A stretch of DNA of 64,000 nt from positions 71,080 through 135,079 of the forward strand of contig JAOABK010000001.1 in the NCBI GenBank assembly GCA_026418415.1. Direction: 5' to 3'. Under the pieces are notes generated by a model. It was not told where the DNA came from. It worked only from the letters and a program-made list of their open reading frames with translations, and searched no databases. This document shows, piece after piece, positions 1 through 64,000 of this stretch (its first letter is position 1; every line of letters begins with the position of its first letter). The position numbers and the translations under genes are program-made. The stretch comes from Pseudomonadota bacterium. GTDB lineage: Bacteria; CALINM01.

Positions 1-1
1 T

Positions 2-3000
2 AGTGATACAAATCTACCAGTTGATACTACTTTTTGCTATAGAGTATTAACTTTGGGTCCAAACAATGTAACATCAAGAGAAGATGTTGTGGTGGAAGGA
101 AAGACACTAAAACCCCAGAGCCCATCTATTACAAATATCCAAGCTTTAAATACAACGACAGTAAAGATTGATTGGTTAGATAATACGACTGAAGAATCAG
201 GGTTTAGGATAGAAAGGTGTTTAGGAGCAAATTGTAATGATTTTGCCTTTCTTGCAAATGTTTCTGCTAATACCACTACCTATAACGATACAACTGTTTG
301 TAATGGGCAAACATACAGATACAGGATATATGCATACAAAACAGGGTATTGGAGTACAGATTTTAGTAATATCCAAAATATAACCTTACCTCAGCCATCT
401 TCTACATTTACAGCTTCTGCAAATGCATTATCTGAGAGTTCTGTTAAGATTGACTGGGCAGATGCTTTTAGTGATGAAACAGGATTTGTGTTAGAAAGGT
501 GTGAGGGGATTAGTTGTAATGATTTTAGTCAGATTGGGACTGTGACATCAAATATTACTACTTATACTGATAATTCTGTAATGTGGGGGAGAACTTATAG
601 GTATAGGGTAAGGGCTTATAAGACTACAACATGCTCTTGGCTTGTTTATTCAAATATTGTCTCAGCAACTACTGATATACAAACACCTTCTTCTTTATCT
701 TCATCTGAAATAAAAACTACGAGCGTTAAACTTACTTGGACAGATAAAACTTCAACAGAAACTGGCTTCAAAGTATATAGATGCATGGGAACTTCTTGTA
801 GTGATTTTCAAGTGATTTCTACTCTTCCAGCTAATACAACAAGTTATACAGATACTTCTATTTGTCAGGGTGGAGTTTATAGGTATTATGTTACTGCTTA
901 TAAATCTTCAGAGTGGGAATCATTACCATCTAATATAATTTCGGTTACCGCATCTACGATGGGGAATTTTACAACATTTAGTGTAGAAAGAATTTCAGAG
1001 ATAGAAGCGCAGTTAAGTTTTGCTTTCAATAGTACTGATTTTGATGGTTTTAAAATAGAAAGATGCGATAAAGATGTTTGCAATGAAAGTGATTTCTATG
1101 TAATTAAGACTTTAACACCAAATTACTCAAAATATATGGATATTGTTGGAGGTGATAGATATTACAATTATCGAATAAAAGCTTATAAAAATGCTACATG
1201 TGGATGGGAAAGAGTTAGCTCAACAAAAGTTATTTATATGGAGGCACTCCAACCATCTGGGATAACTGCAACATCTTTGAGTACTAATGATGTGAAAATT
1301 TCTTGGATTGATAATACAAAATTTGAAACGGGATTTAAGATAGAGAGATGCGAGGGGGCAAATTGTTCTGATTTTTCATTAGTGGCATTCAAAAATCCTG
1401 ATCTTACTACTAACAACTTAGAATTTATAGATTCCAATACATGTCAAAATACTACATATAAATACAGAGTTAAGGCATTTTATGATAATTTAAGACGTTC
1501 AGGTGGAGGATGCTGGAAAAGACGTGCAAAAGTTAACATAACTAATTTTGCAGAAGATTCACAGATAAAAATTGTAGTCACAAAAAGAACGGGAATGAGG
1601 GATGATTTTGGTGATTTAAGATTCTTTGATGTTACTGAAAATGTTGAGATTCCATATATGATAGAGAGTAGTGATGGAACAAATTTAACTGTCTGGATTA
1701 AAACAGGAAAAAATAATAATATATATATGTATTACGACAATCCATTAGCTGAAAGCCCTGGGTATGGCGGCAAGAGGGTTTTTGAGTTTTTTGACCATTT
1801 TTCTGGTACTTCTTTAGATACAAGTATATGGCAAGCTAATTCTTCAAGTTATACTGTCGCAAATAGTGAGCTTATAATTTATTCTGGCTCAATAAGAACA
1901 AAAGACCCTTTACCCTTTTCTTTATCAGATGGGTTTATTTTAGAGGGTAAAATTAAATATTTAACAAATAGTGAAACCTATATGTATAGTGGAACATTAA
2001 CAGGTGTATCATCACCATATACTCAAAGCAGTAATATGGGTGGTGATGCTACAGTGCTTTTAATGAAAAATAGTAGTTACACTCCTTACAATAGTGACCT
2101 ATATTATTTTATAGGGGATGGTTCAACATATTCATATAACCAAGGTTCTGGTAGTTTATTTAGAACTAATATTGATACATGGTACATTTTTTCTGAAAAA
2201 TTTCATCCTGCTGGTTTGGTTATATCGAGGGACTATGTGGATATATTTACGAAGAACTTTAGTTGGGCAAAAAACCCTGTCTATATTACCTTAGGGGAAT
2301 TTAGTGGAAATTCCTCACAAAATATTCAAGATACATCCTATGATTGGGTTAGGATAAGAAAGTTTTTTGCATCTGAGCCTGCAGTAACTTTTGGATCTGA
2401 AGAATATAATAGTCTTTGTTTTACAACTAATGTCAAAGACCCATGGGAAAAGGTGAGTGATGGAATTGTAGTTACTACCCTCTCTTCTTCTGCCCCTTCT
2501 ATTACTGCAACTGGAGTTTCGGAAGCCAATATCAGGATTAATATCACTGACACAAATATTGATGAGACGGGATTTAGAGTTTATAGATGTGAAGGCAGTG
2601 GCTGCAATCCAAAAATTGATGGTGCCTTGGTTGGTACAGCTCCTGCTAATTCAACAAGTTATTTAGATACTGTAGCAACGGGAACTTATACATATCTTGT
2701 TGAAGTTTATAAAGATTCAGCCTGTGGTTGGGTAAGATCAAGCAATACCACCACAGCCTCGACAGTTTTACCACCAGCGCCTTCTTCCCTTACTGGAACA
2801 GCAGTAAGTACTACTGAAATTAAAATTAACTGGATAGATAATACTGGATCTGAAGATGGTTTTAAAATTTATCGTTGTACGGGAGCTGGGTGTAGTGATT
2901 TTACATTATTAACAACTGTTGGGAGTAATATAATAACTTATACAGATAATGTATGTAAAAATTCAAATTATAAATATAAGGTTAGGGCTTATAAGGAAGG

Positions 3001-5659
3001 TGCATGGGAAACAGATTACAGCAACGAAGTTTCAGTAACAACTTCAGATATTACACCACCTGTTTTAACTCTATCGAAAGTTTCTGAGATATCTATAAAA
3101 CTTGATTGGACAGATACAACTACTGATGAGTCTGGTTTTAAAGTGGAAAGATGCGATCTTAATACTTGCAACGATAACGATTTTAATCTTATAGCTACTT
3201 TAAGTAATAATACAATTACCTACACCGACATAGTGCCAATCACAAACAAAAAATATACCTATAGAATAAGAGCATTCAAAACAGCATCATGTGGTTGGGA
3301 AGTAGTAAGCGCTACAAAAGAAATTACTCTATCGCCTACTGCGCCATCATTGCTTTCTGGATACTCTGTTAACACTACTCGTACTAATCTAACTTGGTTA
3401 GATAGTACCGCCACTGAGACAGGATTTCAAATTTATAGGTGCGAAGGAGTTGGATGTAATCCTTTGCCGTCAAGCGAAGGTGGTGTTGGTACTCTTGTAG
3501 ATAGTATACAAGGTAATATAGCGAATTATCAAGATAATGGTGTATGCAGGGGAACAACATACGGATATAAAGTAAGGGCTATTAATGAAGGTTTATCAAA
3601 TGGAAAAGGTGGATGTTGGACAAAGAGAAGATTGCTAAATATAAGTAATTTCCAACCAAATTTTCAGGTAAAGGTTATAATCAATTATCAAACAGGTATG
3701 CAATCAGACTTTGATGATTTAAGGTTTTATGATGTGTTAGATAACTTAGAACTGCCTTATTTTATAGAAAGTAAAACTGATGGTGTATCTGCAGTAGTAT
3801 GGATTAAGACTGGTAGGAATAATAATATTTATATGTACTATGGTAATCCAAATGCTATAAGTTCAAGTGATGGATTTAAGGTTTTTGAGTTTTTTGAAGA
3901 TTTTGAAGATGGGAACTATGATGGCTGGACCGCACAGCTTTATAATACTTCTTTTGATAGTGTTTCTATTGTTACTGGATCTCCTTATGGAGTTTATAGG
4001 GTTAGAAACTATCATGCAGGGACTTGTGGGTATGCATATTTAAATAGAACAATCACTTTACCATCAGGTAAGTATGTTTTAAATTTAAAAACACGATATG
4101 ACTATTCAGGTAGTAAGTGTGATACAAACAACGGAGTGGGATATCTGTTAAATTTTGGTAATACTTGTAGGTTTTGGTATTTGTTACCCAATGAAAACAA
4201 TAGTTTTTGTTCAAGCGGGCAGGTTAATACCGGTTGGAGTAGTACCGCTCAGAACACTGAAATATCTGGAGAATTTATTATTCCCAATTATTTTTCTGGT
4301 GATATAACGAGCTTGACAATAAGTGCTCGTGTTCTCAATTCAGGATATACTTTAAATCTTTATACAGATAACATTTCTGTGCGTAAATATGCATCAATAG
4401 AACCAACAGTTAATTTTGCTTCTGAAGAAACTTCTGCTTGTTATACATTTAATAATACCTGGGTTAGTGGATGGAGCAATACTGCTTATATTTCAACACC
4501 TAATCCTATAACCCCCAATCTTACATTATCAAGAGCGTCAGAAACACAGGTAAATATTAATTGGACAGATGGGAATAACGATGAATCTGGGTTTGAGATA
4601 TGGAGATGCACAGGAGCAGGTTGTGATCCAAAATCAGGAACAGTTGTTGTGAGTTTGCCTGCCAATACAACTTCTTATTCAAACACGAGTTTAAGTCCCA
4701 TGACTACATATAGGTATCTTGTTACAGTTTATAAATTGTCTTCTGGATGTCCCGGTGGAAGATGGTCAATAGATAGTAATATAGCTGAGATTACAACATC
4801 AATAACACCGCCATCTTCCCTGACAGCAACAGCAAACAATACAACACAAATTAGTCTAAGCTGGACTGATAACTCATCAACAGAATTGGGATTCAGGATT
4901 TATCGTTGTATAGGGACGAACTGTAACGACTATACATTAATTGGTACTGCAACTGCTAATGCAACAAGTTACATTGATAATTCAGTATGTAAAAATACCA
5001 TTTATAGGTATAAGATTACAGCATATGGTTCTGGTTGGGAGACTGGTTTTAGTAATGAGGTTTCAGTTACAACACCGAATATTTCGAATCCTTCTCAACC
5101 AACTATACAAGTTGTTAATCACAGTCAATTAAATATTATCTGGAATGATAATTATAATGATGAAACTGGATTTAAGTTACAAAGATGTGTTGGAACTAAT
5201 TGTCAGGAAATAAATCTTTCAGCAAATGTTAGTTCATATAGTGATACGGGGCTTAACTCCTTTACAGAGTATTGCTATTCTATAAAAGCTTATAAAAATT
5301 CAATGTGTTCTTGGGAAACTTCTTATAGTCAACAGGTGTGTGCAAGAACTCTTCTTATACCACCAATCATTTTAAATGTTCAAGCTCCTGCATCGAATAA
5401 AATTATCGTTAGTTGGTTAAATCCAAACCCAATCGTTGAAGGTTTTGATATTGAAGTGGAATTGTGGAATGGTAAGTGGGTAAAAGTGGGTAGGGTATAT
5501 GAAAACTATACCACTTTTACAGACAGAGCTGGGATACAACCACAGACAACATATAAATATAGGGTAAAAGCATTTATTGGTAATTCATACTCTTTGCCGA
5601 GTGCTCCAGTTTCTGTTACTACTCCAAGTTATAATTCGAGTCATTATATATGCGAGTAG
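2..5659 (+). CDS. Giant secreted fibronectin type III / DUF2341 repeat protein (5' end outside window)
   Basis: The ORF track begins this at a TTG (position 53), but the frame is open to the window edge and codes for the end of another FN3 module (TTFCYRV), so the gene is 5' partial. I count 13 complete FN3 modules of about 90 residues, each with a GF-x-[IVL]-x-R-C-x4-C core and a YxYR strand. Modules 5 and 9 each carry an inserted DUF2341 domain (IYMYYDNP, IYMYYGNP) followed by a jelly-roll-like stretch. Ordinary modules alternate between two cysteine patterns. No C-terminal anchor or sorting signal is seen. The high Asn/Thr/Ser and Cys content fits an exported protein stabilised by disulfides, probably in surface binding or polysaccharide recognition; that role is inference. 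The start codon, signal peptide and true length cannot be seen. Confidence 0.9.
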   Translation, partial: SDTNLPVDTTFCYRVLTLGPNNVTSREDVVVEGKTLKPQSPSITNIQALNTTTVKIDWLDNTTEESGFRIERCLGANCNDFAFLANVSANTTTYNDTTVCNGQTYRYRIYAYKTGYWSTDFSNIQNITLPQPSSTFTASANALSESSVKIDWADAFSDETGFVLERCEGISCNDFSQIGTVTSNITTYTDNSVMWGRTYRYRVRAYKTTTCSWLVYSNIVSATTDIQTPSSLSSSEIKTTSVKLTWTDKTSTETGFKVYRCMGTSCSDFQVISTLPANTTSYTDTSICQGGVYRYYVTAYKSSEWESLPSNIISVTASTMGNFTTFSVERISEIEAQLSFAFNSTDFDGFKIERCDKDVCNESDFYVIKTLTPNYSKYMDIVGGDRYYNYRIKAYKNATCGWERVSSTKVIYMEALQPSGITATSLSTNDVKISWIDNTKFETGFKIERCEGANCSDFSLVAFKNPDLTTNNLEFIDSNTCQNTTYKYRVKAFYDNLRRSGGGCWKRRAKVNITNFAEDSQIKIVVTKRTGMRDDFGDLRFFDVTENVEIPYMIESSDGTNLTVWIKTGKNNNIYMYYDNPLAESPGYGGKRVFEFFDHFSGTSLDTSIWQANSSSYTVANSELIIYSGSIRTKDPLPFSLSDGFILEGKIKYLTNSETYMYSGTLTGVSSPYTQSSNMGGDATVLLMKNSSYTPYNSDLYYFIGDGSTYSYNQGSGSLFRTNIDTWYIFSEKFHPAGLVISRDYVDIFTKNFSWAKNPVYITLGEFSGNSSQNIQDTSYDWVRIRKFFASEPAVTFGSEEYNSLCFTTNVKDPWEKVSDGIVVTTLSSSAPSITATGVSEANIRINITDTNIDETGFRVYRCEGSGCNPKIDGALVGTAPANSTSYLDTVATGTYTYLVEVYKDSACGWVRSSNTTTASTVLPPAPSSLTGTAVSTTEIKINWIDNTGSEDGFKIYRCTGAGCSDFTLLTTVGSNIITYTDNVCKNSNYKYKVRAYKEGAWETDYSNEVSVTTSDITPPVLTLSKVSEISIKLDWTDTTTDESGFKVERCDLNTCNDNDFNLIATLSNNTITYTDIVPITNKKYTYRIRAFKTASCGWEVVSATKEITLSPTAPSLLSGYSVNTTRTNLTWLDSTATETGFQIYRCEGVGCNPLPSSEGGVGTLVDSIQGNIANYQDNGVCRGTTYGYKVRAINEGLSNGKGGCWTKRRLLNISNFQPNFQVKVIINYQTGMQSDFDDLRFYDVLDNLELPYFIESKTDGVSAVVWIKTGRNNNIYMYYGNPNAISSSDGFKVFEFFEDFEDGNYDGWTAQLYNTSFDSVSIVTGSPYGVYRVRNYHAGTCGYAYLNRTITLPSGKYVLNLKTRYDYSGSKCDTNNGVGYLLNFGNTCRFWYLLPNENNSFCSSGQVNTGWSSTAQNTEISGEFIIPNYFSGDITSLTISARVLNSGYTLNLYTDNISVRKYASIEPTVNFASEETSACYTFNNTWVSGWSNTAYISTPNPITPNLTLSRASETQVNINWTDGNNDESGFEIWRCTGAGCDPKSGTVVVSLPANTTSYSNTSLSPMTTYRYLVTVYKLSSGCPGGRWSIDSNIAEITTSITPPSSLTATANNTTQISLSWTDNSSTELGFRIYRCIGTNCNDYTLIGTATANATSYIDNSVCKNTIYRYKITAYGSGWETGFSNEVSVTTPNISNPSQPTIQVVNHSQLNIIWNDNYNDETGFKLQRCVGTNCQEINLSANVSSYSDTGLNSFTEYCYSIKAYKNSMCSWETSYSQQVCARTLLIPPIILNVQAPASNKIIVSWLNPNPIVEGFDIEVELWNGKWVKVGRVYENYTTFTDRAGIQPQTTYKYRVKAFIGNSYSLPSAPVSVTTPSYNSSHYICE
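50..5640 (+). repeat. Array of 13 FN3 modules with two DUF2341 insertions (protein-level repeat)
   Basis: Protein-level tandem repeats of about 270 nt. Odd modules have a cysteine before the F strand (VCxGxxY-like). Even modules lack it and instead have C-[SG]-W or a similar cysteine in the F-G loop. DUF2341 inserts lie at about nt 1510-2410 and 3610-4430. The DNA has diverged between copies, so this is an old array, not a recent tandem expansion. Confidence 0.85.
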
Positions 5660-6393
5660 TTATATATTTAGTTTTATTACAATTTTTTATGTTTAGTCTC
5701 CTTTTTGCGGAGGAGAATAAGGTTTTTGTTAAGGGGAAAGTTTTATTCGAGGATTCAAAAGATATAAGAGGCACAATCTCTTTTTTTAGCAAGGACAATG
5801 GAGTTTTACCTGATCCAGAATATTATATGATGATTCCTGATGAGGTAATAGAATTAAAGAATGATGGAAGTTTTGAAGGCCAAGTTATTGCTGGTATTTA
5901 TTACATAGGAATTAATCTAAATAGTACCGGCAAAAAGGGGCCGGTAACTATTGGTGATAGATTCTCCTTGATAAAAAAAGGTGATGATGTAACTGAATTT
6001 AATCTAACTAATATCAAAACCTATGATTTTGGTAAAATAAATATTAATCCATCAGTGTTAAAGGAATTTAAAATCAAAACATGTATTTTTGGAAAAGTTA
6101 TAGATGAAAACAATAAACCTCTATCAAATGTGTATGTATTTGCTTTTATTGAAGAGAAAAAAACAAAGAAACCTTTGTATATATCAGAACCTACTGATAA
6201 AGAAGGAAGGTTTATTCTCAGATTAGGCAGTGGTGGAAGGTATATTTTAAGAGTTAGAAATGTTATAGATGGTGGACCGCCTAAACAGGGCTATATAATA
6301 GGTGTTTATGGACAGAAAGATAACCCAAAGGTTATTGAGATAAAAGAAGGAGAGACTATAAATAATATAGAGATAAAAGCTGATAAAATATAA
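5650..6393 (+). CDS. Secreted protein with carboxypeptidase-regulatory-like domain
   Basis: A 247-residue protein. The N-terminus is a signal peptide (hydrophobic run ending LLFAEE). Around residues 130-245 lies a beta-sandwich of the carboxypeptidase-regulatory-like type: CIFGKVIDENNKPLSNVYV, then TDKEGRFILRL, a common secreted prealbumin-like fold. Residues 25-120 look like a second, more diverged copy of such a domain. It starts inside the last codons of the giant FN3 gene (10-base overlap), so the two are co-transcribed and probably co-secreted. No catalytic motif is visible. I see no strong Shine-Dalgarno, so translational coupling is likely. Function unknown; a structural or surface-associated partner of the FN3 protein is inference. 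Confidence 0.75.
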   Translation: MRVVIYLVLLQFFMFSLLFAEENKVFVKGKVLFEDSKDIRGTISFFSKDNGVLPDPEYYMMIPDEVIELKNDGSFEGQVIAGIYYIGINLNSTGKKGPVTIGDRFSLIKKGDDVTEFNLTNIKTYDFGKININPSVLKEFKIKTCIFGKVIDENNKPLSNVYVFAFIEEKKTKKPLYISEPTDKEGRFILRLGSGGRYILRVRNVIDGGPPKQGYIIGVYGQKDNPKVIEIKEGETINNIEIKADKI

Positions 6394-6512
6394 AGAACAA
6401 AAATTTAGTTTCCAATAATACCAAGCATATTCCTAAAAATTTTGTGTACTCTGAAAAATTCGTTTGGGTTTAATACATTCTTTTAAATAAATATTTATTT
6501 TATTTGTCTATC

Positions 6513-6521
6513 TGGTAAAAT
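6513..6521 (+). promoter_or_regulatory. Extended -10 promoter for the HMA protein gene
   Basis: TGG-TAAAAT ends 10 bases before the ATG at 6532. No convincing -35 and no Shine-Dalgarno are visible. A start of transcription 6-7 bases downstream would leave a leader of only 3-4 bases. Confidence 0.4.
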
Positions 6522-6531
6522 ATTAGTATTA

Positions 6532-6840
6532 ATGAGACGGTTTGTTAAATTTTTTATTTTATTAGCAATTTTTTTAGTTTTATTAGAGAGTTATTTTACT
6601 TATGCTAATCAGGCTACTGACGAGGAAGAGTTAACAATAACAGTTATTGGAATGAGATGTGTTGGGTGTGAATTTGGTGTTGAAAGGGAAGTGAAAAAAC
6701 TTAAAGGGGTAATATCTGTTAAGGCCGATAGTTCAAGAAATATAGTTACAGTTCGCTTCAAAAAAAATGTTATAAAGATCGACACAATAATTGAGAAAAT
6801 AATTGAATTAGGATATAGAGTAGAGAAGCCACCTAAATAA
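6532..6840 (+). CDS. Membrane-anchored or exported heavy-metal-associated (HMA) domain protein
   Basis: A 102-residue protein with an N-terminal hydrophobic segment (residues 5-25, signal peptide or anchor) followed by one ferredoxin-like HMA domain (residues 33-100). The metal-binding loop is GMRCVGC, a variant of the family's GMTCxxC; both cysteines are present. HMA domains bind Cu(I), Zn(II) or similar ions and pass them to transporters. Its position outside the membrane resembles MerP-type periplasmic carriers. It is followed after 14 bases by a CDF exporter gene, so a shared role in metal detoxification is likely, though the metal is not determinable. It lacks a Shine-Dalgarno and sits just after an extended -10. 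Confidence 0.8.
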   Translation: MRRFVKFFILLAIFLVLLESYFTYANQATDEEELTITVIGMRCVGCEFGVEREVKKLKGVISVKADSSRNIVTVRFKKNVIKIDTIIEKIIELGYRVEKPPK

Positions 6841-6854
6841 TTGGAGCTCCCCAA

Positions 6855-7781
6855 TTGGAAATTAAGCAAAGAGCCTCATTAACCGCTATTATCTCAGCAT
6901 TTTTTTTAGCCCTTGGTAAATTTATAATAGGACTTTATTCTGGTTCAATGGCAGTAATAACATCAGCATTAGATAGTTTTCTTGATATTTTCATGTCAAC
7001 AATAAATTATTTAGCGATTAGAAAGGCTGAAATGCCACCTGATAAAAATCATTTATATGGTCATGGTAAGGTGGAGGATTTAGCATCTATAGTTCAATCC
7101 CTATTTATTCTTTTTACTGGTTCTTTCATAATCTTTAAGTCTTTCGAAAAAATCTTTAAAGGGGCAGATGTTTTTTATACTAAATGGGATATCACTATAA
7201 TGATTCTTTCTATATTTGTAAGCTTTTTTATAAGCAGATACTTAAATAAGGTTGGAGAGGCTACAAATTCAAATGCCTTAAAAGCAGATGCACTTCATTA
7301 TTCAAGTGATTTGTATTCTAACACAGGTGTACTAATAGCTATTTTACTCTCCCAAATAACTGGTAGGACATTTTTTGATTTCTTACTTGCGATTATAATT
7401 GGTATAGTTATAATTTTTTCTGCTTTTGGCATTTTGAAACAGGGTGTATATAATCTTTCTGATATAAGCCTCTCAAAAGATATGGAAAGGGATATAGACA
7501 AAATTATTGAAGAAATGCCAATGCCCTATGCAGGTTATCATAAGTTAAGAACAAGAACATCGGGAAGCAGAAAATTTATTGATTTTCACTTGCTTGTTTG
7601 CAGAAAGGCATCTATAGAAGAAGCCCATGAAATGGCAGATAGCATTGAGGAGAAAATCTCTAATAGATTTGGGAATATGGATATTATAATTCACATAGAA
7701 CCCTGTCCCTATGATTGCGATTTTACAGAGGAAAACTGTAGAGTCCTAAAAATGAGGAAAGTGATAAATGAAAAAAAGTAA
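6855..7781 (+). CDS. Cation diffusion facilitator (CDF) family metal exporter
   Basis: A 308-residue protein of FieF/YiiP type, exporting divalent metal (Zn, Cd, Fe or Mn) by proton antiport. It has about six membrane segments in residues 8-205, then a cytoplasmic C-terminal domain. The transport site residues are present: ALDSFLD in TM2 and HYSSD in TM5, the DD/HD tetrad of Zn/Cd-type members. HLYGHGKVE is the conserved interhelical loop. The C-terminus adds a short cysteine-rich tail (PCPYDCDF...ENC) that may bind metal. The start is TTG at 6855, 8-9 bases after GGAG. It is in operon with the HMA protein upstream and overlaps tadA by 14 bases. Confidence 0.88.
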   Translation: MEIKQRASLTAIISAFFLALGKFIIGLYSGSMAVITSALDSFLDIFMSTINYLAIRKAEMPPDKNHLYGHGKVEDLASIVQSLFILFTGSFIIFKSFEKIFKGADVFYTKWDITIMILSIFVSFFISRYLNKVGEATNSNALKADALHYSSDLYSNTGVLIAILLSQITGRTFFDFLLAIIIGIVIIFSAFGILKQGVYNLSDISLSKDMERDIDKIIEEMPMPYAGYHKLRTRTSGSRKFIDFHLLVCRKASIEEAHEMADSIEEKISNRFGNMDIIIHIEPCPYDCDFTEENCRVLKMRKVINEKK

Positions 7782-8217
7782 AGATTATTTTATGACCGTT
7801 GCTTTGGAAGAAGCAAAAAAGGCTTTTGAAGTTGGAGAGATACCGGTTGGCGCAGTTTGTGTTCACAACGATGAAATAATTGCTCGTGGTCATAATAAGG
7901 TAATCAAAGATAATGATCCAACCTCACATGCTGAGATTGTTGTTTTAAGAGAGGCCTGTAGAAAGATTGGTAATTATAGATTGAAAGATGTTCAATTTTA
8001 TGTTACTGTAGAACCCTGCCCAATGTGTATTTCTGCTTTAATTAATGCAAGAATAGGTATGCTTGTTTTTGGTGCGAAAAGTGACAAATGGGGATTTATG
8101 TCAAGGTTTGGGTTTGATCTTAAGATGTGGAATCATAGTTTTAAAGTTTATGGTGGAATATTTAACAATGAATCTGAAAAGTTATTGAAAGATTTCTTTA
8201 AAGATAAAAGACATTAG
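7768..8217 (+). CDS. tadA: tRNA-specific adenosine deaminase
   Basis: A 149-residue cytidine/deoxycytidylate-deaminase-fold enzyme. TadA converts A34 to inosine in the tRNA-Arg(ACG) anticodon. The zinc site is complete: HAEIVV (His ligand and catalytic Glu) and EPCPMCISA (two Cys ligands). The length matches TadA (about 150-170 residues), and N-terminal VALEEAKKAFEVGEIPVGAV is typical. It overlaps the CDF exporter by 14 bases and ends 14 bases before a tRNA-Ser gene, a neighbour arrangement seen in other bacteria. A guanine deaminase relative is possible, but the motifs favour TadA. Confidence 0.9.
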   Translation: MKKSKDYFMTVALEEAKKAFEVGEIPVGAVCVHNDEIIARGHNKVIKDNDPTSHAEIVVLREACRKIGNYRLKDVQFYVTVEPCPMCISALINARIGMLVFGAKSDKWGFMSRFGFDLKMWNHSFKVYGGIFNNESEKLLKDFFKDKRH

Positions 8218-8231
8218 ACAGAACTCTAAAA

Positions 8232-8318
8232 GGAGGGGTACCGAAGTGGTCATAACGGGCCCGACTCGAAATCGGGTTGTCCCAAAAGGACACGTGGGTT
8301 CGAATCCCACCCCCTCCG
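8232..8318 (+). tRNA. tRNA-Ser (anticodon CGA)
   Basis: An 87-nt class II tRNA. Acceptor GGAGGGG (8232-8238) pairs with CCCCTCC (8311-8317), with discriminator G at 8318. The anticodon stem CCCGA/TCGGG encloses the loop CTCGAAA (anticodon CGA). The long variable arm is GTCC-caaaa-GGAC. The T arm is GTGGG-TTCGAAT-CCCAC. The 3' CCA is not encoded. It lies 14 bases after tadA and is probably on the same transcript. Confidence 0.95.
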
Positions 8319-8356
8319 TGATTAAAAATTATTTACTATCTAAAAAAATAAAATAA

Positions 8357-8365
8357 TGCTATACT
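8357..8365 (+). promoter_or_regulatory. Extended -10 promoter for the flavin oxidoreductase gene
   Basis: TGC-TATACT lies 22 bases upstream of the ATG at 8388. No good -35 at 17 bases is seen, which extended -10 promoters tolerate. AGGA before the start serves as the ribosome site. Confidence 0.45.
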
Positions 8366-8387
8366 GTAAAAAAAATCAGGAAGTTGC

Positions 8388-9476
8388 ATGAAAATCCTTA
8401 AAATTAAGAACAAAGAAATTAAAATCCCTGTTGTTCAGGGGGGTATGGGCATAGGTGTATCATTGTATAGATTGGCATCTGCAGTAGCAAGTGAAGGCGG
8501 TATAGGTGTTATTTCAAGCGCAGCATTAGATATAATCCTATCAAAAAGATATTCAAAAAAATTTGATAATTACACAGCGGTTAGAAAGGAAATTGAACTT
8601 GCTAAGAGTTATGGTAAGGGTGGTTGCATTGGAATAAATATAATGGTTGCTTTACAGAAGGATTATGAAAGCTCTGTAAAAGCTGCTGTTGATGAAGGGG
8701 TTGATGCGATTATATCTGGTGGTGGACTTCCACTGAATCTACCATCTATAACGGATCCCCATGATACTGCTTTAATTCCAATAGTTTCTTCGCCAAGGTC
8801 TCTTGAACTTATATGTAAAAAATGGGAAAAGCAGGGGTATAGACCTGATGCGTGTATACTTGAGGGCCCCTTAGCAGGTGGGCATTTAGGTTTTAAAATT
8901 GAAGATATTGATAAAGAAGAAAACAAGCTTGAGAATTTATTACCAATGGTAAAGGAAGTGGCAAAAAAATACGGAGATTTTCCTGTTATAGCAGCAGGTG
9001 GTATCTATGATAGGACTGATATAAAGAATATTATGAAACTTGGTGCTGATGGAGTTCAGATGGGAACAAGATTTTTAGCCACAGAAGAAAGTGGAGCTTC
9101 ATTTGAGTATAAGCAAGCAGTTGTAAATGCAAAAAGAGAAAATATAATTGTTGCTTATAAACCTGGCTCTCCCTGTGGACTTCCTTTTAGAGTAATAAAA
9201 AATTCACCCATGTATGTAAGCGCTCTTTCAAGAATAAGAAAGCCAAAATGCAATATGGGATATGTGTTAACAAAAGATGAAAATGGTAAACTAACTAAAT
9301 GTGATGCAAAGGAAGAAAATTACCAATCCTTTTGTATATGCAATGGTCTTTTAAGTTCATCGGGATATAATTCAGATACAGAGGAGCCTTTATACACAGT
9401 GGGTGTAGTTGCTGAAAGGGTTAATAAAATTCAAACTGTTTCAGAAATATTCAAAGAGCTTTGTTTAGAGAATTAA
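8388..9476 (+). CDS. NAD(P)H-dependent flavin oxidoreductase, nitronate monooxygenase family
   Basis: A 362-residue TIM-barrel FMN protein of the YrpB / 2-nitropropane dioxygenase family. VVQGGMGIGVS at the N-terminus, DAIISGGGLP in the middle, EGPLAGGHLG (FMN and substrate loop with the family histidine) and AAGGIYDR...GADGVQMGTRFL (phosphate binding) are typical. The C-terminal extension with several cysteines (residues 285-340) matches a longer subgroup of about 360 residues. Members oxidise nitronates, or act as enoyl-ACP reductases (FabK) or NADH:quinone reductases; the substrate cannot be assigned here. It stands alone between the tRNA and rpsO with its own promoter. Confidence 0.85.
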   Translation: MKILKIKNKEIKIPVVQGGMGIGVSLYRLASAVASEGGIGVISSAALDIILSKRYSKKFDNYTAVRKEIELAKSYGKGGCIGINIMVALQKDYESSVKAAVDEGVDAIISGGGLPLNLPSITDPHDTALIPIVSSPRSLELICKKWEKQGYRPDACILEGPLAGGHLGFKIEDIDKEENKLENLLPMVKEVAKKYGDFPVIAAGGIYDRTDIKNIMKLGADGVQMGTRFLATEESGASFEYKQAVVNAKRENIIVAYKPGSPCGLPFRVIKNSPMYVSALSRIRKPKCNMGYVLTKDENGKLTKCDAKEENYQSFCICNGLLSSSGYNSDTEEPLYTVGVVAERVNKIQTVSEIFKELCLEN

Positions 9477-9557
9477 ATAATCTATTTGACTATTTTCATA
9501 CAAAACAGATTTTTCAAAATTTTTAAAGAAAACTACATTAAGGTAAAGTTTTAAGTG

Positions 9558-9586
9558 TTTACAATGCCTTAATTTTATGCTAAATT
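9558..9586 (+). promoter_or_regulatory. Sigma-70-type promoter of rpsO-pnp
   Basis: TTTACA-N17-TAAATT, with TG one base before the -10 (extended). The expected transcript start near 9593 gives a leader of about 35 nt with AAGGAGGA before rpsO. This is the best promoter in the 151-base gap; no S15 autoregulatory fold was identified by eye. Confidence 0.6.
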
Positions 9587-9627
9587 ACTAAATCTAAATT
9601 TTAAGCAAGTTAAGGAGGATTTAAAGA

Positions 9628-9897
9628 ATGGTTTTGACAAAAGAAAGAAAGCAAGAGATTATATCTAAATTTAGAAGGTTTGAGGGTGATACAGGTTCAC
9701 CAGAAGTTCAGATAGCGTTACTAACTGAACGTATTAATTATCTTACCGAACATTTTAAGGTTCACAAGAAGGATTATAGCTCAAGAAGAGGATTGCTTAA
9801 ATTGGTAAGCCAGAGAAGAAAATTGCTTGATTACCTAAAGGAAATTGATTTCCAGAGATATAAGGAGATAATAGGTAAATTAGGTATAAGAAAATAG
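9628..9897 (+). CDS. rpsO: 30S ribosomal protein S15
   Basis: An 89-residue protein, the standard S15 length. It binds 16S rRNA helices h20-h22 early in 30S assembly. The family core is intact: [25 protein letters not shown] and [20 protein letters not shown] strong AAGGAGG precedes the ATG. It is directly followed by pnp, the conserved rpsO-pnp pair. Confidence 0.98.
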
Positions 9898-9908
9898 AGG
9901 TGAATTTA

Positions 9909-12002
9909 GTGAAAAAATATAGTAAAAGTTTAATAGTAGGTGGTAGAGAGTTAATTATTACCACAGGCCACTGGGCAAAGCAAGCCTCAGGAGCATGTAC
10001 GATTCAATATGGAGATACAGTAGCATTAGTAACCGCTGTTGTTGGAGAAAAGCCGCTTGATGGAGTGGATTTTTTACCCCTAATTTGTGATTATGTTGAA
10101 AAGACTTATTCTGCTGGCAAAATACCAGGTGGTTTTTTTAAAAGAGAAGGCAAGCCAAGTGAAAGGGAAGTTTTGGTTTCAAGGCTTATAGATAGGCCTA
10201 TTAGACCAATGTTCCCCAAGGGCTTTTTCAACGAAGTTCAAATAATATCAACGGTTTTATCTTTAGATCAGGAAAACGATCCAGATGTTTTATCTATTGT
10301 GGGCGCATCATTTGCACTTGAGCTATCTGGAGCACCCTTCGAAGGACCCATTGCAGGTGTTAGAGTAGGTATGATTGATAATAATTATGTAATAAATCCA
10401 ACTGTTTCACAGTTAAAAGATAGTATTCTTGATGTCGTTGTTGCTGGTAGCGAAGAGGCTATAGTAATGGTTGAGGGAAAGGCTAAATTTGTATCAGAAG
10501 AGGTATTTATTGGAGCTCTTGAGTTTGCGCATAGTGAAATTAAAAAGATAGTACACTTTCAGAAGGAATTTATAAATGAACTTGGCATCAAAAAATCAGA
10601 ATTTAGGGTACCTGATGTAGTCAAGGATATTGAAAGTTTTATATTAAGTAATTATTCGAGTGAATTTGAAAAATCCATTTATGGAAAATCTAAGGCTGAA
10701 AGAAGGGTAGCATTAAGTCAGCTTGTTGAAAGGATTTATAACGAAGTTAAAGCTCAATATCCAGATCCAGAGCTTGATATTTGGATTAAATTTGGCATTG
10801 AGAAAGCAGAAAAGCAAGTTATTAGAAAAAATTTGCTTGATAACAATAAAAGAATTGATGGAAGAGGGCCCGAAGACATTAGAGAAATTACATGTGAGAT
10901 TGGTGTTCTTCCAAGAACCCATGGTTCTGCAGTTTTTACAAGGGGTGAGACACAAGCCCTTGTTGTGACTACCTTAGGCACATCAGAAGATGAGCAAAGG
11001 ATTGATGCACTCTTTGGTGAATCCTTTAAATCTTTTATGCTCCATTATAACTTTCCACCGTTCTGTACTGGTGAGATAAAACCATTAAGATCTCCTGGTA
11101 GAAGAGAAATTGGTCATGGGGCACTTGCGGAAAGGGCAATTTCTCAAGTTATGCCCGATGAAAAGGAATTCCCCTATACAGTGAGAGTTGTTTCAGATGT
11201 TCTTGAATCAAACGGATCATCCTCTATGGCAACTGTTTGTGGAAGTTCTTTGTCATTAATGGATGCGGGTGTTCCGATAAAAGAACATGTTGCTGGCATT
11301 GCAATGGGACTAATTAAAGAGGGTGATAAATATGTAGTCTTGAGTGACATACTTGGGGATGAAGATCATATTGGTGATATGGATTTTAAAGTGTGTGGAA
11401 CAACAAATGGTATTGTTGCAGTTCAGATGGATATGAAAGTATATGGACTAACAAGGGATATTTTAGCCAAGGCCCTTGAACAGGCGAGGAAGGGAAGGCT
11501 ATTTATTCTTGAAAAGATGAGAGCTGTAATTGATAAGCCAAAGGAAATATCAATATATGCTCCTCGAGTATATAAACTTCAAATAAAACCAGAAAAGATA
11601 AGAGATCTTATAGGTCCTGGTGGGAAAAATATTAAGGGTATAATTGAACAAACTGGAGTTAGCATTGACGTAAGTGATGATGGTAAAGTAAATGTATTTT
11701 CTTCAAATGCAGAAAATGCCGAAAAAGCAATAGAACTAATAAAAAAATTAACCTTTGAACCGGAGTTAGGCGGTATTTATATGGGTAGGGTAACTAAAAT
11801 TGTCGATTTTGGTGCCTTTGTTCAGCTTTCAGGTGGAGTTGAAGGATTACTTCACATTTCTCAAATAGACAATAAAAGGATTAAAAATGTCTCAGATGTC
11901 TTAAAAGAAGGTGACGAAATACTTGTTAAGGTTATAGACATAGATCAAACCGGAAGAATAAAGCTGAGTCGGAAAGAGGTCCTTGGTGGCTCTGAAACAT
12001 AA
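9909..12002 (+). CDS. pnp: Polyribonucleotide nucleotidyltransferase (PNPase)
   Basis: The enzyme degrades RNA 3'-5' by phosphorolysis and can add nucleotides in reverse. About 697 residues: RNase PH domain 1, an all-alpha linker, RNase PH domain 2 (catalytic region FGESFKSFMLHYNFPPF...GRREIGHGALAERA; MDAGVPIKEHVAGIAMGL), KH domain (IRDLIGPGGKNIKGII) and S1 domain (GRVTKIVDFGAFVQL). The length matches the family. The ORF-track GTG at 9900 lies inside the AGAGG; I prefer the GTG at 9909, 8 bases after it. Its 3' end overlaps the M16 peptidase start by about 17 bases. Confidence 0.97.
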   Translation: MKKYSKSLIVGGRELIITTGHWAKQASGACTIQYGDTVALVTAVVGEKPLDGVDFLPLICDYVEKTYSAGKIPGGFFKREGKPSEREVLVSRLIDRPIRPMFPKGFFNEVQIISTVLSLDQENDPDVLSIVGASFALELSGAPFEGPIAGVRVGMIDNNYVINPTVSQLKDSILDVVVAGSEEAIVMVEGKAKFVSEEVFIGALEFAHSEIKKIVHFQKEFINELGIKKSEFRVPDVVKDIESFILSNYSSEFEKSIYGKSKAERRVALSQLVERIYNEVKAQYPDPELDIWIKFGIEKAEKQVIRKNLLDNNKRIDGRGPEDIREITCEIGVLPRTHGSAVFTRGETQALVVTTLGTSEDEQRIDALFGESFKSFMLHYNFPPFCTGEIKPLRSPGRREIGHGALAERAISQVMPDEKEFPYTVRVVSDVLESNGSSSMATVCGSSLSLMDAGVPIKEHVAGIAMGLIKEGDKYVVLSDILGDEDHIGDMDFKVCGTTNGIVAVQMDMKVYGLTRDILAKALEQARKGRLFILEKMRAVIDKPKEISIYAPRVYKLQIKPEKIRDLIGPGGKNIKGIIEQTGVSIDVSDDGKVNVFSSNAENAEKAIELIKKLTFEPELGGIYMGRVTKIVDFGAFVQLSGGVEGLLHISQIDNKRIKNVSDVLKEGDEILVKVIDIDQTGRIKLSRKEVLGGSET

Positions 12003-13239
12003 GGGATATCATAAATCTGTCCTTCCAAATGGTATAAGATTAATTGGCGAAGAAGTTCCTGGGTTTAACTCATGCACTGTCGGAATCTTTATATTCACTG
12101 GTAGCAGAGATGAACAACCAAGTGAGTTAGGTATAGCACATTTCACAGAACACATGCTATTTAAAGGGACTGAAAAAAGAACTGCACTTGAAATATCGAA
12201 AGCCATTGACAATGTAGGCGGAATTTTAAATGCCTATACTAATAAAGAATATACCTGTTATTATTCAAAGGTTGTATCAGATAAATTAGATATTGCTCTT
12301 GATGTACTGTCCGATATGTTTTTAAACTCTATTTTTTTAGATGAAGAGCTGCAAAAGGAAAAGGAAGTTATTATTCAAGAAATTCATATGGTTAATGATA
12401 CCCCCGACGATCTTATTCATGATCTTCTTTTTGAATCCTTATATGGTAAAAGGGGATTAGGAAGTTTTATTTTAGGTACCGAAGAGATAGTTCGTAGCTT
12501 TGATCGAAAGACTATTAAGTCTTTTGTGGAAAACTATTATTTAAACGAGAGAATAGTTGTTGCCTGTGCAGGAAATTTTAACTGGGAAAGATTTAGAGAT
12601 ATGGCAACCGAGTTGTTTGGTAATAGAGGAGTTAAAGTAACTAATTTTCCAGAAAGAAGATCACAGATAAAACCATCTAAAGTTACTGTTAAAAAGGAAC
12701 ATTTAAATCAGGTTCATTATGCAATTGGATTTCCGACAATTTCTATATATGACGAAGATAAATATCCTCTAAAAATATTGAACTATATACTGGGAGCAGG
12801 AATGAGCTCTCTTTTGTTTCAAGAATTGAGAGAGATGTCAGCATATGTATATTCAACTTATTCTTCTGTGAATTTGTACCAAGATACAGGTTTTTTATAT
12901 ATTTATTTCGCCACAACCCCAGAAAAGAAAGATTTATGTATAAATAAAATTGAAGAAATTTTGCATAGAGTGAAATCAGGTAAAATTTCTGAGGATGATA
13001 TAAAAAATGCAAAGGAACAAATAAAGGGATATACCCTAATAAGTTTAGACAGTAGCGATGCAAAATTCTCTTACAATGCAAGATCTGAACTTTATTATAA
13101 TAAGTTTATGCCAATAGAGGAAGAATTAGAGAAACTTTTTTTATTAAACAAAACTGACATTATTGAGGTAGCAAACAAGTACCTTGATTTAACAAATGCT
13201 GGAATAGCCAGCGTTGAACCAGAAAATGGAGCCAATTAA
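11986..13239 (+). CDS. M16 family zinc peptidase (mitochondrial-processing-peptidase-like)
   Basis: A 417-residue insulinase-superfamily protease. The inverted zinc motif HFTEH is at residues 47-51, with the third ligand Glu in EKEVIIQEI about 75 residues later. [19 protein letters not shown] and the second-half [16 protein letters not shown] (C-terminal lobe Arg/Tyr) are typical of bacterial PqqL/YmxG-like members. YmxG is found next to pnp in Bacillus, and the pnp-M16-dut order is widespread. The start is GTG 11986 or the TTG three bases earlier, after AGAGG. Peptide substrates are unknown. Confidence 0.9.
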
Positions 13240-13672
13240 AGTTTTTGTTAAGAGACTGCACAGTTTTGATTTGCCATTACCTTCTTACCAGACTGATGGT
13301 TCAAGTGGCATGGATTTATATGCCGCGATTGAAGAATCAATTATAATAAGACCACTTGAAAGGGTAATTATTCCTACTGGTTTAGCCATAGAGCTACCAA
13401 AAGGTTTTGAGGCGCAAATTAGACCGAGAAGTGGTCTTGCCTTAAAAAATGGTATAACAATTTTGAATAGTCCAGGCACTATTGATGAGGATTATAGAGG
13501 AGAAATTAAAATTATTTTAATAAACCTTGGACAAGAAGATTTTCAGGTAAATCGAGGCGATAGAATCGCCCAGATGGTTTTTTCTAAAGTGAGTAGAGTT
13601 GAACTTTTTGAGGTAAGTTTTTTAAATGACACAAATAGAAATGATGGTGGCTTTGGTCATACTGGATTTTAG
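13226..13672 (+). CDS. dut: dUTP diphosphatase
   Basis: A 148-residue trimeric dUTPase hydrolysing dUTP to dUMP and pyrophosphate. It supplies dTMP precursor and keeps uracil out of DNA. All five motifs are visible: [10 protein letters not shown] (1), [10 protein letters not shown] (2), [14 protein letters not shown] (3, with the catalytic Asp), [10 protein letters not shown] (4) and NDGGFGHTG (5, with the RG of the usual RGxGGFGSTG changed to ND). ATG 13226 is chosen over the track's TTG 13214 because the family begins within a few residues of the IKVFVKRL strand. It overlaps the peptidase gene by 14 bases and converges on the nuclease gene 4 bases away. Confidence 0.95.
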
Positions 13673-13676
13673 CAAT

Positions 13677-14417
13677 TTAATTTTTTTCAATAAAAATATG
13701 AGATGACTTTTTTACTTTAATAAGAAATCTACCTTTTCTTCTTTCCAATTGACCATAAGCATAAATATAATCACCTATTGATGGATTAATCCTTTTAATT
13801 GTTCTTTTTGAAGATTCCACAATTAGGTGATCTGTTAAAATTTCTACTCTTTTTTCACCAATTATTATATTTCTAATTTTACCTTCATACCATCCTATCT
13901 GCCCAACATATTTATAGATATTTTTATGATCTATTTTTTTTGAAAATAAATTTTTGTTATTAAAATAGGCATCAATAAAAGCTTTTTTTAATCGTTCTTT
14001 GTATGCATCATTAGGTTCAAGAATATTTATAAAGGCAAGCCCTTCCTTTAAAAGAGCTTCATTAACAAAAATATTATCAACGAAAACATATCCAAGTAGT
14101 CTACCGTATCTATCCCTTTTCTCTCTGTCAAAAATTATCTTTATGGTTTTTCCAAGAACGAGTGTCTTATTGAATTCGTAGGCTTCTTTTGCATAAGGTT
14201 CTTTAATATCAATCCATTCATCCCCTTCTTTTTTATGTAACTCAGGTGTATCAATACCTAAATATCTTAATTTTTCGCCATTTGAAAGTTCTATTGTATC
14301 TCCATCGTAAACATTAATAACTGTTAATTCAGAACTTTTTTTTGTAGATGCAGAACTGTTACAAGATAACAGAAAAAGTAGTAGTATGAATATTAATTTG
14401 GTATATATACAACGCAT
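13677..14417 (-). CDS. Staphylococcal-nuclease-like (SNase) lipoprotein
   Basis: A 246-residue protein. The lipobox LLSC at residues 16-19 marks a lipoprotein. Residues 30-160 form the SNase OB fold: VYDGDTIEL (Ca-binding Asp), RYLGIDTPEL (Arg35/Asp40/Glu43 region) and RDRYGRLLGYVF (Arg87 region), so the catalytic residues appear present. Residues 165-240 form an extra beta-rich domain resembling a nucleic-acid OB fold (VGQIGWYEGKI...YAYGQLERRKG). It probably cleaves extracellular or periplasmic DNA/RNA for nutrient use. It converges on dut. A following gene (ferritin-like) lies upstream on the same strand after a 30-base gap. Confidence 0.87.
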   Translation of the reverse strand: MRCIYTKLIFILLLFLLSCNSSASTKKSSELTVINVYDGDTIELSNGEKLRYLGIDTPELHKKEGDEWIDIKEPYAKEAYEFNKTLVLGKTIKIIFDREKRDRYGRLLGYVFVDNIFVNEALLKEGLAFINILEPNDAYKERLKKAFIDAYFNNKNLFSKKIDHKNIYKYVGQIGWYEGKIRNIIIGEKRVEILTDHLIVESSKRTIKRINPSIGDYIYAYGQLERRKGRFLIKVKKSSHIFIEKN

Positions 14418-14447
14418 TAAGGTAATAAGAAAAATAATCTATTTTAG

Positions 14448-14975
14448 TTATCTGTCTCCCTCAAATATATGGTGCTCTTCTTCACCATACCAATCTATGG
14501 GATTTTCTATGTATTTTTTCAAATTTGTTATAATAAGATAGTGTCCTTCTTCTTCATCCCTTAAAAATTCGAAAAAGGATTTTTCAATTTGTGTTGTAGA
14601 TTTTTTCACCATCTCATCATAAAATTTATAACCCTTTGACTCAAAATCTAAACCTAATTGCAGAGCCTCTGTATCGCTTGAATTAGGTTTTACTATATCT
14701 TTAAAATGTTCCATTGCTTCTTTAAAAATATGTTTCCAAGGTAAGTTTTCAGATTTGGGTGTTTCTTCAGGCCACTTGTTTTCTTTAGTTAATGAGTCAA
14801 AGACTTCTTTAATTCTTTTAATATGCTTTAATTCTTCTTCTGCTAATTTTTCAAAAATTTCTTTTGCCATTGGGTTTTTTGTTTCCTTTGATGCTTTTAA
14901 AAAGAACTGTCTTCCATACTCTTCAAATTTGATAGCTTCTTTGAAAGAATGTTTAAGATACTCTAAATGATCCAT
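14448..14975 (-). CDS. Rubrerythrin / ferritin-like diiron protein
   Basis: A 175-residue four-helix-bundle protein with two ExxH diiron half-sites: helices FKEAIKFEEYGRQFF and LAEEELKHIKRI, then QLGLDFESKGYKFYDEM and FLRDEEEGHYLII. It lacks a rubredoxin domain, so it is a rubrerythrin-like or ferritin-like protein, probably for peroxide reduction or iron handling in an anaerobe. The ORF track extends 38 basic residues upstream, but that region is the 48-aa zinc-ribbon gene in another frame. The real start ATG at 14975 follows AAGGGGG. It is co-transcribed with the zinc-ribbon gene (13-base gap). Confidence 0.85.
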   Translation of the reverse strand: MDHLEYLKHSFKEAIKFEEYGRQFFLKASKETKNPMAKEIFEKLAEEELKHIKRIKEVFDSLTKENKWPEETPKSENLPWKHIFKEAMEHFKDIVKPNSSDTEALQLGLDFESKGYKFYDEMVKKSTTQIEKSFFEFLRDEEEGHYLIITNLKKYIENPIDWYGEEEHHIFEGDR

Positions 14976-14988
14976 TAAAAACCCCCTT

Positions 14989-15135
14989 TTATTTTTTTTC
15001 ACCCTCTTCTTTCTTTTTCTTATAAAATGCTTCAGCTTGAATCTTATTTTCACAGGTTTTACAGATGTTCTCTTTTGATTCTTTACCACAGATAAGGCAT
15101 TTTTTATTTTGTTTATTCGATTCCTGTACCTTCAT
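14989..15135 (-). CDS. Small zinc-ribbon protein (48 aa; not in ORF track)
   Basis: Reading the minus strand from ATG 15135 to TAA 14989 gives 48 residues with KCLICGKES and NICKTCENKI, two CxxC pairs 9 residues apart, then a charged Lys/Glu-rich helix. This is a single treble-clef or zinc-ribbon knuckle. It lies immediately before the ferritin-like gene, whose Shine-Dalgarno begins at its stop. No Shine-Dalgarno is seen before its own ATG; an extended -10 (TGT-TAGAAT) lies 9 bases upstream, so it may be leaderless. I recall similar short CxxCG/CxxC proteins in anaerobic bacteria but cannot name a family. Coding status rests on the motif, codon use and operon position. Confidence 0.7.
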   Translation of the reverse strand: MKVQESNKQNKKCLICGKESKENICKTCENKIQAEAFYKKKKEEGEKK

Positions 15136-15144
15136 GGTGTATAA

Positions 15145-15153
15145 ATTCTAACA
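15145..15153 (-). promoter_or_regulatory. Extended -10 promoter for the zinc ribbon / ferritin-like operon
   Basis: On the minus strand TGT-TAGAAT ends 9 bases before the ATG at 15135. The -35 at 17 bases is weak (TTTATG). Transcription would start within about 3 bases of the start codon. Confidence 0.4.
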
Positions 15154-15228
15154 TATTTTTAGTAAAACATAAATATTTAAATAGAGTTTTCTTAAGTTCT
15201 TGTAAATATTTTGAAAAACCATAAACTA

Positions 15229-15257
15229 TTGCTTTTTAAGCATTTTTTTTATAGAAT
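15229..15257 (+). promoter_or_regulatory. Sigma-70-type promoter of the ilvE-guaB-guaA-dnaE run
   Basis: TTGCTT-N17-TAGAAT, with the predicted start near 15264 and GGAGG at 15281-15285 before the ATG at 15291. It is the only good promoter seen for the long plus-strand run that follows. Confidence 0.6.
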
Positions 15258-15290
15258 TTCTTATTTAATAATAAAAAAATGGAGGGCCTT

Positions 15291-16205
15291 ATGCCAACAG
15301 GTGATTTTATCTGGATGGATGGTAAGTTTGTTAAGTGGCAGGATGCTACTGTACATGTTCTGACTCATACTCTTCATTATGGTCTTGGAGTTTTTGAAGG
15401 TATTAGATGTTATGAAGGAGTTGATGGTAATTCATATATTTTTAGATTAAAAGAGCATATTGATAGATTATATGATTCAGCACATATATGTGAAATAAAA
15501 ATACCTTTTAAAAAAGAAGAAATAATAAAAGCAACAAAGGAATGTTTAAGAAAAAATAAACTCAAAGAAGGATACATAAGACCTCTCGTATTTATTGGCG
15601 ATGGACCAATGGGTTTATATGTGGAAAATTATCCTGTTAGAGTAGCAATAGCATGCTGGGCATGGGGAGCTTATTTAGGGGAAGAGGGATTAAAAAATGG
15701 CATTAGAGCAAAAGTCTCTTCTTTTACAAGACATCATCCCAATGTTATGATGACTAAAGCAAAGGTTTCAGGAAATTATGTAAACTCTATTTTAGCTAAA
15801 AAAGAAGCAAAACATGCAGGTTATGATGAAGCGATAATGCTTGATCCTGAGGGATATGTATCAGAAGCGAGTGGTGAGAACGTTTTCATAATTAAAAATA
15901 ACAGGATAAAAACTACACCTCTAACTACTATATTGCCAGGTATAACAAGAGATTCAATAATTACAATAGCAAAAGAATTGGGTTATGAGGTCAATGAAGA
16001 GAGATTTACAAGAGATGAATTATATCTTGCAGATGAGGTGTTTTTTACTGGTACTGCTGCAGAGGTAACACCAGTCAGAGAAGTGGATGATAGAAAGATT
16101 GGATTAGGTAAGCCAGGTCCTATAACTTTGAAAATACAAAAGATGTTTTTTGATATAGTAAAGGGAAAGAGTAAAAAGCATAAAGAGTGGCTGGAGAAGG
16201 TGTGA
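15291..16205 (+). CDS. ilvE: Branched-chain amino acid aminotransferase
   Basis: A 304-residue class IV PLP transaminase for the last step of Leu/Ile/Val synthesis. Family signatures are [18 protein letters not shown] at the N-terminus, the PLP lysine in [36 protein letters not shown] and [12 protein letters not shown]. The length fits IlvE (about 304-309). The track start at 15279 places GGAGG inside the gene; ATG 15291 follows GGAGG by 5 bases and is preferred. A D-amino acid transaminase or ADC lyase is less likely given the [12 protein letters not shown] and GTAAEVTPV motifs. Confidence 0.95.
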
Positions 16206-17035
16206 AATATTTTTTAATTTTAATATTTTTTATTTTACTCAGTAGTAATTCATTTGGGTATACGATTTTTTTAAAGAATGGAAAAACTTTTGATGCAGTT
16301 GAACATAAAATTGTGGATGGCTTTTTTATTATGACCTTGAGAAATGGAAATGAGATAGGGTTTCCCATAGATGATATTGATATGAGTAAAACCGAACCAT
16401 CTATTAAGGCATTTGAAGATCAAAAGAAAAGAGAAGAGGAAGCTAAAAGAAGGAGGAAGGAATTTGAAGAAAAGGAAAAGGGTAAACCAAAAGAGCTTTT
16501 AGAGTTTTTTTTACAAGAAAAGAGGGGGATGCAATTAAGCTTTTCAGAAGAAGAGATACTACAATTAATAGAATTTGGTGAAAGAAATTTTACAAGTGAA
16601 CAGGATTTTTTGAAAGCCTACTCCTTTCATAACGATTATTTACCATCTATAATTTATACAAAAAGACTAAGGTTGATTCTTTATGGAGTTGAAAAGGGTA
16701 AAACAAAAAGACAATTGAATAATAATGAAATAAGAGCCATTTTAGAAGATCCCAATCTATTAATACTAATTGTTAGCACTGGAGATTCCCCGGATGCTTT
16801 AAACGGTGCTGAGGTATTTATGAAGCAAGCTGATAGGGTAATACAACCCTTTCATTTGAAAGTACCAGCGGTAGGTGACAGAACTATAAACTGGCCTGAA
16901 GCTCCAGCATATTATTGGAAGATTTTAGTTCAGTTTAAATATTCTGACATTGACCTTAAAAAAGAAGCGCAAATAGTGGTTAAGAAAGGGGAATTTCAAA
17001 AAGTTTTTAATATTGACTTTAACTATTTTCGTTAA
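16202..17035 (+). CDS. Secreted protein of unknown function with charged coiled-coil segment
   Basis: A 277-residue protein beginning at GTG 16202 (GGAGAAGG just upstream), overlapping the ilvE stop by 4 bases. Residues 1-20 form a signal peptide (hydrophobic core ending NSFGYT). Residues 20-60 resemble the short secreted beta module [37 protein letters not shown], seen in many deltaproteobacterial exported proteins. Residues 68-95 are a Lys/Glu/Arg-rich helix, probably coiled coil. Residues 100-277 have no motif I recognise. Its place between ilvE and guaB is probably transcriptional convenience. No function is assigned. Confidence 0.75.
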
Positions 17036-18517
<1,482 letters not shown>

Positions 18518-18520
18518 TTT

Positions 18521-20077
18521 ATGAAAGAAGACGTTTTACATAGTGAAAGGGTTTTAATACTTGATTTTGGTTCACAGTACACCCAGTTGATTGCAAGAAG
18601 AGTAAGAGAATCAAAGGTATATTGTGAGATAGTTCCCTATTCTATCGATCTTAATGAAATCGAAAAATTCAGACCAAGGGGAATAATTCTTTCAGGTGGT
18701 CCAAAAAGTGTTTATGATAGTGATGCTCCTTTGATTTCTATAAAAATTTTTGAGTTAGGTGTACCAGTTTTAGGTATATGTTATGGAATGCAGTTAATTA
18801 CCCATCTATTAGGAGGAAAAGTCGCAAGAGCTAAGGAAAGAGAATATGGCTTTGCAAATTTAAAAATTTTAGAAAATGAGGATATCTTCTCTTTTATAAT
18901 GGAAGATGAAATACCTGTTTGGATGAGCCATGGAGATAGAATAGAAAGGTTGCCTATTAATTTTAAAAGTATAGCTAAAACATCAAATTCTCCTTATGCT
19001 GCTATAAAATCCAAAGAAAAAAATATCTATGGTGTCCAGTTTCATCCAGAAGTTTATCATACACCCTTAGGTAAAGAAATTATTAAGGCTTTTCTTTATA
19101 AGGTTTGTGGTTTAAAAGGCTTGTGGGATATGCATTCATTCATAGATAGAAGTATTACAGAAATAAAAAGGACTGTAAAAGATAAAAAAGTCTTATGTGC
19201 CCTTAGTGGTGGGGTTGATTCTTCTGTTGTGGCAGTTTTGATAAACAAAGCTATAGGGAAAAATTTATATTGTATATTTGTGGATAATGGATTATTGAGA
19301 AAAAATGAAGCAAAACATGTAGAGAGATGCTTTAGGGATAATTTTGACATTAATCTCAAGGTTGTTGATGCAAAAAAGGTTTTCTTAGAGCGTCTAAGGG
19401 GTATAACAGACCCAGAGAAAAAGAGAAAAATAATTGGGCATACCTTTATAGAAGTCTTTGAAGAAGAAGCAAAAAAGATTGGCAAGGTAGATTTTTTAGC
19501 ACAGGGAACCCTATATCCCGATGTTATAGAGAGCGTTTCTTTTAAGGGACCTTCAGCGGTAATTAAAAGTCATCACAATGTAGGTGGACTACCTGAAAAA
19601 ATGAATTTAAAACTTCTTGAACCTCTTAGGGAGCTTTTTAAAGATGAGGTAAGAGAAGTTGGAAGGGAGTTGGGTATAACTGATGATATAATTTTGAGAC
19701 AACCCTTTCCAGGGCCTGGATTAGCAGTCAGAATTCTTGGAGAGGTTAACGAGGATAAAATTAAAATTTTGCAAGATGTTGACGAGATTGTAGAAGAGGA
19801 GATGAAAAAGAGTGGTTATTATTGGAAGGTGTGGCAATCTTTTCCAGTGCTTTTACCGATAAAAACAGTCGGTGTTATGGGTGATGAAAGAACTTATGAT
19901 AATGTTGTAGCGCTAAGGGTTGTTGAGAGTATGGATGGCATGACTGCTGATTGGGTAAGACTTCCCTATGATATTCTTGCTGAAATATCAAGAAGGGTTA
20001 TAAATGAAGTAAAAGGTGTTAATAGGGTTGTTTATGATATAAGCTCAAAGCCACCAAGCACAATTGAGTGGGAGTGA
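18521..20077 (+). CDS. guaA: GMP synthase (glutamine-hydrolysing)
   Basis: A 518-residue enzyme converting XMP, ATP and glutamine to GMP. The class I glutaminase domain (1-195) has the nucleophile Cys in LGICYGMQ and HPEVYHTP (His/Glu of the triad). The ATP pyrophosphatase domain has the P-loop [12 protein letters not shown]. The C-terminal dimerisation domain ends in [11 protein letters not shown]. It is complete and in operon with guaB. Upstream purine enzymes are encoded in the minus-strand cluster at 46-58 kb. Confidence 0.98.
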
Positions 20078-20080
20078 TTG

Positions 20081-23000
20081 ATGCACTTTGCTGACTTCGT
20101 ACACCTTCACCTTCATACAGAATATAGTCTTTTAGATGGCGCTATAAGGATAGAAGATCTTGTAAAAAGGGCTAAGGACTTGAGAATGCCAGCCCTTGCT
20201 ATAACAGACCATTCCAATATTTTTGGTTCCTTTGATTTCTTTTCTTATGCAAAAAAGCACGGGGTTAAACCTATACTTGGTTGTGAGATGTACATTGCTC
20301 CTGAAAGTATGTATAAAAAGGGTGGAAATGGTAATGGAGAGAAAGAAGAAAATTATTATCATCTGGTTCTACTTGTTAAAAATGAGAGGGGGTATAAAAA
20401 TCTTTGCAAGTTACTTACTTCGGCAAACTTTGAAGGCTTTTATTATAAGCCAAGAATCGACAAGGAAATACTCAAGCAACATAGTGAAGGGTTAATAGGT
20501 CTTTCTGCCTGTCTTAAAGGGGAGATTTCTTACTGGATATTAAAAAAAGATTTTTTAAAGGCAGAAAATTCTGCTCTTGCTTATAAAGAAATTTTTGGTG
20601 ATGATAATTTTTATCTTGAAGTGCAAGAAAATGGGCTTGAAGAACAGAAAATTGTTAATCATGGTTTAATAGAAATCTCAAAAAAGTTAAATATTCCTCT
20701 TGTTGCAACCAATGATTGTCATTATCTAAACAAAGAAGATTATAAATTTCATGACATTTTATTATGTATTCAAACTAAAAAGACTGTCCATGAACAGGAC
20801 AGACTTAGAATGACAACTAATGAATTTTATGTGAAAACACCAGAGGAGATGAAAGAGAGATTTAGCCATATACCAGAATCCATAGAAAATACACTAAAAA
20901 TTGCTGAATCCTGTTATTTTGATTTTGTAACTGATGGATTTCATTTTCCAGATTTAGGTATTTCAAAAGAGGAGATAGAAAGGATCTTTCTAAAAGAGGT
21001 AAGAGATGGATTTGAAGCAAGTGTAGATAGACTTGTTAAAAATAGTAATGGAAGATTTACCAGGAAAGATTATGAAGATAGATTAGAATTTGAGATAAAT
21101 GTTATTAAGAAAATGGGTTTTCAGGGGTATTTTTTAATTGTTGCAGATTTTATTAGGTTTGCAAGAAACAATGAAATTCCTGTTGGTCCTGGAAGAGGGT
21201 CAGCTGCAGGCAGTCTTGTTGCCTATTGTTTAGGTATAACAAGATTAGATCCCCTTAAATATGATTTACTATTTGAGAGATTTTTAAATGTTGATAGAGC
21301 TACTATGCCAGATGTGGATGTGGATTTCTGTCAGGATAGAAGGGGTGAGGTAATAGATTACATTGTTTCAAAGTATGGTAAAGATAAAGTAGCGCAGATA
21401 ATAACTTTTGGCTCAATGAAGGCAAAGGCTGCAATAAAAGATGTAGCGAGAGCTTTAGAGATTCCCTATTCTGAAGCTGATAAAATAACAAAGTTGATAC
21501 CTAACAATGTTGGGATAAAAGAAGCCCTTGAGTTAGAACCACAATTAAAGAAAATGTATAAAGAATCACCCACATTCAAAGAGTTAATAGACTATTCAAT
21601 CTCATTAGAAAAACTTCCAAGGCATACGGGAATTCATGCTGCAGGTGTTGTAATAGCAGATAAACCAATAATTAATTATATGCCCTTACATAGGGGTGAT
21701 AATGGAGAAGTGGTAACCCAGTTTTCCATGAAAATATTAGAAAAAATGGGGTTAATTAAATTTGATCTTTTAGGATTAAAAACCCTAACAATGTTAAAAG
21801 ATGCGGTAAAAAATATAAAAAAGAACCATGGTGTTGAGTTAGACCTTGATAACTTGCCATTAGATGATCCAAAAGTATATGAACTAATATCTAATGGAGA
21901 TACTACTGGAGTTTTTCAGTTAGAAAGCTCTGGGATGAAACAACTATTAAGAAAATTAAAGCCCTCTACCTTTGAAGATATAATTGCTGCAAACGCTCTT
22001 TATAGGCCCGGTCCTCTTGGAAGTGGAATGGACAAAGAGTTTATCGCAAGAAAACACGGACATGTAAAAGTTGAGTATGAAATCCCGGAATTAGAAGAGA
22101 TCTTAAAGGATACTTATGGTGTTATTGTTTATCAAGAGCAAGTTATGTTAATTGCTACCAAAATAGCGGATTTTTCTAAAAGTGAAGCAGATACCCTAAG
22201 AAAAGCAATGAGTAAAAAATTAGCAGAAGAGCTTGATAAGTTAGAAAATGATTTTATAGAAAGGGCAGTTAAAAAGGGACATGATAAAGGGAAGGTTCAA
22301 AAACTTTTTGATCAGATTAAGAAGTTTGGAGAATACGGCTTTAATAAATCCCATTCTGCAGCTTATGCTCTAATTACCTATCAAACTGCATATGTAAAAG
22401 CCCATTATCCCTTAGAGTTTATTGCAGCATTATTAACCTCTGAGATAACAGATACCGATAAGGTTGTTAAGCACATAAATGAGTTTAGAGAAAGGGGAAT
22501 AGAGATATTACCTCCTGATATTCATGAAAGCGAGGAAACATTTACTGTAACTAAGGATGGAAAAATTCGCTTTGGTTTAGGAGCCATAAAAAATGTTGGT
22601 ATGGCAGCAATTGAGGTTATAAAAGAAGAAAAGAATAAAAATGGTAAATTCAAAAGTTTTATTGATTTTGTTGAAAGAGTTGGTGGACAAAAGGTAAACA
22701 AGAAGGTTATTGAGAGTTTAATAAAAAGTGGAGCCCTTGATTCCTTGGGTGGGCATAGAGCTCAGTATTTAGAGTATTTAGATGTATTGTTACAGAAAGT
22801 TACAGAGACTAAGAATAAAAAGAAAGATTTTATGCAAGCAATGTTTGATATACATGAAGGGGAAGAACGGATTGAAAAATTGCCGGATGTTCAGCAATTT
22901 CCAATGTCTCAGATTTTATCCTTTGAAAAAGAAGTCCTTGGATTTTATGTATCAGGCCATCCCCTATTAGAGTTTAGCAATGAAATAAATCATTTTATAG

Positions 23001-23569
23001 ACACTAACATAGAAAATATAAAGGAAAAGAATGAAGGATCAATTGTAGCTTTGGCTGGTATAGTATCTTCTCGTAAAGAGACAAAAACTAAAGCAGGAAA
23101 AAAAATGGGTATAATTAAGTTTGAAGATTTAACTGGTTCTATAGAAGTTGTTTTGTATTCTGAAGTTTATGAAAAATATAAAAATTTGATAAATAGCGAT
23201 GAGCCATTGTATATAAAGGGAACCATATCTAATGATTCTGATGATACTAAGAAAATATTGGCAAGAGAAGTGATGTATTTAAGAGAGGCATGGGGTAAAG
23301 ATGTAAAATCTGTTGTTATTAATGCTTACGAATTTAAGATAAATGATGATTTTATTGAAAATTTTAAGAGTTATTTAAAGACTTACACTGGCAAAAAGGC
23401 AGTACCGGTTGTTTTAAATGTTATTACAAAAGAAGGTAAAGCTGTAGAAGTGGCTATTCCAAAGGATTTTTGGGTTGAGCCATCTGTAGCTTTTTGTAAA
23501 AATTTCTCTTTATTTCTTGAAGGCTGTAGTCTCAAATTAATGAAAAATGAAGGGACCATAAATGGATAA
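20081..23569 (+). CDS. dnaE: DNA polymerase III alpha subunit
   Basis: The replicative polymerase, 1162 residues, DnaE1 type. N-terminal PHP domain VHLHLHTEYSLLDGAIR...ITDHSNIFG, palm with the catalytic aspartates in MPDVDVDFCQDRRG and GPGRGSAAGSLVAY, thumb/fingers region ALYRPGPLGSGM and GVIVYQEQVM, a helix-hairpin-helix part, and a C-terminal OB fold (AGIVSSRKETKTKAGKKMG). ATG 20081 is preferred over the TTG at 20078, with GGGAG upstream. It is tightly linked to guaA (gap of 3 bases) and overlaps pheA. No intein or split is visible. Confidence 0.97.
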   Translation: MHFADFVHLHLHTEYSLLDGAIRIEDLVKRAKDLRMPALAITDHSNIFGSFDFFSYAKKHGVKPILGCEMYIAPESMYKKGGNGNGEKEENYYHLVLLVKNERGYKNLCKLLTSANFEGFYYKPRIDKEILKQHSEGLIGLSACLKGEISYWILKKDFLKAENSALAYKEIFGDDNFYLEVQENGLEEQKIVNHGLIEISKKLNIPLVATNDCHYLNKEDYKFHDILLCIQTKKTVHEQDRLRMTTNEFYVKTPEEMKERFSHIPESIENTLKIAESCYFDFVTDGFHFPDLGISKEEIERIFLKEVRDGFEASVDRLVKNSNGRFTRKDYEDRLEFEINVIKKMGFQGYFLIVADFIRFARNNEIPVGPGRGSAAGSLVAYCLGITRLDPLKYDLLFERFLNVDRATMPDVDVDFCQDRRGEVIDYIVSKYGKDKVAQIITFGSMKAKAAIKDVARALEIPYSEADKITKLIPNNVGIKEALELEPQLKKMYKESPTFKELIDYSISLEKLPRHTGIHAAGVVIADKPIINYMPLHRGDNGEVVTQFSMKILEKMGLIKFDLLGLKTLTMLKDAVKNIKKNHGVELDLDNLPLDDPKVYELISNGDTTGVFQLESSGMKQLLRKLKPSTFEDIIAANALYRPGPLGSGMDKEFIARKHGHVKVEYEIPELEEILKDTYGVIVYQEQVMLIATKIADFSKSEADTLRKAMSKKLAEELDKLENDFIERAVKKGHDKGKVQKLFDQIKKFGEYGFNKSHSAAYALITYQTAYVKAHYPLEFIAALLTSEITDTDKVVKHINEFRERGIEILPPDIHESEETFTVTKDGKIRFGLGAIKNVGMAAIEVIKEEKNKNGKFKSFIDFVERVGGQKVNKKVIESLIKSGALDSLGGHRAQYLEYLDVLLQKVTETKNKKKDFMQAMFDIHEGEERIEKLPDVQQFPMSQILSFEKEVLGFYVSGHPLLEFSNEINHFIDTNIENIKEKNEGSIVALAGIVSSRKETKTKAGKKMGIIKFEDLTGSIEVVLYSEVYEKYKNLINSDEPLYIKGTISNDSDDTKKILAREVMYLREAWGKDVKSVVINAYEFKINDDFIENFKSYLKTYTGKKAVPVVLNVITKEGKAVEVAIPKDFWVEPSVAFCKNFSLFLEGCSLKLMKNEGTING

Positions 23570-24656
23570 AAAAAAGGAAACCTTAGATGAATTAAGAAGT
23601 CAAATAGATTCAATAGATGATAAAATTTTAGAGCTTCTGAATCAAAGAGCGTTAGTCGTAAAAAAGGTTGGTGAACTTAAAAAGAAACTTAAGAAGAGCT
23701 TTTATGTGCCCTATAGAGAGACAGAAATAATAAAGAGGCTTCAAAGCAAGTCCAAAGGGCCCTTCCCGAAAATTGCAATAAAACCAGTATTTAGAGAGAT
23801 AATATCAGCGTGTTTATCTCTTGAAAAGCCTCTAAAGGTTGGGTATTTGGGCCCTCCTGCTACATTCACCCATGAAGCGGCAATAAAGTATTTTGGACAA
23901 GGAGCTCAATACACTGCATTAAGAAGCATTTCTGAGATTTTTGATGAGGTTTACAAAGGTAGAGTAGATATGGGAGTGGTTCCTGTTGAAAATTCTACAG
24001 AGGGCGTGGTTTCTCATACACTTGATATGTTTCTAAATTATGATTTAAGAATTTCTGGAGAAATTATAATACCTATAACCCATTGTTTACTATCTAAGGC
24101 GACTAAGAAAGAAGACATAAAAACAGTTTACTCCCATCCACAGGCACTTGCTCAATGTAGAAACTGGATAGAGAAAAATTTAACAGGATGTTCCTTTATA
24201 GAAACAAGAAGTACTGCTGAAGCTGCAGAAATGGCTTCAAAAGATGAAAAAGCTGGGGCGATTGCAGGAGAAGGTGCATCAAAACTATATGATCTTAATA
24301 TTCTTGAAAGAAATATACAGGATACGAGCGATAATTCAACAAGGTTTCTTGTAATAGGTAAGGTTGACCATAGACCTACAGGTAACGATAAGACAAGTAT
24401 ATTATTCTCAATTAAAGATGAACCTGGCGCACTTTATAAAATGCTTGCACCTTTTGCAAAGAGAAATATAAATCTCACAAAGATTGAATCAAGACCCATT
24501 AAGACCAAGGCTTGGGAGTATGTTTTTTTTCTTGATTTAGACGGTCATATTGAAGAAAAAAAGGTTAAAGAAGCCATAGAGGAATTAAGTAAAAACTGCG
24601 TATTTTTAAAAATAGCGGGTTCATACCCTAAGTTTTCAAAGGAGGCTGTAAAATGA
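23562..24656 (+). CDS. pheA: Bifunctional chorismate mutase / prephenate dehydratase (P-protein)
   Basis: A 364-residue P-protein making phenylpyruvate from chorismate. Residues 1-90 form the AroQ chorismate mutase (LRSQIDSIDDKILELLNQR...VGELKKK). Residues 95-275 form prephenate dehydratase (VGYLGPPATFTHEAA; VPVENSTEGVV; DNSTRFLVIG). The C-terminal ACT domain (TSILFSIKDEPGALYKML; ESRPIKTKAWEYVFFLD) gives phenylalanine feedback control. It overlaps dnaE by 8 bases and hisC by 4, as part of the aromatic cluster. Confidence 0.97.
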   Translation: MDKKKETLDELRSQIDSIDDKILELLNQRALVVKKVGELKKKLKKSFYVPYRETEIIKRLQSKSKGPFPKIAIKPVFREIISACLSLEKPLKVGYLGPPATFTHEAAIKYFGQGAQYTALRSISEIFDEVYKGRVDMGVVPVENSTEGVVSHTLDMFLNYDLRISGEIIIPITHCLLSKATKKEDIKTVYSHPQALAQCRNWIEKNLTGCSFIETRSTAEAAEMASKDEKAGAIAGEGASKLYDLNILERNIQDTSDNSTRFLVIGKVDHRPTGNDKTSILFSIKDEPGALYKMLAPFAKRNINLTKIESRPIKTKAWEYVFFLDLDGHIEEKKVKEAIEELSKNCVFLKIAGSYPKFSKEAVK

Positions 24657-25741
24657 GAGTTGGACAAAACATCGAAAAACTAATACCCTACGTGCCTGGT
24701 AAACCAGTAGAGGAACTCGAAAGAGAGATGGGAATTAAAAATGCGGTAAAATTAGCAAGCAATGAAAATCCCTTAGGGCCTTCTCCTAAAGGACTGGCTT
24801 TGATGAAAAAATATATAAAACAGTTACATCGATACCCCGAAGGGGGGTGCTACTATTTAGCAGAGAAATTGTCAAAAAAGTTAGGTGTTAAGCCAGAGAA
24901 CATACTTTTTGGTAATGGATCTAATGAAGTCCTTGAGATAATTGGAAGGACTTTTTATGAACATGGTGATGAGATAGTTTTTTCTCAATATGCCTTTATT
25001 GTTTATAAACTTGTTGCTCAGGCATTAGGAGCGATTTATCATGAAGTTCCTGCAAATAATTTAGGGCACGATTTAGCTAATATGCTCAATTATATTCATC
25101 CAAAAACAAAAATTGTTTATCTTGCAAATCCCAATAATCCAACGGGAACGATGTTTACAAAGAAAGAGTTTAAGAATTTTATGGATAGGGTACCTCAAAC
25201 AACACTTGTTGTTTTAGATGAAGCTTATAGCGAATATGTGGATTCACCAGATTATCCCGATGGGCTTCAATTTTTAAAGAAATATAAAAATCTCATTATC
25301 GTTAGGACATTCTCAAAGATATATGGACTTGCAGGGTTGAGGATTGGATATGCTTGTGGTGATAAAGATTTAATTTCCTATATGAATAGGGTAAGAGAGC
25401 CTTTTAATGTTAATACTTTAGCACAGTTTGCAGCACTTGGAGCTCTTGATGACGAGGATCATATAGAGAAAACAAAAAAAATTACCAGAGAAGGCTTCGA
25501 GTATCTTTACAAAGAACTTGATAAGATTGGTTTAGAATACGTGAAGTCCTATGGTAATTTTATACTAATTAAAACTCCTATGAAAGGCAACGATTTTTAT
25601 AATCTACTTTTGAAGGAAGGTGTCATTGTAAGACCAGTTGGCGGTTATGGTCTTCCAGATTATGTTAGGGTAACCGTTGGGACACCTTCAGAGAACAAAA
25701 AGTTTATAACTGCTACGAGGAAGGTGTTAAAGAAAACCTAA
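24653..25741 (+). CDS. hisC: Histidinol-phosphate / aromatic aminotransferase
   Basis: A 362-residue class I/II PLP aminotransferase of HisC type. It has KLASNENPLGPSP, the PLP Asp/Tyr region LDEAYSEYVD, and the Schiff-base lysine in RTFSKIYGLAGLRIGYACG. The C-terminal GVIVRPVGGYGLPDYVRVTVG is typical of HisC. No his genes are nearby, and it lies between pheA and aroF, so it probably transaminates phenylpyruvate and hydroxyphenylpyruvate, perhaps also histidinol phosphate. That dual role is inference. GGAGG precedes the ATG inside the pheA end. Confidence 0.9.
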   Translation: MRVGQNIEKLIPYVPGKPVEELEREMGIKNAVKLASNENPLGPSPKGLALMKKYIKQLHRYPEGGCYYLAEKLSKKLGVKPENILFGNGSNEVLEIIGRTFYEHGDEIVFSQYAFIVYKLVAQALGAIYHEVPANNLGHDLANMLNYIHPKTKIVYLANPNNPTGTMFTKKEFKNFMDRVPQTTLVVLDEAYSEYVDSPDYPDGLQFLKKYKNLIIVRTFSKIYGLAGLRIGYACGDKDLISYMNRVREPFNVNTLAQFAALGALDDEDHIEKTKKITREGFEYLYKELDKIGLEYVKSYGNFILIKTPMKGNDFYNLLLKEGVIVRPVGGYGLPDYVRVTVGTPSENKKFITATRKVLKKT

Positions 25742-25753
25742 AGGAGGAAATTT

Positions 25754-26767
25754 ATGATTATTGTAATGAAGCCTGACGCAACAGAGTCAGAGATTCAAAA
25801 TATTATAAAAATTATCGAAGAAAATGGTCTAAAACCCCATCTCTCAAGGGGTAAAGAGAGGGTTATTATCGGGGCTATTGGTGACGAATCTGTTATAAGA
25901 AACATTCCCTTTGATTCCTATCCTGGGGTTGAAAATGCTGTTCCAATTCTTAAACCCTATAAAATTGTTAGTAGGGAGTTTAAAAAAGAAAACACAATAA
26001 TAAAAGTTGATGGCGAAGAAATAGGAGGAAATAAAATAGCTATCATTGCAGGTCCTTGTGCCGTAGAGAGCAGGGAGATAACTATAGAGACGGCATTAAG
26101 GGTAAAAGAAGCTGGGGCAAACTTTTTTAGAGGAGGGGCTTATAAGCCAAGAACTTCTCCTTATAGTTTTCAAGGCTTAGGTGAGGAAGGTTTAAAGATT
26201 TTGTATGAAGCAAAAAAAGAGACTGGTATGCCAATAGTTACAGAATTGATGGATCCCCGAGATGCAGATCTGGTTTGTCAATATGCTGATATAATCCAGA
26301 TAGGCGCGAGGAATATGCAAAATTTTAGACTTCTTTTAGAGGTGGGGAAAATAGATAAACCTGTAATTTTAAAAAGAGGTTTAAGCTCAACTATTAATGA
26401 GCTTTTGATGTCAGCTGAGTACATTGCTTCACAAGGAAATACAAAAATTATTCTTTGTGAAAGGGGTATTAGAACCTTTGAGACTGCAACAAGAAATACC
26501 TTAGACCTTTCAGCAGTACCACTTTTAAAAAGTCTTACTCATCTTCCAGTTATTGTCGATCCAAGTCATGGAACAGGACATTGGGATTTAGTAACACCAA
26601 TGGCGGTTGCAGCAGTTGCCTGTGGTGCTGATGGTTTAATGGTAGAGGTTCATCCCCATCCAGAAAAGGCTTTAAGTGATGGCTCACAATCCCTTAAGCC
26701 AGCAAAGTTTATACTTATGATGGAAAAAATCAAGGCGGTTGCTACTGCGGTTGGTAGGGTTATATGA
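25754..26767 (+). CDS. aroF: 3-deoxy-7-phosphoheptulonate (DAHP) synthase, type I beta
   Basis: A 337-residue enzyme condensing PEP and erythrose 4-phosphate, the first shikimate step. The N-terminal ferredoxin-like regulatory domain (residues 1-70, MIIVMKPDATESEI) is followed by the TIM barrel: IAGPCAVESREI, RGGAYKPRTSPYSFQG, VILKRGLSSTINE, LCERGIRTFE and VIVDPSHGTGHWDLV. This matches the Thermotoga-type enzyme. AGGAGG lies just before the ATG, and the gene overlaps tyrA by 4 bases. Confidence 0.96.
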   Translation: MIIVMKPDATESEIQNIIKIIEENGLKPHLSRGKERVIIGAIGDESVIRNIPFDSYPGVENAVPILKPYKIVSREFKKENTIIKVDGEEIGGNKIAIIAGPCAVESREITIETALRVKEAGANFFRGGAYKPRTSPYSFQGLGEEGLKILYEAKKETGMPIVTELMDPRDADLVCQYADIIQIGARNMQNFRLLLEVGKIDKPVILKRGLSSTINELLMSAEYIASQGNTKIILCERGIRTFETATRNTLDLSAVPLLKSLTHLPVIVDPSHGTGHWDLVTPMAVAAVACGADGLMVEVHPHPEKALSDGSQSLKPAKFILMMEKIKAVATAVGRVI

Positions 26768-27615
26768 AAGTGCATTTTAAAAGAGCTGGTATTATTGGGG
26801 TTGGACTGATTGGTTCATCTTTTGCACTGGCTTTAAAAAAATATGGAATAGTCGATGAGGTTTGGGGATACTCTAATTCTGGAACATCAAGTAAAAAAGC
26901 TCTTTCTTTAGGTATCATTGATAAAGTAGCTATTAATTTGAAAGAACTTACCTCAAATTGTGAATTAATCTTGGTGGCCATTCCAGTTTTAGCCATACCT
27001 GATGTGTTATTTGAAGTTTCTCAGTATGTTGATGAAAAAACAATTGTTACTGATGGTGGTAGCACTAAGCATTTTGTAAGAGATTGTCATAAGTACTTTA
27101 AGTATAAGAATTTTGTAGGGGGGCATCCAATAGCAGGAACGGAGAAGTCGGGTCCCGAGGCAGGATTTGCAGAGCTCTTTGAAAATAGTGTTTGTATAAT
27201 TACACCAATAGAGGACACAGATAAAGACAAAATGGAAATAACAATAAATTTATGGGAAACTATTGGTATGAAAGTATATTCTATGTCTCCCGAGGAGCAT
27301 GACAGAATTATGGCTAATATAAGCCATATGCCCCATGTAATTGCCTATAGTCTCGTTGACTCTGTTAAGGATAAGTATTTTGATGGAATGAGAATAACAA
27401 AATTAGCTGGCGGGGGTTTTAAAGATTTTACCCGTATTGCAAAAAGTGATGATAGAATGTGGACAGATATATTTCTGGCGAATAGGGATTTCTTATTATC
27501 TTCGATTGATGATTTTCAAGAAAGTCTAAATAGGCTTAAAACCTTTATAGAACAAAAAGACGTTGTAAAAATTAAAGATTTTTTAATCGAAACAAAAAAA
27601 ATTTTGTTAGATTAA
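26764..27615 (+). CDS. tyrA: Prephenate dehydrogenase
   Basis: A 283-residue NAD(P)-dependent enzyme giving 4-hydroxyphenylpyruvate, or arogenate dehydrogenase. Rossmann motif GVGLIGSSFALALKKYGI, then VTDGGSTKHFVR, GGHPIAGTEKSGPEAGFAELF, SPEEHDRIMANISHMPHVIAYSL (catalytic His) and LAGGGFKDFTRIAKSDDRMW. There is no ACT or chorismate mutase domain, the short form. It is the last gene of pheA-hisC-aroF-tyrA. The aroA/EPSP synthase gene that often follows is not here. Confidence 0.95.
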   Translation: MKVHFKRAGIIGVGLIGSSFALALKKYGIVDEVWGYSNSGTSSKKALSLGIIDKVAINLKELTSNCELILVAIPVLAIPDVLFEVSQYVDEKTIVTDGGSTKHFVRDCHKYFKYKNFVGGHPIAGTEKSGPEAGFAELFENSVCIITPIEDTDKDKMEITINLWETIGMKVYSMSPEEHDRIMANISHMPHVIAYSLVDSVKDKYFDGMRITKLAGGGFKDFTRIAKSDDRMWTDIFLANRDFLLSSIDDFQESLNRLKTFIEQKDVVKIKDFLIETKKILLD

Positions 27616-27623
27616 AAAATTAG

Positions 27624-27652
27624 TTAAGGTTTTTTATATTTTATGTTAAATT
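27624..27652 (+). promoter_or_regulatory. Possible promoter of the two-component / feoB operon
   Basis: TTAAGG-N17-TAAATT with TGT before the -10 (extended). The predicted start near 27659 leaves room for GGGAGG before the ATG at 27680. The -10 overlaps the small palindrome TTAAATTTAA. The -35 is poor. Confidence 0.4.
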
Positions 27653-27679
27653 TAATATTAAAAAATGGGAGGCGTTATT

Positions 27680-28351
27680 ATGAAAATACTCCTTGTGGAA
27701 GATGAAAGAAAGGTAGCAAATCTAATTAAAAAAGGCTTTGAAGAAGAAGGGCTTATGGTTGATATTGCTGAAGATGGTGAGATTGCCCTTGAGAAGGTTA
27801 GTGCAGATGGCTATGATTTAATTATTCTTGATATAATGTTGCCAGGTAAGGATGGTATAGAGGTTTTAAAGGAGATCAGGGCAAGGGGCATTATGAAACC
27901 AATTATGATGCTTACAGCAAAAGATAGTACAACCGATAAAGTATTAGGTCTTGATGCTGGGGCGGATGACTATATTACAAAACCTTTTGTTTTCGAAGAA
28001 TTACTTGCAAGAGTAAGGGCCCTTCTTAGGAGAGGTCATGCGATTGAGAAGGCACAGCCAATTCAAATACACGATCTTATAATAGACCCTGTTACACGTA
28101 AGGTAACAAGAGCAGGCAAAGAGATTGAACTAACAACTAAAGAATATGGGCTCCTTGAATATATGGCAAGAAATAAAAATAGGATTCTTACTCGTACAAT
28201 GATAGCTGAAAACGTTTGGGATTATCAATTTGATAGCCTGACAAATATAATAGATGTGTATATAAACTACCTTCGCAAAAAGATAGACAAAGATCATCAG
28301 AAAAAGTTGATTCATACTGTTCGTGGTGTGGGATACATGATAAAGGAATAG
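27680..28351 (+). CDS. OmpR-family response regulator
   Basis: A 223-residue two-component regulator. The receiver domain (1-120) has acidic pocket LVEDE, phosphoacceptor Asp in LIILDIMLPGKDG, and Thr/Lys in MLTAKD...YITKPF. The winged-helix DNA-binding domain (130-220) has ELTTKEYGLLEYMARNKNRILTR and the winged end HTVRGVGYMIKE, close to CusR/CopR-type regulators. ATG 27680 with GGGAGG upstream is preferred over ATG 27665. A perfect intrinsic terminator overlaps its stop codon, before the cognate kinase gene. Target genes are unknown; feoB downstream is a candidate. Confidence 0.93.
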   Translation: MKILLVEDERKVANLIKKGFEEEGLMVDIAEDGEIALEKVSADGYDLIILDIMLPGKDGIEVLKEIRARGIMKPIMMLTAKDSTTDKVLGLDAGADDYITKPFVFEELLARVRALLRRGHAIEKAQPIQIHDLIIDPVTRKVTRAGKEIELTTKEYGLLEYMARNKNRILTRTMIAENVWDYQFDSLTNIIDVYINYLRKKIDKDHQKKLIHTVRGVGYMIKE

Positions 28352-28371
28352 GTAAAGCCTATTCCTTTTTT
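28345..28371 (+). terminator. Intrinsic terminator overlapping the response-regulator stop codon
   Basis: Stem GGAATAGG / CCTATTCC (8 perfect pairs), loop TAAAG, then TTTTTTG. The stop codon TAG is in the left arm. It lies 9 bases before the kinase ATG, so it would limit kinase and feoB transcription. Confidence 0.8.
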
Positions 28372-28379
28372 GTTTCATT

Positions 28380-29798
28380 ATGAGCTTCAGGACAAAATTT
28401 TTAATCTGGTTTAATTTTACCATTCTTTTTATTATCGGTTTTTTTTCCTTTGGGATGTATTTTGGTGCTATGCACAGCATGGAAGAGGGCATTAATAATA
28501 GACTATTATCTGTTAGTGTCGCAACCTCTCATATAATAACCAAACCACCTGATGATTTTGCTATTTCCTGTGGAAATAAAGAATTCCAAGAACTTCTGGA
28601 AGCTTTTTTGGGATTTACTGGACATGAGGGGTATGTAAGAGTTGTTAGTAAGGATGGTAAATCTCTTTCTTGTACAAGAACTATTTTAAATCCGCCGGTT
28701 CCATTAACAAAAAGAGATCTTGACGTTCTTAGGTCAAAAAATTACTTTTTCCGAGATATACACTTAGAAGATGTTAGTGAAAGTGGAATAAGAATTTGTT
28801 TTTATCCCCTTTTTTATGAAAGTAATTTTTTAGGTTATCTTGAGGTGGGTGCTTCATTAGAGAAGATTCAAAAAATGAAGAAATCTCTTATATATCTATT
28901 TGCAATTATAATTCCCATAACCTTTTTTATTTCTAATTTAGGTGGCTTTTTCATTTTTAATAGAGGTCTACAGAGCATAATTTTTCTAAGCAGAGAGTTG
29001 AAAAATTTTACTGCCCATGAGTTGTATAAAAGAGTTCCAGTCCCAAATTCAAAAGATGAGATAAGAGAATTGTTCGAGTCTATCAATACTATGATGGCGA
29101 GCTTAGAGAAAAGTTTTGAACAGATCAGACAGTTTAGTGCTGATGCTTCTCATGAATTAAGAACACCGTTAACAATTATAAAAGGAGAAATTGAGGTTGC
29201 ACTCAGAAGTGAGAGGACAGTTGAAGAGTATCAAGATACCCTTGTAAGTATTTTAGAGGAAATTGATAGAATGAGCAGAATCGTTGAAGACTTATTATTA
29301 ATTGCAAAGGCAGATGCTAAAGAGGTAATTATTGAAAAAAAGAGAATTAAGCTTAATAATATATTAAATGAACTTTGTGAACAATTAAGCATTTTTGCTG
29401 AGGCGAAGAATGTTGAACTGCATTATGATAACTTGCCCGAAGTTGAAATAAATGCAGATCCATTAAGATTAAGGCAGGTTTTCACTAATATAATAGAGAA
29501 TGCCATAAAATATAATGTTAATAATGGTAAAGTATTCGTCAGTATAGAAGAGGATGAGCATAATTACATTGTCAAGGTTAAGGACACTGGCATAGGAATA
29601 AGAAAAGAGGATATTGGCAAGATATTTGACAGGTTCTATAGAGCAGATAAATCAAGGAAGCGTGAAATTGGTGGGGCTGGCTTGGGATTAAGTATATGTA
29701 AGTGGATTATAGAGAGCCATGGTGGATATATAAAAGTAGAAAGTGAGTATGGCAAAGGTTCAACTTTCAGTATATACTTACCTAAATTAATTGTCTAA
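28380..29798 (+). CDS. Sensor histidine kinase
   Basis: A 472-residue membrane kinase partner of the preceding regulator. TM1 is at residues 9-30. An extracytoplasmic sensor domain spans about 31-165 with three cysteines (SCGNKE, SLSCTRT, RICFYP). TM2 is at 168-192, followed by HAMP (195-245), HisKA with the phosphorylated His in SADASHELRTPLT, and HATPase with N box FTNIIENAIKYN, G1 DTGIGIRKEDIGKIFDRFYR and G2 GAGLGLSICK. The layout resembles CusS-type metal sensors, so a metal signal is plausible but unproven. No Shine-Dalgarno precedes the ATG, which sits just after the terminator T-run. Confidence 0.93.
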   Translation: MSFRTKFLIWFNFTILFIIGFFSFGMYFGAMHSMEEGINNRLLSVSVATSHIITKPPDDFAISCGNKEFQELLEAFLGFTGHEGYVRVVSKDGKSLSCTRTILNPPVPLTKRDLDVLRSKNYFFRDIHLEDVSESGIRICFYPLFYESNFLGYLEVGASLEKIQKMKKSLIYLFAIIIPITFFISNLGGFFIFNRGLQSIIFLSRELKNFTAHELYKRVPVPNSKDEIRELFESINTMMASLEKSFEQIRQFSADASHELRTPLTIIKGEIEVALRSERTVEEYQDTLVSILEEIDRMSRIVEDLLLIAKADAKEVIIEKKRIKLNNILNELCEQLSIFAEAKNVELHYDNLPEVEINADPLRLRQVFTNIIENAIKYNVNNGKVFVSIEEDEHNYIVKVKDTGIGIRKEDIGKIFDRFYRADKSRKREIGGAGLGLSICKWIIESHGGYIKVESEYGKGSTFSIYLPKLIV

Positions 29799-29819
29799 TT
29801 TTTTTAAGAAAGGTAATTT

Positions 29820-31775
29820 ATGCACAATAAAATAAAGGTTTTACTCGTAGGAAATCCTAACGTTGGAAAAAGTGCCCTTTTTAACGCCCTAACAGGGAAG
29901 TATGTGGCTGTTTCAAACTATCCAGGGACAACAGTTGAATTTACACAGGGTGAGGTTCAATACAAAGGCAATAGTATTGAAATCATAGATACACCTGGTA
30001 TGTATTCAATGCTTCCTATTTCTGAAGAAGAGAAGGTTGCAAGAAACTTGATTCTTCAAGGTAATCCAGACTGGATTGTAAATGTTGTAGATGCTAAAAA
30101 TTTAGAAAGAATGTTACCGCTAACATTTCAGTTAATAGAAACGGGTATTCCAGTTATTCTCGTTCTTAATATGATGGATGAGGCAAAAAGAATGGGGCTT
30201 GAAATTGATTGTGAAAAACTCTCTCAAATTCTTGGTCTGCCAGTTATTAAGACAGTTTCAATAAAAAAAATTGGTGTTAAGGATATACTAAATCTAATTA
30301 TAAATGCTCCTTATACATACAAGCCAAATAGCATTAAATATGATAATGAGATAGAACAAGAGATAGAAAAGCTAATTAACTTTATTAAAGGTGATTATAA
30401 AATATCTAAAAGATTACTTAGCATACTTCTTTTACAGAAAGATGAAGAGATATCAGATTTAGTTAAAGTTAATGAGAATGAAGATATAATTGACGTTGCA
30501 AACACAAGTAGAAGAAAACTGGAAGAGGTTTTTAGAGTTTCGTTGGATTATATGATAGCTCTAAAAAGGCAGTTAGTTGCTGGAGAAATTGTACAAAAGA
30601 TTTTTAAAAAGGTCGCTAAAGAGAAAGAAAGTAAAGTTGTGAGTTTTATTAGTGCTATTACAATTCATAGAATTTGGGGTTATCCCATATTATTTCTTGT
30701 TCTTTATTTTGGTCTATATAAATTTGTTGGGCAGTTTGGAGCTGGCACCCTTGTTGATTTTATTGAAACAAACATTTTTGAAGAATGGCTTCTTTCTGGC
30801 TTAACTAATCTTATTGAAGAGGGGATTAAAAACGATAATATAAAAGAATTATTGATTAGAGACTATGGAGTAATAACTTTAGGCTTAAAGTATGCAATTG
30901 CAATAATTCTTCCGATAGTTACCACCTTTTTTCTATTTTTTTCTATTTTGGAAGATAGTGGTTATCTTCCGAGACTTGCTTTTCTTCTTGATAGAGTTTT
31001 CAAAAAGATTGGTCTCACTGGAAAGGCGGTTATACCCCTTGTTTTAGGTTTCGGTTGCGATACTATGGCTACAATGGTTACAAGAACCTTAAATACAAAA
31101 AAAGAAAGAGTTATAGCTACAATTTTGCTCTCCTTGGCGGTTCCTTGTTCTGCTCAACTTGGTGTTATGCTTGCTGTGCTGAGTACAAGTTCTACTTTAT
31201 TAGCCATATGGGTTTTTATATTAGTATTAATTTTTTTCATCGTTGGTTATTTCTCAAAGTATTTTATCAGGGGTGAAAAGACAATTTTCTTTGTTGAAAT
31301 TCCCCCTGTAAGGATTCCAAAATTATCTAACATAATAATCAAGACCTATACGAGATTAGTATGGTATTTCAAGGAGGTATTACCACTTTTTATATATGCG
31401 AGTCTGTTGATATGGGTTGGAAGAATTACTGGTATATTTGATCTTTTACTCAAAATCATAGCCTATCCCCTTCAGTTTATTGGTCTACCCTATGAATCTG
31501 CAAAGGTTTTTTTGTTTGGTTTTTTTAGAAGGGATTATGGTGCTGCAGGCTTGTATGACCTTCATAAACAGGGTGTTTTTAATAACAATCAACTGCTTAT
31601 TTTATCAGTTATGCTAACACTTTTTTTGCCCTGTATTGCTCAGTTTATAATGACAGTTAAAGAGAGAGGGCTAAAGATGGGGATATCCATTGCATTATTT
31701 GTAACTGTTTTTTCTATTTTAACGGGATATCTGTTACATCTCATCATAAATGTTTTTTTAGGGATTAGTTTATGA
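29820..31775 (+). CDS. feoB: Ferrous iron transport protein B (FeoB family)
   Basis: A 651-residue GTP-gated membrane transporter. The N-terminal G domain has G1 GNPNVGKSALFN, G2 region NYPGTTVEF, G3 DTPGMYS and G4 NMMDE. A helical spacer spans about residues 165-260. The membrane domain has two gate repeats, GFGCDTMATMVTRTL and GFFRRDYGAAGL. The first gate differs from the common GFGCNVPAIMATRTL, and the second is the RRDYGAAG type, so this belongs to a divergent FeoB branch; Fe(II) is the likely but not the only possible substrate. AAAGGT precedes the ATG. It overlaps the zinc-ribbon gene by 4 bases and leads an iron operon with DtxR-FeoA. Confidence 0.92.
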   Translation: MHNKIKVLLVGNPNVGKSALFNALTGKYVAVSNYPGTTVEFTQGEVQYKGNSIEIIDTPGMYSMLPISEEEKVARNLILQGNPDWIVNVVDAKNLERMLPLTFQLIETGIPVILVLNMMDEAKRMGLEIDCEKLSQILGLPVIKTVSIKKIGVKDILNLIINAPYTYKPNSIKYDNEIEQEIEKLINFIKGDYKISKRLLSILLLQKDEEISDLVKVNENEDIIDVANTSRRKLEEVFRVSLDYMIALKRQLVAGEIVQKIFKKVAKEKESKVVSFISAITIHRIWGYPILFLVLYFGLYKFVGQFGAGTLVDFIETNIFEEWLLSGLTNLIEEGIKNDNIKELLIRDYGVITLGLKYAIAIILPIVTTFFLFFSILEDSGYLPRLAFLLDRVFKKIGLTGKAVIPLVLGFGCDTMATMVTRTLNTKKERVIATILLSLAVPCSAQLGVMLAVLSTSSTLLAIWVFILVLIFFIVGYFSKYFIRGEKTIFFVEIPPVRIPKLSNIIIKTYTRLVWYFKEVLPLFIYASLLIWVGRITGIFDLLLKIIAYPLQFIGLPYESAKVFLFGFFRRDYGAAGLYDLHKQGVFNNNQLLILSVMLTLFLPCIAQFIMTVKERGLKMGISIALFVTVFSILTGYLLHLIINVFLGISL

Positions 31776-31969
31776 TTAAATGTCCTTTATGTGGTAATAT
31801 TTTTGATGAAAAAGAGAGTAGAAGTGGGTGTATGGGATGTGGCAAACAGGGGTGTGGTTTAGTAAAATGTCCAAATTGTCAGTATGAATTTCCACCTGAA
31901 AAGGAAGTTGAAGAAAAAACAAAGGGATTAATAGAAAGGATTAAGAAATTATTTGGAGGCAACAAATGA
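31772..31969 (+). CDS. Small cysteine-rich zinc-ribbon protein linked to feoB
   Basis: A 65-residue protein with CPLCGNIF, CMGCGKQGCGLVKCPNCQYEF and an amphipathic Lys/Glu C-terminal helix (residues 45-65). Eight or so cysteines in CxxC pairs suggest a zinc ribbon or an iron-sulfur knuckle. It overlaps feoB by ATGA at its start and the regulator by ATGA at its end, so all three are translationally coupled. It is not the FeoC winged helix nor the one-pass FeoB-associated Cys-rich membrane protein, as no membrane segment is seen. A role in FeoB assembly or iron sensing is inference. Confidence 0.8.
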   Translation: MIKCPLCGNIFDEKESRSGCMGCGKQGCGLVKCPNCQYEFPPEKEVEEKTKGLIERIKKLFGGNK

Positions 31970-32622
31970 CAGAATTGATAGAAAAACAGGAAGAGATTTT
32001 AGAACAATTATGGATATCAAAAAATGAAAAAAATAAAAATAGTGTTACCTATGAGGTACTTGGTGTTTCCAAGCATTCTGAGGAAATTTCTTCACTACAA
32101 AAGGAAGGATTAATAAACTTAGATGATGAAAAGGTCTGGTTAACCGAGGAGGGTGATAGAAAGGGGGAAAAAGTTGTAAGAAGGCACAGATTAGCAGAAA
32201 GGCTTTTGGTAGATGTTATAGATGTTAGTGGAAAAGAGATCCATGATACCGCTTGCAAGCTTGAGCATTATTTGAAGGAAGGGATAGAAGATAAGGTTTG
32301 TACACTTTTAGGTCATCCAAAAACCTGTCCCCATGGTAATAAAATACCACCAGGAGCTTGCTGTAATGTAGATGTGAAAGTTGGAGATAAATACGTAGTA
32401 CCTTTAAGTAGTCTCAAGTTTGGACAGAAGGGGAAAATTGTTTTTATAAGTGGGATTTCTGACAAAAACCTTCAAAGCCTTGCATCGATGGGTATTTTAC
32501 CAGGAGCAAAAATTGTTGTCAAACAAACCTTCCCATCATATCTATTCGGAATTGGTAACAGTGAGTTTGCTGTTGATAAGACTGTTGCTGATGCTGTTTA
32601 TGTGAGAATAGAAAAAGATTAA
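31966..32622 (+). CDS. DtxR/MntR-family metalloregulator with C-terminal FeoA (SH3-like) domain
   Basis: A 218-residue protein. Residues 1-65 form the winged helix (VTYEVLGVSKHSEEISSLQKEGLI; VWLTEEGDRKGEKVVRRHRLAERLL). Residues 66-125 form the dimerisation and metal domain, with HxxxC-type ligands (CKLEHYL, GHPKTCPHGNKIP). Residues 137-217 form a FeoA-like SH3 domain (VPLSSLKFGQKGKIVFI...LASMGILPGAKIVVKQ). In this family metal-bound dimers repress uptake genes, so it probably represses feoB when Fe(II) or Mn(II) is ample. The FeoA part may also touch FeoB; no separate feoA gene exists here. In operon with feoB. Confidence 0.92.
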   Translation: MTELIEKQEEILEQLWISKNEKNKNSVTYEVLGVSKHSEEISSLQKEGLINLDDEKVWLTEEGDRKGEKVVRRHRLAERLLVDVIDVSGKEIHDTACKLEHYLKEGIEDKVCTLLGHPKTCPHGNKIPPGACCNVDVKVGDKYVVPLSSLKFGQKGKIVFISGISDKNLQSLASMGILPGAKIVVKQTFPSYLFGIGNSEFAVDKTVADAVYVRIEKD

Positions 32623-32623
32623 T

Positions 32624-33589
32624 ATGATAAGTGAGTTTGACCTTATTAAAAAAATCAAAAAAAGATTTTCCTTCTCTAACAATAGGATAGTTGGTATTGG
32701 TGACGACTGTGCTGTTATAAAGACAAAAGATAGGTATCTTCTATATTCAATTGATTCAATGGTTCAAAATATTCATTTCAATATGAAATTGGGGATTAAT
32801 TGGAGTGATGTGGGATACAAGGCAGTGGTAAGAGCAATAAGTGATATTGCATCAATGGGAGGAGTGCCAGAATATATTTTAATAGCCCTATTCTTGAGAA
32901 AAGACTTTCATGAAAGGGAGTTTAAAAAAATGTTCGATGGAATTGAGTTAGCAGTTAAAGAATATGGGATAAATGTTTTAGGAGGGGATATAACAAGTTC
33001 ACAAACTACTGCAATTACGATATCTGTTATAGGTAGTTCAAAAGAAAAACCCGCTTTGAGAAAGGGAGCAAAGACCGGTGATCATATTTATGTTAGCGGG
33101 TATACAGGGCTTTCATCTATGGGGCTTTGGCTTTTAAAGAAAGGGATTAAAACTGAAAATGCAAAAATATTTATTGAAAGTTATAAGAGACCAAAGGCAA
33201 GAGTAAATTTAGGAACTAAACTCTTACCCTATATAAGTTCAATGATAGATATAAGTGATGGTCTCGTTGGTGATTTAGGACATATCCTTGAAGAAAGCAA
33301 AGTAGGTGCCATAATAGAAAAAGAATTTCTTCCCCTTCATGATAGTTTTTCTAAGCTCCCTTTAGTTAAGACTTCAAAAATCTATGATTGTATTCTTAAT
33401 GGTGGGGATGATTATGAGTTGGTGTTTACCGCTAATGAAAATCATAGAGGAGAAATAGAGGCTATTTCGAAAGAATTAAACATTAGAATCACAAGAATTG
33501 GAAAGATAATAGACAAGGGATTTTTTATAAGGGAGAATGGTAATATGGTACCTTTAAAATCCAGGTCTTACGAGCACTTTAGGTCTTAA
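32624..33589 (+). CDS. thiL: Thiamine-monophosphate kinase
   Basis: A 321-residue PurM-like ATP-dependent kinase making thiamine diphosphate from thiamine monophosphate. Motifs: GIGDDCAVI (metal-binding Asp), SIDSMVQNIHFN, DVGYKAVVRAISDIASMGG, GGDITSSQTTAITISVIG and MIDISDGLVGDLGHIL, with NGGDDYELVFT near the end. The length matches ThiL (about 320). It starts one base after the regulator stop and converges on the DUF2723 gene 4 bases away. Confidence 0.94.
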   Translation: MISEFDLIKKIKKRFSFSNNRIVGIGDDCAVIKTKDRYLLYSIDSMVQNIHFNMKLGINWSDVGYKAVVRAISDIASMGGVPEYILIALFLRKDFHEREFKKMFDGIELAVKEYGINVLGGDITSSQTTAITISVIGSSKEKPALRKGAKTGDHIYVSGYTGLSSMGLWLLKKGIKTENAKIFIESYKRPKARVNLGTKLLPYISSMIDISDGLVGDLGHILEESKVGAIIEKEFLPLHDSFSKLPLVKTSKIYDCILNGGDDYELVFTANENHRGEIEAISKELNIRITRIGKIIDKGFFIRENGNMVPLKSRSYEHFRS

Positions 33590-33593
33590 TTAT

Positions 33594-35681
33594 TTACTTT
33601 CCAGCCCTTTTTATAAAATCTTCGGACCTAAGCTTAATATTTTCTGGACAAACTGACATAATTTGTTTGAAATAAGCCATTGCTGGTTCTTTTTGGTTGG
33701 TATCTATAAGAAGTTTTAGAATATATAATTTCGCTTCGCATAAAGAAGAGTTATTTGATTCTGCAATTTTGAGGAGTTGGAAAGCATTATTGTAATCTCT
33801 ATCATAAACTTTGATTATACCCTGTAGTAATGCAAAGCGTGGGTCAAATTTCAATACACTATTCAAAAGATCCCTTTCAAAATTTTTTGCCTCATCAGTT
33901 TTTTCATTCATAGCCAGCAGTATTGAATAGTTAAGGGCATTTTCAATTGAAGGGTTTATTTTGTATATCGCGCTAAATAATTTCTCTGTATTTATAAGTT
34001 GATTTTGTAGATAATATTTATATGCCCTATCAGTTAAATAGGGTATATAGGGTTTTAGAAAAAACAACTCTTCATCACTAAGATTAATTTCATTAAGAAA
34101 AATATCTAATGAAAAATCAAATTGTCTATGTACATCGCCTTTATATATGTATGCAAGGCCATATTGTTTTAGTAAATTTTTTAAAGGATGGTTGTAGAGC
34201 ATTGAAATTTCATATAATTCGTGGGTGAAGTAAACCGACCTATTCAAATTTGTAATTATATTATCAGCTAACTTTTGGGACTGTTCTAATTTATATAGTT
34301 CTAAGTCTTCAATACCAATTTTTTTATTTAAGTTGCCTGATTTTGCATGCATCGATAAATCGGGCATAAGATTTTTTAAAAAGGGAATTTTCTCAAAGTT
34401 TTGTTCTTGATACCAGGGGAGCATAAAGAAGTCTGCATCAAGTATTGTTAGTTCTTTTTTAGGATAATAAAAGTTTTTTATGTATAACAAAGGAAAAAGA
34501 GAATAATCCGCTTCACCGATAATTACCGATTTTTCTGGTAGGGTCTCAATTGTATCTTTTGCTAATTGATAAGCAAATCTATCATTTTTTCTATAAAGTT
34601 CATTTTTTTGAAAATGAAATTTAATAATAATTGAAGTTAGAAGCAATATTAATATCAAGGGATAAGCTTTTGGATATTTTTTAAAATAGGTTAGACCAAT
34701 CCCAATAAATAGAGAAAAAACAATTATCGAAGGGGTAATAAATTCTTTAACAAGAAAAAATTCGCTTTTTTCTGGATTTAATACAAAAAGGGTAAGAGTT
34801 CCGTTTACAAAAAAAATTATCGTTAAAAAGGCACAAAATTTTTTATTTTCTTTTAGTAATACTATAAATCCAAAAAGACCAATGATAAGTGCAGGAATAA
34901 ACAAGTTATTGTTTATGAATTTTAAATAAAACGTCGCTTGATCTAAAAAATTTACGAAAGAATATTCACCACCACCAAAACCAAACTGCTCTCTTGTAAT
35001 TACACCATAAAAGTTTCTTAAATTCTCTGGATTGCCCCAATCAAGTATTGGATTAGTGAGAGATCTTATGGGGAGGTATATGTAAATTGTTAACCCAAAA
35101 AGAAAAAATAAATGAGAGATAGCTAATTCTTTAACATTAACCTTATTTAAAATAGAAAATACAAGAAGAGCGAAAAAAACGCCCAGTAAAGTATGATGAT
35201 TACCTAATCCTAAACCGCTTAAAAAAAATGCTAAGATTATCCATCTTACATCTTTTTCTCCCAAAAATTTGACTATACAGAAGATCAATAGGGAAAGGAT
35301 TAAACTATTTAGAGCATACACCTCTGCAATTAAAGCCTGTTGATAGTATATATGGGAAAAACCAGTATAAAGGCTTGCAATAATTGATGCTATCAAATTT
35401 TTTGTTATGAAAAAAATTGAAGTGAATATCAATATTATAGAAATAGAGGATATAAAAGCAGAAAAGATGTTGCATTTTTGTGCATAATCATAAAGAGGTA
35501 ACAAGAAACTGAAAGCTTTTGTCAAAAGTGAAAAAAGCGGATACCCTGGAGGATGGGCAATCCCTAACGAATAAGAAGCAAGGGATAATTCTGGAGAATC
35601 ACCAAATACAATACTTGGCGGACTGGATAATAAATAGATGGTAAAAAAAAACAAAAAAAGGAAGATTATGACTCTTTTCAT
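33594..35681 (-). CDS. DUF2723 polytopic membrane protein with C-terminal TPR-like region
   Basis: A 695-residue protein. Residues 1-365 have about ten to twelve membrane segments. The DUF2723 signature is GDSPELSLASYSLGIAHPPGYPLF, followed by GLGNHHTLLGV, in a GT-C glycosyltransferase-like (protein O-mannosyltransferase-related) fold. The acidic residue after the first segment is the presumed catalytic site of GT-C enzymes. Residues 370-695 are soluble, with TPR-like helical pairs near the end (YDRDYNNAFQLLKIAESNNSS). A lipid-sugar-dependent glycosyltransferase is inferred. It overlaps the tiny membrane gene upstream by ATGA. Confidence 0.8.
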   Translation of the reverse strand: MKRVIIFLFLFFFTIYLLSSPPSIVFGDSPELSLASYSLGIAHPPGYPLFSLLTKAFSFLLPLYDYAQKCNIFSAFISSISIILIFTSIFFITKNLIASIIASLYTGFSHIYYQQALIAEVYALNSLILSLLIFCIVKFLGEKDVRWIILAFFLSGLGLGNHHTLLGVFFALLVFSILNKVNVKELAISHLFFLFGLTIYIYLPIRSLTNPILDWGNPENLRNFYGVITREQFGFGGGEYSFVNFLDQATFYLKFINNNLFIPALIIGLFGFIVLLKENKKFCAFLTIIFFVNGTLTLFVLNPEKSEFFLVKEFITPSIIVFSLFIGIGLTYFKKYPKAYPLILILLLTSIIIKFHFQKNELYRKNDRFAYQLAKDTIETLPEKSVIIGEADYSLFPLLYIKNFYYPKKELTILDADFFMLPWYQEQNFEKIPFLKNLMPDLSMHAKSGNLNKKIGIEDLELYKLEQSQKLADNIITNLNRSVYFTHELYEISMLYNHPLKNLLKQYGLAYIYKGDVHRQFDFSLDIFLNEINLSDEELFFLKPYIPYLTDRAYKYYLQNQLINTEKLFSAIYKINPSIENALNYSILLAMNEKTDEAKNFERDLLNSVLKFDPRFALLQGIIKVYDRDYNNAFQLLKIAESNNSSLCEAKLYILKLLIDTNQKEPAMAYFKQIMSVCPENIKLRSEDFIKRAGK

Positions 35682-35866
35682 ATATGTAAAAGGGATTTTA
35701 TAAAACCAAAAAAGTCTTTTAATGTTTCAGGACTGATAAGATACCAGATATAAAAAAATAGTGCTATAAAAATTGCTAAGAACGTTAATTTGAGAAAAAG
35801 TTTAATGAATTTAAAGGCTAAAAAAAGAAGAAAAAGGGCAATTAAAATAAATGCAATGGTTTGCAT
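35678..35866 (-). CDS. Tiny two-segment membrane protein
   Basis: About 62 residues from ATG 35866 (GAGC upstream; stop of fmdB at TAA just before). It is nearly all hydrophobic: TIAFILIALFLLFLAFKFIKLFLKLTFLAIFIALFFYIWYL contains two closely spaced membrane helices with a short basic loop. The track's TTG start at 35890 has no spacing from its GGAGG and is rejected. It overlaps the DUF2723 gene by 4 bases and may be its partner. No family recognised. Confidence 0.6.
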   Translation of the reverse strand: MQTIAFILIALFLLFLAFKFIKLFLKLTFLAIFIALFFYIWYLISPETLKDFFGFIKSLLHI

Positions 35867-35868
35867 TA

Positions 35869-36129
35869 TTAGCTCTTGTTTGCTGAGCAACCTCCGCAGG
35901 CTTCCTTTGTACCACAGGCTGACTGTGAATTTGATGAAGAGGAACTACTCTTTCTTGCATAATCAGTTATATACCAACCAGATCCCTTTAATACAAAATT
36001 GCCTGAAGAAATAACTCTTTTTACTGAATTGCCACATTCAGGGCATTCCTTAATTGGTTCTTCAGTAATTTTCTGTTCCCTTTCAAACTGAACACCACAG
36101 GTAGTGCATTCATACTCATAAGTGGGCAT
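35869..36129 (-). CDS. FmdB-family zinc-ribbon regulatory protein
   Basis: An 86-residue protein with the family core [32 protein letters not shown] and [14 protein letters not shown]. The two CxxC pairs bind zinc. The C-terminal tail is Ser-rich, then Cys-rich ([17 protein letters not shown]), as in many FmdB proteins. Members are putative regulators; the true role is unknown. AGGAGGT precedes the ATG, and a good promoter lies upstream. Confidence 0.9.
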
Positions 36130-36160
36130 TTTACATACCTCCTATAAAGTCTTCGTTAGA

Positions 36161-36189
36161 AATATAATCATTGTTAACAGAAAAGTAAA
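36161..36189 (-). promoter_or_regulatory. Sigma-70-type promoter of the fmdB - membrane protein genes
   Basis: On the minus strand TTTACT-N17-TATATT, expected start near 36154, about 25 bases before the fmdB ATG with AGGAGGT between. Confidence 0.55.
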
Positions 36190-36202
36190 GTGTTCGAAAA
36201 GT

Positions 36203-36397
36203 TTATATGCTTTTCTGTACTTTTCCAGACTTAATGCAGGAGGTACATACTTTAATTCTTCTAACTGTACCATTACCAATAATAGCTTTTACCGTTTGTA
36301 AATTAGGATAAAAAACCCTTTTTGTTCTATTATTTGCATGGCTGACATTATTTCCAACCATTTTGCCTTTTCCACAGATGCTGCAAACTCTGGACAT
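36203..36397 (-). CDS. rpmB: 50S ribosomal protein L28
   Basis: A 64-residue protein with a [24 protein letters not shown]-terminus and [13 protein letters not shown] near the C-terminus. Both CxxC pairs are present, so this is the zinc-binding C+ paralogue form. The length matches bacterial L28 (about 60-78). GGAG lies before the ATG, and a strong promoter is 35 bases upstream. Confidence 0.96.
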
Positions 36398-36431
36398 ATA
36401 CCGCTCCTTTTAATTTAAAGTTAACTTAAAA

Positions 36432-36459
36432 ATTATATAAAAATATCAAAAAAATGCAA
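36432..36459 (-). promoter_or_regulatory. Strong sigma-70-type promoter of rpmB
   Basis: On the minus strand TTGCAT-N16-TATAAT; the predicted start near 36425 gives a 25-30 base leader containing GGAG. Confidence 0.6.
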
Positions 36460-36486
36460 GAAAATTTTAAATAAAAAAGTAAACTT

Positions 36487-37119
36487 TTATATGTTTCTTG
36501 ATGGACATATATCAAAGAGTATACAATCTTTATGATTAGGCTTCTTAGCCTGACATATTTTTCTACCATGTAGAATAAGCAGATTTGACATGTCCCTCCA
36601 TCTCTCTTTAGGTGTTATTTCCATCAGATCTTTCTCTATCTTTTCTGGTTCATTATTTTTAGATAGACCTAATCTCTGAGATAATCTTTTTACGTGTGTA
36701 TCTACCGCTATACCTTCGTTAATTCCATACCCCTCAGATAACACTATGTTAGCAGTTTTTCTTGCAACACCGGGTAGTTTTATCAAATCTTCCATTTTAT
36801 TAGGTACTTTCCCACCAAATTCTTTAATTATTTTTTCTGAGCATGCCTTTATATTTCTTGCTTTATTTTTATAAAAATTGACTGATTTAATTTCTTCCAT
36901 AATTTCTTCTAAGCTTGCCTTTGAAAAGGCTTCAGGTGTAGGCATTTTTTTAAATAATTTTTCTGTAACTATGTTAACCCTTTCATCCGTTGTTTGGGCG
37001 GAAAGAATTGTAGCTACGAGTAGTTGAAAGGGGGTCTGAAAGTTTAATGCGGTTTTTGCTTCAGGGTAAATATTTTCAAGCCTTTGGAGAATAATTTTTA
37101 CCTTTTCTTTATTATCCAT
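36487..37119 (-). CDS. nth: Endonuclease III (DNA glycosylase/AP lyase)
   Basis: A 210-residue base-excision repair enzyme for oxidised pyrimidines. Helix-hairpin-helix LIKLPGVARKTANIVLSEGYG with catalytic Lys in the loop, catalytic Asp in AVDTHVKRLSQRLG, and the 4Fe-4S cluster C-x6-C-x2-C-x5-C represented by CQAKKPNHKDCILFDIC (with the first ligand in RKIC). The length equals the family. GGGAG precedes the ATG. Divergent from truD. Confidence 0.96.
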   Translation of the reverse strand: MDNKEKVKIILQRLENIYPEAKTALNFQTPFQLLVATILSAQTTDERVNIVTEKLFKKMPTPEAFSKASLEEIMEEIKSVNFYKNKARNIKACSEKIIKEFGGKVPNKMEDLIKLPGVARKTANIVLSEGYGINEGIAVDTHVKRLSQRLGLSKNNEPEKIEKDLMEITPKERWRDMSNLLILHGRKICQAKKPNHKDCILFDICPSRNI

Positions 37120-37168
37120 TTTTAATCTCCCAATTATTAAATTATGTGATTATTATACAAATTTTTAC

Positions 37169-37174
37169 TATAAT
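37169..37174 (+). promoter_or_regulatory. -10 box for truD at leaderless distance
   Basis: Perfect TATAAT, 7 bases before the truD ATG at 37182, with no Shine-Dalgarno between. The -35 is not clear. Transcription would begin at or next to the A of ATG. Confidence 0.45.
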
Positions 37175-37181
37175 TAAAATA

Positions 37182-38330
37182 ATGAAAATAAAGGTTAGAC
37201 CAGAAGATTTTATTGTTGAAGAGATTGCGAATTTTAAGTTAACAAACAAGGGTAAATATTATCTTTACAAATTACACAAAACTGGCTGGAATACGATTGA
37301 TGCACTTAGAAAACTTGCAAAAAATAACAATATTGCCTATAAGAAGATAAGTTACTGTGGGAAAAAGGATAGATACGCAAAAACAGTTCAGTTTATTACA
37401 ATCGATAGAAAGATTGACAAGGAGAAGTTGAATGAGAATGTTTTTCTTACATTCGAGGGAATGACCGATTTTGAAGCAGCCCCTTCAAATATATTGGGTA
37501 ATAGGTTTTGTATTAAACTGAGGGATATAGAAGATAAAAAAATTGATTTAATCAAACAGAGAGTTGATAAGATAAGAGAATTTGGTTTTCCAAATTATTT
37601 TGGTGATCAAAGGTTTGGTAGCTACGATAGGAATTTAGGTTTTTTTGGAGAAAAGTTACTTAAAGGGCATTACAATGGAGCTTTGAAGTGTCTTTTATGT
37701 TCTATTCATTCTGAGGATAGCAAGGAAGAAAAAGAAAGGAAGAGATTTTTCTTTCAAAATTGGGGGCATTTTGACAAGTTATTAGAAAATGCGAAAAGAG
37801 AAATTGAAAGGAAAATTTTCAGCATCTTAAAGGAAAAACCCAAAGGGTATTTAGAAGCCATACATGAATATCCCATTGAAGAGATCTCAATGGGCCTTTC
37901 TGCATATCAATCTTTTCTATGGAATAATATGCTATCAAAATTTATTGAGCCTATTGGAAATTTAAAAATCCCCATCAAGGGTTGGTTATACCCCTCTTAT
38001 AGGGAATTAAGAATAGATGATTTAAAATATTTAAAAGATCTGGAACTTCCCACACATGGTATAAAACCTGGTTTTGTAGATAAAAGGGTTGAGGATATTT
38101 ATAACATGGTTCTTGTTGAAGAGGGGTTGTATCAAGAAAGATTTAGTATGAGAAAGTATAGAAAGGTTATAGTAAAATCTTTTATGAGAAAAGCAATAAT
38201 AATTCCTGAAGATTTAAAAATTTTAAGTATTTCCAATGATGATATTTATAAAGGAAAGAAGAGTATTACAATTTCGTTTATTTTACCAAGAGGTAGTTTT
38301 GCGACTGTTCTAATAAAACATTTATGTTAG
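37182..38330 (+). CDS. truD: tRNA pseudouridine(13) synthase
   Basis: A 382-residue TruD-family enzyme. It has RPEDFIVEEI, YLYKLHKTGWNT, the catalytic Asp in CGKKDRYAKTVQ, FPNYFGDQRFGS, and the inserted TRUD domain ending with the ISMGLSAYQSFLWNNML and LPRGSFATVLIKHLC signatures. It modifies U13 of tRNA-Glu in E. coli. The ORF track's first 12 residues precede the conserved MKIKVRPEDF and are non-coding promoter sequence, so ATG 37182 is chosen. It overlaps the HAD gene by 7 bases. Confidence 0.93.
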   Translation: MKIKVRPEDFIVEEIANFKLTNKGKYYLYKLHKTGWNTIDALRKLAKNNNIAYKKISYCGKKDRYAKTVQFITIDRKIDKEKLNENVFLTFEGMTDFEAAPSNILGNRFCIKLRDIEDKKIDLIKQRVDKIREFGFPNYFGDQRFGSYDRNLGFFGEKLLKGHYNGALKCLLCSIHSEDSKEEKERKRFFFQNWGHFDKLLENAKREIERKIFSILKEKPKGYLEAIHEYPIEEISMGLSAYQSFLWNNMLSKFIEPIGNLKIPIKGWLYPSYRELRIDDLKYLKDLELPTHGIKPGFVDKRVEDIYNMVLVEEGLYQERFSMRKYRKVIVKSFMRKAIIIPEDLKILSISNDDIYKGKKSITISFILPRGSFATVLIKHLC

Positions 38331-38794
38331 AAATAGAAATACCAGGTTTTGGAAAGGTCCAATTAAAATACCTTGTTTCAGACTTTACTGGAACTCTCTC
38401 AGTCAATGGAAAACTATTGCCCGGGGTTTTGGATAAAATAAATCAGCTTTCCAAATATTTAAAAATTTATATACTTACTGCAGATACATTTGGCACTGTA
38501 AATAAGGAATTATCAAAGGCAGATTGTGAGATTATTGTACTAAAGTATGATAGAATTGATTTACAGAAAAAGAAATTCGTAGACGATTTGGGGGCTGAAA
38601 ATGTGATTTCCTTTGGAAATGGCAAAAATGATAGATATATGTTAAAGGTGTCAAAGATAGGTGTAGCAGTCATGCTTGATGAGGGGTGTGCAATTGAGGC
38701 ATTGCTTTCGGCAGATATTATGGTTAAAGATATCCATAATGCCTTTGGACTCTTGTTAAATAAAAAGCGCTTGAAAGCGACATTAAGATTTTAG
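38324..38794 (+). CDS. HAD-family soluble P-type-ATPase-like phosphatase
   Basis: A 156-residue HAD protein. Motif I is DFTGTLSVNG: nucleophile Asp kept, second acidic residue replaced by Thr, as in the DKTGT of P-type ATPases. The motif II region is IYILTADTFG, motif III Lys in KKKFVDDLG, and motif IV GNGKNDRYMLKVSKIGVAV. It has no cap domain, and this matches the small soluble P-type-ATPase-like group. The phosphatase substrate is unknown. It starts inside truD and has no Shine-Dalgarno, so it is probably coupled. Confidence 0.82.
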   Translation: MLEIEIPGFGKVQLKYLVSDFTGTLSVNGKLLPGVLDKINQLSKYLKIYILTADTFGTVNKELSKADCEIIVLKYDRIDLQKKKFVDDLGAENVISFGNGKNDRYMLKVSKIGVAVMLDEGCAIEALLSADIMVKDIHNAFGLLLNKKRLKATLRF

Positions 38795-38799
38795 GTTTC

Positions 38800-39615
38800 A
38801 TGAGAAAGTTATTTTTTTTCTTCCTTCTTTTTTTTTATAGTTGTACAGGGTTATTTTTCTATCCCGATAAAAGACAATATATAAATCCAAATCTAATTGG
38901 TTATAAACGAGAAGACGTTTTTTTTAAAAGTTTAGACAATATAAACTTACACGCCTGGCTATTTACTTCAAAGGAAAATAAAGGGACTGTGATTTTTCTT
39001 CATGGAAATGCAGAAAACATTACTACCCATGTTAATAGTGTGCTGTGGTTAATCGATAGGGGATATAATGTTTTTGCTTTTGACTATAGAGGATATGGTA
39101 AGTCCGAAGGAATAACTACTCTAAAAGGGGTTCATATTGATGCAGAGAGTGCAATAAGGTATGTATTAGAAAGAGAAGAGATAAGCAAGAATATTATTTT
39201 ATTTGGCCAGAGTTTGGGTGGAGCAATAGCAATAACAAACCTTGCTAATAGTTCTTATAAAGATAAAATCAATTGCCTCATCGTGGAGTCCACTTTTGCA
39301 GGTTATAGACGCATAGCTAAAGATAAAATTGCAAAAAATATCTTTACTAAAATTTTTGGGTATCCACTTATTTTTCTTATAAATGATGATTATTCTCCAG
39401 AGAGGTTTATAGATAAAATATCTCCGACACCAGTTCTTATCTTACATGGTGATGAGGATGATATAGTCCCTGCATATCATGGTGATTTATTATTCAAGAT
39501 TGCCAAAGATCCTAAGGAATTAATAATAAAAAGAGCCCGTCATATAAATGTTTCAAGGCATCAAGATGTCAGGGAAAAAATACTTAATTTTTTAGAAAAA
39601 TCATTAAAAAAATAA
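38800..39615 (+). CDS. Alpha/beta hydrolase lipoprotein (ABHD13/BEM46-like)
   Basis: A 271-residue protein. The N-terminal hydrophobic run with FFYSC looks like a lipobox. The hydrolase fold has the oxyanion strand VIFLHGNAEN, the nucleophile Ser in FGQSLGGA, Asp in LHGDEDDIVP and His in ARHINVSR, so a full triad. FDYRGYGKSEG is typical of the group. It may be an esterase, thioesterase or lipase acting outside the inner membrane; the substrate is unknown. It follows the HAD gene by 5 bases. Confidence 0.87.
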   Translation: MRKLFFFFLLFFYSCTGLFFYPDKRQYINPNLIGYKREDVFFKSLDNINLHAWLFTSKENKGTVIFLHGNAENITTHVNSVLWLIDRGYNVFAFDYRGYGKSEGITTLKGVHIDAESAIRYVLEREEISKNIILFGQSLGGAIAITNLANSSYKDKINCLIVESTFAGYRRIAKDKIAKNIFTKIFGYPLIFLINDDYSPERFIDKISPTPVLILHGDEDDIVPAYHGDLLFKIAKDPKELIIKRARHINVSRHQDVREKILNFLEKSLKK

Positions 39616-39675
39616 TTTTTTCTTGTTTTTATCTTTTTTTATGGTTTAATTTTAACAGGGATAATAAAAAATACT

Positions 39676-39731
39676 AATTAAAAAATGCTAATTCATTCTG
39701 ATTTTCTTCTCCTTTAATTAGTTTTTTAATT
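39676..39731. repeat. Imperfect inverted repeat between two plus-strand genes
   Basis: AATTAAAAAATGCTAATT (39676) and AATTAGTTTTTTAATT (39716) pair over 16 positions with a 2-base bulge and a 22-base loop. It is very AT-rich and could be a weak transcript end or a protein site. Low certainty. Confidence 0.35.
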
Positions 39732-39746
39732 ATCTCAAAAATTCAG

Positions 39747-39755
39747 TGTTATAAT
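39747..39755 (+). promoter_or_regulatory. Extended -10 promoter of the delta-60 repeat gene
   Basis: TGT-TATAAT, a perfect -10 with TG extension, with a start near 39763 and AGGAGGTGG before ATG 39814. The leader is about 50 bases. Confidence 0.5.
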
Positions 39756-39813
39756 TTTACCTTTATGTCTATTTAAGTTTTAGGTTGTAATGACTATTTT
39801 TTAGGAGGTGGCA

Positions 39814-42800
39814 ATGAAAAAAACAATATCAATAATAATTCCTTTTATTTTTTTATTTCTCTCCATAAATTTATCCTACTCATTAACCTTTAATGACGGG
39901 TTTAATCCAAATGTTGATGGAATGATACGTGCTCTGGCAGTTCAAGAGAATGGGAAGATTTTAATTGGGGGTTATTTTACTTACGTAAATGGTGTCAAGA
40001 AGAACTATATAGCAAGATTAAATCAAGATGGCTCTCTCGATGAGACCTTTGATTGTAAAGTTAACCAATATGTGAATTTTATTTCTCTTCAAAATGATGG
40101 AAAAATACTAATTGGTGGTAATTTTACAAATGTAAATGGAATAGAAAGAATTAGAGTTGCCCGTTTAAATCCTGATGGCACACTTGATTCTACTTTCAAA
40201 GCGGATGCTAATGGTTTCGTTGCTTCCATAATCCCTTATTCAGATAATAAAATACTAATTGGAGGAGATTTTACAGAAATTAATGGTTTACCAAAAATCA
40301 GGCTTGCAATGCTTGATTATAATGGGAATATAGATGAGAGTTTTAATGCTGAAGTTGGTGGAGGTGTTAGATCTATAGCAGTTCAAGTTGATAACAAGAT
40401 TATTATTGGAGGTTATTTTATATCAGTTAATGGAATTACAAGAAATAATATAGCCAGATTGAATCCCGATGGAAGCTTGGATCAAACATTTAATATTTTA
40501 GTAAACAATGGAGTAGAATCTGTTGCAATACAGGTAGATGGGAAGATAGTAATGGGTGGCTTATTTACAAGTGTTGGTGGTGCTATGAGAAATTATATAG
40601 CAAGATTAAATAGTGATGGATCTCTTGATTCCACTTTTAATATAGGTGTTAATAATACAGTTTTCAGAGTTTTGGTTCAAGGGGATGGAAAAATACTCTT
40701 AGGTGGCGGGTTTACTACCCTTGGGGGATTGGCAAGAAATAATCTTGGTAGAATTAATTTTGATGGTAGTTTGGATAGTTCATTTAATCCCCAGTTTGAT
40801 AATTGGATTTACGATGTTGCTATACAAAGAGATGGTAAGATTATTGCTGTGGGAAATTTTTCTAATGTAAATGGTACTCTAAGGAATGGAATTGCAAGAA
40901 TTTATAATGATGGAAAAGTTGATAAAGATCTTATATCTAATACGGATGATGTAGTATATGCAATTGCATTACAAAGGGATCAAAAAATTCTTATAGGAGG
41001 TGGTTTTACACAGGTCAATAGTGTTATAAAACAGGGAATTGCACGTATTAATAATGATGGTAGCCTTGATTCAACATTCAACAGTATAATCAATATCGGT
41101 CAAATTTATTGTATTGCTATTCAGAACGATGGAAAGATAATAATAGCAGGAAATTTCAGTCAAGTTAACGGAGTTATTAGAAATAACATAGCAAGACTAA
41201 ATCAAGATGGATCATTAGATAACTTGTTTAACCCAAATGTAAATAAGCCTATTTACGCTCTGGCAATTCAAAGTGATGGCAAAATATTAATTGGTGGTAG
41301 TTTTACTCAAGTTGGACTTACATCTATTAATTATTTGGCAAGATTAAATATTGATGGTAGCTTAGAAGAGGGGTTTAAGCACGACATAAATGAGGATGTT
41401 TATACGATTGCCATACAGAAAGATGGCAATGTTTTAATTGGTGGTAAATTTACAAGTATTGGTATCTTCTCTAGGAACTATATAGCAAGAATTAATAAAT
41501 CTGGTGGTGTAGATTTATCTTTTAATCCAGGTGCTAATGGATATGTATATTCAATCGCTATTGTTAATGATGATACTTTTATAGTTGGTGGACTATTTAC
41601 CCAAATAGGTGGAATTAGTAGAGATCGAATAGCTAAGCTAAATTCTTTGGGTGGAGTAGTAGAAAGTTTTAATGCAAGTGCAAATAGTTTAGTTAATTCA
41701 ATAGTAATTCAATCAGACAATAAAATCCTGATAGGTGGATATTTTACAACAATAAACGGTATTACAAGAAATTATATTGCAAGACTCCACTCGAATGGAG
41801 TTCTTGATACTACTTTAAATCAAGATGTTAATAATTATGTATTTTCTATTGCTGTACAGTTTGATAATAAAATTTTGGTTGGTGGTACTTTTACTCAAGC
41901 AGGAGGGCTTACGAGACAGAGATTTGCAAGATTAAGTCCCGAATATTCTTATGACAATCTAATTTTGGATCCCAATGGAGATAAAATAACATGGACCAGC
42001 TATGGGTCCTCAATTTTAGATTACGTTTTTTTTGAATACTCAGTAAATGGTTTATTTTGGGTTTTACTTGGCTATGGCACAAAAGATATCTATGGTGATT
42101 GGGTCTTAACAGGCCTTTCACTCCCTTATGAAGAAATAGGTTATATTAGAGCAAATGGAAGGGTAATTGGTGGTAGTAGAAACTCTTCAAGTGGAATTAT
42201 AAGTTCCATTCAGCAGTTTTATAATACATATTTACTTGATGTAGGTATTTCTGGTAATGGAAAGGGTAGTGTTGTTGATAATACAGGCGGAATTTCTTGT
42301 GGTTCCGATTGTTCTGAAATTTTTCCCAAAAATACAGTTGTAACTTTGTACGCTATCCCTTCACATGATGCTGAGTTTGTAAATTGGGAAGGTAGTTGTA
42401 CAGGAACAAATCCAATTATAGATGTTGAAATGTCGTCATATAAGAATTGTAGAGCGGTGTTTCAAAAGGTAATTTATTTGAAAAATGGTGATTATGTAAC
42501 AACTTCAGCTTCCATTGAATTAAACTTATATCCCGTTGGTACTCCAACAGAAATGATAATTTTTGCTGGTAAGACATGGAGCAGGAAAGAGGCTTATGTA
42601 AACACCAAGATTATTACGGTTCCAGGTGGTGATGGCAAAAAAGAAGTATTTGTAAGACTTTTAATTGATGGTAATTGGAAGGAATACAGAGATAGTATAT
42701 ACTTAGACGTAAAATCACCAGTTGGTGGAATCCAGATAAATGGTGGAAGTTCAATTACATTATCTACAAATGTTACTCTAAACCTTCATGTAGTTGATTT

Positions 42801-43818
42801 TCAGGACTATGATAAGTTATTCATGAAATTTAGTAATGATAAAATTAACTGGACAGACTGGGAGCCCTTTAAAAATATAAGAGCATATTTATTAACAGAT
42901 GGAGAGGGGCTTAAAACTGTATATGTTCAATACAAAGATAGTGGTGGGAAAGTATCGCCAATTTATAGTGATAGCATAGTATATAGTAATGTTTTGGGGT
43001 ATATATTTGACCCTGCAAGGATTGAGATTAACTTTGGTGAGTTGTTTACAAATAAAACTGGGGTAATACTTAGTTTAAATCCTCCAGATGTAACGTATAC
43101 AAAAATGAGTTTAAGTCAAGACGCAGTCAAATGGACAACTTGGGCATTAATTACAAGTCCAAAAAGTCTTAGTCTCACTGGACAGGATGGCATAAAACGG
43201 GTATATGTAAAGTTTAAAAAAGATGATGGAACTGAGAGTAATATTTATTATGATGAAATAATACTTGATAGAAAAAAACCAGTTGGGGTTTTATTAATAA
43301 ATAATGGTGCATATATTACAAACAATAATTTAGTAAATCTTACATTCAATATTGCAGATGAATTGAGTGGAATTAAAAAGGTACTCCTTAGTAACGATGG
43401 TGTAAATTACAACATTGAGTATAATTATCCAGTTGGATTACCAATCAATTTTACATTATCTGGTGAAGGGGTAAAGAAAGTATTTATGAAAGTAATTGAT
43501 AATGCTGGCAATATTTCCGTTCCTATAATGGATAGTATAGTACTTGATATGACCGCACCAACTGGAAAGGTTATTATAAACAATGGTGCTTCAACAACAA
43601 CAAATCCTACCGTCACTCTTACAATTAGTGCGACCGGAGCAGTTTGGATGATGGTAAGTGTGGATGGGGTATTAGACACAGAGAAATGGGAAAATTACAG
43701 TACTAAGAAAATTGTCACACTTCCATCTGGAGTTGGGACTAAAGAAGTTAGGATAAAATTCAAAGATTTAGCTGGTAATGAGTCATTGGTGTACTCTGAT
43801 ACTATTGAATTGAGATGA
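39814..43818 (+). CDS. Giant secreted delta-60 repeat (beta-propeller) / Ig-like protein
   Basis: About 1334 residues from ATG 39814 (AGGAGGTGG 4 bases upstream; the track's GTG lies inside that site). It begins with a signal peptide ending SLSYSLTF. Residues 30-720 are 14 delta-60 repeats (VQxDGKILIGGxFTxVNG...RNxIARLNxDGSLDxTF). Residues 800-880 form an InlB B-repeat-like / SprB-type domain with a Cys pair (NGKGSV...CGSDCSEIF...WEGSC). Residues 885-1334 are five beta-sandwich modules with FxxLTGxGxKxVYVKFKDxxGN-like ends. No anchor or sorting signal is visible at the C-terminus (ends IELR). It is probably a surface or matrix protein; the ligand is unknown. Confidence 0.9.
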   Translation: MKKTISIIIPFIFLFLSINLSYSLTFNDGFNPNVDGMIRALAVQENGKILIGGYFTYVNGVKKNYIARLNQDGSLDETFDCKVNQYVNFISLQNDGKILIGGNFTNVNGIERIRVARLNPDGTLDSTFKADANGFVASIIPYSDNKILIGGDFTEINGLPKIRLAMLDYNGNIDESFNAEVGGGVRSIAVQVDNKIIIGGYFISVNGITRNNIARLNPDGSLDQTFNILVNNGVESVAIQVDGKIVMGGLFTSVGGAMRNYIARLNSDGSLDSTFNIGVNNTVFRVLVQGDGKILLGGGFTTLGGLARNNLGRINFDGSLDSSFNPQFDNWIYDVAIQRDGKIIAVGNFSNVNGTLRNGIARIYNDGKVDKDLISNTDDVVYAIALQRDQKILIGGGFTQVNSVIKQGIARINNDGSLDSTFNSIINIGQIYCIAIQNDGKIIIAGNFSQVNGVIRNNIARLNQDGSLDNLFNPNVNKPIYALAIQSDGKILIGGSFTQVGLTSINYLARLNIDGSLEEGFKHDINEDVYTIAIQKDGNVLIGGKFTSIGIFSRNYIARINKSGGVDLSFNPGANGYVYSIAIVNDDTFIVGGLFTQIGGISRDRIAKLNSLGGVVESFNASANSLVNSIVIQSDNKILIGGYFTTINGITRNYIARLHSNGVLDTTLNQDVNNYVFSIAVQFDNKILVGGTFTQAGGLTRQRFARLSPEYSYDNLILDPNGDKITWTSYGSSILDYVFFEYSVNGLFWVLLGYGTKDIYGDWVLTGLSLPYEEIGYIRANGRVIGGSRNSSSGIISSIQQFYNTYLLDVGISGNGKGSVVDNTGGISCGSDCSEIFPKNTVVTLYAIPSHDAEFVNWEGSCTGTNPIIDVEMSSYKNCRAVFQKVIYLKNGDYVTTSASIELNLYPVGTPTEMIIFAGKTWSRKEAYVNTKIITVPGGDGKKEVFVRLLIDGNWKEYRDSIYLDVKSPVGGIQINGGSSITLSTNVTLNLHVVDFQDYDKLFMKFSNDKINWTDWEPFKNIRAYLLTDGEGLKTVYVQYKDSGGKVSPIYSDSIVYSNVLGYIFDPARIEINFGELFTNKTGVILSLNPPDVTYTKMSLSQDAVKWTTWALITSPKSLSLTGQDGIKRVYVKFKKDDGTESNIYYDEIILDRKKPVGVLLINNGAYITNNNLVNLTFNIADELSGIKKVLLSNDGVNYNIEYNYPVGLPINFTLSGEGVKKVFMKVIDNAGNISVPIMDSIVLDMTAPTGKVIINNGASTTTNPTVTLTISATGAVWMMVSVDGVLDTEKWENYSTKKIVTLPSGVGTKEVRIKFKDLAGNESLVYSDTIELR
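39895..41960 (+). repeat. Fourteen delta-60 repeats (two sets of seven)
   Basis: Protein repeats of about 51 residues. Repeat 7 ends in the divergent IYNDGKVDKDL, the one clear break in the array before repeat 13, which would separate two seven-unit blocks. This fits two seven-bladed propellers. Confidence 0.8.
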
Positions 43819-43856
43819 ATTAAGTAAAAGAAACTTAAATTGATACTTATTGTTAG

Positions 43857-43893
43857 AAGGTGGGTTAAGGGAACCATCTTTACTAATTTTTTT
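43857..43893 (+). terminator. Weak intrinsic terminator candidate after the delta-60 gene
   Basis: AAGGTGG pairs with CCATCTT (one G-U) across a 10-base loop; TTTTTTT begins 6 bases after the stem. The long stem-to-T distance lowers certainty. It lies in the 87-base convergent gap before the resB-like gene. Confidence 0.3.
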
Positions 43894-43905
43894 ATTGTTA
43901 TAAGT

Positions 43906-44847
43906 CTATTTATGAAGCATTTTTTTGAATTTGATAACAAATTGTATGACAAGAGCCATACTAAATAGACTTGAAGATATAAGAATCAGAAATAATGATG
44001 GGTCGTATACTACATCAACAATAATAGCTGTATTTAATTTTGGGGTTATATTTTGTACTAAAAATTGTTTATTGTTAATAATGATATGATTGCCAGTTTT
44101 TATTAACTCTATTGATGAATTCTTGTTATCCTCTAATTTAAGTTTTATTGTTGAAAAATCTTCACTAATATCCAATAGTGTCAAAAAAACATCATTAAAT
44201 TTAACTGGTAGGTTTGGTTTTAGTAAAAGTCTTCTTGATTCTTTGTTTTCTATAACTGATACTTCAATTTCTGATAAAAACCCGGTCAAATCTTTTAAAA
44301 TTAGATGATATCTATCGACTGTGATGGGATGATTGATCATTATTTCTTTTAATGATCCATTTGGCAGTTCTATCTGTGCCTTTATATTAACTGGAATACC
44401 AAACTGTGAGATTTCATATATTATTTTTTTTACCCTAATATTTAAAACTTTTTGATGTTCCTTAATTAATATTTTTGAATCAGTATTTTCTAACAATATT
44501 TGGTCATTTATTCTAAATGTAAATAGGGCAGAAACTATGTGAGCCACAAGAAAAAGAAGGACAGAGAAATGCATAAGGGCGACGAGAATGTCTCTTCTCT
44601 TGTAGTCATTGATAAGGCAAAAGATTGTTGCAAAAGCGATATAAAGAAAGAGAGAAATTATAATATAAATCCAGAAAGTATCTAATCTTGGATGCTCAAT
44701 AAGCCATTGAAATAATGGATAAATGTGAATTTTGAAGTATCCTTCAGGGTTGAAGTGTATAATTAAAGAACCAATCACAGAAAATGTGCAAATTGCAAAG
44801 AGTAAATAAATAGTTTTTCTTAAATCTAACAGTAACTTCTTAAACAT
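43906..44847 (-). CDS. ResB-like cytochrome c biogenesis membrane protein (divergent, short)
   Basis: A 313-residue protein. It has membrane segments at about 10-30, 56-76, 88-110 and 285-306, with a large extracytoplasmic domain (about 115-280) between the third and fourth. The first segment RKTIYLLFAICTFSVIGSLI followed by a pair flanking an amphipathic stretch (HPRLDTFWIYIII) is the ResB/Ccs1 pattern, but the usual GTxIPQ is GSLIIHFNP and the protein is shorter than typical ResB (about 450). With the CcsA-like neighbour it would form a System II haem handling pair. No c-type cytochrome is in the window. The function of this divergent version is uncertain. Confidence 0.7.
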   Translation of the reverse strand: MFKKLLLDLRKTIYLLFAICTFSVIGSLIIHFNPEGYFKIHIYPLFQWLIEHPRLDTFWIYIIISLFLYIAFATIFCLINDYKRRDILVALMHFSVLLFLVAHIVSALFTFRINDQILLENTDSKILIKEHQKVLNIRVKKIIYEISQFGIPVNIKAQIELPNGSLKEIMINHPITVDRYHLILKDLTGFLSEIEVSVIENKESRRLLLKPNLPVKFNDVFLTLLDISEDFSTIKLKLEDNKNSSIELIKTGNHIIINNKQFLVQNITPKLNTAIIVDVVYDPSLFLILISSSLFSMALVIQFVIKFKKMLHK

Positions 44848-44849
44848 CT

Positions 44850-45551
44850 TTAACCTAATGAATGAGTGTTTTTCATAAACAAGCCTATGCCAATATAGGT
44901 AAAGATAACTATTATAAAACCGATAATTGTACTAATCTTTAAAAGTTTAATATTGTTCTTTATAAATCTGATATGGATAACCGATGCGTAGTAAATCCAT
45001 ATTACAAAGGAAAAAATCTCTTTAATACTGTAAAGGAAGTAAGCTCCCCATGCCTTATAAGCCCATATACCGCCAGTCCATAGACCAATTGTGAAGGTGA
45101 CAAAACCTATGTAATTTAGATTTTGGATTTTGATTGTATCAATTTTTGATAGAGCTCCACAAAAGGCAAGAGTAAAACTAGCATAAGCTAAAAAAGAGAA
45201 AGCTACGTGCAATGGGAATAGTATTGTATTTAATGCATCTGGAGTAAAGGCTGTTTTTTTTGTGGATGCCATAAGGCAGAGTGATAGTAGTATTGAAACT
45301 ATAATATTTGATGATAAATTGTATAGGGCACTATCTTCTTTTATCAGAAGCTTTAATCCTAATATAGAAAAGGTAAAAAAAGATAGTGTTTCAAAAAGTC
45401 CTGTTACAGGGAAGTGTTTGTAAATGATCGTTGTATAGAAAATCAATGTCAATAAAATCAAGAAGGATATGATATTTAGAAATTGGCTTTTTTTGAAGAA
45501 AATCTGGTAAAGGGTTATACATAGTGAGATTACTATAAAAGCCTTTTCCAT
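44850..45551 (-). CDS. CcsA/HemX-like membrane protein with degenerate WWD motif
   Basis: A 233-residue protein with eight membrane segments. The haem-handling family pattern is clear: FPLHVAFSFLAYASFTLAF (first conserved His), GLWTGGIWAYKAWGAYFLYSIKE and ASVIHIRF (second His). In true CcsA the third element reads WGSYWSWDPKETW; here the WWD tryptophans and the Asp are lost, though WGxY and KE remain. HemX proteins likewise lack the motif. So it may not ligate cytochromes, or may be a HemX-like modulator. AAGGAAA precedes the ATG inside the end of the upstream gene. Confidence 0.75.
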   Translation of the reverse strand: MEKAFIVISLCITLYQIFFKKSQFLNIISFLILLTLIFYTTIIYKHFPVTGLFETLSFFTFSILGLKLLIKEDSALYNLSSNIIVSILLSLCLMASTKKTAFTPDALNTILFPLHVAFSFLAYASFTLAFCGALSKIDTIKIQNLNYIGFVTFTIGLWTGGIWAYKAWGAYFLYSIKEIFSFVIWIYYASVIHIRFIKNNIKLLKISTIIGFIIVIFTYIGIGLFMKNTHSLG

Positions 45552-46672
45552 AAAGTTTCCTTAATAATATTTCTGTAAATAAACTCTCCATCGCTACCAT
45601 AGTAGGGGTATTCAATGTTCTTTGTAAAAAAGAAGTTTTTATTCATGTTAAGTTTCATTTTATCTTTCCAATTATGGGAAACGAAAATATGGGGCTTTAT
45701 GACATATTCTGGTAATTTATCTAAATGGGGGAATAAATTTGTTAAAATTTTATTTATTTCTTCCTTCCCAGGAGATTTTTCTAAAGGATTTTTTTTATAT
45801 AGGCTTAATCTATTTTCTCTTTTAATGATAAACCAATAATCTTGATTATCATGATAGAGCATATATTCTGGAAGATAATTTGGAATTACTACATCTTTAA
45901 AAATAATGTTATAAAAAATTTCACTAAATTTATTAGTAAAGGGATGTTTTATATTTCCTAAATCGAGTATGTGGATAGGTATTGTTGAAATGAGAAATTT
46001 ACCCTCAATTTCTGTATTTTTGAAAATAAGGTGCATACCCCTTTCAGTTCTTTTTATTTCTTTTAAGGAGTCGTTTTCAATAACTTGTTTTATCTTTTGT
46101 TCTTGTAAAGTTATTCTGTAAATTTTTTTTGTAAGAAGAGAAAAAATAATGTATCTATTGTAAAAATTGTTATTTGTTTCTCCTGGTGCGAAGAAAAACG
46201 CAAGGGCTTCTATGAATTTTTTTAACTCCCTTGAGTTGAAATCTAATCTTTTTATTATTCTAAGAATATTTTTTGTGTCTCTAAAAAAGTTTTTGATTAA
46301 AAAACTATATGGAGATTTACTAAAGTTTTCTAAAATAAGCTCGTTTAAATAATTGATTTGGAATGATGCTTCAAGATTAAGCTTTTCATAAAGTCCATCT
46401 ATATCTTTGAAGCATTTATCTAAAAATATTTTGGTAACTGCGTTGTTGGAATTCAATTCAAATCTAAAATTGGTTGAGATTATATATCCAAATTCTCTAT
46501 CAACTTCTTTGTCTGTGGGGATAAATGTAATTTCAGGAAAGAAATCAACAGAAAAATCAAGGGGTATACAGCTATTATCTATAAGAATTGCATTTACATG
46601 GCTTTGAAAGTGATTATGCAAATCCTCTGTAAAAGAGGATTTGCCAAGAAATATAATGTCGTATTTCTGCAT
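45533..46672 (-). CDS. Unknown protein, possibly a degenerate FAD/NAD(P)-binding oxidoreductase
   Basis: A 379-residue soluble protein. The N-terminus YDIIFLGKSSF is shaped like the start of an FAD-binding Rossmann fold, but lacks GxGxxG. EGKFLISTIPIHILDLG (about residue 226) resembles the AD-x-V-I-x-T-x-P segment of amine oxidase / phytoene dehydrogenase-type enzymes, and YPYYGSDGEFIYRNI near the end fits their last segment loosely. If so the cofactor site is degenerate. It overlaps the CcsA-like gene and probably acts with it, perhaps in haem handling. Family assignment is weak. Confidence 0.5.
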   Translation of the reverse strand: MQKYDIIFLGKSSFTEDLHNHFQSHVNAILIDNSCIPLDFSVDFFPEITFIPTDKEVDREFGYIISTNFRFELNSNNAVTKIFLDKCFKDIDGLYEKLNLEASFQINYLNELILENFSKSPYSFLIKNFFRDTKNILRIIKRLDFNSRELKKFIEALAFFFAPGETNNNFYNRYIIFSLLTKKIYRITLQEQKIKQVIENDSLKEIKRTERGMHLIFKNTEIEGKFLISTIPIHILDLGNIKHPFTNKFSEIFYNIIFKDVVIPNYLPEYMLYHDNQDYWFIIKRENRLSLYKKNPLEKSPGKEEINKILTNLFPHLDKLPEYVIKPHIFVSHNWKDKMKLNMNKNFFFTKNIEYPYYGSDGEFIYRNIIKETLWKRLL

Positions 46673-46677
46673 TTTTT

Positions 46678-47367
46678 CTAAATTTCAATCGAGTTGTTGA
46701 AGGGTATAATGATGCAATTAATGCCAATAGATTTAAGTTTTTCTTTAAAATTTTCTGGATTTTGTTCAATAACGGGCCATGTATTATAATGCATTGGTAT
46801 AACTGTTCTTGCCTGAAGCATCTCGGCTGCCTTAACTGCATCATCAGGTCCCATCGTAAAGTTATCCCCTATCGGCAAGAAGGCGATATCAATTGAGTTC
46901 AGTGATCCAATAGTTTTCATGTCACTAAACAGTCCAGTATCCCCTGCAAAGTAAAAGCATTTTCCTCCAAAATTTACTATAAAACCACAAGGGTTTCCAG
47001 TATAGTGAGTCCCTTCTGGGGTTACAAAAGCTGAGCCATGGAGTGCCTGTGTTAACTTAACTTTACCAAATTCGAAATTATAACTACCCCCTATATGCAT
47101 TGGGTGTATGTTTGGTGCCCCTTGTTTTTGACAGAAGTCTGCCAACTCAAAGGGTGCAATTATTAATGCACCAGTCCTTTTTGCAATATTTACTGCATCA
47201 CCTAAATGGTCAGCATGTCCATGACTAATTAAAATAGCATTAGGTTTTAGATTATCTGGATTTGCCTTTGTAACTGGGTTGCCAGTAATAAATGGATCGA
47301 ATATTATATCATATTTACCATCGTTTAATTCTATGCAAGCGTGTCCATGATAGGTGATTTTCACCAT
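46678..47367 (-). CDS. Metallo-beta-lactamase-fold metal-dependent hydrolase (UPF0173 type)
   Basis: A 229-residue protein, the UPF0173 length. Metal ligands: HGHACIE near the N-terminus, ISHGHADHLGDAV (HxHxDH), QALHGSAF, FAGDTGLFSDM and MHYNTWP. Such proteins hydrolyse unknown substrates; E. coli-type relatives (UlaG-like) act on lactones. AGAGGTG precedes the ATG. It follows bacterioferritin by 16 bases on the same strand. Confidence 0.9.
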   Translation of the reverse strand: MVKITYHGHACIELNDGKYDIIFDPFITGNPVTKANPDNLKPNAILISHGHADHLGDAVNIAKRTGALIIAPFELADFCQKQGAPNIHPMHIGGSYNFEFGKVKLTQALHGSAFVTPEGTHYTGNPCGFIVNFGGKCFYFAGDTGLFSDMKTIGSLNSIDIAFLPIGDNFTMGPDDAVKAAEMLQARTVIPMHYNTWPVIEQNPENFKEKLKSIGINCIIIPFNNSIEI

Positions 47368-47383
47368 AATTTATCACCTCTTT

Positions 47384-47848
47384 TTAAATTTGGGTTGATA
47401 AAAATATTTGAATACCTAATTGATTTATCTGGTCTCTTAGAGTTTCGATCTCATCTACATGCCTATCTTCATCATTCAAAATGCTAATCAATAATTCTCT
47501 TGTTGCGTTATCATTTAGTTCTCCGGCTAATTTAATGGCGTTATTATAAGCGGATATAGCGCCCAGCTCTAAGGCATAATCATTGTTTAATTGATTTGGA
47601 ACTTCACTACCAATGTGCATCTCCCTAAGGTTTGAGACTATCGGTCTTCCTTCGAGAAAAAGAATTCTTTCAATTAATTTTTCTGCATGTTTCATTTCTG
47701 TAAAAGCTCTCTTTTCAAAATGCTCGTGAAGTTTTTTGAACCCCCAGTTTGCACACATTTCTGCATGAACCATATACTGGCTTATTGCAGTTAATTCATC
47801 AGCAAGAAGTGAGTTTAATGTTTCGATAAGTTTTGCATCTCCTTTCAT
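47384..47848 (-). CDS. bfr: Bacterioferritin
   Basis: A 154-residue iron-storage subunit. Ferroxidase ligands: DELTAISQYMVHAEM (Glu18-type), FEKRAFTEMKHAEKLIERILFLEG (Glu and His, plus the haem-ligating Met in TEMKHAE), NDYALELGAISAYN and LNDEDRHVDEIE. The 24-mer stores Fe(III) and carries haem between subunits. A promoter with a palindromic spacer lies in the end of terC, so it can be expressed apart from the upstream genes. GTGGGGGTAAAAA precedes the ATG. Confidence 0.94.
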   Translation of the reverse strand: MKGDAKLIETLNSLLADELTAISQYMVHAEMCANWGFKKLHEHFEKRAFTEMKHAEKLIERILFLEGRPIVSNLREMHIGSEVPNQLNNDYALELGAISAYNNAIKLAGELNDNATRELLISILNDEDRHVDEIETLRDQINQLGIQIFLSTQI

Positions 47849-47877
47849 TTTTTACCCCCACGAATTTATTTATTTAA

Positions 47878-47905
47878 ATTATGCCATTAAATATTTAATT
47901 GTCAA
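47878..47905 (-). promoter_or_regulatory. Promoter of bfr with palindromic operator candidate in spacer
   Basis: On the minus strand TTGACA-N16-CATAAT. The spacer holds ATTAAATATTTAAT (47886-47899), a perfect 14-bp palindrome. The -35 lies inside the terC coding end and the palindrome covers its stop codon. Position and symmetry suggest a repressor site (Fur, PerR or DtxR-like), but the sequence does not match any consensus I know exactly. Confidence 0.6.
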
Positions 47906-48641
47906 TTGTTTTGTCGCTATAGGGCATATGGAGTTTAACAGGTTCTTTAGATAATGGGCGAATCCTTAAGTTAATCATCTCAACTCCGAAGGAAAAAGCC
48001 ATTGCAAAGTAAATATATCCTCGAGGGATATGCATTCCAAGGGAATCTCCAATCAATGCAACTCCTACAAGTATCAAAAATGCTAAGGCAAGAATTTTCA
48101 TTGTTGGATGTCTCTCAATAAATTTATATATTGAGGCAGAGAATATCATCATGAAAATAGTTGCAAAAATTATTGCAATTACCATTATTTTAATGTTTTG
48201 TGTAAGTCCTATAGCAGTGATTATAGAATCAAGGGAAAAAACTATATCTAATAGAATAATCTGAACAATTACAGAAATAAAAGTAGAGGTAAACCTTTTG
48301 ATATCTCTTTTCTCTGCACCCTCCAGCTTATCATGTATCTCAGTTGTGCTTTTTGCAAGAAGAAAGAGTCCACCTGCGAAAAGTATTATCTCTCTACCAG
48401 AGAATGGTTTATTTAATACGGTAAAAATGGGCTTAGTAAGCCCCATTATAAAGGTAATTGAGAATAGAAAAAGAATTCTTGTAATCATTGCTAAAGATAA
48501 ACCAATAAACCTTGCTTTATTTTGCTGTTCTTGGGGAAGCTTTCCAGATAATATGGATATAAAGATTATGTTATCAATACCTAATACAATTTCTATAGCA
48601 GTGAGGGTTAATAAAGCTACTAATTCATTAAATCCAATCAT
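47895..48641 (-). CDS. TerC-family integral membrane protein
   Basis: A 248-residue protein with seven to eight membrane segments. Family motifs are EIVLGIDNIIFISILS near the N-terminus and LLDIVFSLDSIITAIGLT, with acidic residues inside membrane segments that are thought to bind metal. TerC/Alx-type proteins export Mn(II) or load it to exported enzymes, or occur in tellurite resistance. Here no ter genes are nearby; Mn or Ca handling is plausible. GGAG lies before the ATG; it is 4 bases after purN. Confidence 0.88.
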   Translation of the reverse strand: MIGFNELVALLTLTAIEIVLGIDNIIFISILSGKLPQEQQNKARFIGLSLAMITRILFLFSITFIMGLTKPIFTVLNKPFSGREIILFAGGLFLLAKSTTEIHDKLEGAEKRDIKRFTSTFISVIVQIILLDIVFSLDSIITAIGLTQNIKIMVIAIIFATIFMMIFSASIYKFIERHPTMKILALAFLILVGVALIGDSLGMHIPRGYIYFAMAFSFGVEMINLRIRPLSKEPVKLHMPYSDKTIDN

Positions 48642-48645
48642 ATTT

Positions 48646-49305
48646 TTATAACTCCGTCAAAGGATTGGTTAGAAAAGTTTTTTCATCGGGAGAAAGTGGT
48701 GGGTCAATAAGTACTCTTCTTCCTGAAATTTTAAGCCTACCCTCTTCGTATAATTTTATCGCCTGTGGATAAATTTTGTGTTCCACACTCAAAATTCTTT
48801 TAGAAAGGGTCTCTTCAGTATCATTATCAAGAATTGGTACTATGCCCTGGATAATGATTGGCCCTGTATCTACCCCGTTGTCTGCAAAATGTACTGTACA
48901 ACCTGCGAATTTACAACCATATTCTAAAGCCTTTTTTTGTACATGAAGACCGGGAAAAGAGGGGAGTAGGGCGGGGTGAATATTTAATATCTTCATAGGA
49001 AAAGCATCGAGCAAAACATTGGTTATCACTCGTAAAAAACCAGCCATTACAACTAAATCAATGTTATATTCTTTTAGTTTATCTACTATTGCCTGATCGA
49101 ATGCTTCTCTGGAAGGGAAGTCCTTATGGTTTATAACTATAGCTGGGATATTATGTTTTTTTGCTCGTTCGAGTGCATAAACATTAGGCACATTTGAAAT
49201 AACAACACATATCTTAGATTTAATAAATCCCTTTTCTGATGCATCTATTATTGCTTGTAAGTTTGAACCACTACCAGAAACTAATACACCAAGCCTAAGA
49301 CCCAT
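48646..49305 (-). CDS. purN: Phosphoribosylglycinamide formyltransferase
   Basis: A 219-residue enzyme using 10-formyl-THF to make FGAR. VLVSGSGSNLQAIID (phosphate loop), MAGFLRVIT, ILNIHPALLPSFPGLHVQKKAL (catalytic His/Asn region) and GCTVHFADNGVDTGPIIIQ (catalytic Asp) are intact. Start ATG 49305 is chosen, since GTGAGG just upstream is the ribosome site and the track's GTG falls within it. It follows purM by 8 bases. Confidence 0.96.
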   Translation of the reverse strand: MGLRLGVLVSGSGSNLQAIIDASEKGFIKSKICVVISNVPNVYALERAKKHNIPAIVINHKDFPSREAFDQAIVDKLKEYNIDLVVMAGFLRVITNVLLDAFPMKILNIHPALLPSFPGLHVQKKALEYGCKFAGCTVHFADNGVDTGPIIIQGIVPILDNDTEETLSKRILSVEHKIYPQAIKLYEEGRLKISGRRVLIDPPLSPDEKTFLTNPLTEL

Positions 49306-49313
49306 GGTAATCC

Positions 49314-50351
49314 TCACATTATTTCTATTTGTTTTGAATTATGTTCCCTTCTTTTTATTTCTCCTATGATTTTAGCCTTTATTTTCATAGAATTGAATAA
49401 TGAGACAATATCATCAGCACTTTCTTTGCTAACAACAATTACAAGCCCTGTCCCACAGTTAAATGTTCTAAACATCTCGAATTCATCTATGTTTCCAAGC
49501 TTTTGTATAATTTTGAATATTGGTAAGATTTCAAGGCTTGATTTATCAATAAATGCCATAAGTTGTTGTGAGAGAATTCTTGGTATATTTTCTATGAATC
49601 CACCACCAGTTATGTGCGCCATTCCTTTTATGGGATGATTTTTTAGTATGTTTAATACAGGTTTGACATATATTCTTGTGGGTGTTAATAGTTCTTCTAT
49701 TAATGTTTTGCCTAATTCTTCAAAGTAGGTATCGATTGAGTAATTATTTAACTCAAAAAAAACCTTTCTTACAAGAGAATAGCCATTGCTATGAAGTCCT
49801 GAAGAGGCGACACCAATTATTAAATCACCAGCAGTAATATTACTTCCATCTATTATTGAATTTTTTTCAACTATACCAACACCGAAGCCTGCTAAATCAT
49901 ATTCACCTTCTTTGTAAAATCCAGGTAGTTCCGCGGTCTCTCCACCTATGAGTGCGCAACCTGCTTCAATACAACCCTTCGATATACCTGAAATAACTTT
50001 TTCTGCAACTTCAGAAGATAGTTTACCACAGGCAAAATAGTCAAGAAAGAATAGTGGTTCTGCACCTGTAACTATAATATCGTTTACAACCATTGCAACT
50101 AAATCTATTCCCACTGTATCATGAATCCCACTTTTAAAAGCTAATGCTAATTTAGTTCCCACGCCATCAGTAGAAGATACTAATACTGGTTCTTTATATT
50201 TAGAGCTGTTTAGGCTAAAGAAGGCTGAAAAATGACCAATATCTGATAAAACTTCTGGTCTAAAGGTTGCTTTTGCTAAGGGTTTAATTTTTCTAACTGT
50301 TTCGTTACCTTCGTCAATGTTAACACCCGCGTCTTTGTATGTAATTGTCAT
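49314..50351 (-). CDS. purM: Phosphoribosylformylglycinamidine cyclo-ligase (AIR synthetase)
   Basis: A 345-residue ATP-dependent enzyme closing the imidazole ring. YKDAGVNIDEGNETV at the N-terminus, STDGVGTKLALAF, GIDLVAMVVNDIIVTGAEPLFFLDYFACG, LIGGETAELPGFY, GVASSGLHSNGYSLVR and HITGGGFIENIPR are all family signatures. Complete. AGGTGAGG precedes the ATG. Confidence 0.97.
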   Translation of the reverse strand: MTITYKDAGVNIDEGNETVRKIKPLAKATFRPEVLSDIGHFSAFFSLNSSKYKEPVLVSSTDGVGTKLALAFKSGIHDTVGIDLVAMVVNDIIVTGAEPLFFLDYFACGKLSSEVAEKVISGISKGCIEAGCALIGGETAELPGFYKEGEYDLAGFGVGIVEKNSIIDGSNITAGDLIIGVASSGLHSNGYSLVRKVFFELNNYSIDTYFEELGKTLIEELLTPTRIYVKPVLNILKNHPIKGMAHITGGGFIENIPRILSQQLMAFIDKSSLEILPIFKIIQKLGNIDEFEMFRTFNCGTGLVIVVSKESADDIVSLFNSMKIKAKIIGEIKRREHNSKQIEIM

Positions 50352-50371
50352 TTTTTACCTCACCTATTCTC

Positions 50372-50980
50372 TTATTCGTATTGAAAAGTAAAAACAGAGT
50401 TACTAAAAACACTTTTGAAAATTAGTTTAAAGGTTTGACCATTATTTATATTAAAGTTTTCCTTTTCAAAGGTAATATAATAAGGAGTAGCCCATGTGTC
50501 AAGGGTTGGAAAGTAATAATTAACTACTTGATAGGGCTCTGATACTTTATTTATGGACTGGGGATAAATTTTTTGTCCCCTATCATTTTCTATGTATATA
50601 TCCCAGATTTTCTTCTCGCTTTTTAAATTTGCATAATCTGGATCTGGTGTATAAAGACTAACAAAAAATCTTATGGTTGATCTTTTTATTTGAAGCTCTT
50701 TATCTGAAAAAATTTGATACTCTGACTCGTTCATGAACTTTTTTCTCTCTTTTAGGTAGGCATTTATAAAAGGTTCTGAAAAATATGTGACCTTAATGAT
50801 GGATTTTGTTTCAAATTGGTCGTAATATCTATAGGATTTTGTTGCCTTTATAAAAGCAGATAGGTATTCTTTGCTTTGTTGTTTTGGAAGTACTCCTAAC
50901 TCTTCCAATTTATTTTTTAGATTGCCTGAGCATCCTTGTAAAATGGTTATGAATATTAACAATAATATTGTTCTTCTCAT
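50372..50980 (-). CDS. Lipoprotein of unknown function
   Basis: A 202-residue protein with signal peptide and lipobox LQGC (residues 14-17), so lipid-anchored. The rest is mixed helix and strand with FSEPFINAYLKERKKFM, then a beta-rich C-terminus. No catalytic motif or family is recognised. It is inserted between pyrE and purM in an otherwise enzymatic operon (gaps 2 and 20 bases), with a normal GGTGAAT ribosome site. Probably a passenger. Confidence 0.75.
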   Translation of the reverse strand: MRRTILLLIFITILQGCSGNLKNKLEELGVLPKQQSKEYLSAFIKATKSYRYYDQFETKSIIKVTYFSEPFINAYLKERKKFMNESEYQIFSDKELQIKRSTIRFFVSLYTPDPDYANLKSEKKIWDIYIENDRGQKIYPQSINKVSEPYQVVNYYFPTLDTWATPYYITFEKENFNINNGQTFKLIFKSVFSNSVFTFQYE

Positions 50981-50982
50981 TT

Positions 50983-51531
50983 TTATTCACCTGTTATGTC
51001 TTTTTTTGTAAAAAGGGAATAAAACTTAATGTTCTGCTTTCTGAAAAAATCACTTGCACCATCCTCTCTATCAACTATTGCCATTATACCTTCAACATCA
51101 AGGCCAAATTCTTTAGCATTATTGTATGCTTTAAAAGATGATTCTCCTGTTGTCACTACGTCTTCAAGTATCAGTGCCTTCATTCCCTTATATAAGTTTT
51201 TATCACCCTCAATTAATTTTGCCAGCCCATATTTTTTTGGTTCCCTTCTAATTATAAAGGCAGTTAGGGGATTATTTTTCATATGGCTAATTAAACTAAC
51301 TCCAGCAACGATAGGATCTGCTCCTAATGTAGGTCCACCAATGGCTTTAACATCAGGGAAATTTTTTTGTATTGCTTCATAAAAAAGATTTGATACCAAA
51401 TAAAGACCCTCTGGATGAAGGGTTATATTTCTCAAATCTATATAAAAATCACTTTCCTTACCCGATGACAGAATAACACGTTTCTTTTCATAAGCTATTT
51501 TTTTTATCAATTCAAGAAGTCTTTCTTTCAT
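50983..51531 (-). CDS. pyrE: Orotate phosphoribosyltransferase
   Basis: A 182-residue enzyme joining orotate and PRPP to OMP. SGKESDFYIDLRNITLHPEG, GGPTLGADPIVAGVSL, the flexible loop RREPKKYGLAKLIEG and the PRPP motif ALILEDVVTTGESS are present. It is a short PyrE. Its ATG overlaps the purF stop by one base (TAATG). Confidence 0.95.
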   Translation of the reverse strand: MKERLLELIKKIAYEKKRVILSSGKESDFYIDLRNITLHPEGLYLVSNLFYEAIQKNFPDVKAIGGPTLGADPIVAGVSLISHMKNNPLTAFIIRREPKKYGLAKLIEGDKNLYKGMKALILEDVVTTGESSFKAYNNAKEFGLDVEGIMAIVDREDGASDFFRKQNIKFYSLFTKKDITGE

Positions 51532-52937
51532 TATTTCATGCTCCTAAAGAGATTTAACTGCTCTAACTCTTCTTTTGGAAAGGGAAGTGGATATTTACCT
51601 GTGAAACAGGCATAACAATAATCATCTGGATTTGAAACAGATTCTCTAAGTGCTTCTATTGGAAGATAGCCAAGAGTATCAGATGTAATATATTTGTTTA
51701 TCTCTTCAACTGTGTGACTGCTTGCTATTAATTCTTTATGGGTTGGAGTATCTATTCCATAATAGCAAGGTGATATTATTGGTGGGGAACTTATACGAAA
51801 ATGGATTTCCTTTGCCCCCCCATTTCTAATCATTTTTATGATTTTTCTGCTTGTTGTACCTCTGACAATTGAGTCATCAATTACTACGACCTTTTTGTTT
51901 TTTAATATTTCTGAGGTGACATTTAACTTAATTTTTACTCCAAAATGTCTTATTGATTGTTTGGGTTCAATGAAGGTTCTTCCCACATAATGGTTTCTTA
52001 TAAGACCCAATTCGAGTGGTATATTTGCGCAGTTTGCATATCCGATTGAGGCAGGGATACCAGAATCTGGCACTGGAATTACCATTTCAGCATCGTCACA
52101 GGGACAATGTTTACAAAGGAGCTCTCCTAATTTTTTTCTAACCATATATACGTTATGTCCAAAAATATAACTATCTGGCCTTGAAAAATATATGAATTCA
52201 AAAATACATTGTCGTTTTTCAACTCTGTCAAAGGGAAAGAGACTATGTATGCCATTTTCATCGATTACCACAATTTCTCCAGGTTCAATTTCTCTAATGA
52301 ATTCAGCTTCTATAAGATCAAAAGAACAGGTTTCTGAAGCAACAACATAGGAATTCCCCATTCTTCCCAAAACAAGGGGTCTAAAACCATGGGGATCTCT
52401 TGCAGCTATTAATTTATTTTCTGTGAGTATTACGAGACAGTATGCGCCTTTTATTTGACGAAGAGCATCGATTATTCTTTCTTCTACCGTGGGCAAAGGA
52501 GAACGGGCTATTAGATGGACTATGACTTCAGTATCAGCATTTGATTGAAATAGTGCGCCAGAATCAACAAGACGCTTCCTGATGGGAATATCGTTAATCA
52601 AGTTGCCATTATGAGCAATAGCTAAACTACCCAAAGAATATTCTATCGCAAAGGGCTGGCAATTCTTTATGTTACTTGAACCAGCAGTAGAGTATCTTAC
52701 ATGACCTATAGCTATTCTACCAGGTAATCTATTTAAAACACTTTCGTGAAATATATCAGCCACAAGTCCCATCTGCCTGTGACTGTGAAGGCATTTTCCA
52801 TCAGAAGTTGTTATTCCGGCGCTTTCCTGTCCCCGATGTTGAAGGGCATATAAACCAAGGTATGTAATATTAGCAGCTTCCCTGTGATTATATATTCCGA
52901 AAATACCACATTCTTCTTTCCAACATAAATTTTCCAT
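51531..52937 (-). CDS. purF: Amidophosphoribosyltransferase
   Basis: A 468-residue enzyme committing PRPP to purines. A nine- to ten-residue propeptide (MENLCWKEE) precedes the catalytic Cys of ECGIFGI. The Ntn glutaminase has LYALQHRGQESAGI and the PRTase has VVVIDDSIVRGTTSRKI. Four cysteines fit the Bacillus-type 4Fe-4S ligands: RQCIFEFIYFSRPDS, IISPCYYG and YCYACFTG. So it is the propeptide-processed, oxygen-sensitive Fe-S form. GAGGAAAT precedes the ATG. Confidence 0.97.
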   Translation of the reverse strand: MENLCWKEECGIFGIYNHREAANITYLGLYALQHRGQESAGITTSDGKCLHSHRQMGLVADIFHESVLNRLPGRIAIGHVRYSTAGSSNIKNCQPFAIEYSLGSLAIAHNGNLINDIPIRKRLVDSGALFQSNADTEVIVHLIARSPLPTVEERIIDALRQIKGAYCLVILTENKLIAARDPHGFRPLVLGRMGNSYVVASETCSFDLIEAEFIREIEPGEIVVIDENGIHSLFPFDRVEKRQCIFEFIYFSRPDSYIFGHNVYMVRKKLGELLCKHCPCDDAEMVIPVPDSGIPASIGYANCANIPLELGLIRNHYVGRTFIEPKQSIRHFGVKIKLNVTSEILKNKKVVVIDDSIVRGTTSRKIIKMIRNGGAKEIHFRISSPPIISPCYYGIDTPTHKELIASSHTVEEINKYITSDTLGYLPIEALRESVSNPDDYCYACFTGKYPLPFPKEELEQLNLFRSMK

Positions 52938-52948
52938 ATTTCCTCTTT

Positions 52949-53749
52949 TTATGCTAAATATTTTAATGCGTTTTTAAAAATCTTCAAGCCATCTGCTTCT
53001 TCAATCTTTTCCCTTGTCCATCTTGGATGATGGTAGGGGTAAATAAAAGCTTCTGGGTGTGGCATTAGTCCAAAAAGTCTTCCTGTGGTATCACAAATTC
53101 CAGCGATGGCATTAAGTGAACCATTAGGATTATAAGGATATTCCATTGTTGGTTCCAATTTTTGATTAGAGTATTGCAAAACAAAGAGATTATTTGCCTC
53201 TATCTTATTAAGGGTTTTTTCATCACAGTAAAATTTCCCCTCTCCATGTCTTACAGGAAGGTAAAGAGTATCAATACCATTAGTGAATATACAGGGTGAA
53301 TTTTTATTAACCTTAAGATATACCCATCTATCTTCAAAACGGCCTGAGTCGTTGAAAGTTAGGGTTGTTTCTTGTTTAAAAGAGTGTTTTTTTTCGGTAT
53401 TTGGTATAATTCCTGCTTTAACCATGAACTGGAAACCATTACATATACCGAGAGCAAGGTTACCCTTTTCGATAAAAGATAGGAGACTATCTATAAGTTT
53501 TTCCTTACCACTCTTTATTTTTGCATAGGTAAATCTATTTACTTGAACCTTTGCTGAGCCTAAATCATCACCATCTAAAAAACCACCAGGAAACACTATA
53601 AACTGATAGTTATTAAGTTTTTTTTCTCCTTCAAGTATCTGGGATATATGTACAATTTCTGCATTTTTTGCACCAGCAAGCTCAAGTGCCCATAAACATT
53701 CCTGTTCACAATTTATTCCAAAGCCTGTAAGTACTATACACTTAGCCAT
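52949..53749 (-). CDS. purQ: FGAM synthase glutaminase subunit
   Basis: A 266-residue class I amidotransferase giving ammonia to PurL. The nucleophile Cys is in LGICNGFQFMVKAG, with His/Glu in GLMPHPEAFIYPYHHPRW. GFGINCEQECLWALELAGA opens the chain. It is longer than the Bacillus PurQ (about 227) and matches the larger type found with fused PurS-PurL. AGGGAT precedes its ATG at the purL end; the gap to purL is one base. Confidence 0.94.
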   Translation of the reverse strand: MAKCIVLTGFGINCEQECLWALELAGAKNAEIVHISQILEGEKKLNNYQFIVFPGGFLDGDDLGSAKVQVNRFTYAKIKSGKEKLIDSLLSFIEKGNLALGICNGFQFMVKAGIIPNTEKKHSFKQETTLTFNDSGRFEDRWVYLKVNKNSPCIFTNGIDTLYLPVRHGEGKFYCDEKTLNKIEANNLFVLQYSNQKLEPTMEYPYNPNGSLNAIAGICDTTGRLFGLMPHPEAFIYPYHHPRWTREKIEEADGLKIFKNALKYLA

Positions 53750-53750
53750 C

Positions 53751-56711
53751 TTATAGATCCCTCAGAGTTTTTTGCCAGCATTCTTTTAAAGTGAAAATAT
53801 TTTCTTGAATAATTACTTGATTTTTATAAGATATTTTCAATAACTGCCCATCAGTTACATGCCCTATCTTTGCAAAAGGGAGTCCATTGAATATCTTTTC
53901 TATATCTTTTAAATGTTTTTCCTTTGCTGTAAAAATAATTCTTCCTGCAGATTCAGAAAAAAGCAGTTCAATAGTAGATAAGTTGCCTTCAGAAGGCAAT
54001 CTTTCTAAATCAATTTCACATCCAAGTCCTCCAGAGAATGCCATCTCTGCAACTGCAACAGCAAAACCACCGTCAGAACAATCATGAGCAGAATTTATAT
54101 AACCATTCTGAATTGCATTATACAGGGCTTTATATATTTTCTTATTTGTTTTTGCATCTACTTTTGGAACAAAACCACCTTTAAGGTTTAGCAATCTTAA
54201 TAATTCTGAGCCTGCGAGTTCATCTTTTGTGATACCTGTAATAAAAATAATATCTCCTGAGTTTTTAAAGTCCATAGTAACTGTTTTTCTAACGTCTTCG
54301 ATAACTCCAATAAGGGAAAATAAAAGGGTAGGTGGTATAGATATCTTTATATTACCCATTATGTAATCATTTTTCATAGAATCTTTACCAGAAATGCAAG
54401 GTACTCCATAGGAAGTTGTATAATCGTAGAGAGCTTTGTTTGCTCTGACTAATTGGGCAAGTTTATGTTCTCCGTCAGGATTTTTTTCACTTTTTATTGG
54501 GTCACACCAACAAAAATTGTCAAGACATGCCATCTTATCTATATTTCCACCACAGCAAACAGCGTTTCTGATAGCCTCATCAAGCGCGCAGGCAGCCATG
54601 TGATAAGTATCAAAATCACTATATTTTGGACATATCCCGTGTGTTATTACAAGCCCTTCATAACTATCAGGAAGGGGTTTTATTATAGCACCATCAGAGG
54701 GACCATCATTATATAAACCCACAAAGGGTTTTATAATAGTCATAGCCTGTACTTCATGATCGTATTTTCTAACAACTGTTTCTTTACTGCAAATATTTAG
54801 AGAGCCTAAAAGATTTTTTAAAAGTTCATTTGGGGCTTCATGGGATATATTTATCTTCTTTTCGATATAGGGATTGAATTTTGCTTTAAGTTTCATCTCG
54901 GGAAGTCCATTATGGAGAAAATCAAGTGGCATAAAGGCAACTGTCTTCCCAGCATATTTAACATGTAGATAGCCTGTTGAAGTAAATTTTCCAATGACAG
55001 TGGATTCAACATCGTATTGTTTAGATAACCTTAGGAACTCTTCTATATTTTCTGGTGGCACTGCTAAAGTCATTCTTTCCTGGGACTCAGAAAGCAATAT
55101 TTCCCAGGGTTGTAAACCCTGATACTTTAGGGGTGCCTTTTCCAATTCTATTTCACATCCACCAGAAAGTTGAGCCATCTCACCTACGGACGATGATAGT
55201 CCACCAGCACCATTATCAGTGATAGAAGTATATAAGCCTCTATCTCTTGCAATGTAAAGGAAATCTGCCATTTTTTTCTGAGTTATGGGATCTCCAATTT
55301 GTACAGCTGTTGCAGGAGATCCTTCATGTAGCTCCTCAGAAGAAAATGTTGCTCCATGTATACCATCTTTTCCGATTCTACCACCACTCATTACAATTAG
55401 GTAGCCATCTTTAACCTCTTTTTCATGAGATGGTTTACCATTTATTTCTTTTGGCATAATACCACCTGTACCACAGTAAACAAGAGGTTTACCTAAATAG
55501 CGGTTGTCGAAGACTATGCTACCATTTATAGTAGGGATTCCACTTTTATTACCACCATGTTCAACTCCAGTAATTACTCCATCGTAAATACGTCTTGGAT
55601 GTAAGATTTTTGGTGGTAGTGGTTCACTATAAAAAGGATCTGCGAAACAGAAAATGTCCGTATTAAATATCAGTTTTGCGCCGAGACCTGTACCCAAAAC
55701 ATCTCTATTAACACCTACAATTCCGGTAAGAGCTCCACCATAGGGGTCTAAAGCAGAAGGGCTATTATGGGTTTCTACTTTGAATACTACATTGTATTTA
55801 TCGTTGAAAGTTATTACACCTGCATTATCAACAAAAACAGAAACTAAAAAATTGTCTTTTCTTTCTTTATTTATGAGCTCTGTTGAGGATTTTATATAAG
55901 TTTTAAAAAGACTTTTAATATTTTCTATATTACCTTCTCCATCATCATATTCTATTGTTGCATTGAAAATTTTATGCTTACAGTGTTCAGACCATGTTTG
56001 TGCTAAGGATTCTAACTCAACATCTGTAATTTCTTTTAGACCATATTTTTCTCTTTCTCTAAGGAAATCTTTGTTTTCAAAAAAGTCTCTGATTGTTTTC
56101 ATTTCTTCTAAATTAAGTGCAAGAAGCCTTTCTCTGGATAGCTTCATTAACTCTTCATCAGAGTATTTTTTTAGATCAAAAGTCTCTACTTTTATTTTTT
56201 GTTTAATTATAACCTTTGGTATATAAATTATTGGTTTATCTGATTTTTTATATATACGATGCTGTTGTATAAGTGGATTATATAAAAGTTCTGAAGCAAT
56301 ATATTCTATGTCTCTTTCGTTAATGTTTCCTTTAAAAGCGTATAATGTAGAGGTGTAAATATTTTCACCTTCTTGTAGTTGATACCCCAAAAAAGTTTCT
56401 AATGCGCTTTTAGCGGTTTTACCAACATTATCTGTTACGCCTGGAAGAAAACCAATTTCACAGAAAAAATCATAGGTTGAGTCAAATTCAGGATTTATTT
56501 TTACATAATTTATTACAGGATCGCACAAGGTTTTATTAATAAATTCCGATATTTGATCAATAGTTAGGTTGGCATCGATTGTGTATATATCAGAGGTTCT
56601 TACTTCATCTATTTGAATATTCATGAACTGTTTAGCTTTTTTTTGAAGGTTTTTTCCTCTTGGATCTGTTAAATTTTTTTTAAGACCAACTTCTATTCTG
56701 ATTGTTCCCAT
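53751..56711 (-). CDS. purL: FGAM synthase with fused PurS-like N-terminus (large PurL)
   Basis: About 986 residues from ATG 56711. Residues 1-165 are a PurS-like doubled domain (IRIEVGLKKNLTDPRGKNLQKKA) and linker. Residues 195-986 hold two PurM-like halves: AQTWSEHCKHKIF (catalytic His), VFKVETHNSPSALDPYGGA, GGRIGKDGIHGATFSS, then EILLSESQERM, SGKDSMKND, and SAHDCSDGGFAVAVAEMAF. There is no C-terminal glutaminase, which purQ supplies. The track's MAKKQRK extension overlaps purB and lacks a site; I exclude it. AAGGGAT lies a little upstream. Confidence 0.94.
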   Translation of the reverse strand: MGTIRIEVGLKKNLTDPRGKNLQKKAKQFMNIQIDEVRTSDIYTIDANLTIDQISEFINKTLCDPVINYVKINPEFDSTYDFFCEIGFLPGVTDNVGKTAKSALETFLGYQLQEGENIYTSTLYAFKGNINERDIEYIASELLYNPLIQQHRIYKKSDKPIIYIPKVIIKQKIKVETFDLKKYSDEELMKLSRERLLALNLEEMKTIRDFFENKDFLREREKYGLKEITDVELESLAQTWSEHCKHKIFNATIEYDDGEGNIENIKSLFKTYIKSSTELINKERKDNFLVSVFVDNAGVITFNDKYNVVFKVETHNSPSALDPYGGALTGIVGVNRDVLGTGLGAKLIFNTDIFCFADPFYSEPLPPKILHPRRIYDGVITGVEHGGNKSGIPTINGSIVFDNRYLGKPLVYCGTGGIMPKEINGKPSHEKEVKDGYLIVMSGGRIGKDGIHGATFSSEELHEGSPATAVQIGDPITQKKMADFLYIARDRGLYTSITDNGAGGLSSSVGEMAQLSGGCEIELEKAPLKYQGLQPWEILLSESQERMTLAVPPENIEEFLRLSKQYDVESTVIGKFTSTGYLHVKYAGKTVAFMPLDFLHNGLPEMKLKAKFNPYIEKKINISHEAPNELLKNLLGSLNICSKETVVRKYDHEVQAMTIIKPFVGLYNDGPSDGAIIKPLPDSYEGLVITHGICPKYSDFDTYHMAACALDEAIRNAVCCGGNIDKMACLDNFCWCDPIKSEKNPDGEHKLAQLVRANKALYDYTTSYGVPCISGKDSMKNDYIMGNIKISIPPTLLFSLIGVIEDVRKTVTMDFKNSGDIIFITGITKDELAGSELLRLLNLKGGFVPKVDAKTNKKIYKALYNAIQNGYINSAHDCSDGGFAVAVAEMAFSGGLGCEIDLERLPSEGNLSTIELLFSESAGRIIFTAKEKHLKDIEKIFNGLPFAKIGHVTDGQLLKISYKNQVIIQENIFTLKECWQKTLRDL

Positions 56712-56718
56712 CTTGTCT

Positions 56719-58044
56719 TTATCCCTTTTTTCTTTTAACTTTCTCTGTTTCTTTGCCAAAAACCCTTGTGAAAATATAATCTACATTTTTTGTATAATAA
56801 CCAATATCAAAGGCTCTATCTATTTCATCATCGGAGAGATATTTTTTTATCTTTTTATCATTTTTTACTAAGTTTTTAAAACTTAAATTTTCTTTCCATG
56901 CTTTCATCGCATTCTTTTGAACAAGTTCATAAGCCTCTTCTCTTGATATACCAGAATCTGCAAGCATTAGCAATAGTCTCTGTGAATAGATTAGTCCACC
57001 AGTAAGATCTAAATTTTTTTGCATGTTTTCAGGATAGACAATAAGGTTTTTGATAAGGTCTGTAGCCCTATAAAGCATATAATCGAGGGCTATTGTGGCA
57101 TCTGGTCCAATAATCCTCTCTACAGAACTATGACTAATATCTCTTTCATGCCAGAGTGCAATGTTTTCAAGAGCTGGCATAACGTAGGAACGAACAACTC
57201 TTGCAAGTCCAGTGAGATTTTCTGAAATAATGGGATTCCTTTTATGTGGCATTGCAGAAGATCCTTTTTGCCCCTCTGTGAAATATTCCTCTGCCTCTCT
57301 AACTTCAGTTCTTTGCAGATGTCTAATCTCAGTAGCTAATTGTTCAATGGAACTTGCTATTATTGCTAAGGTTGAGAAGAAATGAGCGTGTCTATCTCTT
57401 TGAATAATCTGGGTTGAAACAGGTTCTGGTTTTAGGCCTAAAGCATTACAAACATATTCTTCTACAAAGGGATTAATATTTGCAAAATTACCTACTGCAC
57501 CAGAAATTTGACCGTATGATATATTTTCAATTGCTTCAACCAATCTTTGACGGTTTCTTTTCATCTCTTCGTAAAAAACAGCCATCTTTAGTCCGAAAGT
57601 AGTCGGTTCTGCATGAACCCCATGGGATCTACCTATGATAGGGGTGTTTTTATAAGTAAAAGCCTTTTCTTTCAAGGCGGCCATTAAATTATCGATACCT
57701 TCGAGCAAAAGGTTTCCAGCCTGCTTTAATTGTACTGCTAAAGCGGTATCAAGAACATCCGAAGAAGTCATTCCAAAATGAAGGTAGCGAGCTTCCTCGC
57801 CAATATATTCTCCAACACAGGTCAGGAAAGCAATCACATCGTGCTTTACCCTTTTTTCAATTTCGTCAATTCTTTTAATATCAAAATTAGCTTTTTCTTT
57901 TATTTTTTTCAAGGCTTTGTCGGGTACAAATCCTAATTTGTTAAAGGCTTCGCATGCTTTTATTTCAATATCAAGCCATATTCTATATTTATTTTCAGGT
58001 TCCCAAATTTTTGCCATTTCATTTCTTGTGTATCTTGGTATCAC
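56719..58044 (-). CDS. purB: Adenylosuccinate lyase
   Basis: A 441-residue fumarase-superfamily enzyme for SAICAR to AICAR and adenylosuccinate to AMP. The signature loop GSSAMPHKRNPI, LHFGMTSSDVLDTALAVQL, GRSHGVHAEPTTFG (catalytic His) and GQISGAVGNFANI are present. It starts at GTG 58044, which shares its first base with the mnmG stop, with GGAGG upstream. Complete. Confidence 0.97.
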   Translation of the reverse strand: MIPRYTRNEMAKIWEPENKYRIWLDIEIKACEAFNKLGFVPDKALKKIKEKANFDIKRIDEIEKRVKHDVIAFLTCVGEYIGEEARYLHFGMTSSDVLDTALAVQLKQAGNLLLEGIDNLMAALKEKAFTYKNTPIIGRSHGVHAEPTTFGLKMAVFYEEMKRNRQRLVEAIENISYGQISGAVGNFANINPFVEEYVCNALGLKPEPVSTQIIQRDRHAHFFSTLAIIASSIEQLATEIRHLQRTEVREAEEYFTEGQKGSSAMPHKRNPIISENLTGLARVVRSYVMPALENIALWHERDISHSSVERIIGPDATIALDYMLYRATDLIKNLIVYPENMQKNLDLTGGLIYSQRLLLMLADSGISREEAYELVQKNAMKAWKENLSFKNLVKNDKKIKKYLSDDEIDRAFDIGYYTKNVDYIFTRVFGKETEKVKRKKG

Positions 58045-59876
58045 TATACGACCTCCTTATATTGCTCCTCATTTTTTTTAATGTAAACCATGAGTAATGA
58101 TATTGCGGACGGCGTTATTCCTGGGATACGTGAGGCTTGTGCTAAATTTGTGGGCTTTATTTTTGTTAGTTTTTCTTTTATCTCTCTTGAAAGGCCAGGT
58201 ATGTTGTAATCCATATTTTCTGGAATTTTTATGAATTCCAAATGTTTTGACCTTTCAGCATCCCTTTTTTGTCTTTCTAAATAACCTTTATATTTTGTTT
58301 CTATTTCTACATATCTAATTACATTTTCTGGATAGTAAGAAGAAATTTCAGGAAAGTCCATAAGTGAAATATTTTCTCTTCTTAAAAATGTTTCCAGAGT
58401 AATGGTTTCCCTTTTGTCTTCATCGAAGATCTTTTTACTATTAATATAATCTGTCAGTTCTTTCGATAGATTTATCTCTTTTTCAATTTCCTGCATAAAA
58501 TTTGCATCTATCAAGCCCAGATTATATGCCTTCTCTGAAAGCCTGAAATAAACGTTATCTTCCCTTAAGCTCAATCTATATTCAGCTCGTGAGGTGAAAA
58601 TTCTATATGGTTCATCAGTACCTTTTGTTACTAAATCATCAATCATTACCCCTATATAGCCTTCATCTCTTCCGATTATAAATGGTTCTTTATCTTCAAT
58701 TTTAAGTACCGCATTAATTCCGGCAATAATGCCTTGACCTGCTGCTTCTTCATATCCAGTGGTTCCATTTATTTGGCCTGCAAAGAAAAGCCCACTTATC
58801 TCTTTGGATTCGAGAGTGTGTTTTAATTGGTGAGGCTCCAAGTAGTCATACTCAATTGCGTAAGCGGGCCTTAAAATTACCACATTTTCTAATCCTTTGG
58901 GAGATCTAAATATTTTCTCTTGAATTTCTGGAGGCATGCTATTCCCAAGACCTGATACATATATCTCATCTGTATCAACACCTTCTGGTTCTAAAATAAC
59001 TTGATGTCTCTCTTTGTCGCGAAACTTGACAACTTTATCTTCTAATGAAGGGCAATATCTAACTGGTGTTCCTTTAATCTGTCCACCATAAAGGGCTGAG
59101 TGTTCTAAGTTATCGAGGATTAGATTGTGAGTAGTTTCATTAGTATATGTGACATAGCAAGGGTATTCAGTATAGGGCAGGTCTTTTGTTATTCTTGAAA
59201 AATATCTTGGTTTACCATCTCCAGGTCTAATATCCATCTTTGAAAAGTCTATAGAAGATCTTTTAAAACGAGGTCCAGTTCCAGTTTTAAATCTACCCAA
59301 TTTGAAACCCAAGTCTTTTAAACTTTGTGAGAGCTCATTAGCAGGGAATTCACCTGCTCTACCAGCAGGATAGGTCTTTTTACCAATATGAATTAGACCT
59401 GATAAAAAAGTTCCCGCTGTAATTATTAGAGCCTTTGTGTAAAACTTGAAACCAAAGTGATCTTCAACTGATTCTATTTTTCCATTTTTTACATTTATTT
59501 TTGTAATCAATGCCTGTCTTATATGTATATTCTCAATCTTTTCTAAGAACTTACGCATCTCTCTTTTATATTGATGTTTATCAACCTGCGCTCTCGTTGA
59601 TTGTACAGCAATCCCCTTAGATGTGTTTAAGGTTTTATATTGTATTGCACACTTGTCTGTGATAATGCCCATTACACCGCCTAAGGCATCAATTTCTCTA
59701 ACAATGTGTCCTTTACCAACACCGCCTACTGCAGGAGCACAGGGCATAAGCCCTATTGTGTCGAGGTTTATTGTGCAGAGTAGGGTTTTTTTCCCTAACT
59801 TGGCTGAGGCTATGGCAGATTCACACCCTGCATGTCCAGCACCAATTACAATTATATCGTAATGATTTTCTGGCAA
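58044..59876 (-). CDS. mnmG: tRNA U34 carboxymethylaminomethyl modification FAD protein
   Basis: A 610-residue FAD protein (GidA) working with MnmE on U34 of several tRNAs. FAD motif VIGAGHAGCESAIASAKLGKKT, PCAPAVGGVGKGHIVREIDALGG, GTGPRFKRSSIDFSKM, TPVRYCPSLEDKVVKF, GQINGTTGYEEAAGQG and FTSRAEYRLSLREDN are family signatures. The start is TTG 59876, 8 bases after GGAG; there is no ATG at the N-terminal motif. It heads the purB-purL-purQ-purF operon. The partner mnmE is not here. Confidence 0.96.
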   Translation of the reverse strand: MPENHYDIIVIGAGHAGCESAIASAKLGKKTLLCTINLDTIGLMPCAPAVGGVGKGHIVREIDALGGVMGIITDKCAIQYKTLNTSKGIAVQSTRAQVDKHQYKREMRKFLEKIENIHIRQALITKINVKNGKIESVEDHFGFKFYTKALIITAGTFLSGLIHIGKKTYPAGRAGEFPANELSQSLKDLGFKLGRFKTGTGPRFKRSSIDFSKMDIRPGDGKPRYFSRITKDLPYTEYPCYVTYTNETTHNLILDNLEHSALYGGQIKGTPVRYCPSLEDKVVKFRDKERHQVILEPEGVDTDEIYVSGLGNSMPPEIQEKIFRSPKGLENVVILRPAYAIEYDYLEPHQLKHTLESKEISGLFFAGQINGTTGYEEAAGQGIIAGINAVLKIEDKEPFIIGRDEGYIGVMIDDLVTKGTDEPYRIFTSRAEYRLSLREDNVYFRLSEKAYNLGLIDANFMQEIEKEINLSKELTDYINSKKIFDEDKRETITLETFLRRENISLMDFPEISSYYPENVIRYVEIETKYKGYLERQKRDAERSKHLEFIKIPENMDYNIPGLSREIKEKLTKIKPTNLAQASRIPGITPSAISLLMVYIKKNEEQYKEVV

Positions 59877-59893
59877 GATTATACTCCATTTGC

Positions 59894-59922
59894 TTGTTAT
59901 ATTATCCTGTTTATTTTATAAT
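59894..59922 (+). promoter_or_regulatory. Strong sigma-70-type promoter of the yhcC-like gene
   Basis: TTGTTA-N17-TATAAT, close to consensus. The expected start near 59929 leaves 6-7 bases before ATG 59936, with no Shine-Dalgarno. It lies in the 59-base divergent gap with mnmG. Confidence 0.65.
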
Positions 59923-59935
59923 AAAGCATAAGATA

Positions 59936-60850
59936 ATGGAAATGAAAAATAAGCTTTATAATGACCTGTCTTCATATCTTAAGATGCTTTTTGGTAAAAA
60001 GGTTTATAAGATTACCATAGATTCAGGGCTCACATGTCCGAATAGGATTAATGGTACTGGTTGTATTTACTGTAATGATAGGGGGTCAGGTACTGGTTTA
60101 TATGCAATTGGCGTTGATATAGAAAGTCAGATTAAAAAAGGTATGGAAGGGTTAAAGAGAAAATACAAGAGTATTGGTGGTTATATCGCCTATTTTCAGT
60201 CATATACAAACACCTTTGCTCCAATAGAGCTTTTAGAAAAGAATTGGTCGGTAATTAAAAATTTTAAAGAAATAGTAGGATTATCAGTAGGTACAAGGCC
60301 TGATTGTTTATCCGATGAGGTTTTAAACTTATTGAACAGTTACACTAAAGAATATAAAGTTTTTTTAGAGTTAGGGCTTCAGACTATTGATGAAGATTTA
60401 TTAAAATGGGTTAATAGAGGGCATGGTATTGCAGAGTTTATTGATGCTGTTAGCAGGGCAAGTAAATATAATTTTCACATTGTTGTTCATATTATAATAG
60501 GTTTCATGGGTCAGGATAGAGAGGACATGATAAAGCTCGCAAAATTTCTTTCTAATCTTAGTGTTCATGGGGTAAAAATACACCTACTTTATGTCGCGAA
60601 AAATTCTCCTTTGGAAAAAGAATATGAAAAGGGGCTTTTTATGCCACTTTCAAGAGAAAAATATGTAGAGTTAGTAAGCGTTTTTCTTGAATATTTGAGA
60701 GAAGACATTGTAATTCATAGGCTTACTGGAGATGCCCACAGGGGTGAACTTATTGCTCCTAAATGGTCGGAAGATAAAGCTGGGGTTTTAAAGGACATAG
60801 TTGATTTTATGGAAAAAAATGAAATCTATCAGGGGAAAAGGTGGAATTAA
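59936..60850 (+). CDS. Radical SAM protein, YhcC / TIGR01212 type
   Basis: A 304-residue protein. The unusual spaced cluster motif CPNRINGTGCIYCN (C-x9-C-x2-C) is that of the YhcC group, not CxxxCxxC. SVGTRPDCLSDEVLNLL, LELGLQTIDEDLLKWVNRGH and HVIIGFMGQDREDM are also conserved. The reaction is unknown; it is linked by phylogeny to the MiaB/tRNA and corrinoid-like radical SAM folds. The track extends 60 residues antisense into mnmG; I choose ATG 59936 (or 59942). It overlaps rimI by 10 bases. Confidence 0.88.
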   Translation: MEMKNKLYNDLSSYLKMLFGKKVYKITIDSGLTCPNRINGTGCIYCNDRGSGTGLYAIGVDIESQIKKGMEGLKRKYKSIGGYIAYFQSYTNTFAPIELLEKNWSVIKNFKEIVGLSVGTRPDCLSDEVLNLLNSYTKEYKVFLELGLQTIDEDLLKWVNRGHGIAEFIDAVSRASKYNFHIVVHIIIGFMGQDREDMIKLAKFLSNLSVHGVKIHLLYVAKNSPLEKEYEKGLFMPLSREKYVELVSVFLEYLREDIVIHRLTGDAHRGELIAPKWSEDKAGVLKDIVDFMEKNEIYQGKRWN

Positions 60851-61299
60851 TATATATAGACATTGCTACTTTAGATGATCTGGAAGATATATTTAGAATC
60901 GAGAAAGCCTCTTTTAAAACACCCTGGACAAGGGAGCTAATAAGAGAAGAATTGACCTTCCCTTTAGGTCTGAATTTAGTTGCTAAGTATAACGATAGAA
61001 TTTGTGGTTTTTTACTTTCATGGCAGATACCTCCAGAGATTCATATACTAACCCTTGCCGTAGAACCTGAATCAAGGGGAATTGGAATTGGTAGGGCATT
61101 GATGGAAGGACTCTTTGCTGAGGCAGAAAGGAGGAATTGTTATAAATTTACTCTTGAAGTCAGGGCAAGCAACAAAGAGGCAATAGATTTTTATAGAAAG
61201 TTTAATTTTGTTCCTAAAGGTGTAAGAAAGAAGTACTATCAGGATACCAACGAGGATGCAATTATAATGTGGCGGGAGAAAACAGATGAAAGATGTTAG
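60841..61299 (+). CDS. rimI: Ribosomal-protein-alanine N-acetyltransferase
   Basis: A 152-residue GNAT protein starting at GTG 60841. The acetyl-CoA loop VEPESRGIGIGRALMEGLFAEAERR and the end EVRASNKEAIDFYRKFNFVPKGVRKKYY are typical of RimI, which acetylates the N-terminus of S18. The AGGGGAAAAG upstream is its ribosome site. It overlaps its neighbours on both sides; the tsaB/tsaD genes it often joins are absent here. Confidence 0.9.
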   Translation: MELIYIDIATLDDLEDIFRIEKASFKTPWTRELIREELTFPLGLNLVAKYNDRICGFLLSWQIPPEIHILTLAVEPESRGIGIGRALMEGLFAEAERRNCYKFTLEVRASNKEAIDFYRKFNFVPKGVRKKYYQDTNEDAIIMWREKTDERC

Positions 61300-62047
61300 A
61301 AAGATAAACTGTGATGGCGTAATTACAAGTAGAAGAAAAATTGCAAATAATATATATCATATAAAAATTGAATTGGAAGAGCGTTTTCCCATTTTTGCTT
61401 ATGGAAATTTTGTAATGGTACATCTCAAAGACTATATGAATGTTCTTTTGCCAAGGCCATTTAGTATTTTTAGGGCTAAAAACAAAATTTTAGAGCTTGT
61501 ATTTAAAGAAGTAGGCACAGGTACAAAGATGATTGCAACAAGTATATTGCCTTTTAATGTGAGAGTCTGGGGACCACTCGGGAATTCATTCCCCTTTGGT
61601 AAAGATATGTTATGTGTAGCAGGTGGTCTTGGTCTTATCCCCTTATATCAATCAATTATCAAGAGAAACTTCAAAGAGGTTTTTGTGGGATTCAAAAATA
61701 TTTATGAAGCCTATTTTGTGAAAAGTTTACAAAAAAGGGGAGTGATTATATCCAGTGATGATGGAAGTTTAGGAGAAAGAGGTTTTGTAACCGAAATATT
61801 TTATCAGTATCTAAAAAGAACTAACTTCAAAGGCAAGGTGGTTTCTTGTGGCCCAATAGGGTTTTTAAAGAGATTATGGGAGATTGAGAGAGAGGTTGGC
61901 AATATTGAAACATATGGTTCTTTCGAAAAACATATGGCCTGTGGTTTTGGTGTATGTCTTGGTTGTGCCATGGAAACTCCGTGGGGTTTTGTAAAAGTTT
62001 GTAGTGATGGACCTGTTTTTAGATTAAAGGATGTCTTTGGAGAATAA
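61286..62047 (+). CDS. pyrK: Dihydroorotate dehydrogenase electron transfer subunit
   Basis: A 253-residue FAD and 2Fe-2S subunit passing electrons from PyrD to NAD+. The FAD-binding region is VLLPRPFSIF with GTGTKMIA; the NAD region is CVAGGLGLIPLY. The 2Fe-2S ligands are in MACGFGVCLGCAMETPWGFVKVCSDGPVF, the PyrK signature. It overlaps rimI by 14 bases and abuts pyrD. The context and cysteines distinguish it from other ferredoxin reductases. Confidence 0.94.
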   Translation: MKDVRKINCDGVITSRRKIANNIYHIKIELEERFPIFAYGNFVMVHLKDYMNVLLPRPFSIFRAKNKILELVFKEVGTGTKMIATSILPFNVRVWGPLGNSFPFGKDMLCVAGGLGLIPLYQSIIKRNFKEVFVGFKNIYEAYFVKSLQKRGVIISSDDGSLGERGFVTEIFYQYLKRTNFKGKVVSCGPIGFLKRLWEIEREVGNIETYGSFEKHMACGFGVCLGCAMETPWGFVKVCSDGPVFRLKDVFGE

Positions 62048-62048
62048 G

Positions 62049-62951
62049 ATGAGTTTGAAAGTTAGAATTGGAAATTTGGAACTTAAAAATCCATTCATGC
62101 CAGCATCAGGGACATTTGGTTCTGGATTAGAGTATGAAGACTTTGGCAATCTCTCAGAGTTGGGAGCAATAGTTACAAAGGGGGTGTCTTTAAATCCTAA
62201 AATCGGGAATAAACCTCCCAGAATTTGTGAACTTCCTGGTGGTATGTTAAATTCGATTGGATTAGAAAATATAGGCATCGAAAAGTTTGTAAAAGTTTTA
62301 GATGAGTTAGGTAAGTATGAAACAAATGTAATAGTTAATTTTTTTGGTAATTCATTAGAAGAATATATTGAAGTTGCAAAAATACTTGATGGACATAATG
62401 TCGTAAGTTGTCTTGAAATGAACATTTCCTGCCCAAATATCAAAGAGGGTGGTATGTGTTTTGGAACTGATCCTAACATGGTTTACACACTTGTCAAAGA
62501 AGTAAAGAAAAATATCCAAAAAGATCTTTGGGTTAAACTCACACCAAATGCAGGCAACCTAATTTCTATAGCAAGATCAGCAGAGGATGCAGGTGCCAGC
62601 GCAATAGTTATAGCAAATACTTATACTGGAATGAAGGTGGATGTTGCTACAAAAAGACCAGTTTTGGGCAACATTTTTGGGGGATATTCAGGTCCTGTAA
62701 TAAAACCAATAACTTTATATCATGTTTTTTGTTGTGCTAAAGAAATAAATGTTCCAATTATAGCATGTGGTGGTATAGTAACATTAGAAGATGCTTTAGA
62801 ATACTTTATCGTTGGTGCTAGTGCAGTTCAGGTTGGAACCGCAAATTTTACAAATCCCCATATCCTATGGGAACTTATAAAAAAAATGGAGAGTTATCTT
62901 AGGGCTGAAAACACTTCTTTATCAGATTTGGTAGGCTCTTTGAAAATATGA
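62049..62951 (+). CDS. pyrD: Dihydroorotate dehydrogenase, class 1B catalytic subunit
   Basis: About 300 residues oxidising dihydroorotate to orotate with FMN. MPASGTFGSGLEYEDFG, NSIGLENIG, the active Cys loop EMNISCPNIKEGGMCFG, KLTPNAG and FMN-binding GGIVTLEDALEYFIVGASAVQVGTA are intact. The class 1B Cys base and the PyrK neighbour agree. ATG 62049 with GGAGAA upstream is preferred over the track's 62031, which overlaps pyrK. Confidence 0.96.
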   Translation: MSLKVRIGNLELKNPFMPASGTFGSGLEYEDFGNLSELGAIVTKGVSLNPKIGNKPPRICELPGGMLNSIGLENIGIEKFVKVLDELGKYETNVIVNFFGNSLEEYIEVAKILDGHNVVSCLEMNISCPNIKEGGMCFGTDPNMVYTLVKEVKKNIQKDLWVKLTPNAGNLISIARSAEDAGASAIVIANTYTGMKVDVATKRPVLGNIFGGYSGPVIKPITLYHVFCCAKEINVPIIACGGIVTLEDALEYFIVGASAVQVGTANFTNPHILWELIKKMESYLRAENTSLSDLVGSLKI

Positions 62952-63781
62952 GCTTTAAAAAAAAGATTAGTAAGTTTTTTTCAAACTTTTCAGAGGATGA
63001 GTGCTTAAATCATGCTGCATCAATTGCATACTTTTCTGTGCTGTCCTCATTGCCCATTGTTTTTTTAATATCCAATATAATAGGATTTTTAACTGGCTCT
63101 GATGTAAGGGTCATCAAGAAGGTATATAATATTGTATCCTATTATATTCCAAATTTAAATTATGATACATGGGTGAAATTAACTGGATTGTTTGCTAAAA
63201 CAAGTTATAGTTTAAATGTTTTAAGCATAATAATACTATTTTTCAGTGGGACAATGATTTTTAGTGCTATTGACAAGGGCTTGAAAAGTATATTTAAGAA
63301 GTTTTTGAAAAAAGAAAGGGGTAGTATAAAAAATCTTTTTATCTATGCCAGTTCTATCTTTTTTCTCGCCTTTCTTGTTTTTCTTTATCTTCTTTTAGAC
63401 ATGGCTTTAGTATTTTTAAAACAGTTATCTCTAAAAGAGAACTATTTATTCCTAAGGCCAATAATAAGGTTCAGCAAGTATTATATGACACTTGTTCCTT
63501 TTCTTTTACAGATCCTGTTAGTAGCTTTTATTTTTTATCTTTTTGTACCGGTAAAATTGCATATAAAGAAAATTTTAATTGCATCTCTTTATACAGTTTT
63601 CATGTGGTTCTTAGCGGTTAGAGCCTTTTCTTGGTATGTAAACTATATACCTACCTATAATTTAATTTATGGATCTATGAGTATTTTTATAATTTTTATT
63701 AGTTGGAGTTTTTATAGCGCTGTAATTTTCTTGTCTGGTGCTGAAATCTTAAAGGTAATGATTGATAAAAATGAAAGCTAA
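62948..63781 (+). CDS. YihY family inner membrane protein
   Basis: A 277-residue protein with six membrane segments. LNHAASIAYFSVLSSLPIVFLISNIIGF, then later YNLIYGSMSIFIIFISWSFYSAVIFLSGAEI are the family core (YihY/BrkB, formerly called RNase BN). Function is unknown; a transport or envelope role is supposed. It overlaps pyrD by 4 bases and the next gene by 11. Basic N-terminus and tail stay in the cytoplasm. Confidence 0.88.
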   Translation: MSFKKKISKFFSNFSEDECLNHAASIAYFSVLSSLPIVFLISNIIGFLTGSDVRVIKKVYNIVSYYIPNLNYDTWVKLTGLFAKTSYSLNVLSIIILFFSGTMIFSAIDKGLKSIFKKFLKKERGSIKNLFIYASSIFFLAFLVFLYLLLDMALVFLKQLSLKENYLFLRPIIRFSKYYMTLVPFLLQILLVAFIFYLFVPVKLHIKKILIASLYTVFMWFLAVRAFSWYVNYIPTYNLIYGSMSIFIIFISWSFYSAVIFLSGAEILKVMIDKNES

Positions 63782-64000
63782 CTTTATTTTGTTTGTACTG
63801 ATATTTCTTTTTTTCCCTTTCTATTCAAATGCCCAGACATTGTATCCCATGATTAGGGAAATAGATTATCAAGACACGCCTTTATATGATTTTTTTATTG
63901 AGTATGAAAAATTTTATAAAAATACCTTTGTGGGTTTATTTTTTGAGTTAAAGATAAATGAATTGGATGAGATAACAAAGAAAGAACTTTATGAACATTT
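63771..64000 (+). CDS. Secreted protein, 3' truncated by window edge
   Basis: Not in the ORF track because it has no stop in the window. From ATG 63771 the 76 visible residues begin with a signal peptide (ANFILFVLIFLFFPFYSNAQ) followed by TLYPMIREIDYQDTPLYDFFIEYEKFYKN. The overlap with the YihY gene supports coding. A tetratricopeptide or outer-membrane role cannot be judged from so little; no family is claimed. Confidence 0.65.
   Translation, partial: MKANFILFVLIFLFFPFYSNAQTLYPMIREIDYQDTPLYDFFIEYEKFYKNTFVGLFFELKINELDEITKKELYEH

Follow-up and report, generated by a model that had tools for sequence, protein, structure and literature searches.

Tandem fibronectin type III (FN3) modules form rods, of which fibronectin III 7-10 and other multi-FN3 structures are described examples. 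FN3 arrays are usually viewed as flexible strings of beads, and we know of no systematic inter-module disulfide in tandem FN3 rods such as fibronectin III 7-10. In the FN3 topology, the E-F loop lies at the C-terminal pole of a module and the F-G loop at its N-terminal pole. In the tandem immunoglobulin domains of Siglecs, the neighbouring beta-sandwiches of the V-set/C2-set pair are joined by a disulfide, which fixes the angle between the two. The bacterial array analysed here is like the tandem FN3 rods in fold and head-to-tail order, but differs from them in that every array module has a CX4C motif and each of two adjacent modules contributes one further cysteine. Whereas Siglecs have a single bond at one junction, in this long array a bond is predicted at every second junction. 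FN3 arrays, CX4C loops, DUF2341 domains and cytochromes of comparable size to the one encoded next door are all of already known kinds. In the open-licence literature that we searched, nothing on point was found on inter-module disulfides in FN3 arrays, and no conserved rule linking module i to module i+1 by a disulfide staple was found.

The FN3 protein and its cysteines

The window, that is, the entire 64,000-nucleotide stretch of DNA under analysis, opens with a reading frame (positions 2-5659, + strand) that covers the C-terminal portion of a giant bacterial protein. This protein is secreted and has 2913 amino acids, counted from its signal peptide, and 54 cysteines. The gene starts 3.08 kb upstream on the same contig, and the first 1027 residues are encoded upstream of the window (L003:7998 onward). 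The signal peptide is followed by a beta-propeller, an FN3 module without cysteines, a second propeller, an FN3 module with two cysteines in another pattern (Nb, the rest of which occupies positions 1-115), and thirteen FN3 modules (M1-M13; all coordinates below are on the + strand). The Fibronectin type III profile (PF00041) matched with E = 2e-41 and 140.5 bits, compared to a gathering score of 25, and the N-terminal propeller repeats are of the delta-60, SBBP and PQQ kinds (80.6 bits for TIGR02608, cut-off 76.5; 48.1 bits for PF13360, cut-off 27.6). A second large propeller protein (1336 amino acids, delta-60 repeats with E = 5e-95) is encoded at 39808-43818 (+), 34 kb from the FN3 gene.

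The RC-x4-C motif, which an earlier sequence-only reading of this DNA had described as common to all modules, is present in 12/12 modules from M1 to M12 (116-5356), and the terminal module M13 (5357-5656) has neither CX4C nor a third cysteine. That reading had also proposed two alternating types of module, and the alignment of M1-M12 bore this out without exception: the third cysteine is in the E-F loop (alignment column 80) in all odd-numbered modules, hereafter type A, and in the F-G loop (columns 97/98) in all even-numbered ones, type B. With six modules of each type, perfect alternation accounts for 2/924 possible orders. The type A modules are M1 (116-391, E-F cysteine at 299-301), M3 (680-955, cysteine at 863-865), M5 (1247-2485, 1442-1444), M7 (2777-3052, 2954-2956), M9 (3338-4504, 3545-3547) and M11 (4805-5086, 4988-4990). 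The type B modules, each with a predicted staple to the type A module that precedes it, are M2 (392-679, F-G cysteine at 632-634), M4 (956-1246, 1199-1201), M6 (2486-2776, 2723-2725), M8 (3053-3337, 3290-3292), M10 (4505-4804, 4748-4750) and M12 (5087-5356, 5306-5308).

Ordinary modules do hold the odd number of three cysteines that had been noted, but M12 has five, owing to an additional pair in its F and G strands, and M5 and M9 have extra cysteines in the inserts of their F-G loops. Each insert consists of a DUF2341 domain and a second domain, with a cysteine at both ends (M5 insert, 1502-2422, cysteines at 1511-1513 and 2417-2419; M9 insert, 3605-4444, cysteines at 3614-3616 and 4439-4441), and the M9 insert holds four more. 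The part of the protein upstream of the window neither continues the period and the inserts nor breaks the alternation: M1 is the first CX4C module, and what precedes it is a different region, with the propellers and two FN3 modules.

In an AlphaFold model of M1-M4, run with 16 homologous four-module rows (mean pLDDT 93.4, pTM 0.73), the E-F loops contain C62 and C250, and the F-G loops contain C173 and C362. The best Foldseek matches of this model were 3t1w, 6tpw and 1fnf, which are fibronectin and LAR FN3 arrays; the model and the matches support a tandem FN3 beta-sandwich fold for M1-M4. The fold search with a model of M9-M10, in which confidence was low for the second domain of the insert, returned FN3 structures only. 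Because the E-F loop of one module and the F-G loop of the next lie at facing poles of the two neighbours, the predicted bond between them would be sterically natural.

Coupling of cysteines in adjacent modules of homologous arrays

Scanning one genome per species, together with added genome searches, identified related arrays in metagenome-assembled genomes labelled Nitrospirae, Geobacter, Geobacteraceae, Desulfuromonadaceae, Desulfobulbaceae, Syntrophaceae, Acidobacteria and Thiothrix, so that the homologues span several phyla (Nitrospirota, Desulfobacterota, Acidobacteria). A profile built from the modules in the window served to align the homologous modules and to assign each cysteine a position. 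Typical complete arrays run E-F, F-G, E-F, F-G and so on, followed by a cysteine-free terminal module as in the window, and in complete arrays the first of the third cysteines is of the E-F kind and the last of the F-G kind. In five loci (L040, L041, L043, L093 and L097), pairs are separated by one or two modules that lack the third cysteine, which breaks the alternation and leaves the pairs intact. Strict alternation, although perfect in the window protein, was therefore rejected as the underlying rule.

Among adjacent CX4C modules of these arrays, which share kinship such that neither the counts nor the p-values represent independent trials, the E-F cysteine of module i and the F-G cysteine of module i+1 were both present in 103 cases, both absent in 98 and discordant in 3 (2 + 1). 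In the reverse direction (F-G of i with E-F of i+1), both were present in 70 cases, neither in 103, and 38 were discordant (21 + 17). When the order of modules was shuffled within arrays, 43.9 ± 4.0 adjacent E-F/F-G pairs were expected, compared to the 103 observed. A second set of 20 loci, fetched later and picked solely for their position beside a related cytochrome, yielded 41 cases with both cysteines, 118 with neither and 3 discordant ones, whereas the reverse direction was discordant 40 times. Given the 38 and 40 discordant cases in the two sets, reverse pairing was rejected. The clear exception inside an array, with an unpaired E-F or F-G-like cysteine, is at modules 10/11 of L039, and those in the second set are module 12 of L150 and module 15 of L162.

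Judged from the sequences, the underlying rule is the coupling of the E-F cysteine of module i to the F-G cysteine of module i+1, not alternation. The disulfide between neighbouring modules that the sequence-only reading had suggested is strongly supported by this covariation, which also gives the predicted bond its direction, from the E-F loop of i to the F-G loop of i+1; in the window protein, it would join modules 1-2, 3-4 and so on to 11-12, and not 2-3 or 4-5. The same covariation speaks against pairing of the third cysteine inside its own module.

The DUF2341 domains (PF10102), a family known from surface proteins, gave two matches that exceed the cut-off of the family (70.8 and 60.3 bits, E = 2.2e-19 and 4.1e-16), confirming modules 5 and 9 as the carriers. 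A four-module super-repeat had been read from this spacing. The three module pairs M7/M11 (57% identical), M4/M8 (43%) and M6/M10 (43%) are nearest neighbours by identity or in the module tree, and their kinship is consistent with a four-module duplication in the window protein. The super-repeat can thus be retained as a weak, local or lineage-specific feature of this protein, but not upstream of the window and not as a conserved feature of the homologues. A conserved four-module period was rejected as a general rule, as DUF2341-like carriers in homologues have other spacings: they are two modules apart in L045, L052, L050 and L094, and occur once per array in L035, L037, L091 and L092. With one exception, the DUF2341-like inserts of homologues are in A-type modules; they lie within the F-G loop, with their own pair of cysteines at both ends in most cases. 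This preference for A-type modules probably arises because the F-G loop of a B module is taken by the staple, whereas that of an A module would face an unstapled joint, which is the simplest reason that we see for this distribution. B modules in L044, L045, L049, L055 and L098 have inserts of ~200-240 amino acids at a different site from the F-G inserts of A modules, namely between the C' and E strands.

Shared descent, metal binding and cross-chain bonds as alternatives

The alternation could be a mere mark of the duplication of a two-module ancestor, with no function of the third cysteine at the joint. The unit was indeed inherited as a pair: types A and B form two clades across phyla in the module tree (the best split misplaces 2/83 modules, support 0.90), and with the cysteine columns removed and the home locus left out, the type was recognised in 117/118 and 107/109 cases. 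However, cysteines that merely hitch-hike on such descent should be lost independently. When each module was assigned to the A-like or B-like type by its remaining columns, with cysteine columns and home locus again left out, the coupling persisted within A-like modules (102 both, 24 neither, 1 discordant) as well as within B-like modules (94 both, 18 neither, 1 discordant), such that modules that keep the signature residues of their type nevertheless lose both cysteines together, with 24 co-absent cases vs. 1 discordant case among the A-like ones. Likewise, A-like modules that precede another A-type module lack the E-F cysteine (L040, L041, L093, L097). The co-absent pairs are spread over several array positions in several lineages, with varied residues in place of cysteine, and given that the sequences are related, this repeated co-absence is a stronger argument than the p-values. 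Because the coupling persists within subtypes defined without cysteines, it takes more than shared descent to account for it, and we consider a non-functional third cysteine very improbable.

A metal site at the A-B interface with four cysteine ligands for zinc or rubredoxin-like iron, formed by the CX4C and E-F cysteines of A and the F-G cysteine of B, would be compatible with the FN3 topology, in which the three cysteines of A are all at the pole facing B, and with the electron-transfer protein encoded next door. The distribution of the remaining cysteines argues against it. B modules retain the CX4C motif, as do A-like modules without a third cysteine; conversely, an A module of L165 has lost the first CX4C cysteine and gained one in the F strand, and the E-F/F-G pair is kept. 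Furthermore, the cysteines within modules come in even sets. Among modules without large inserts, 217 have CX4C alone, 22 have CX4C together with cysteines in the F and G strands, 21 have cysteines in the C-C' loop and the F strand where the first CX4C cysteine is missing, 4 have only the F- and G-strand cysteines, and 5, all from one protein, have cysteines in the C-C' loop and the G strand, with five modules fitting no complete set. Complete sets are what would be expected if each corresponded to a disulfide, leaving just the E-F and F-G cysteines to look outside the module. A metal site therefore appears highly unlikely. The least likely alternative is that the third cysteines bond between different chains and link them sideways into a fibre or mat. 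Polymerisation is conceivable in principle for a rod next to a secreted cytochrome, but cross-chain links need no partner exactly at i+1, and the strict adjacency and direction of the coupling favour a bond within the chain. Two families of disulfide machinery were searched in the 92%-complete genome to which the window belongs (G000), and neither DsbA (PF01323) nor VKOR (PF07884) had a match there, which counts against the disulfide reading.

The neighbouring cytochrome and a proposed role of the array

Directly upstream of the FN3 gene, ~3.1-8.4 kb before the start of the window (L003:2654-7984), is the gene for a cytochrome of 1776 residues with 36 CxxCH and 5 CX4CH motifs; the conserved cytochrome has about 37 haem motifs. 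Where the contig is long enough, its homologues, 45-58% identical over long stretches, almost always adjoin the FN3 gene. In the order of one Geobacteraceae homologue, 36/141 genomes have a related cytochrome, and in 19/20 of the best further loci, the start of the propeller is directly beside the cytochrome. Array and cytochrome are both absent from a genome of the same genus and from one of the same family. A mis-binned contig is unlikely, as the window also holds a DNA polymerase III alpha gene that shares 85% identity with its counterpart in the same-genus genome; taken together with the absence of both genes from these relatives, this indicates an accessory gene pair.

By size and haem count, the cytochrome can be likened to those with 34-37 haems in Geobacter genomes, such as Gmet_0571, OmcN and GSU0702 (PMC2996986, PMC10989804), of which GSU0702, large and predicted to be extracellular, lacks an established extracellular function (PMC10599522). 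We found no description of a fixed pairing of a propeller-FN3 gene with a cytochrome, for Geobacter cytochromes or otherwise, in the open-licence literature searched. The gene pair can do without staples, because companion FN3 proteins without CX4C arrays or staples are encoded beside related cytochromes (L105, L106, L147, L148, L151-L154, L157; many Geobacterales loci). These companions form a natural unstapled comparison set.

Considering the observed placement of the cysteines, their coupling from i to i+1, the co-absence independent of subtype and the conserved gene pairing, we find it very probable that the array is built of A-B units, with the E-F cysteine of A bonded to the F-G cysteine of B, in a secreted rod that is most likely a scaffold or adhesin for the cytochrome with its ~37 haem motifs; both the disulfide chemistry and the physical partnership with the cytochrome are what we infer from these patterns. 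In each A-B unit, the bond would run from the C-terminal pole of A to the N-terminal pole of B. Every array module would in addition have its own CX4C disulfide, and some would have further complete pairs, either between the F and G strands or, if the first CX4C cysteine is missing, between the C-C' loop and the F strand. The window protein would then consist of six stapled doublets (1-2, 3-4, 5-6, 7-8, 9-10 and 11-12) with unstapled B-A joints between them, and the DUF2341-containing inserts would hang off the F-G loops of A modules at these unstapled joints. Secreted through its signal peptide and with two beta-propellers in front of the rod, the protein may serve as a stiff extracellular scaffold or adhesin.

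If formed, the staples predict a stiff, covalently braced rod, and the coupling rule may provide a design from nature on which stiff FN3 rods could be modelled. It predicts from sequence which joints are covalently braced, such that the mechanics of such rods might be read from genomes, and the pairing offers a concrete candidate scaffold for cytochromes without an assigned extracellular role. A possible but doubtful extension is that the gene pair constitutes a new apparatus for extracellular electron transfer in several phyla, in which the cytochrome would be held by a rigid, doublet-stapled FN3-propeller rod and the staples would set the stiffness or spacing that the haem chain needs, perhaps with a response to the extracellular redox state. 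On the other side of the FN3 gene, the start of a gene for a secreted protein of 247 amino acids (5650-6393, +), with a weak carboxypeptidase regulatory-like match, overlaps the end of the FN3 gene, and the two are possibly in one operon.
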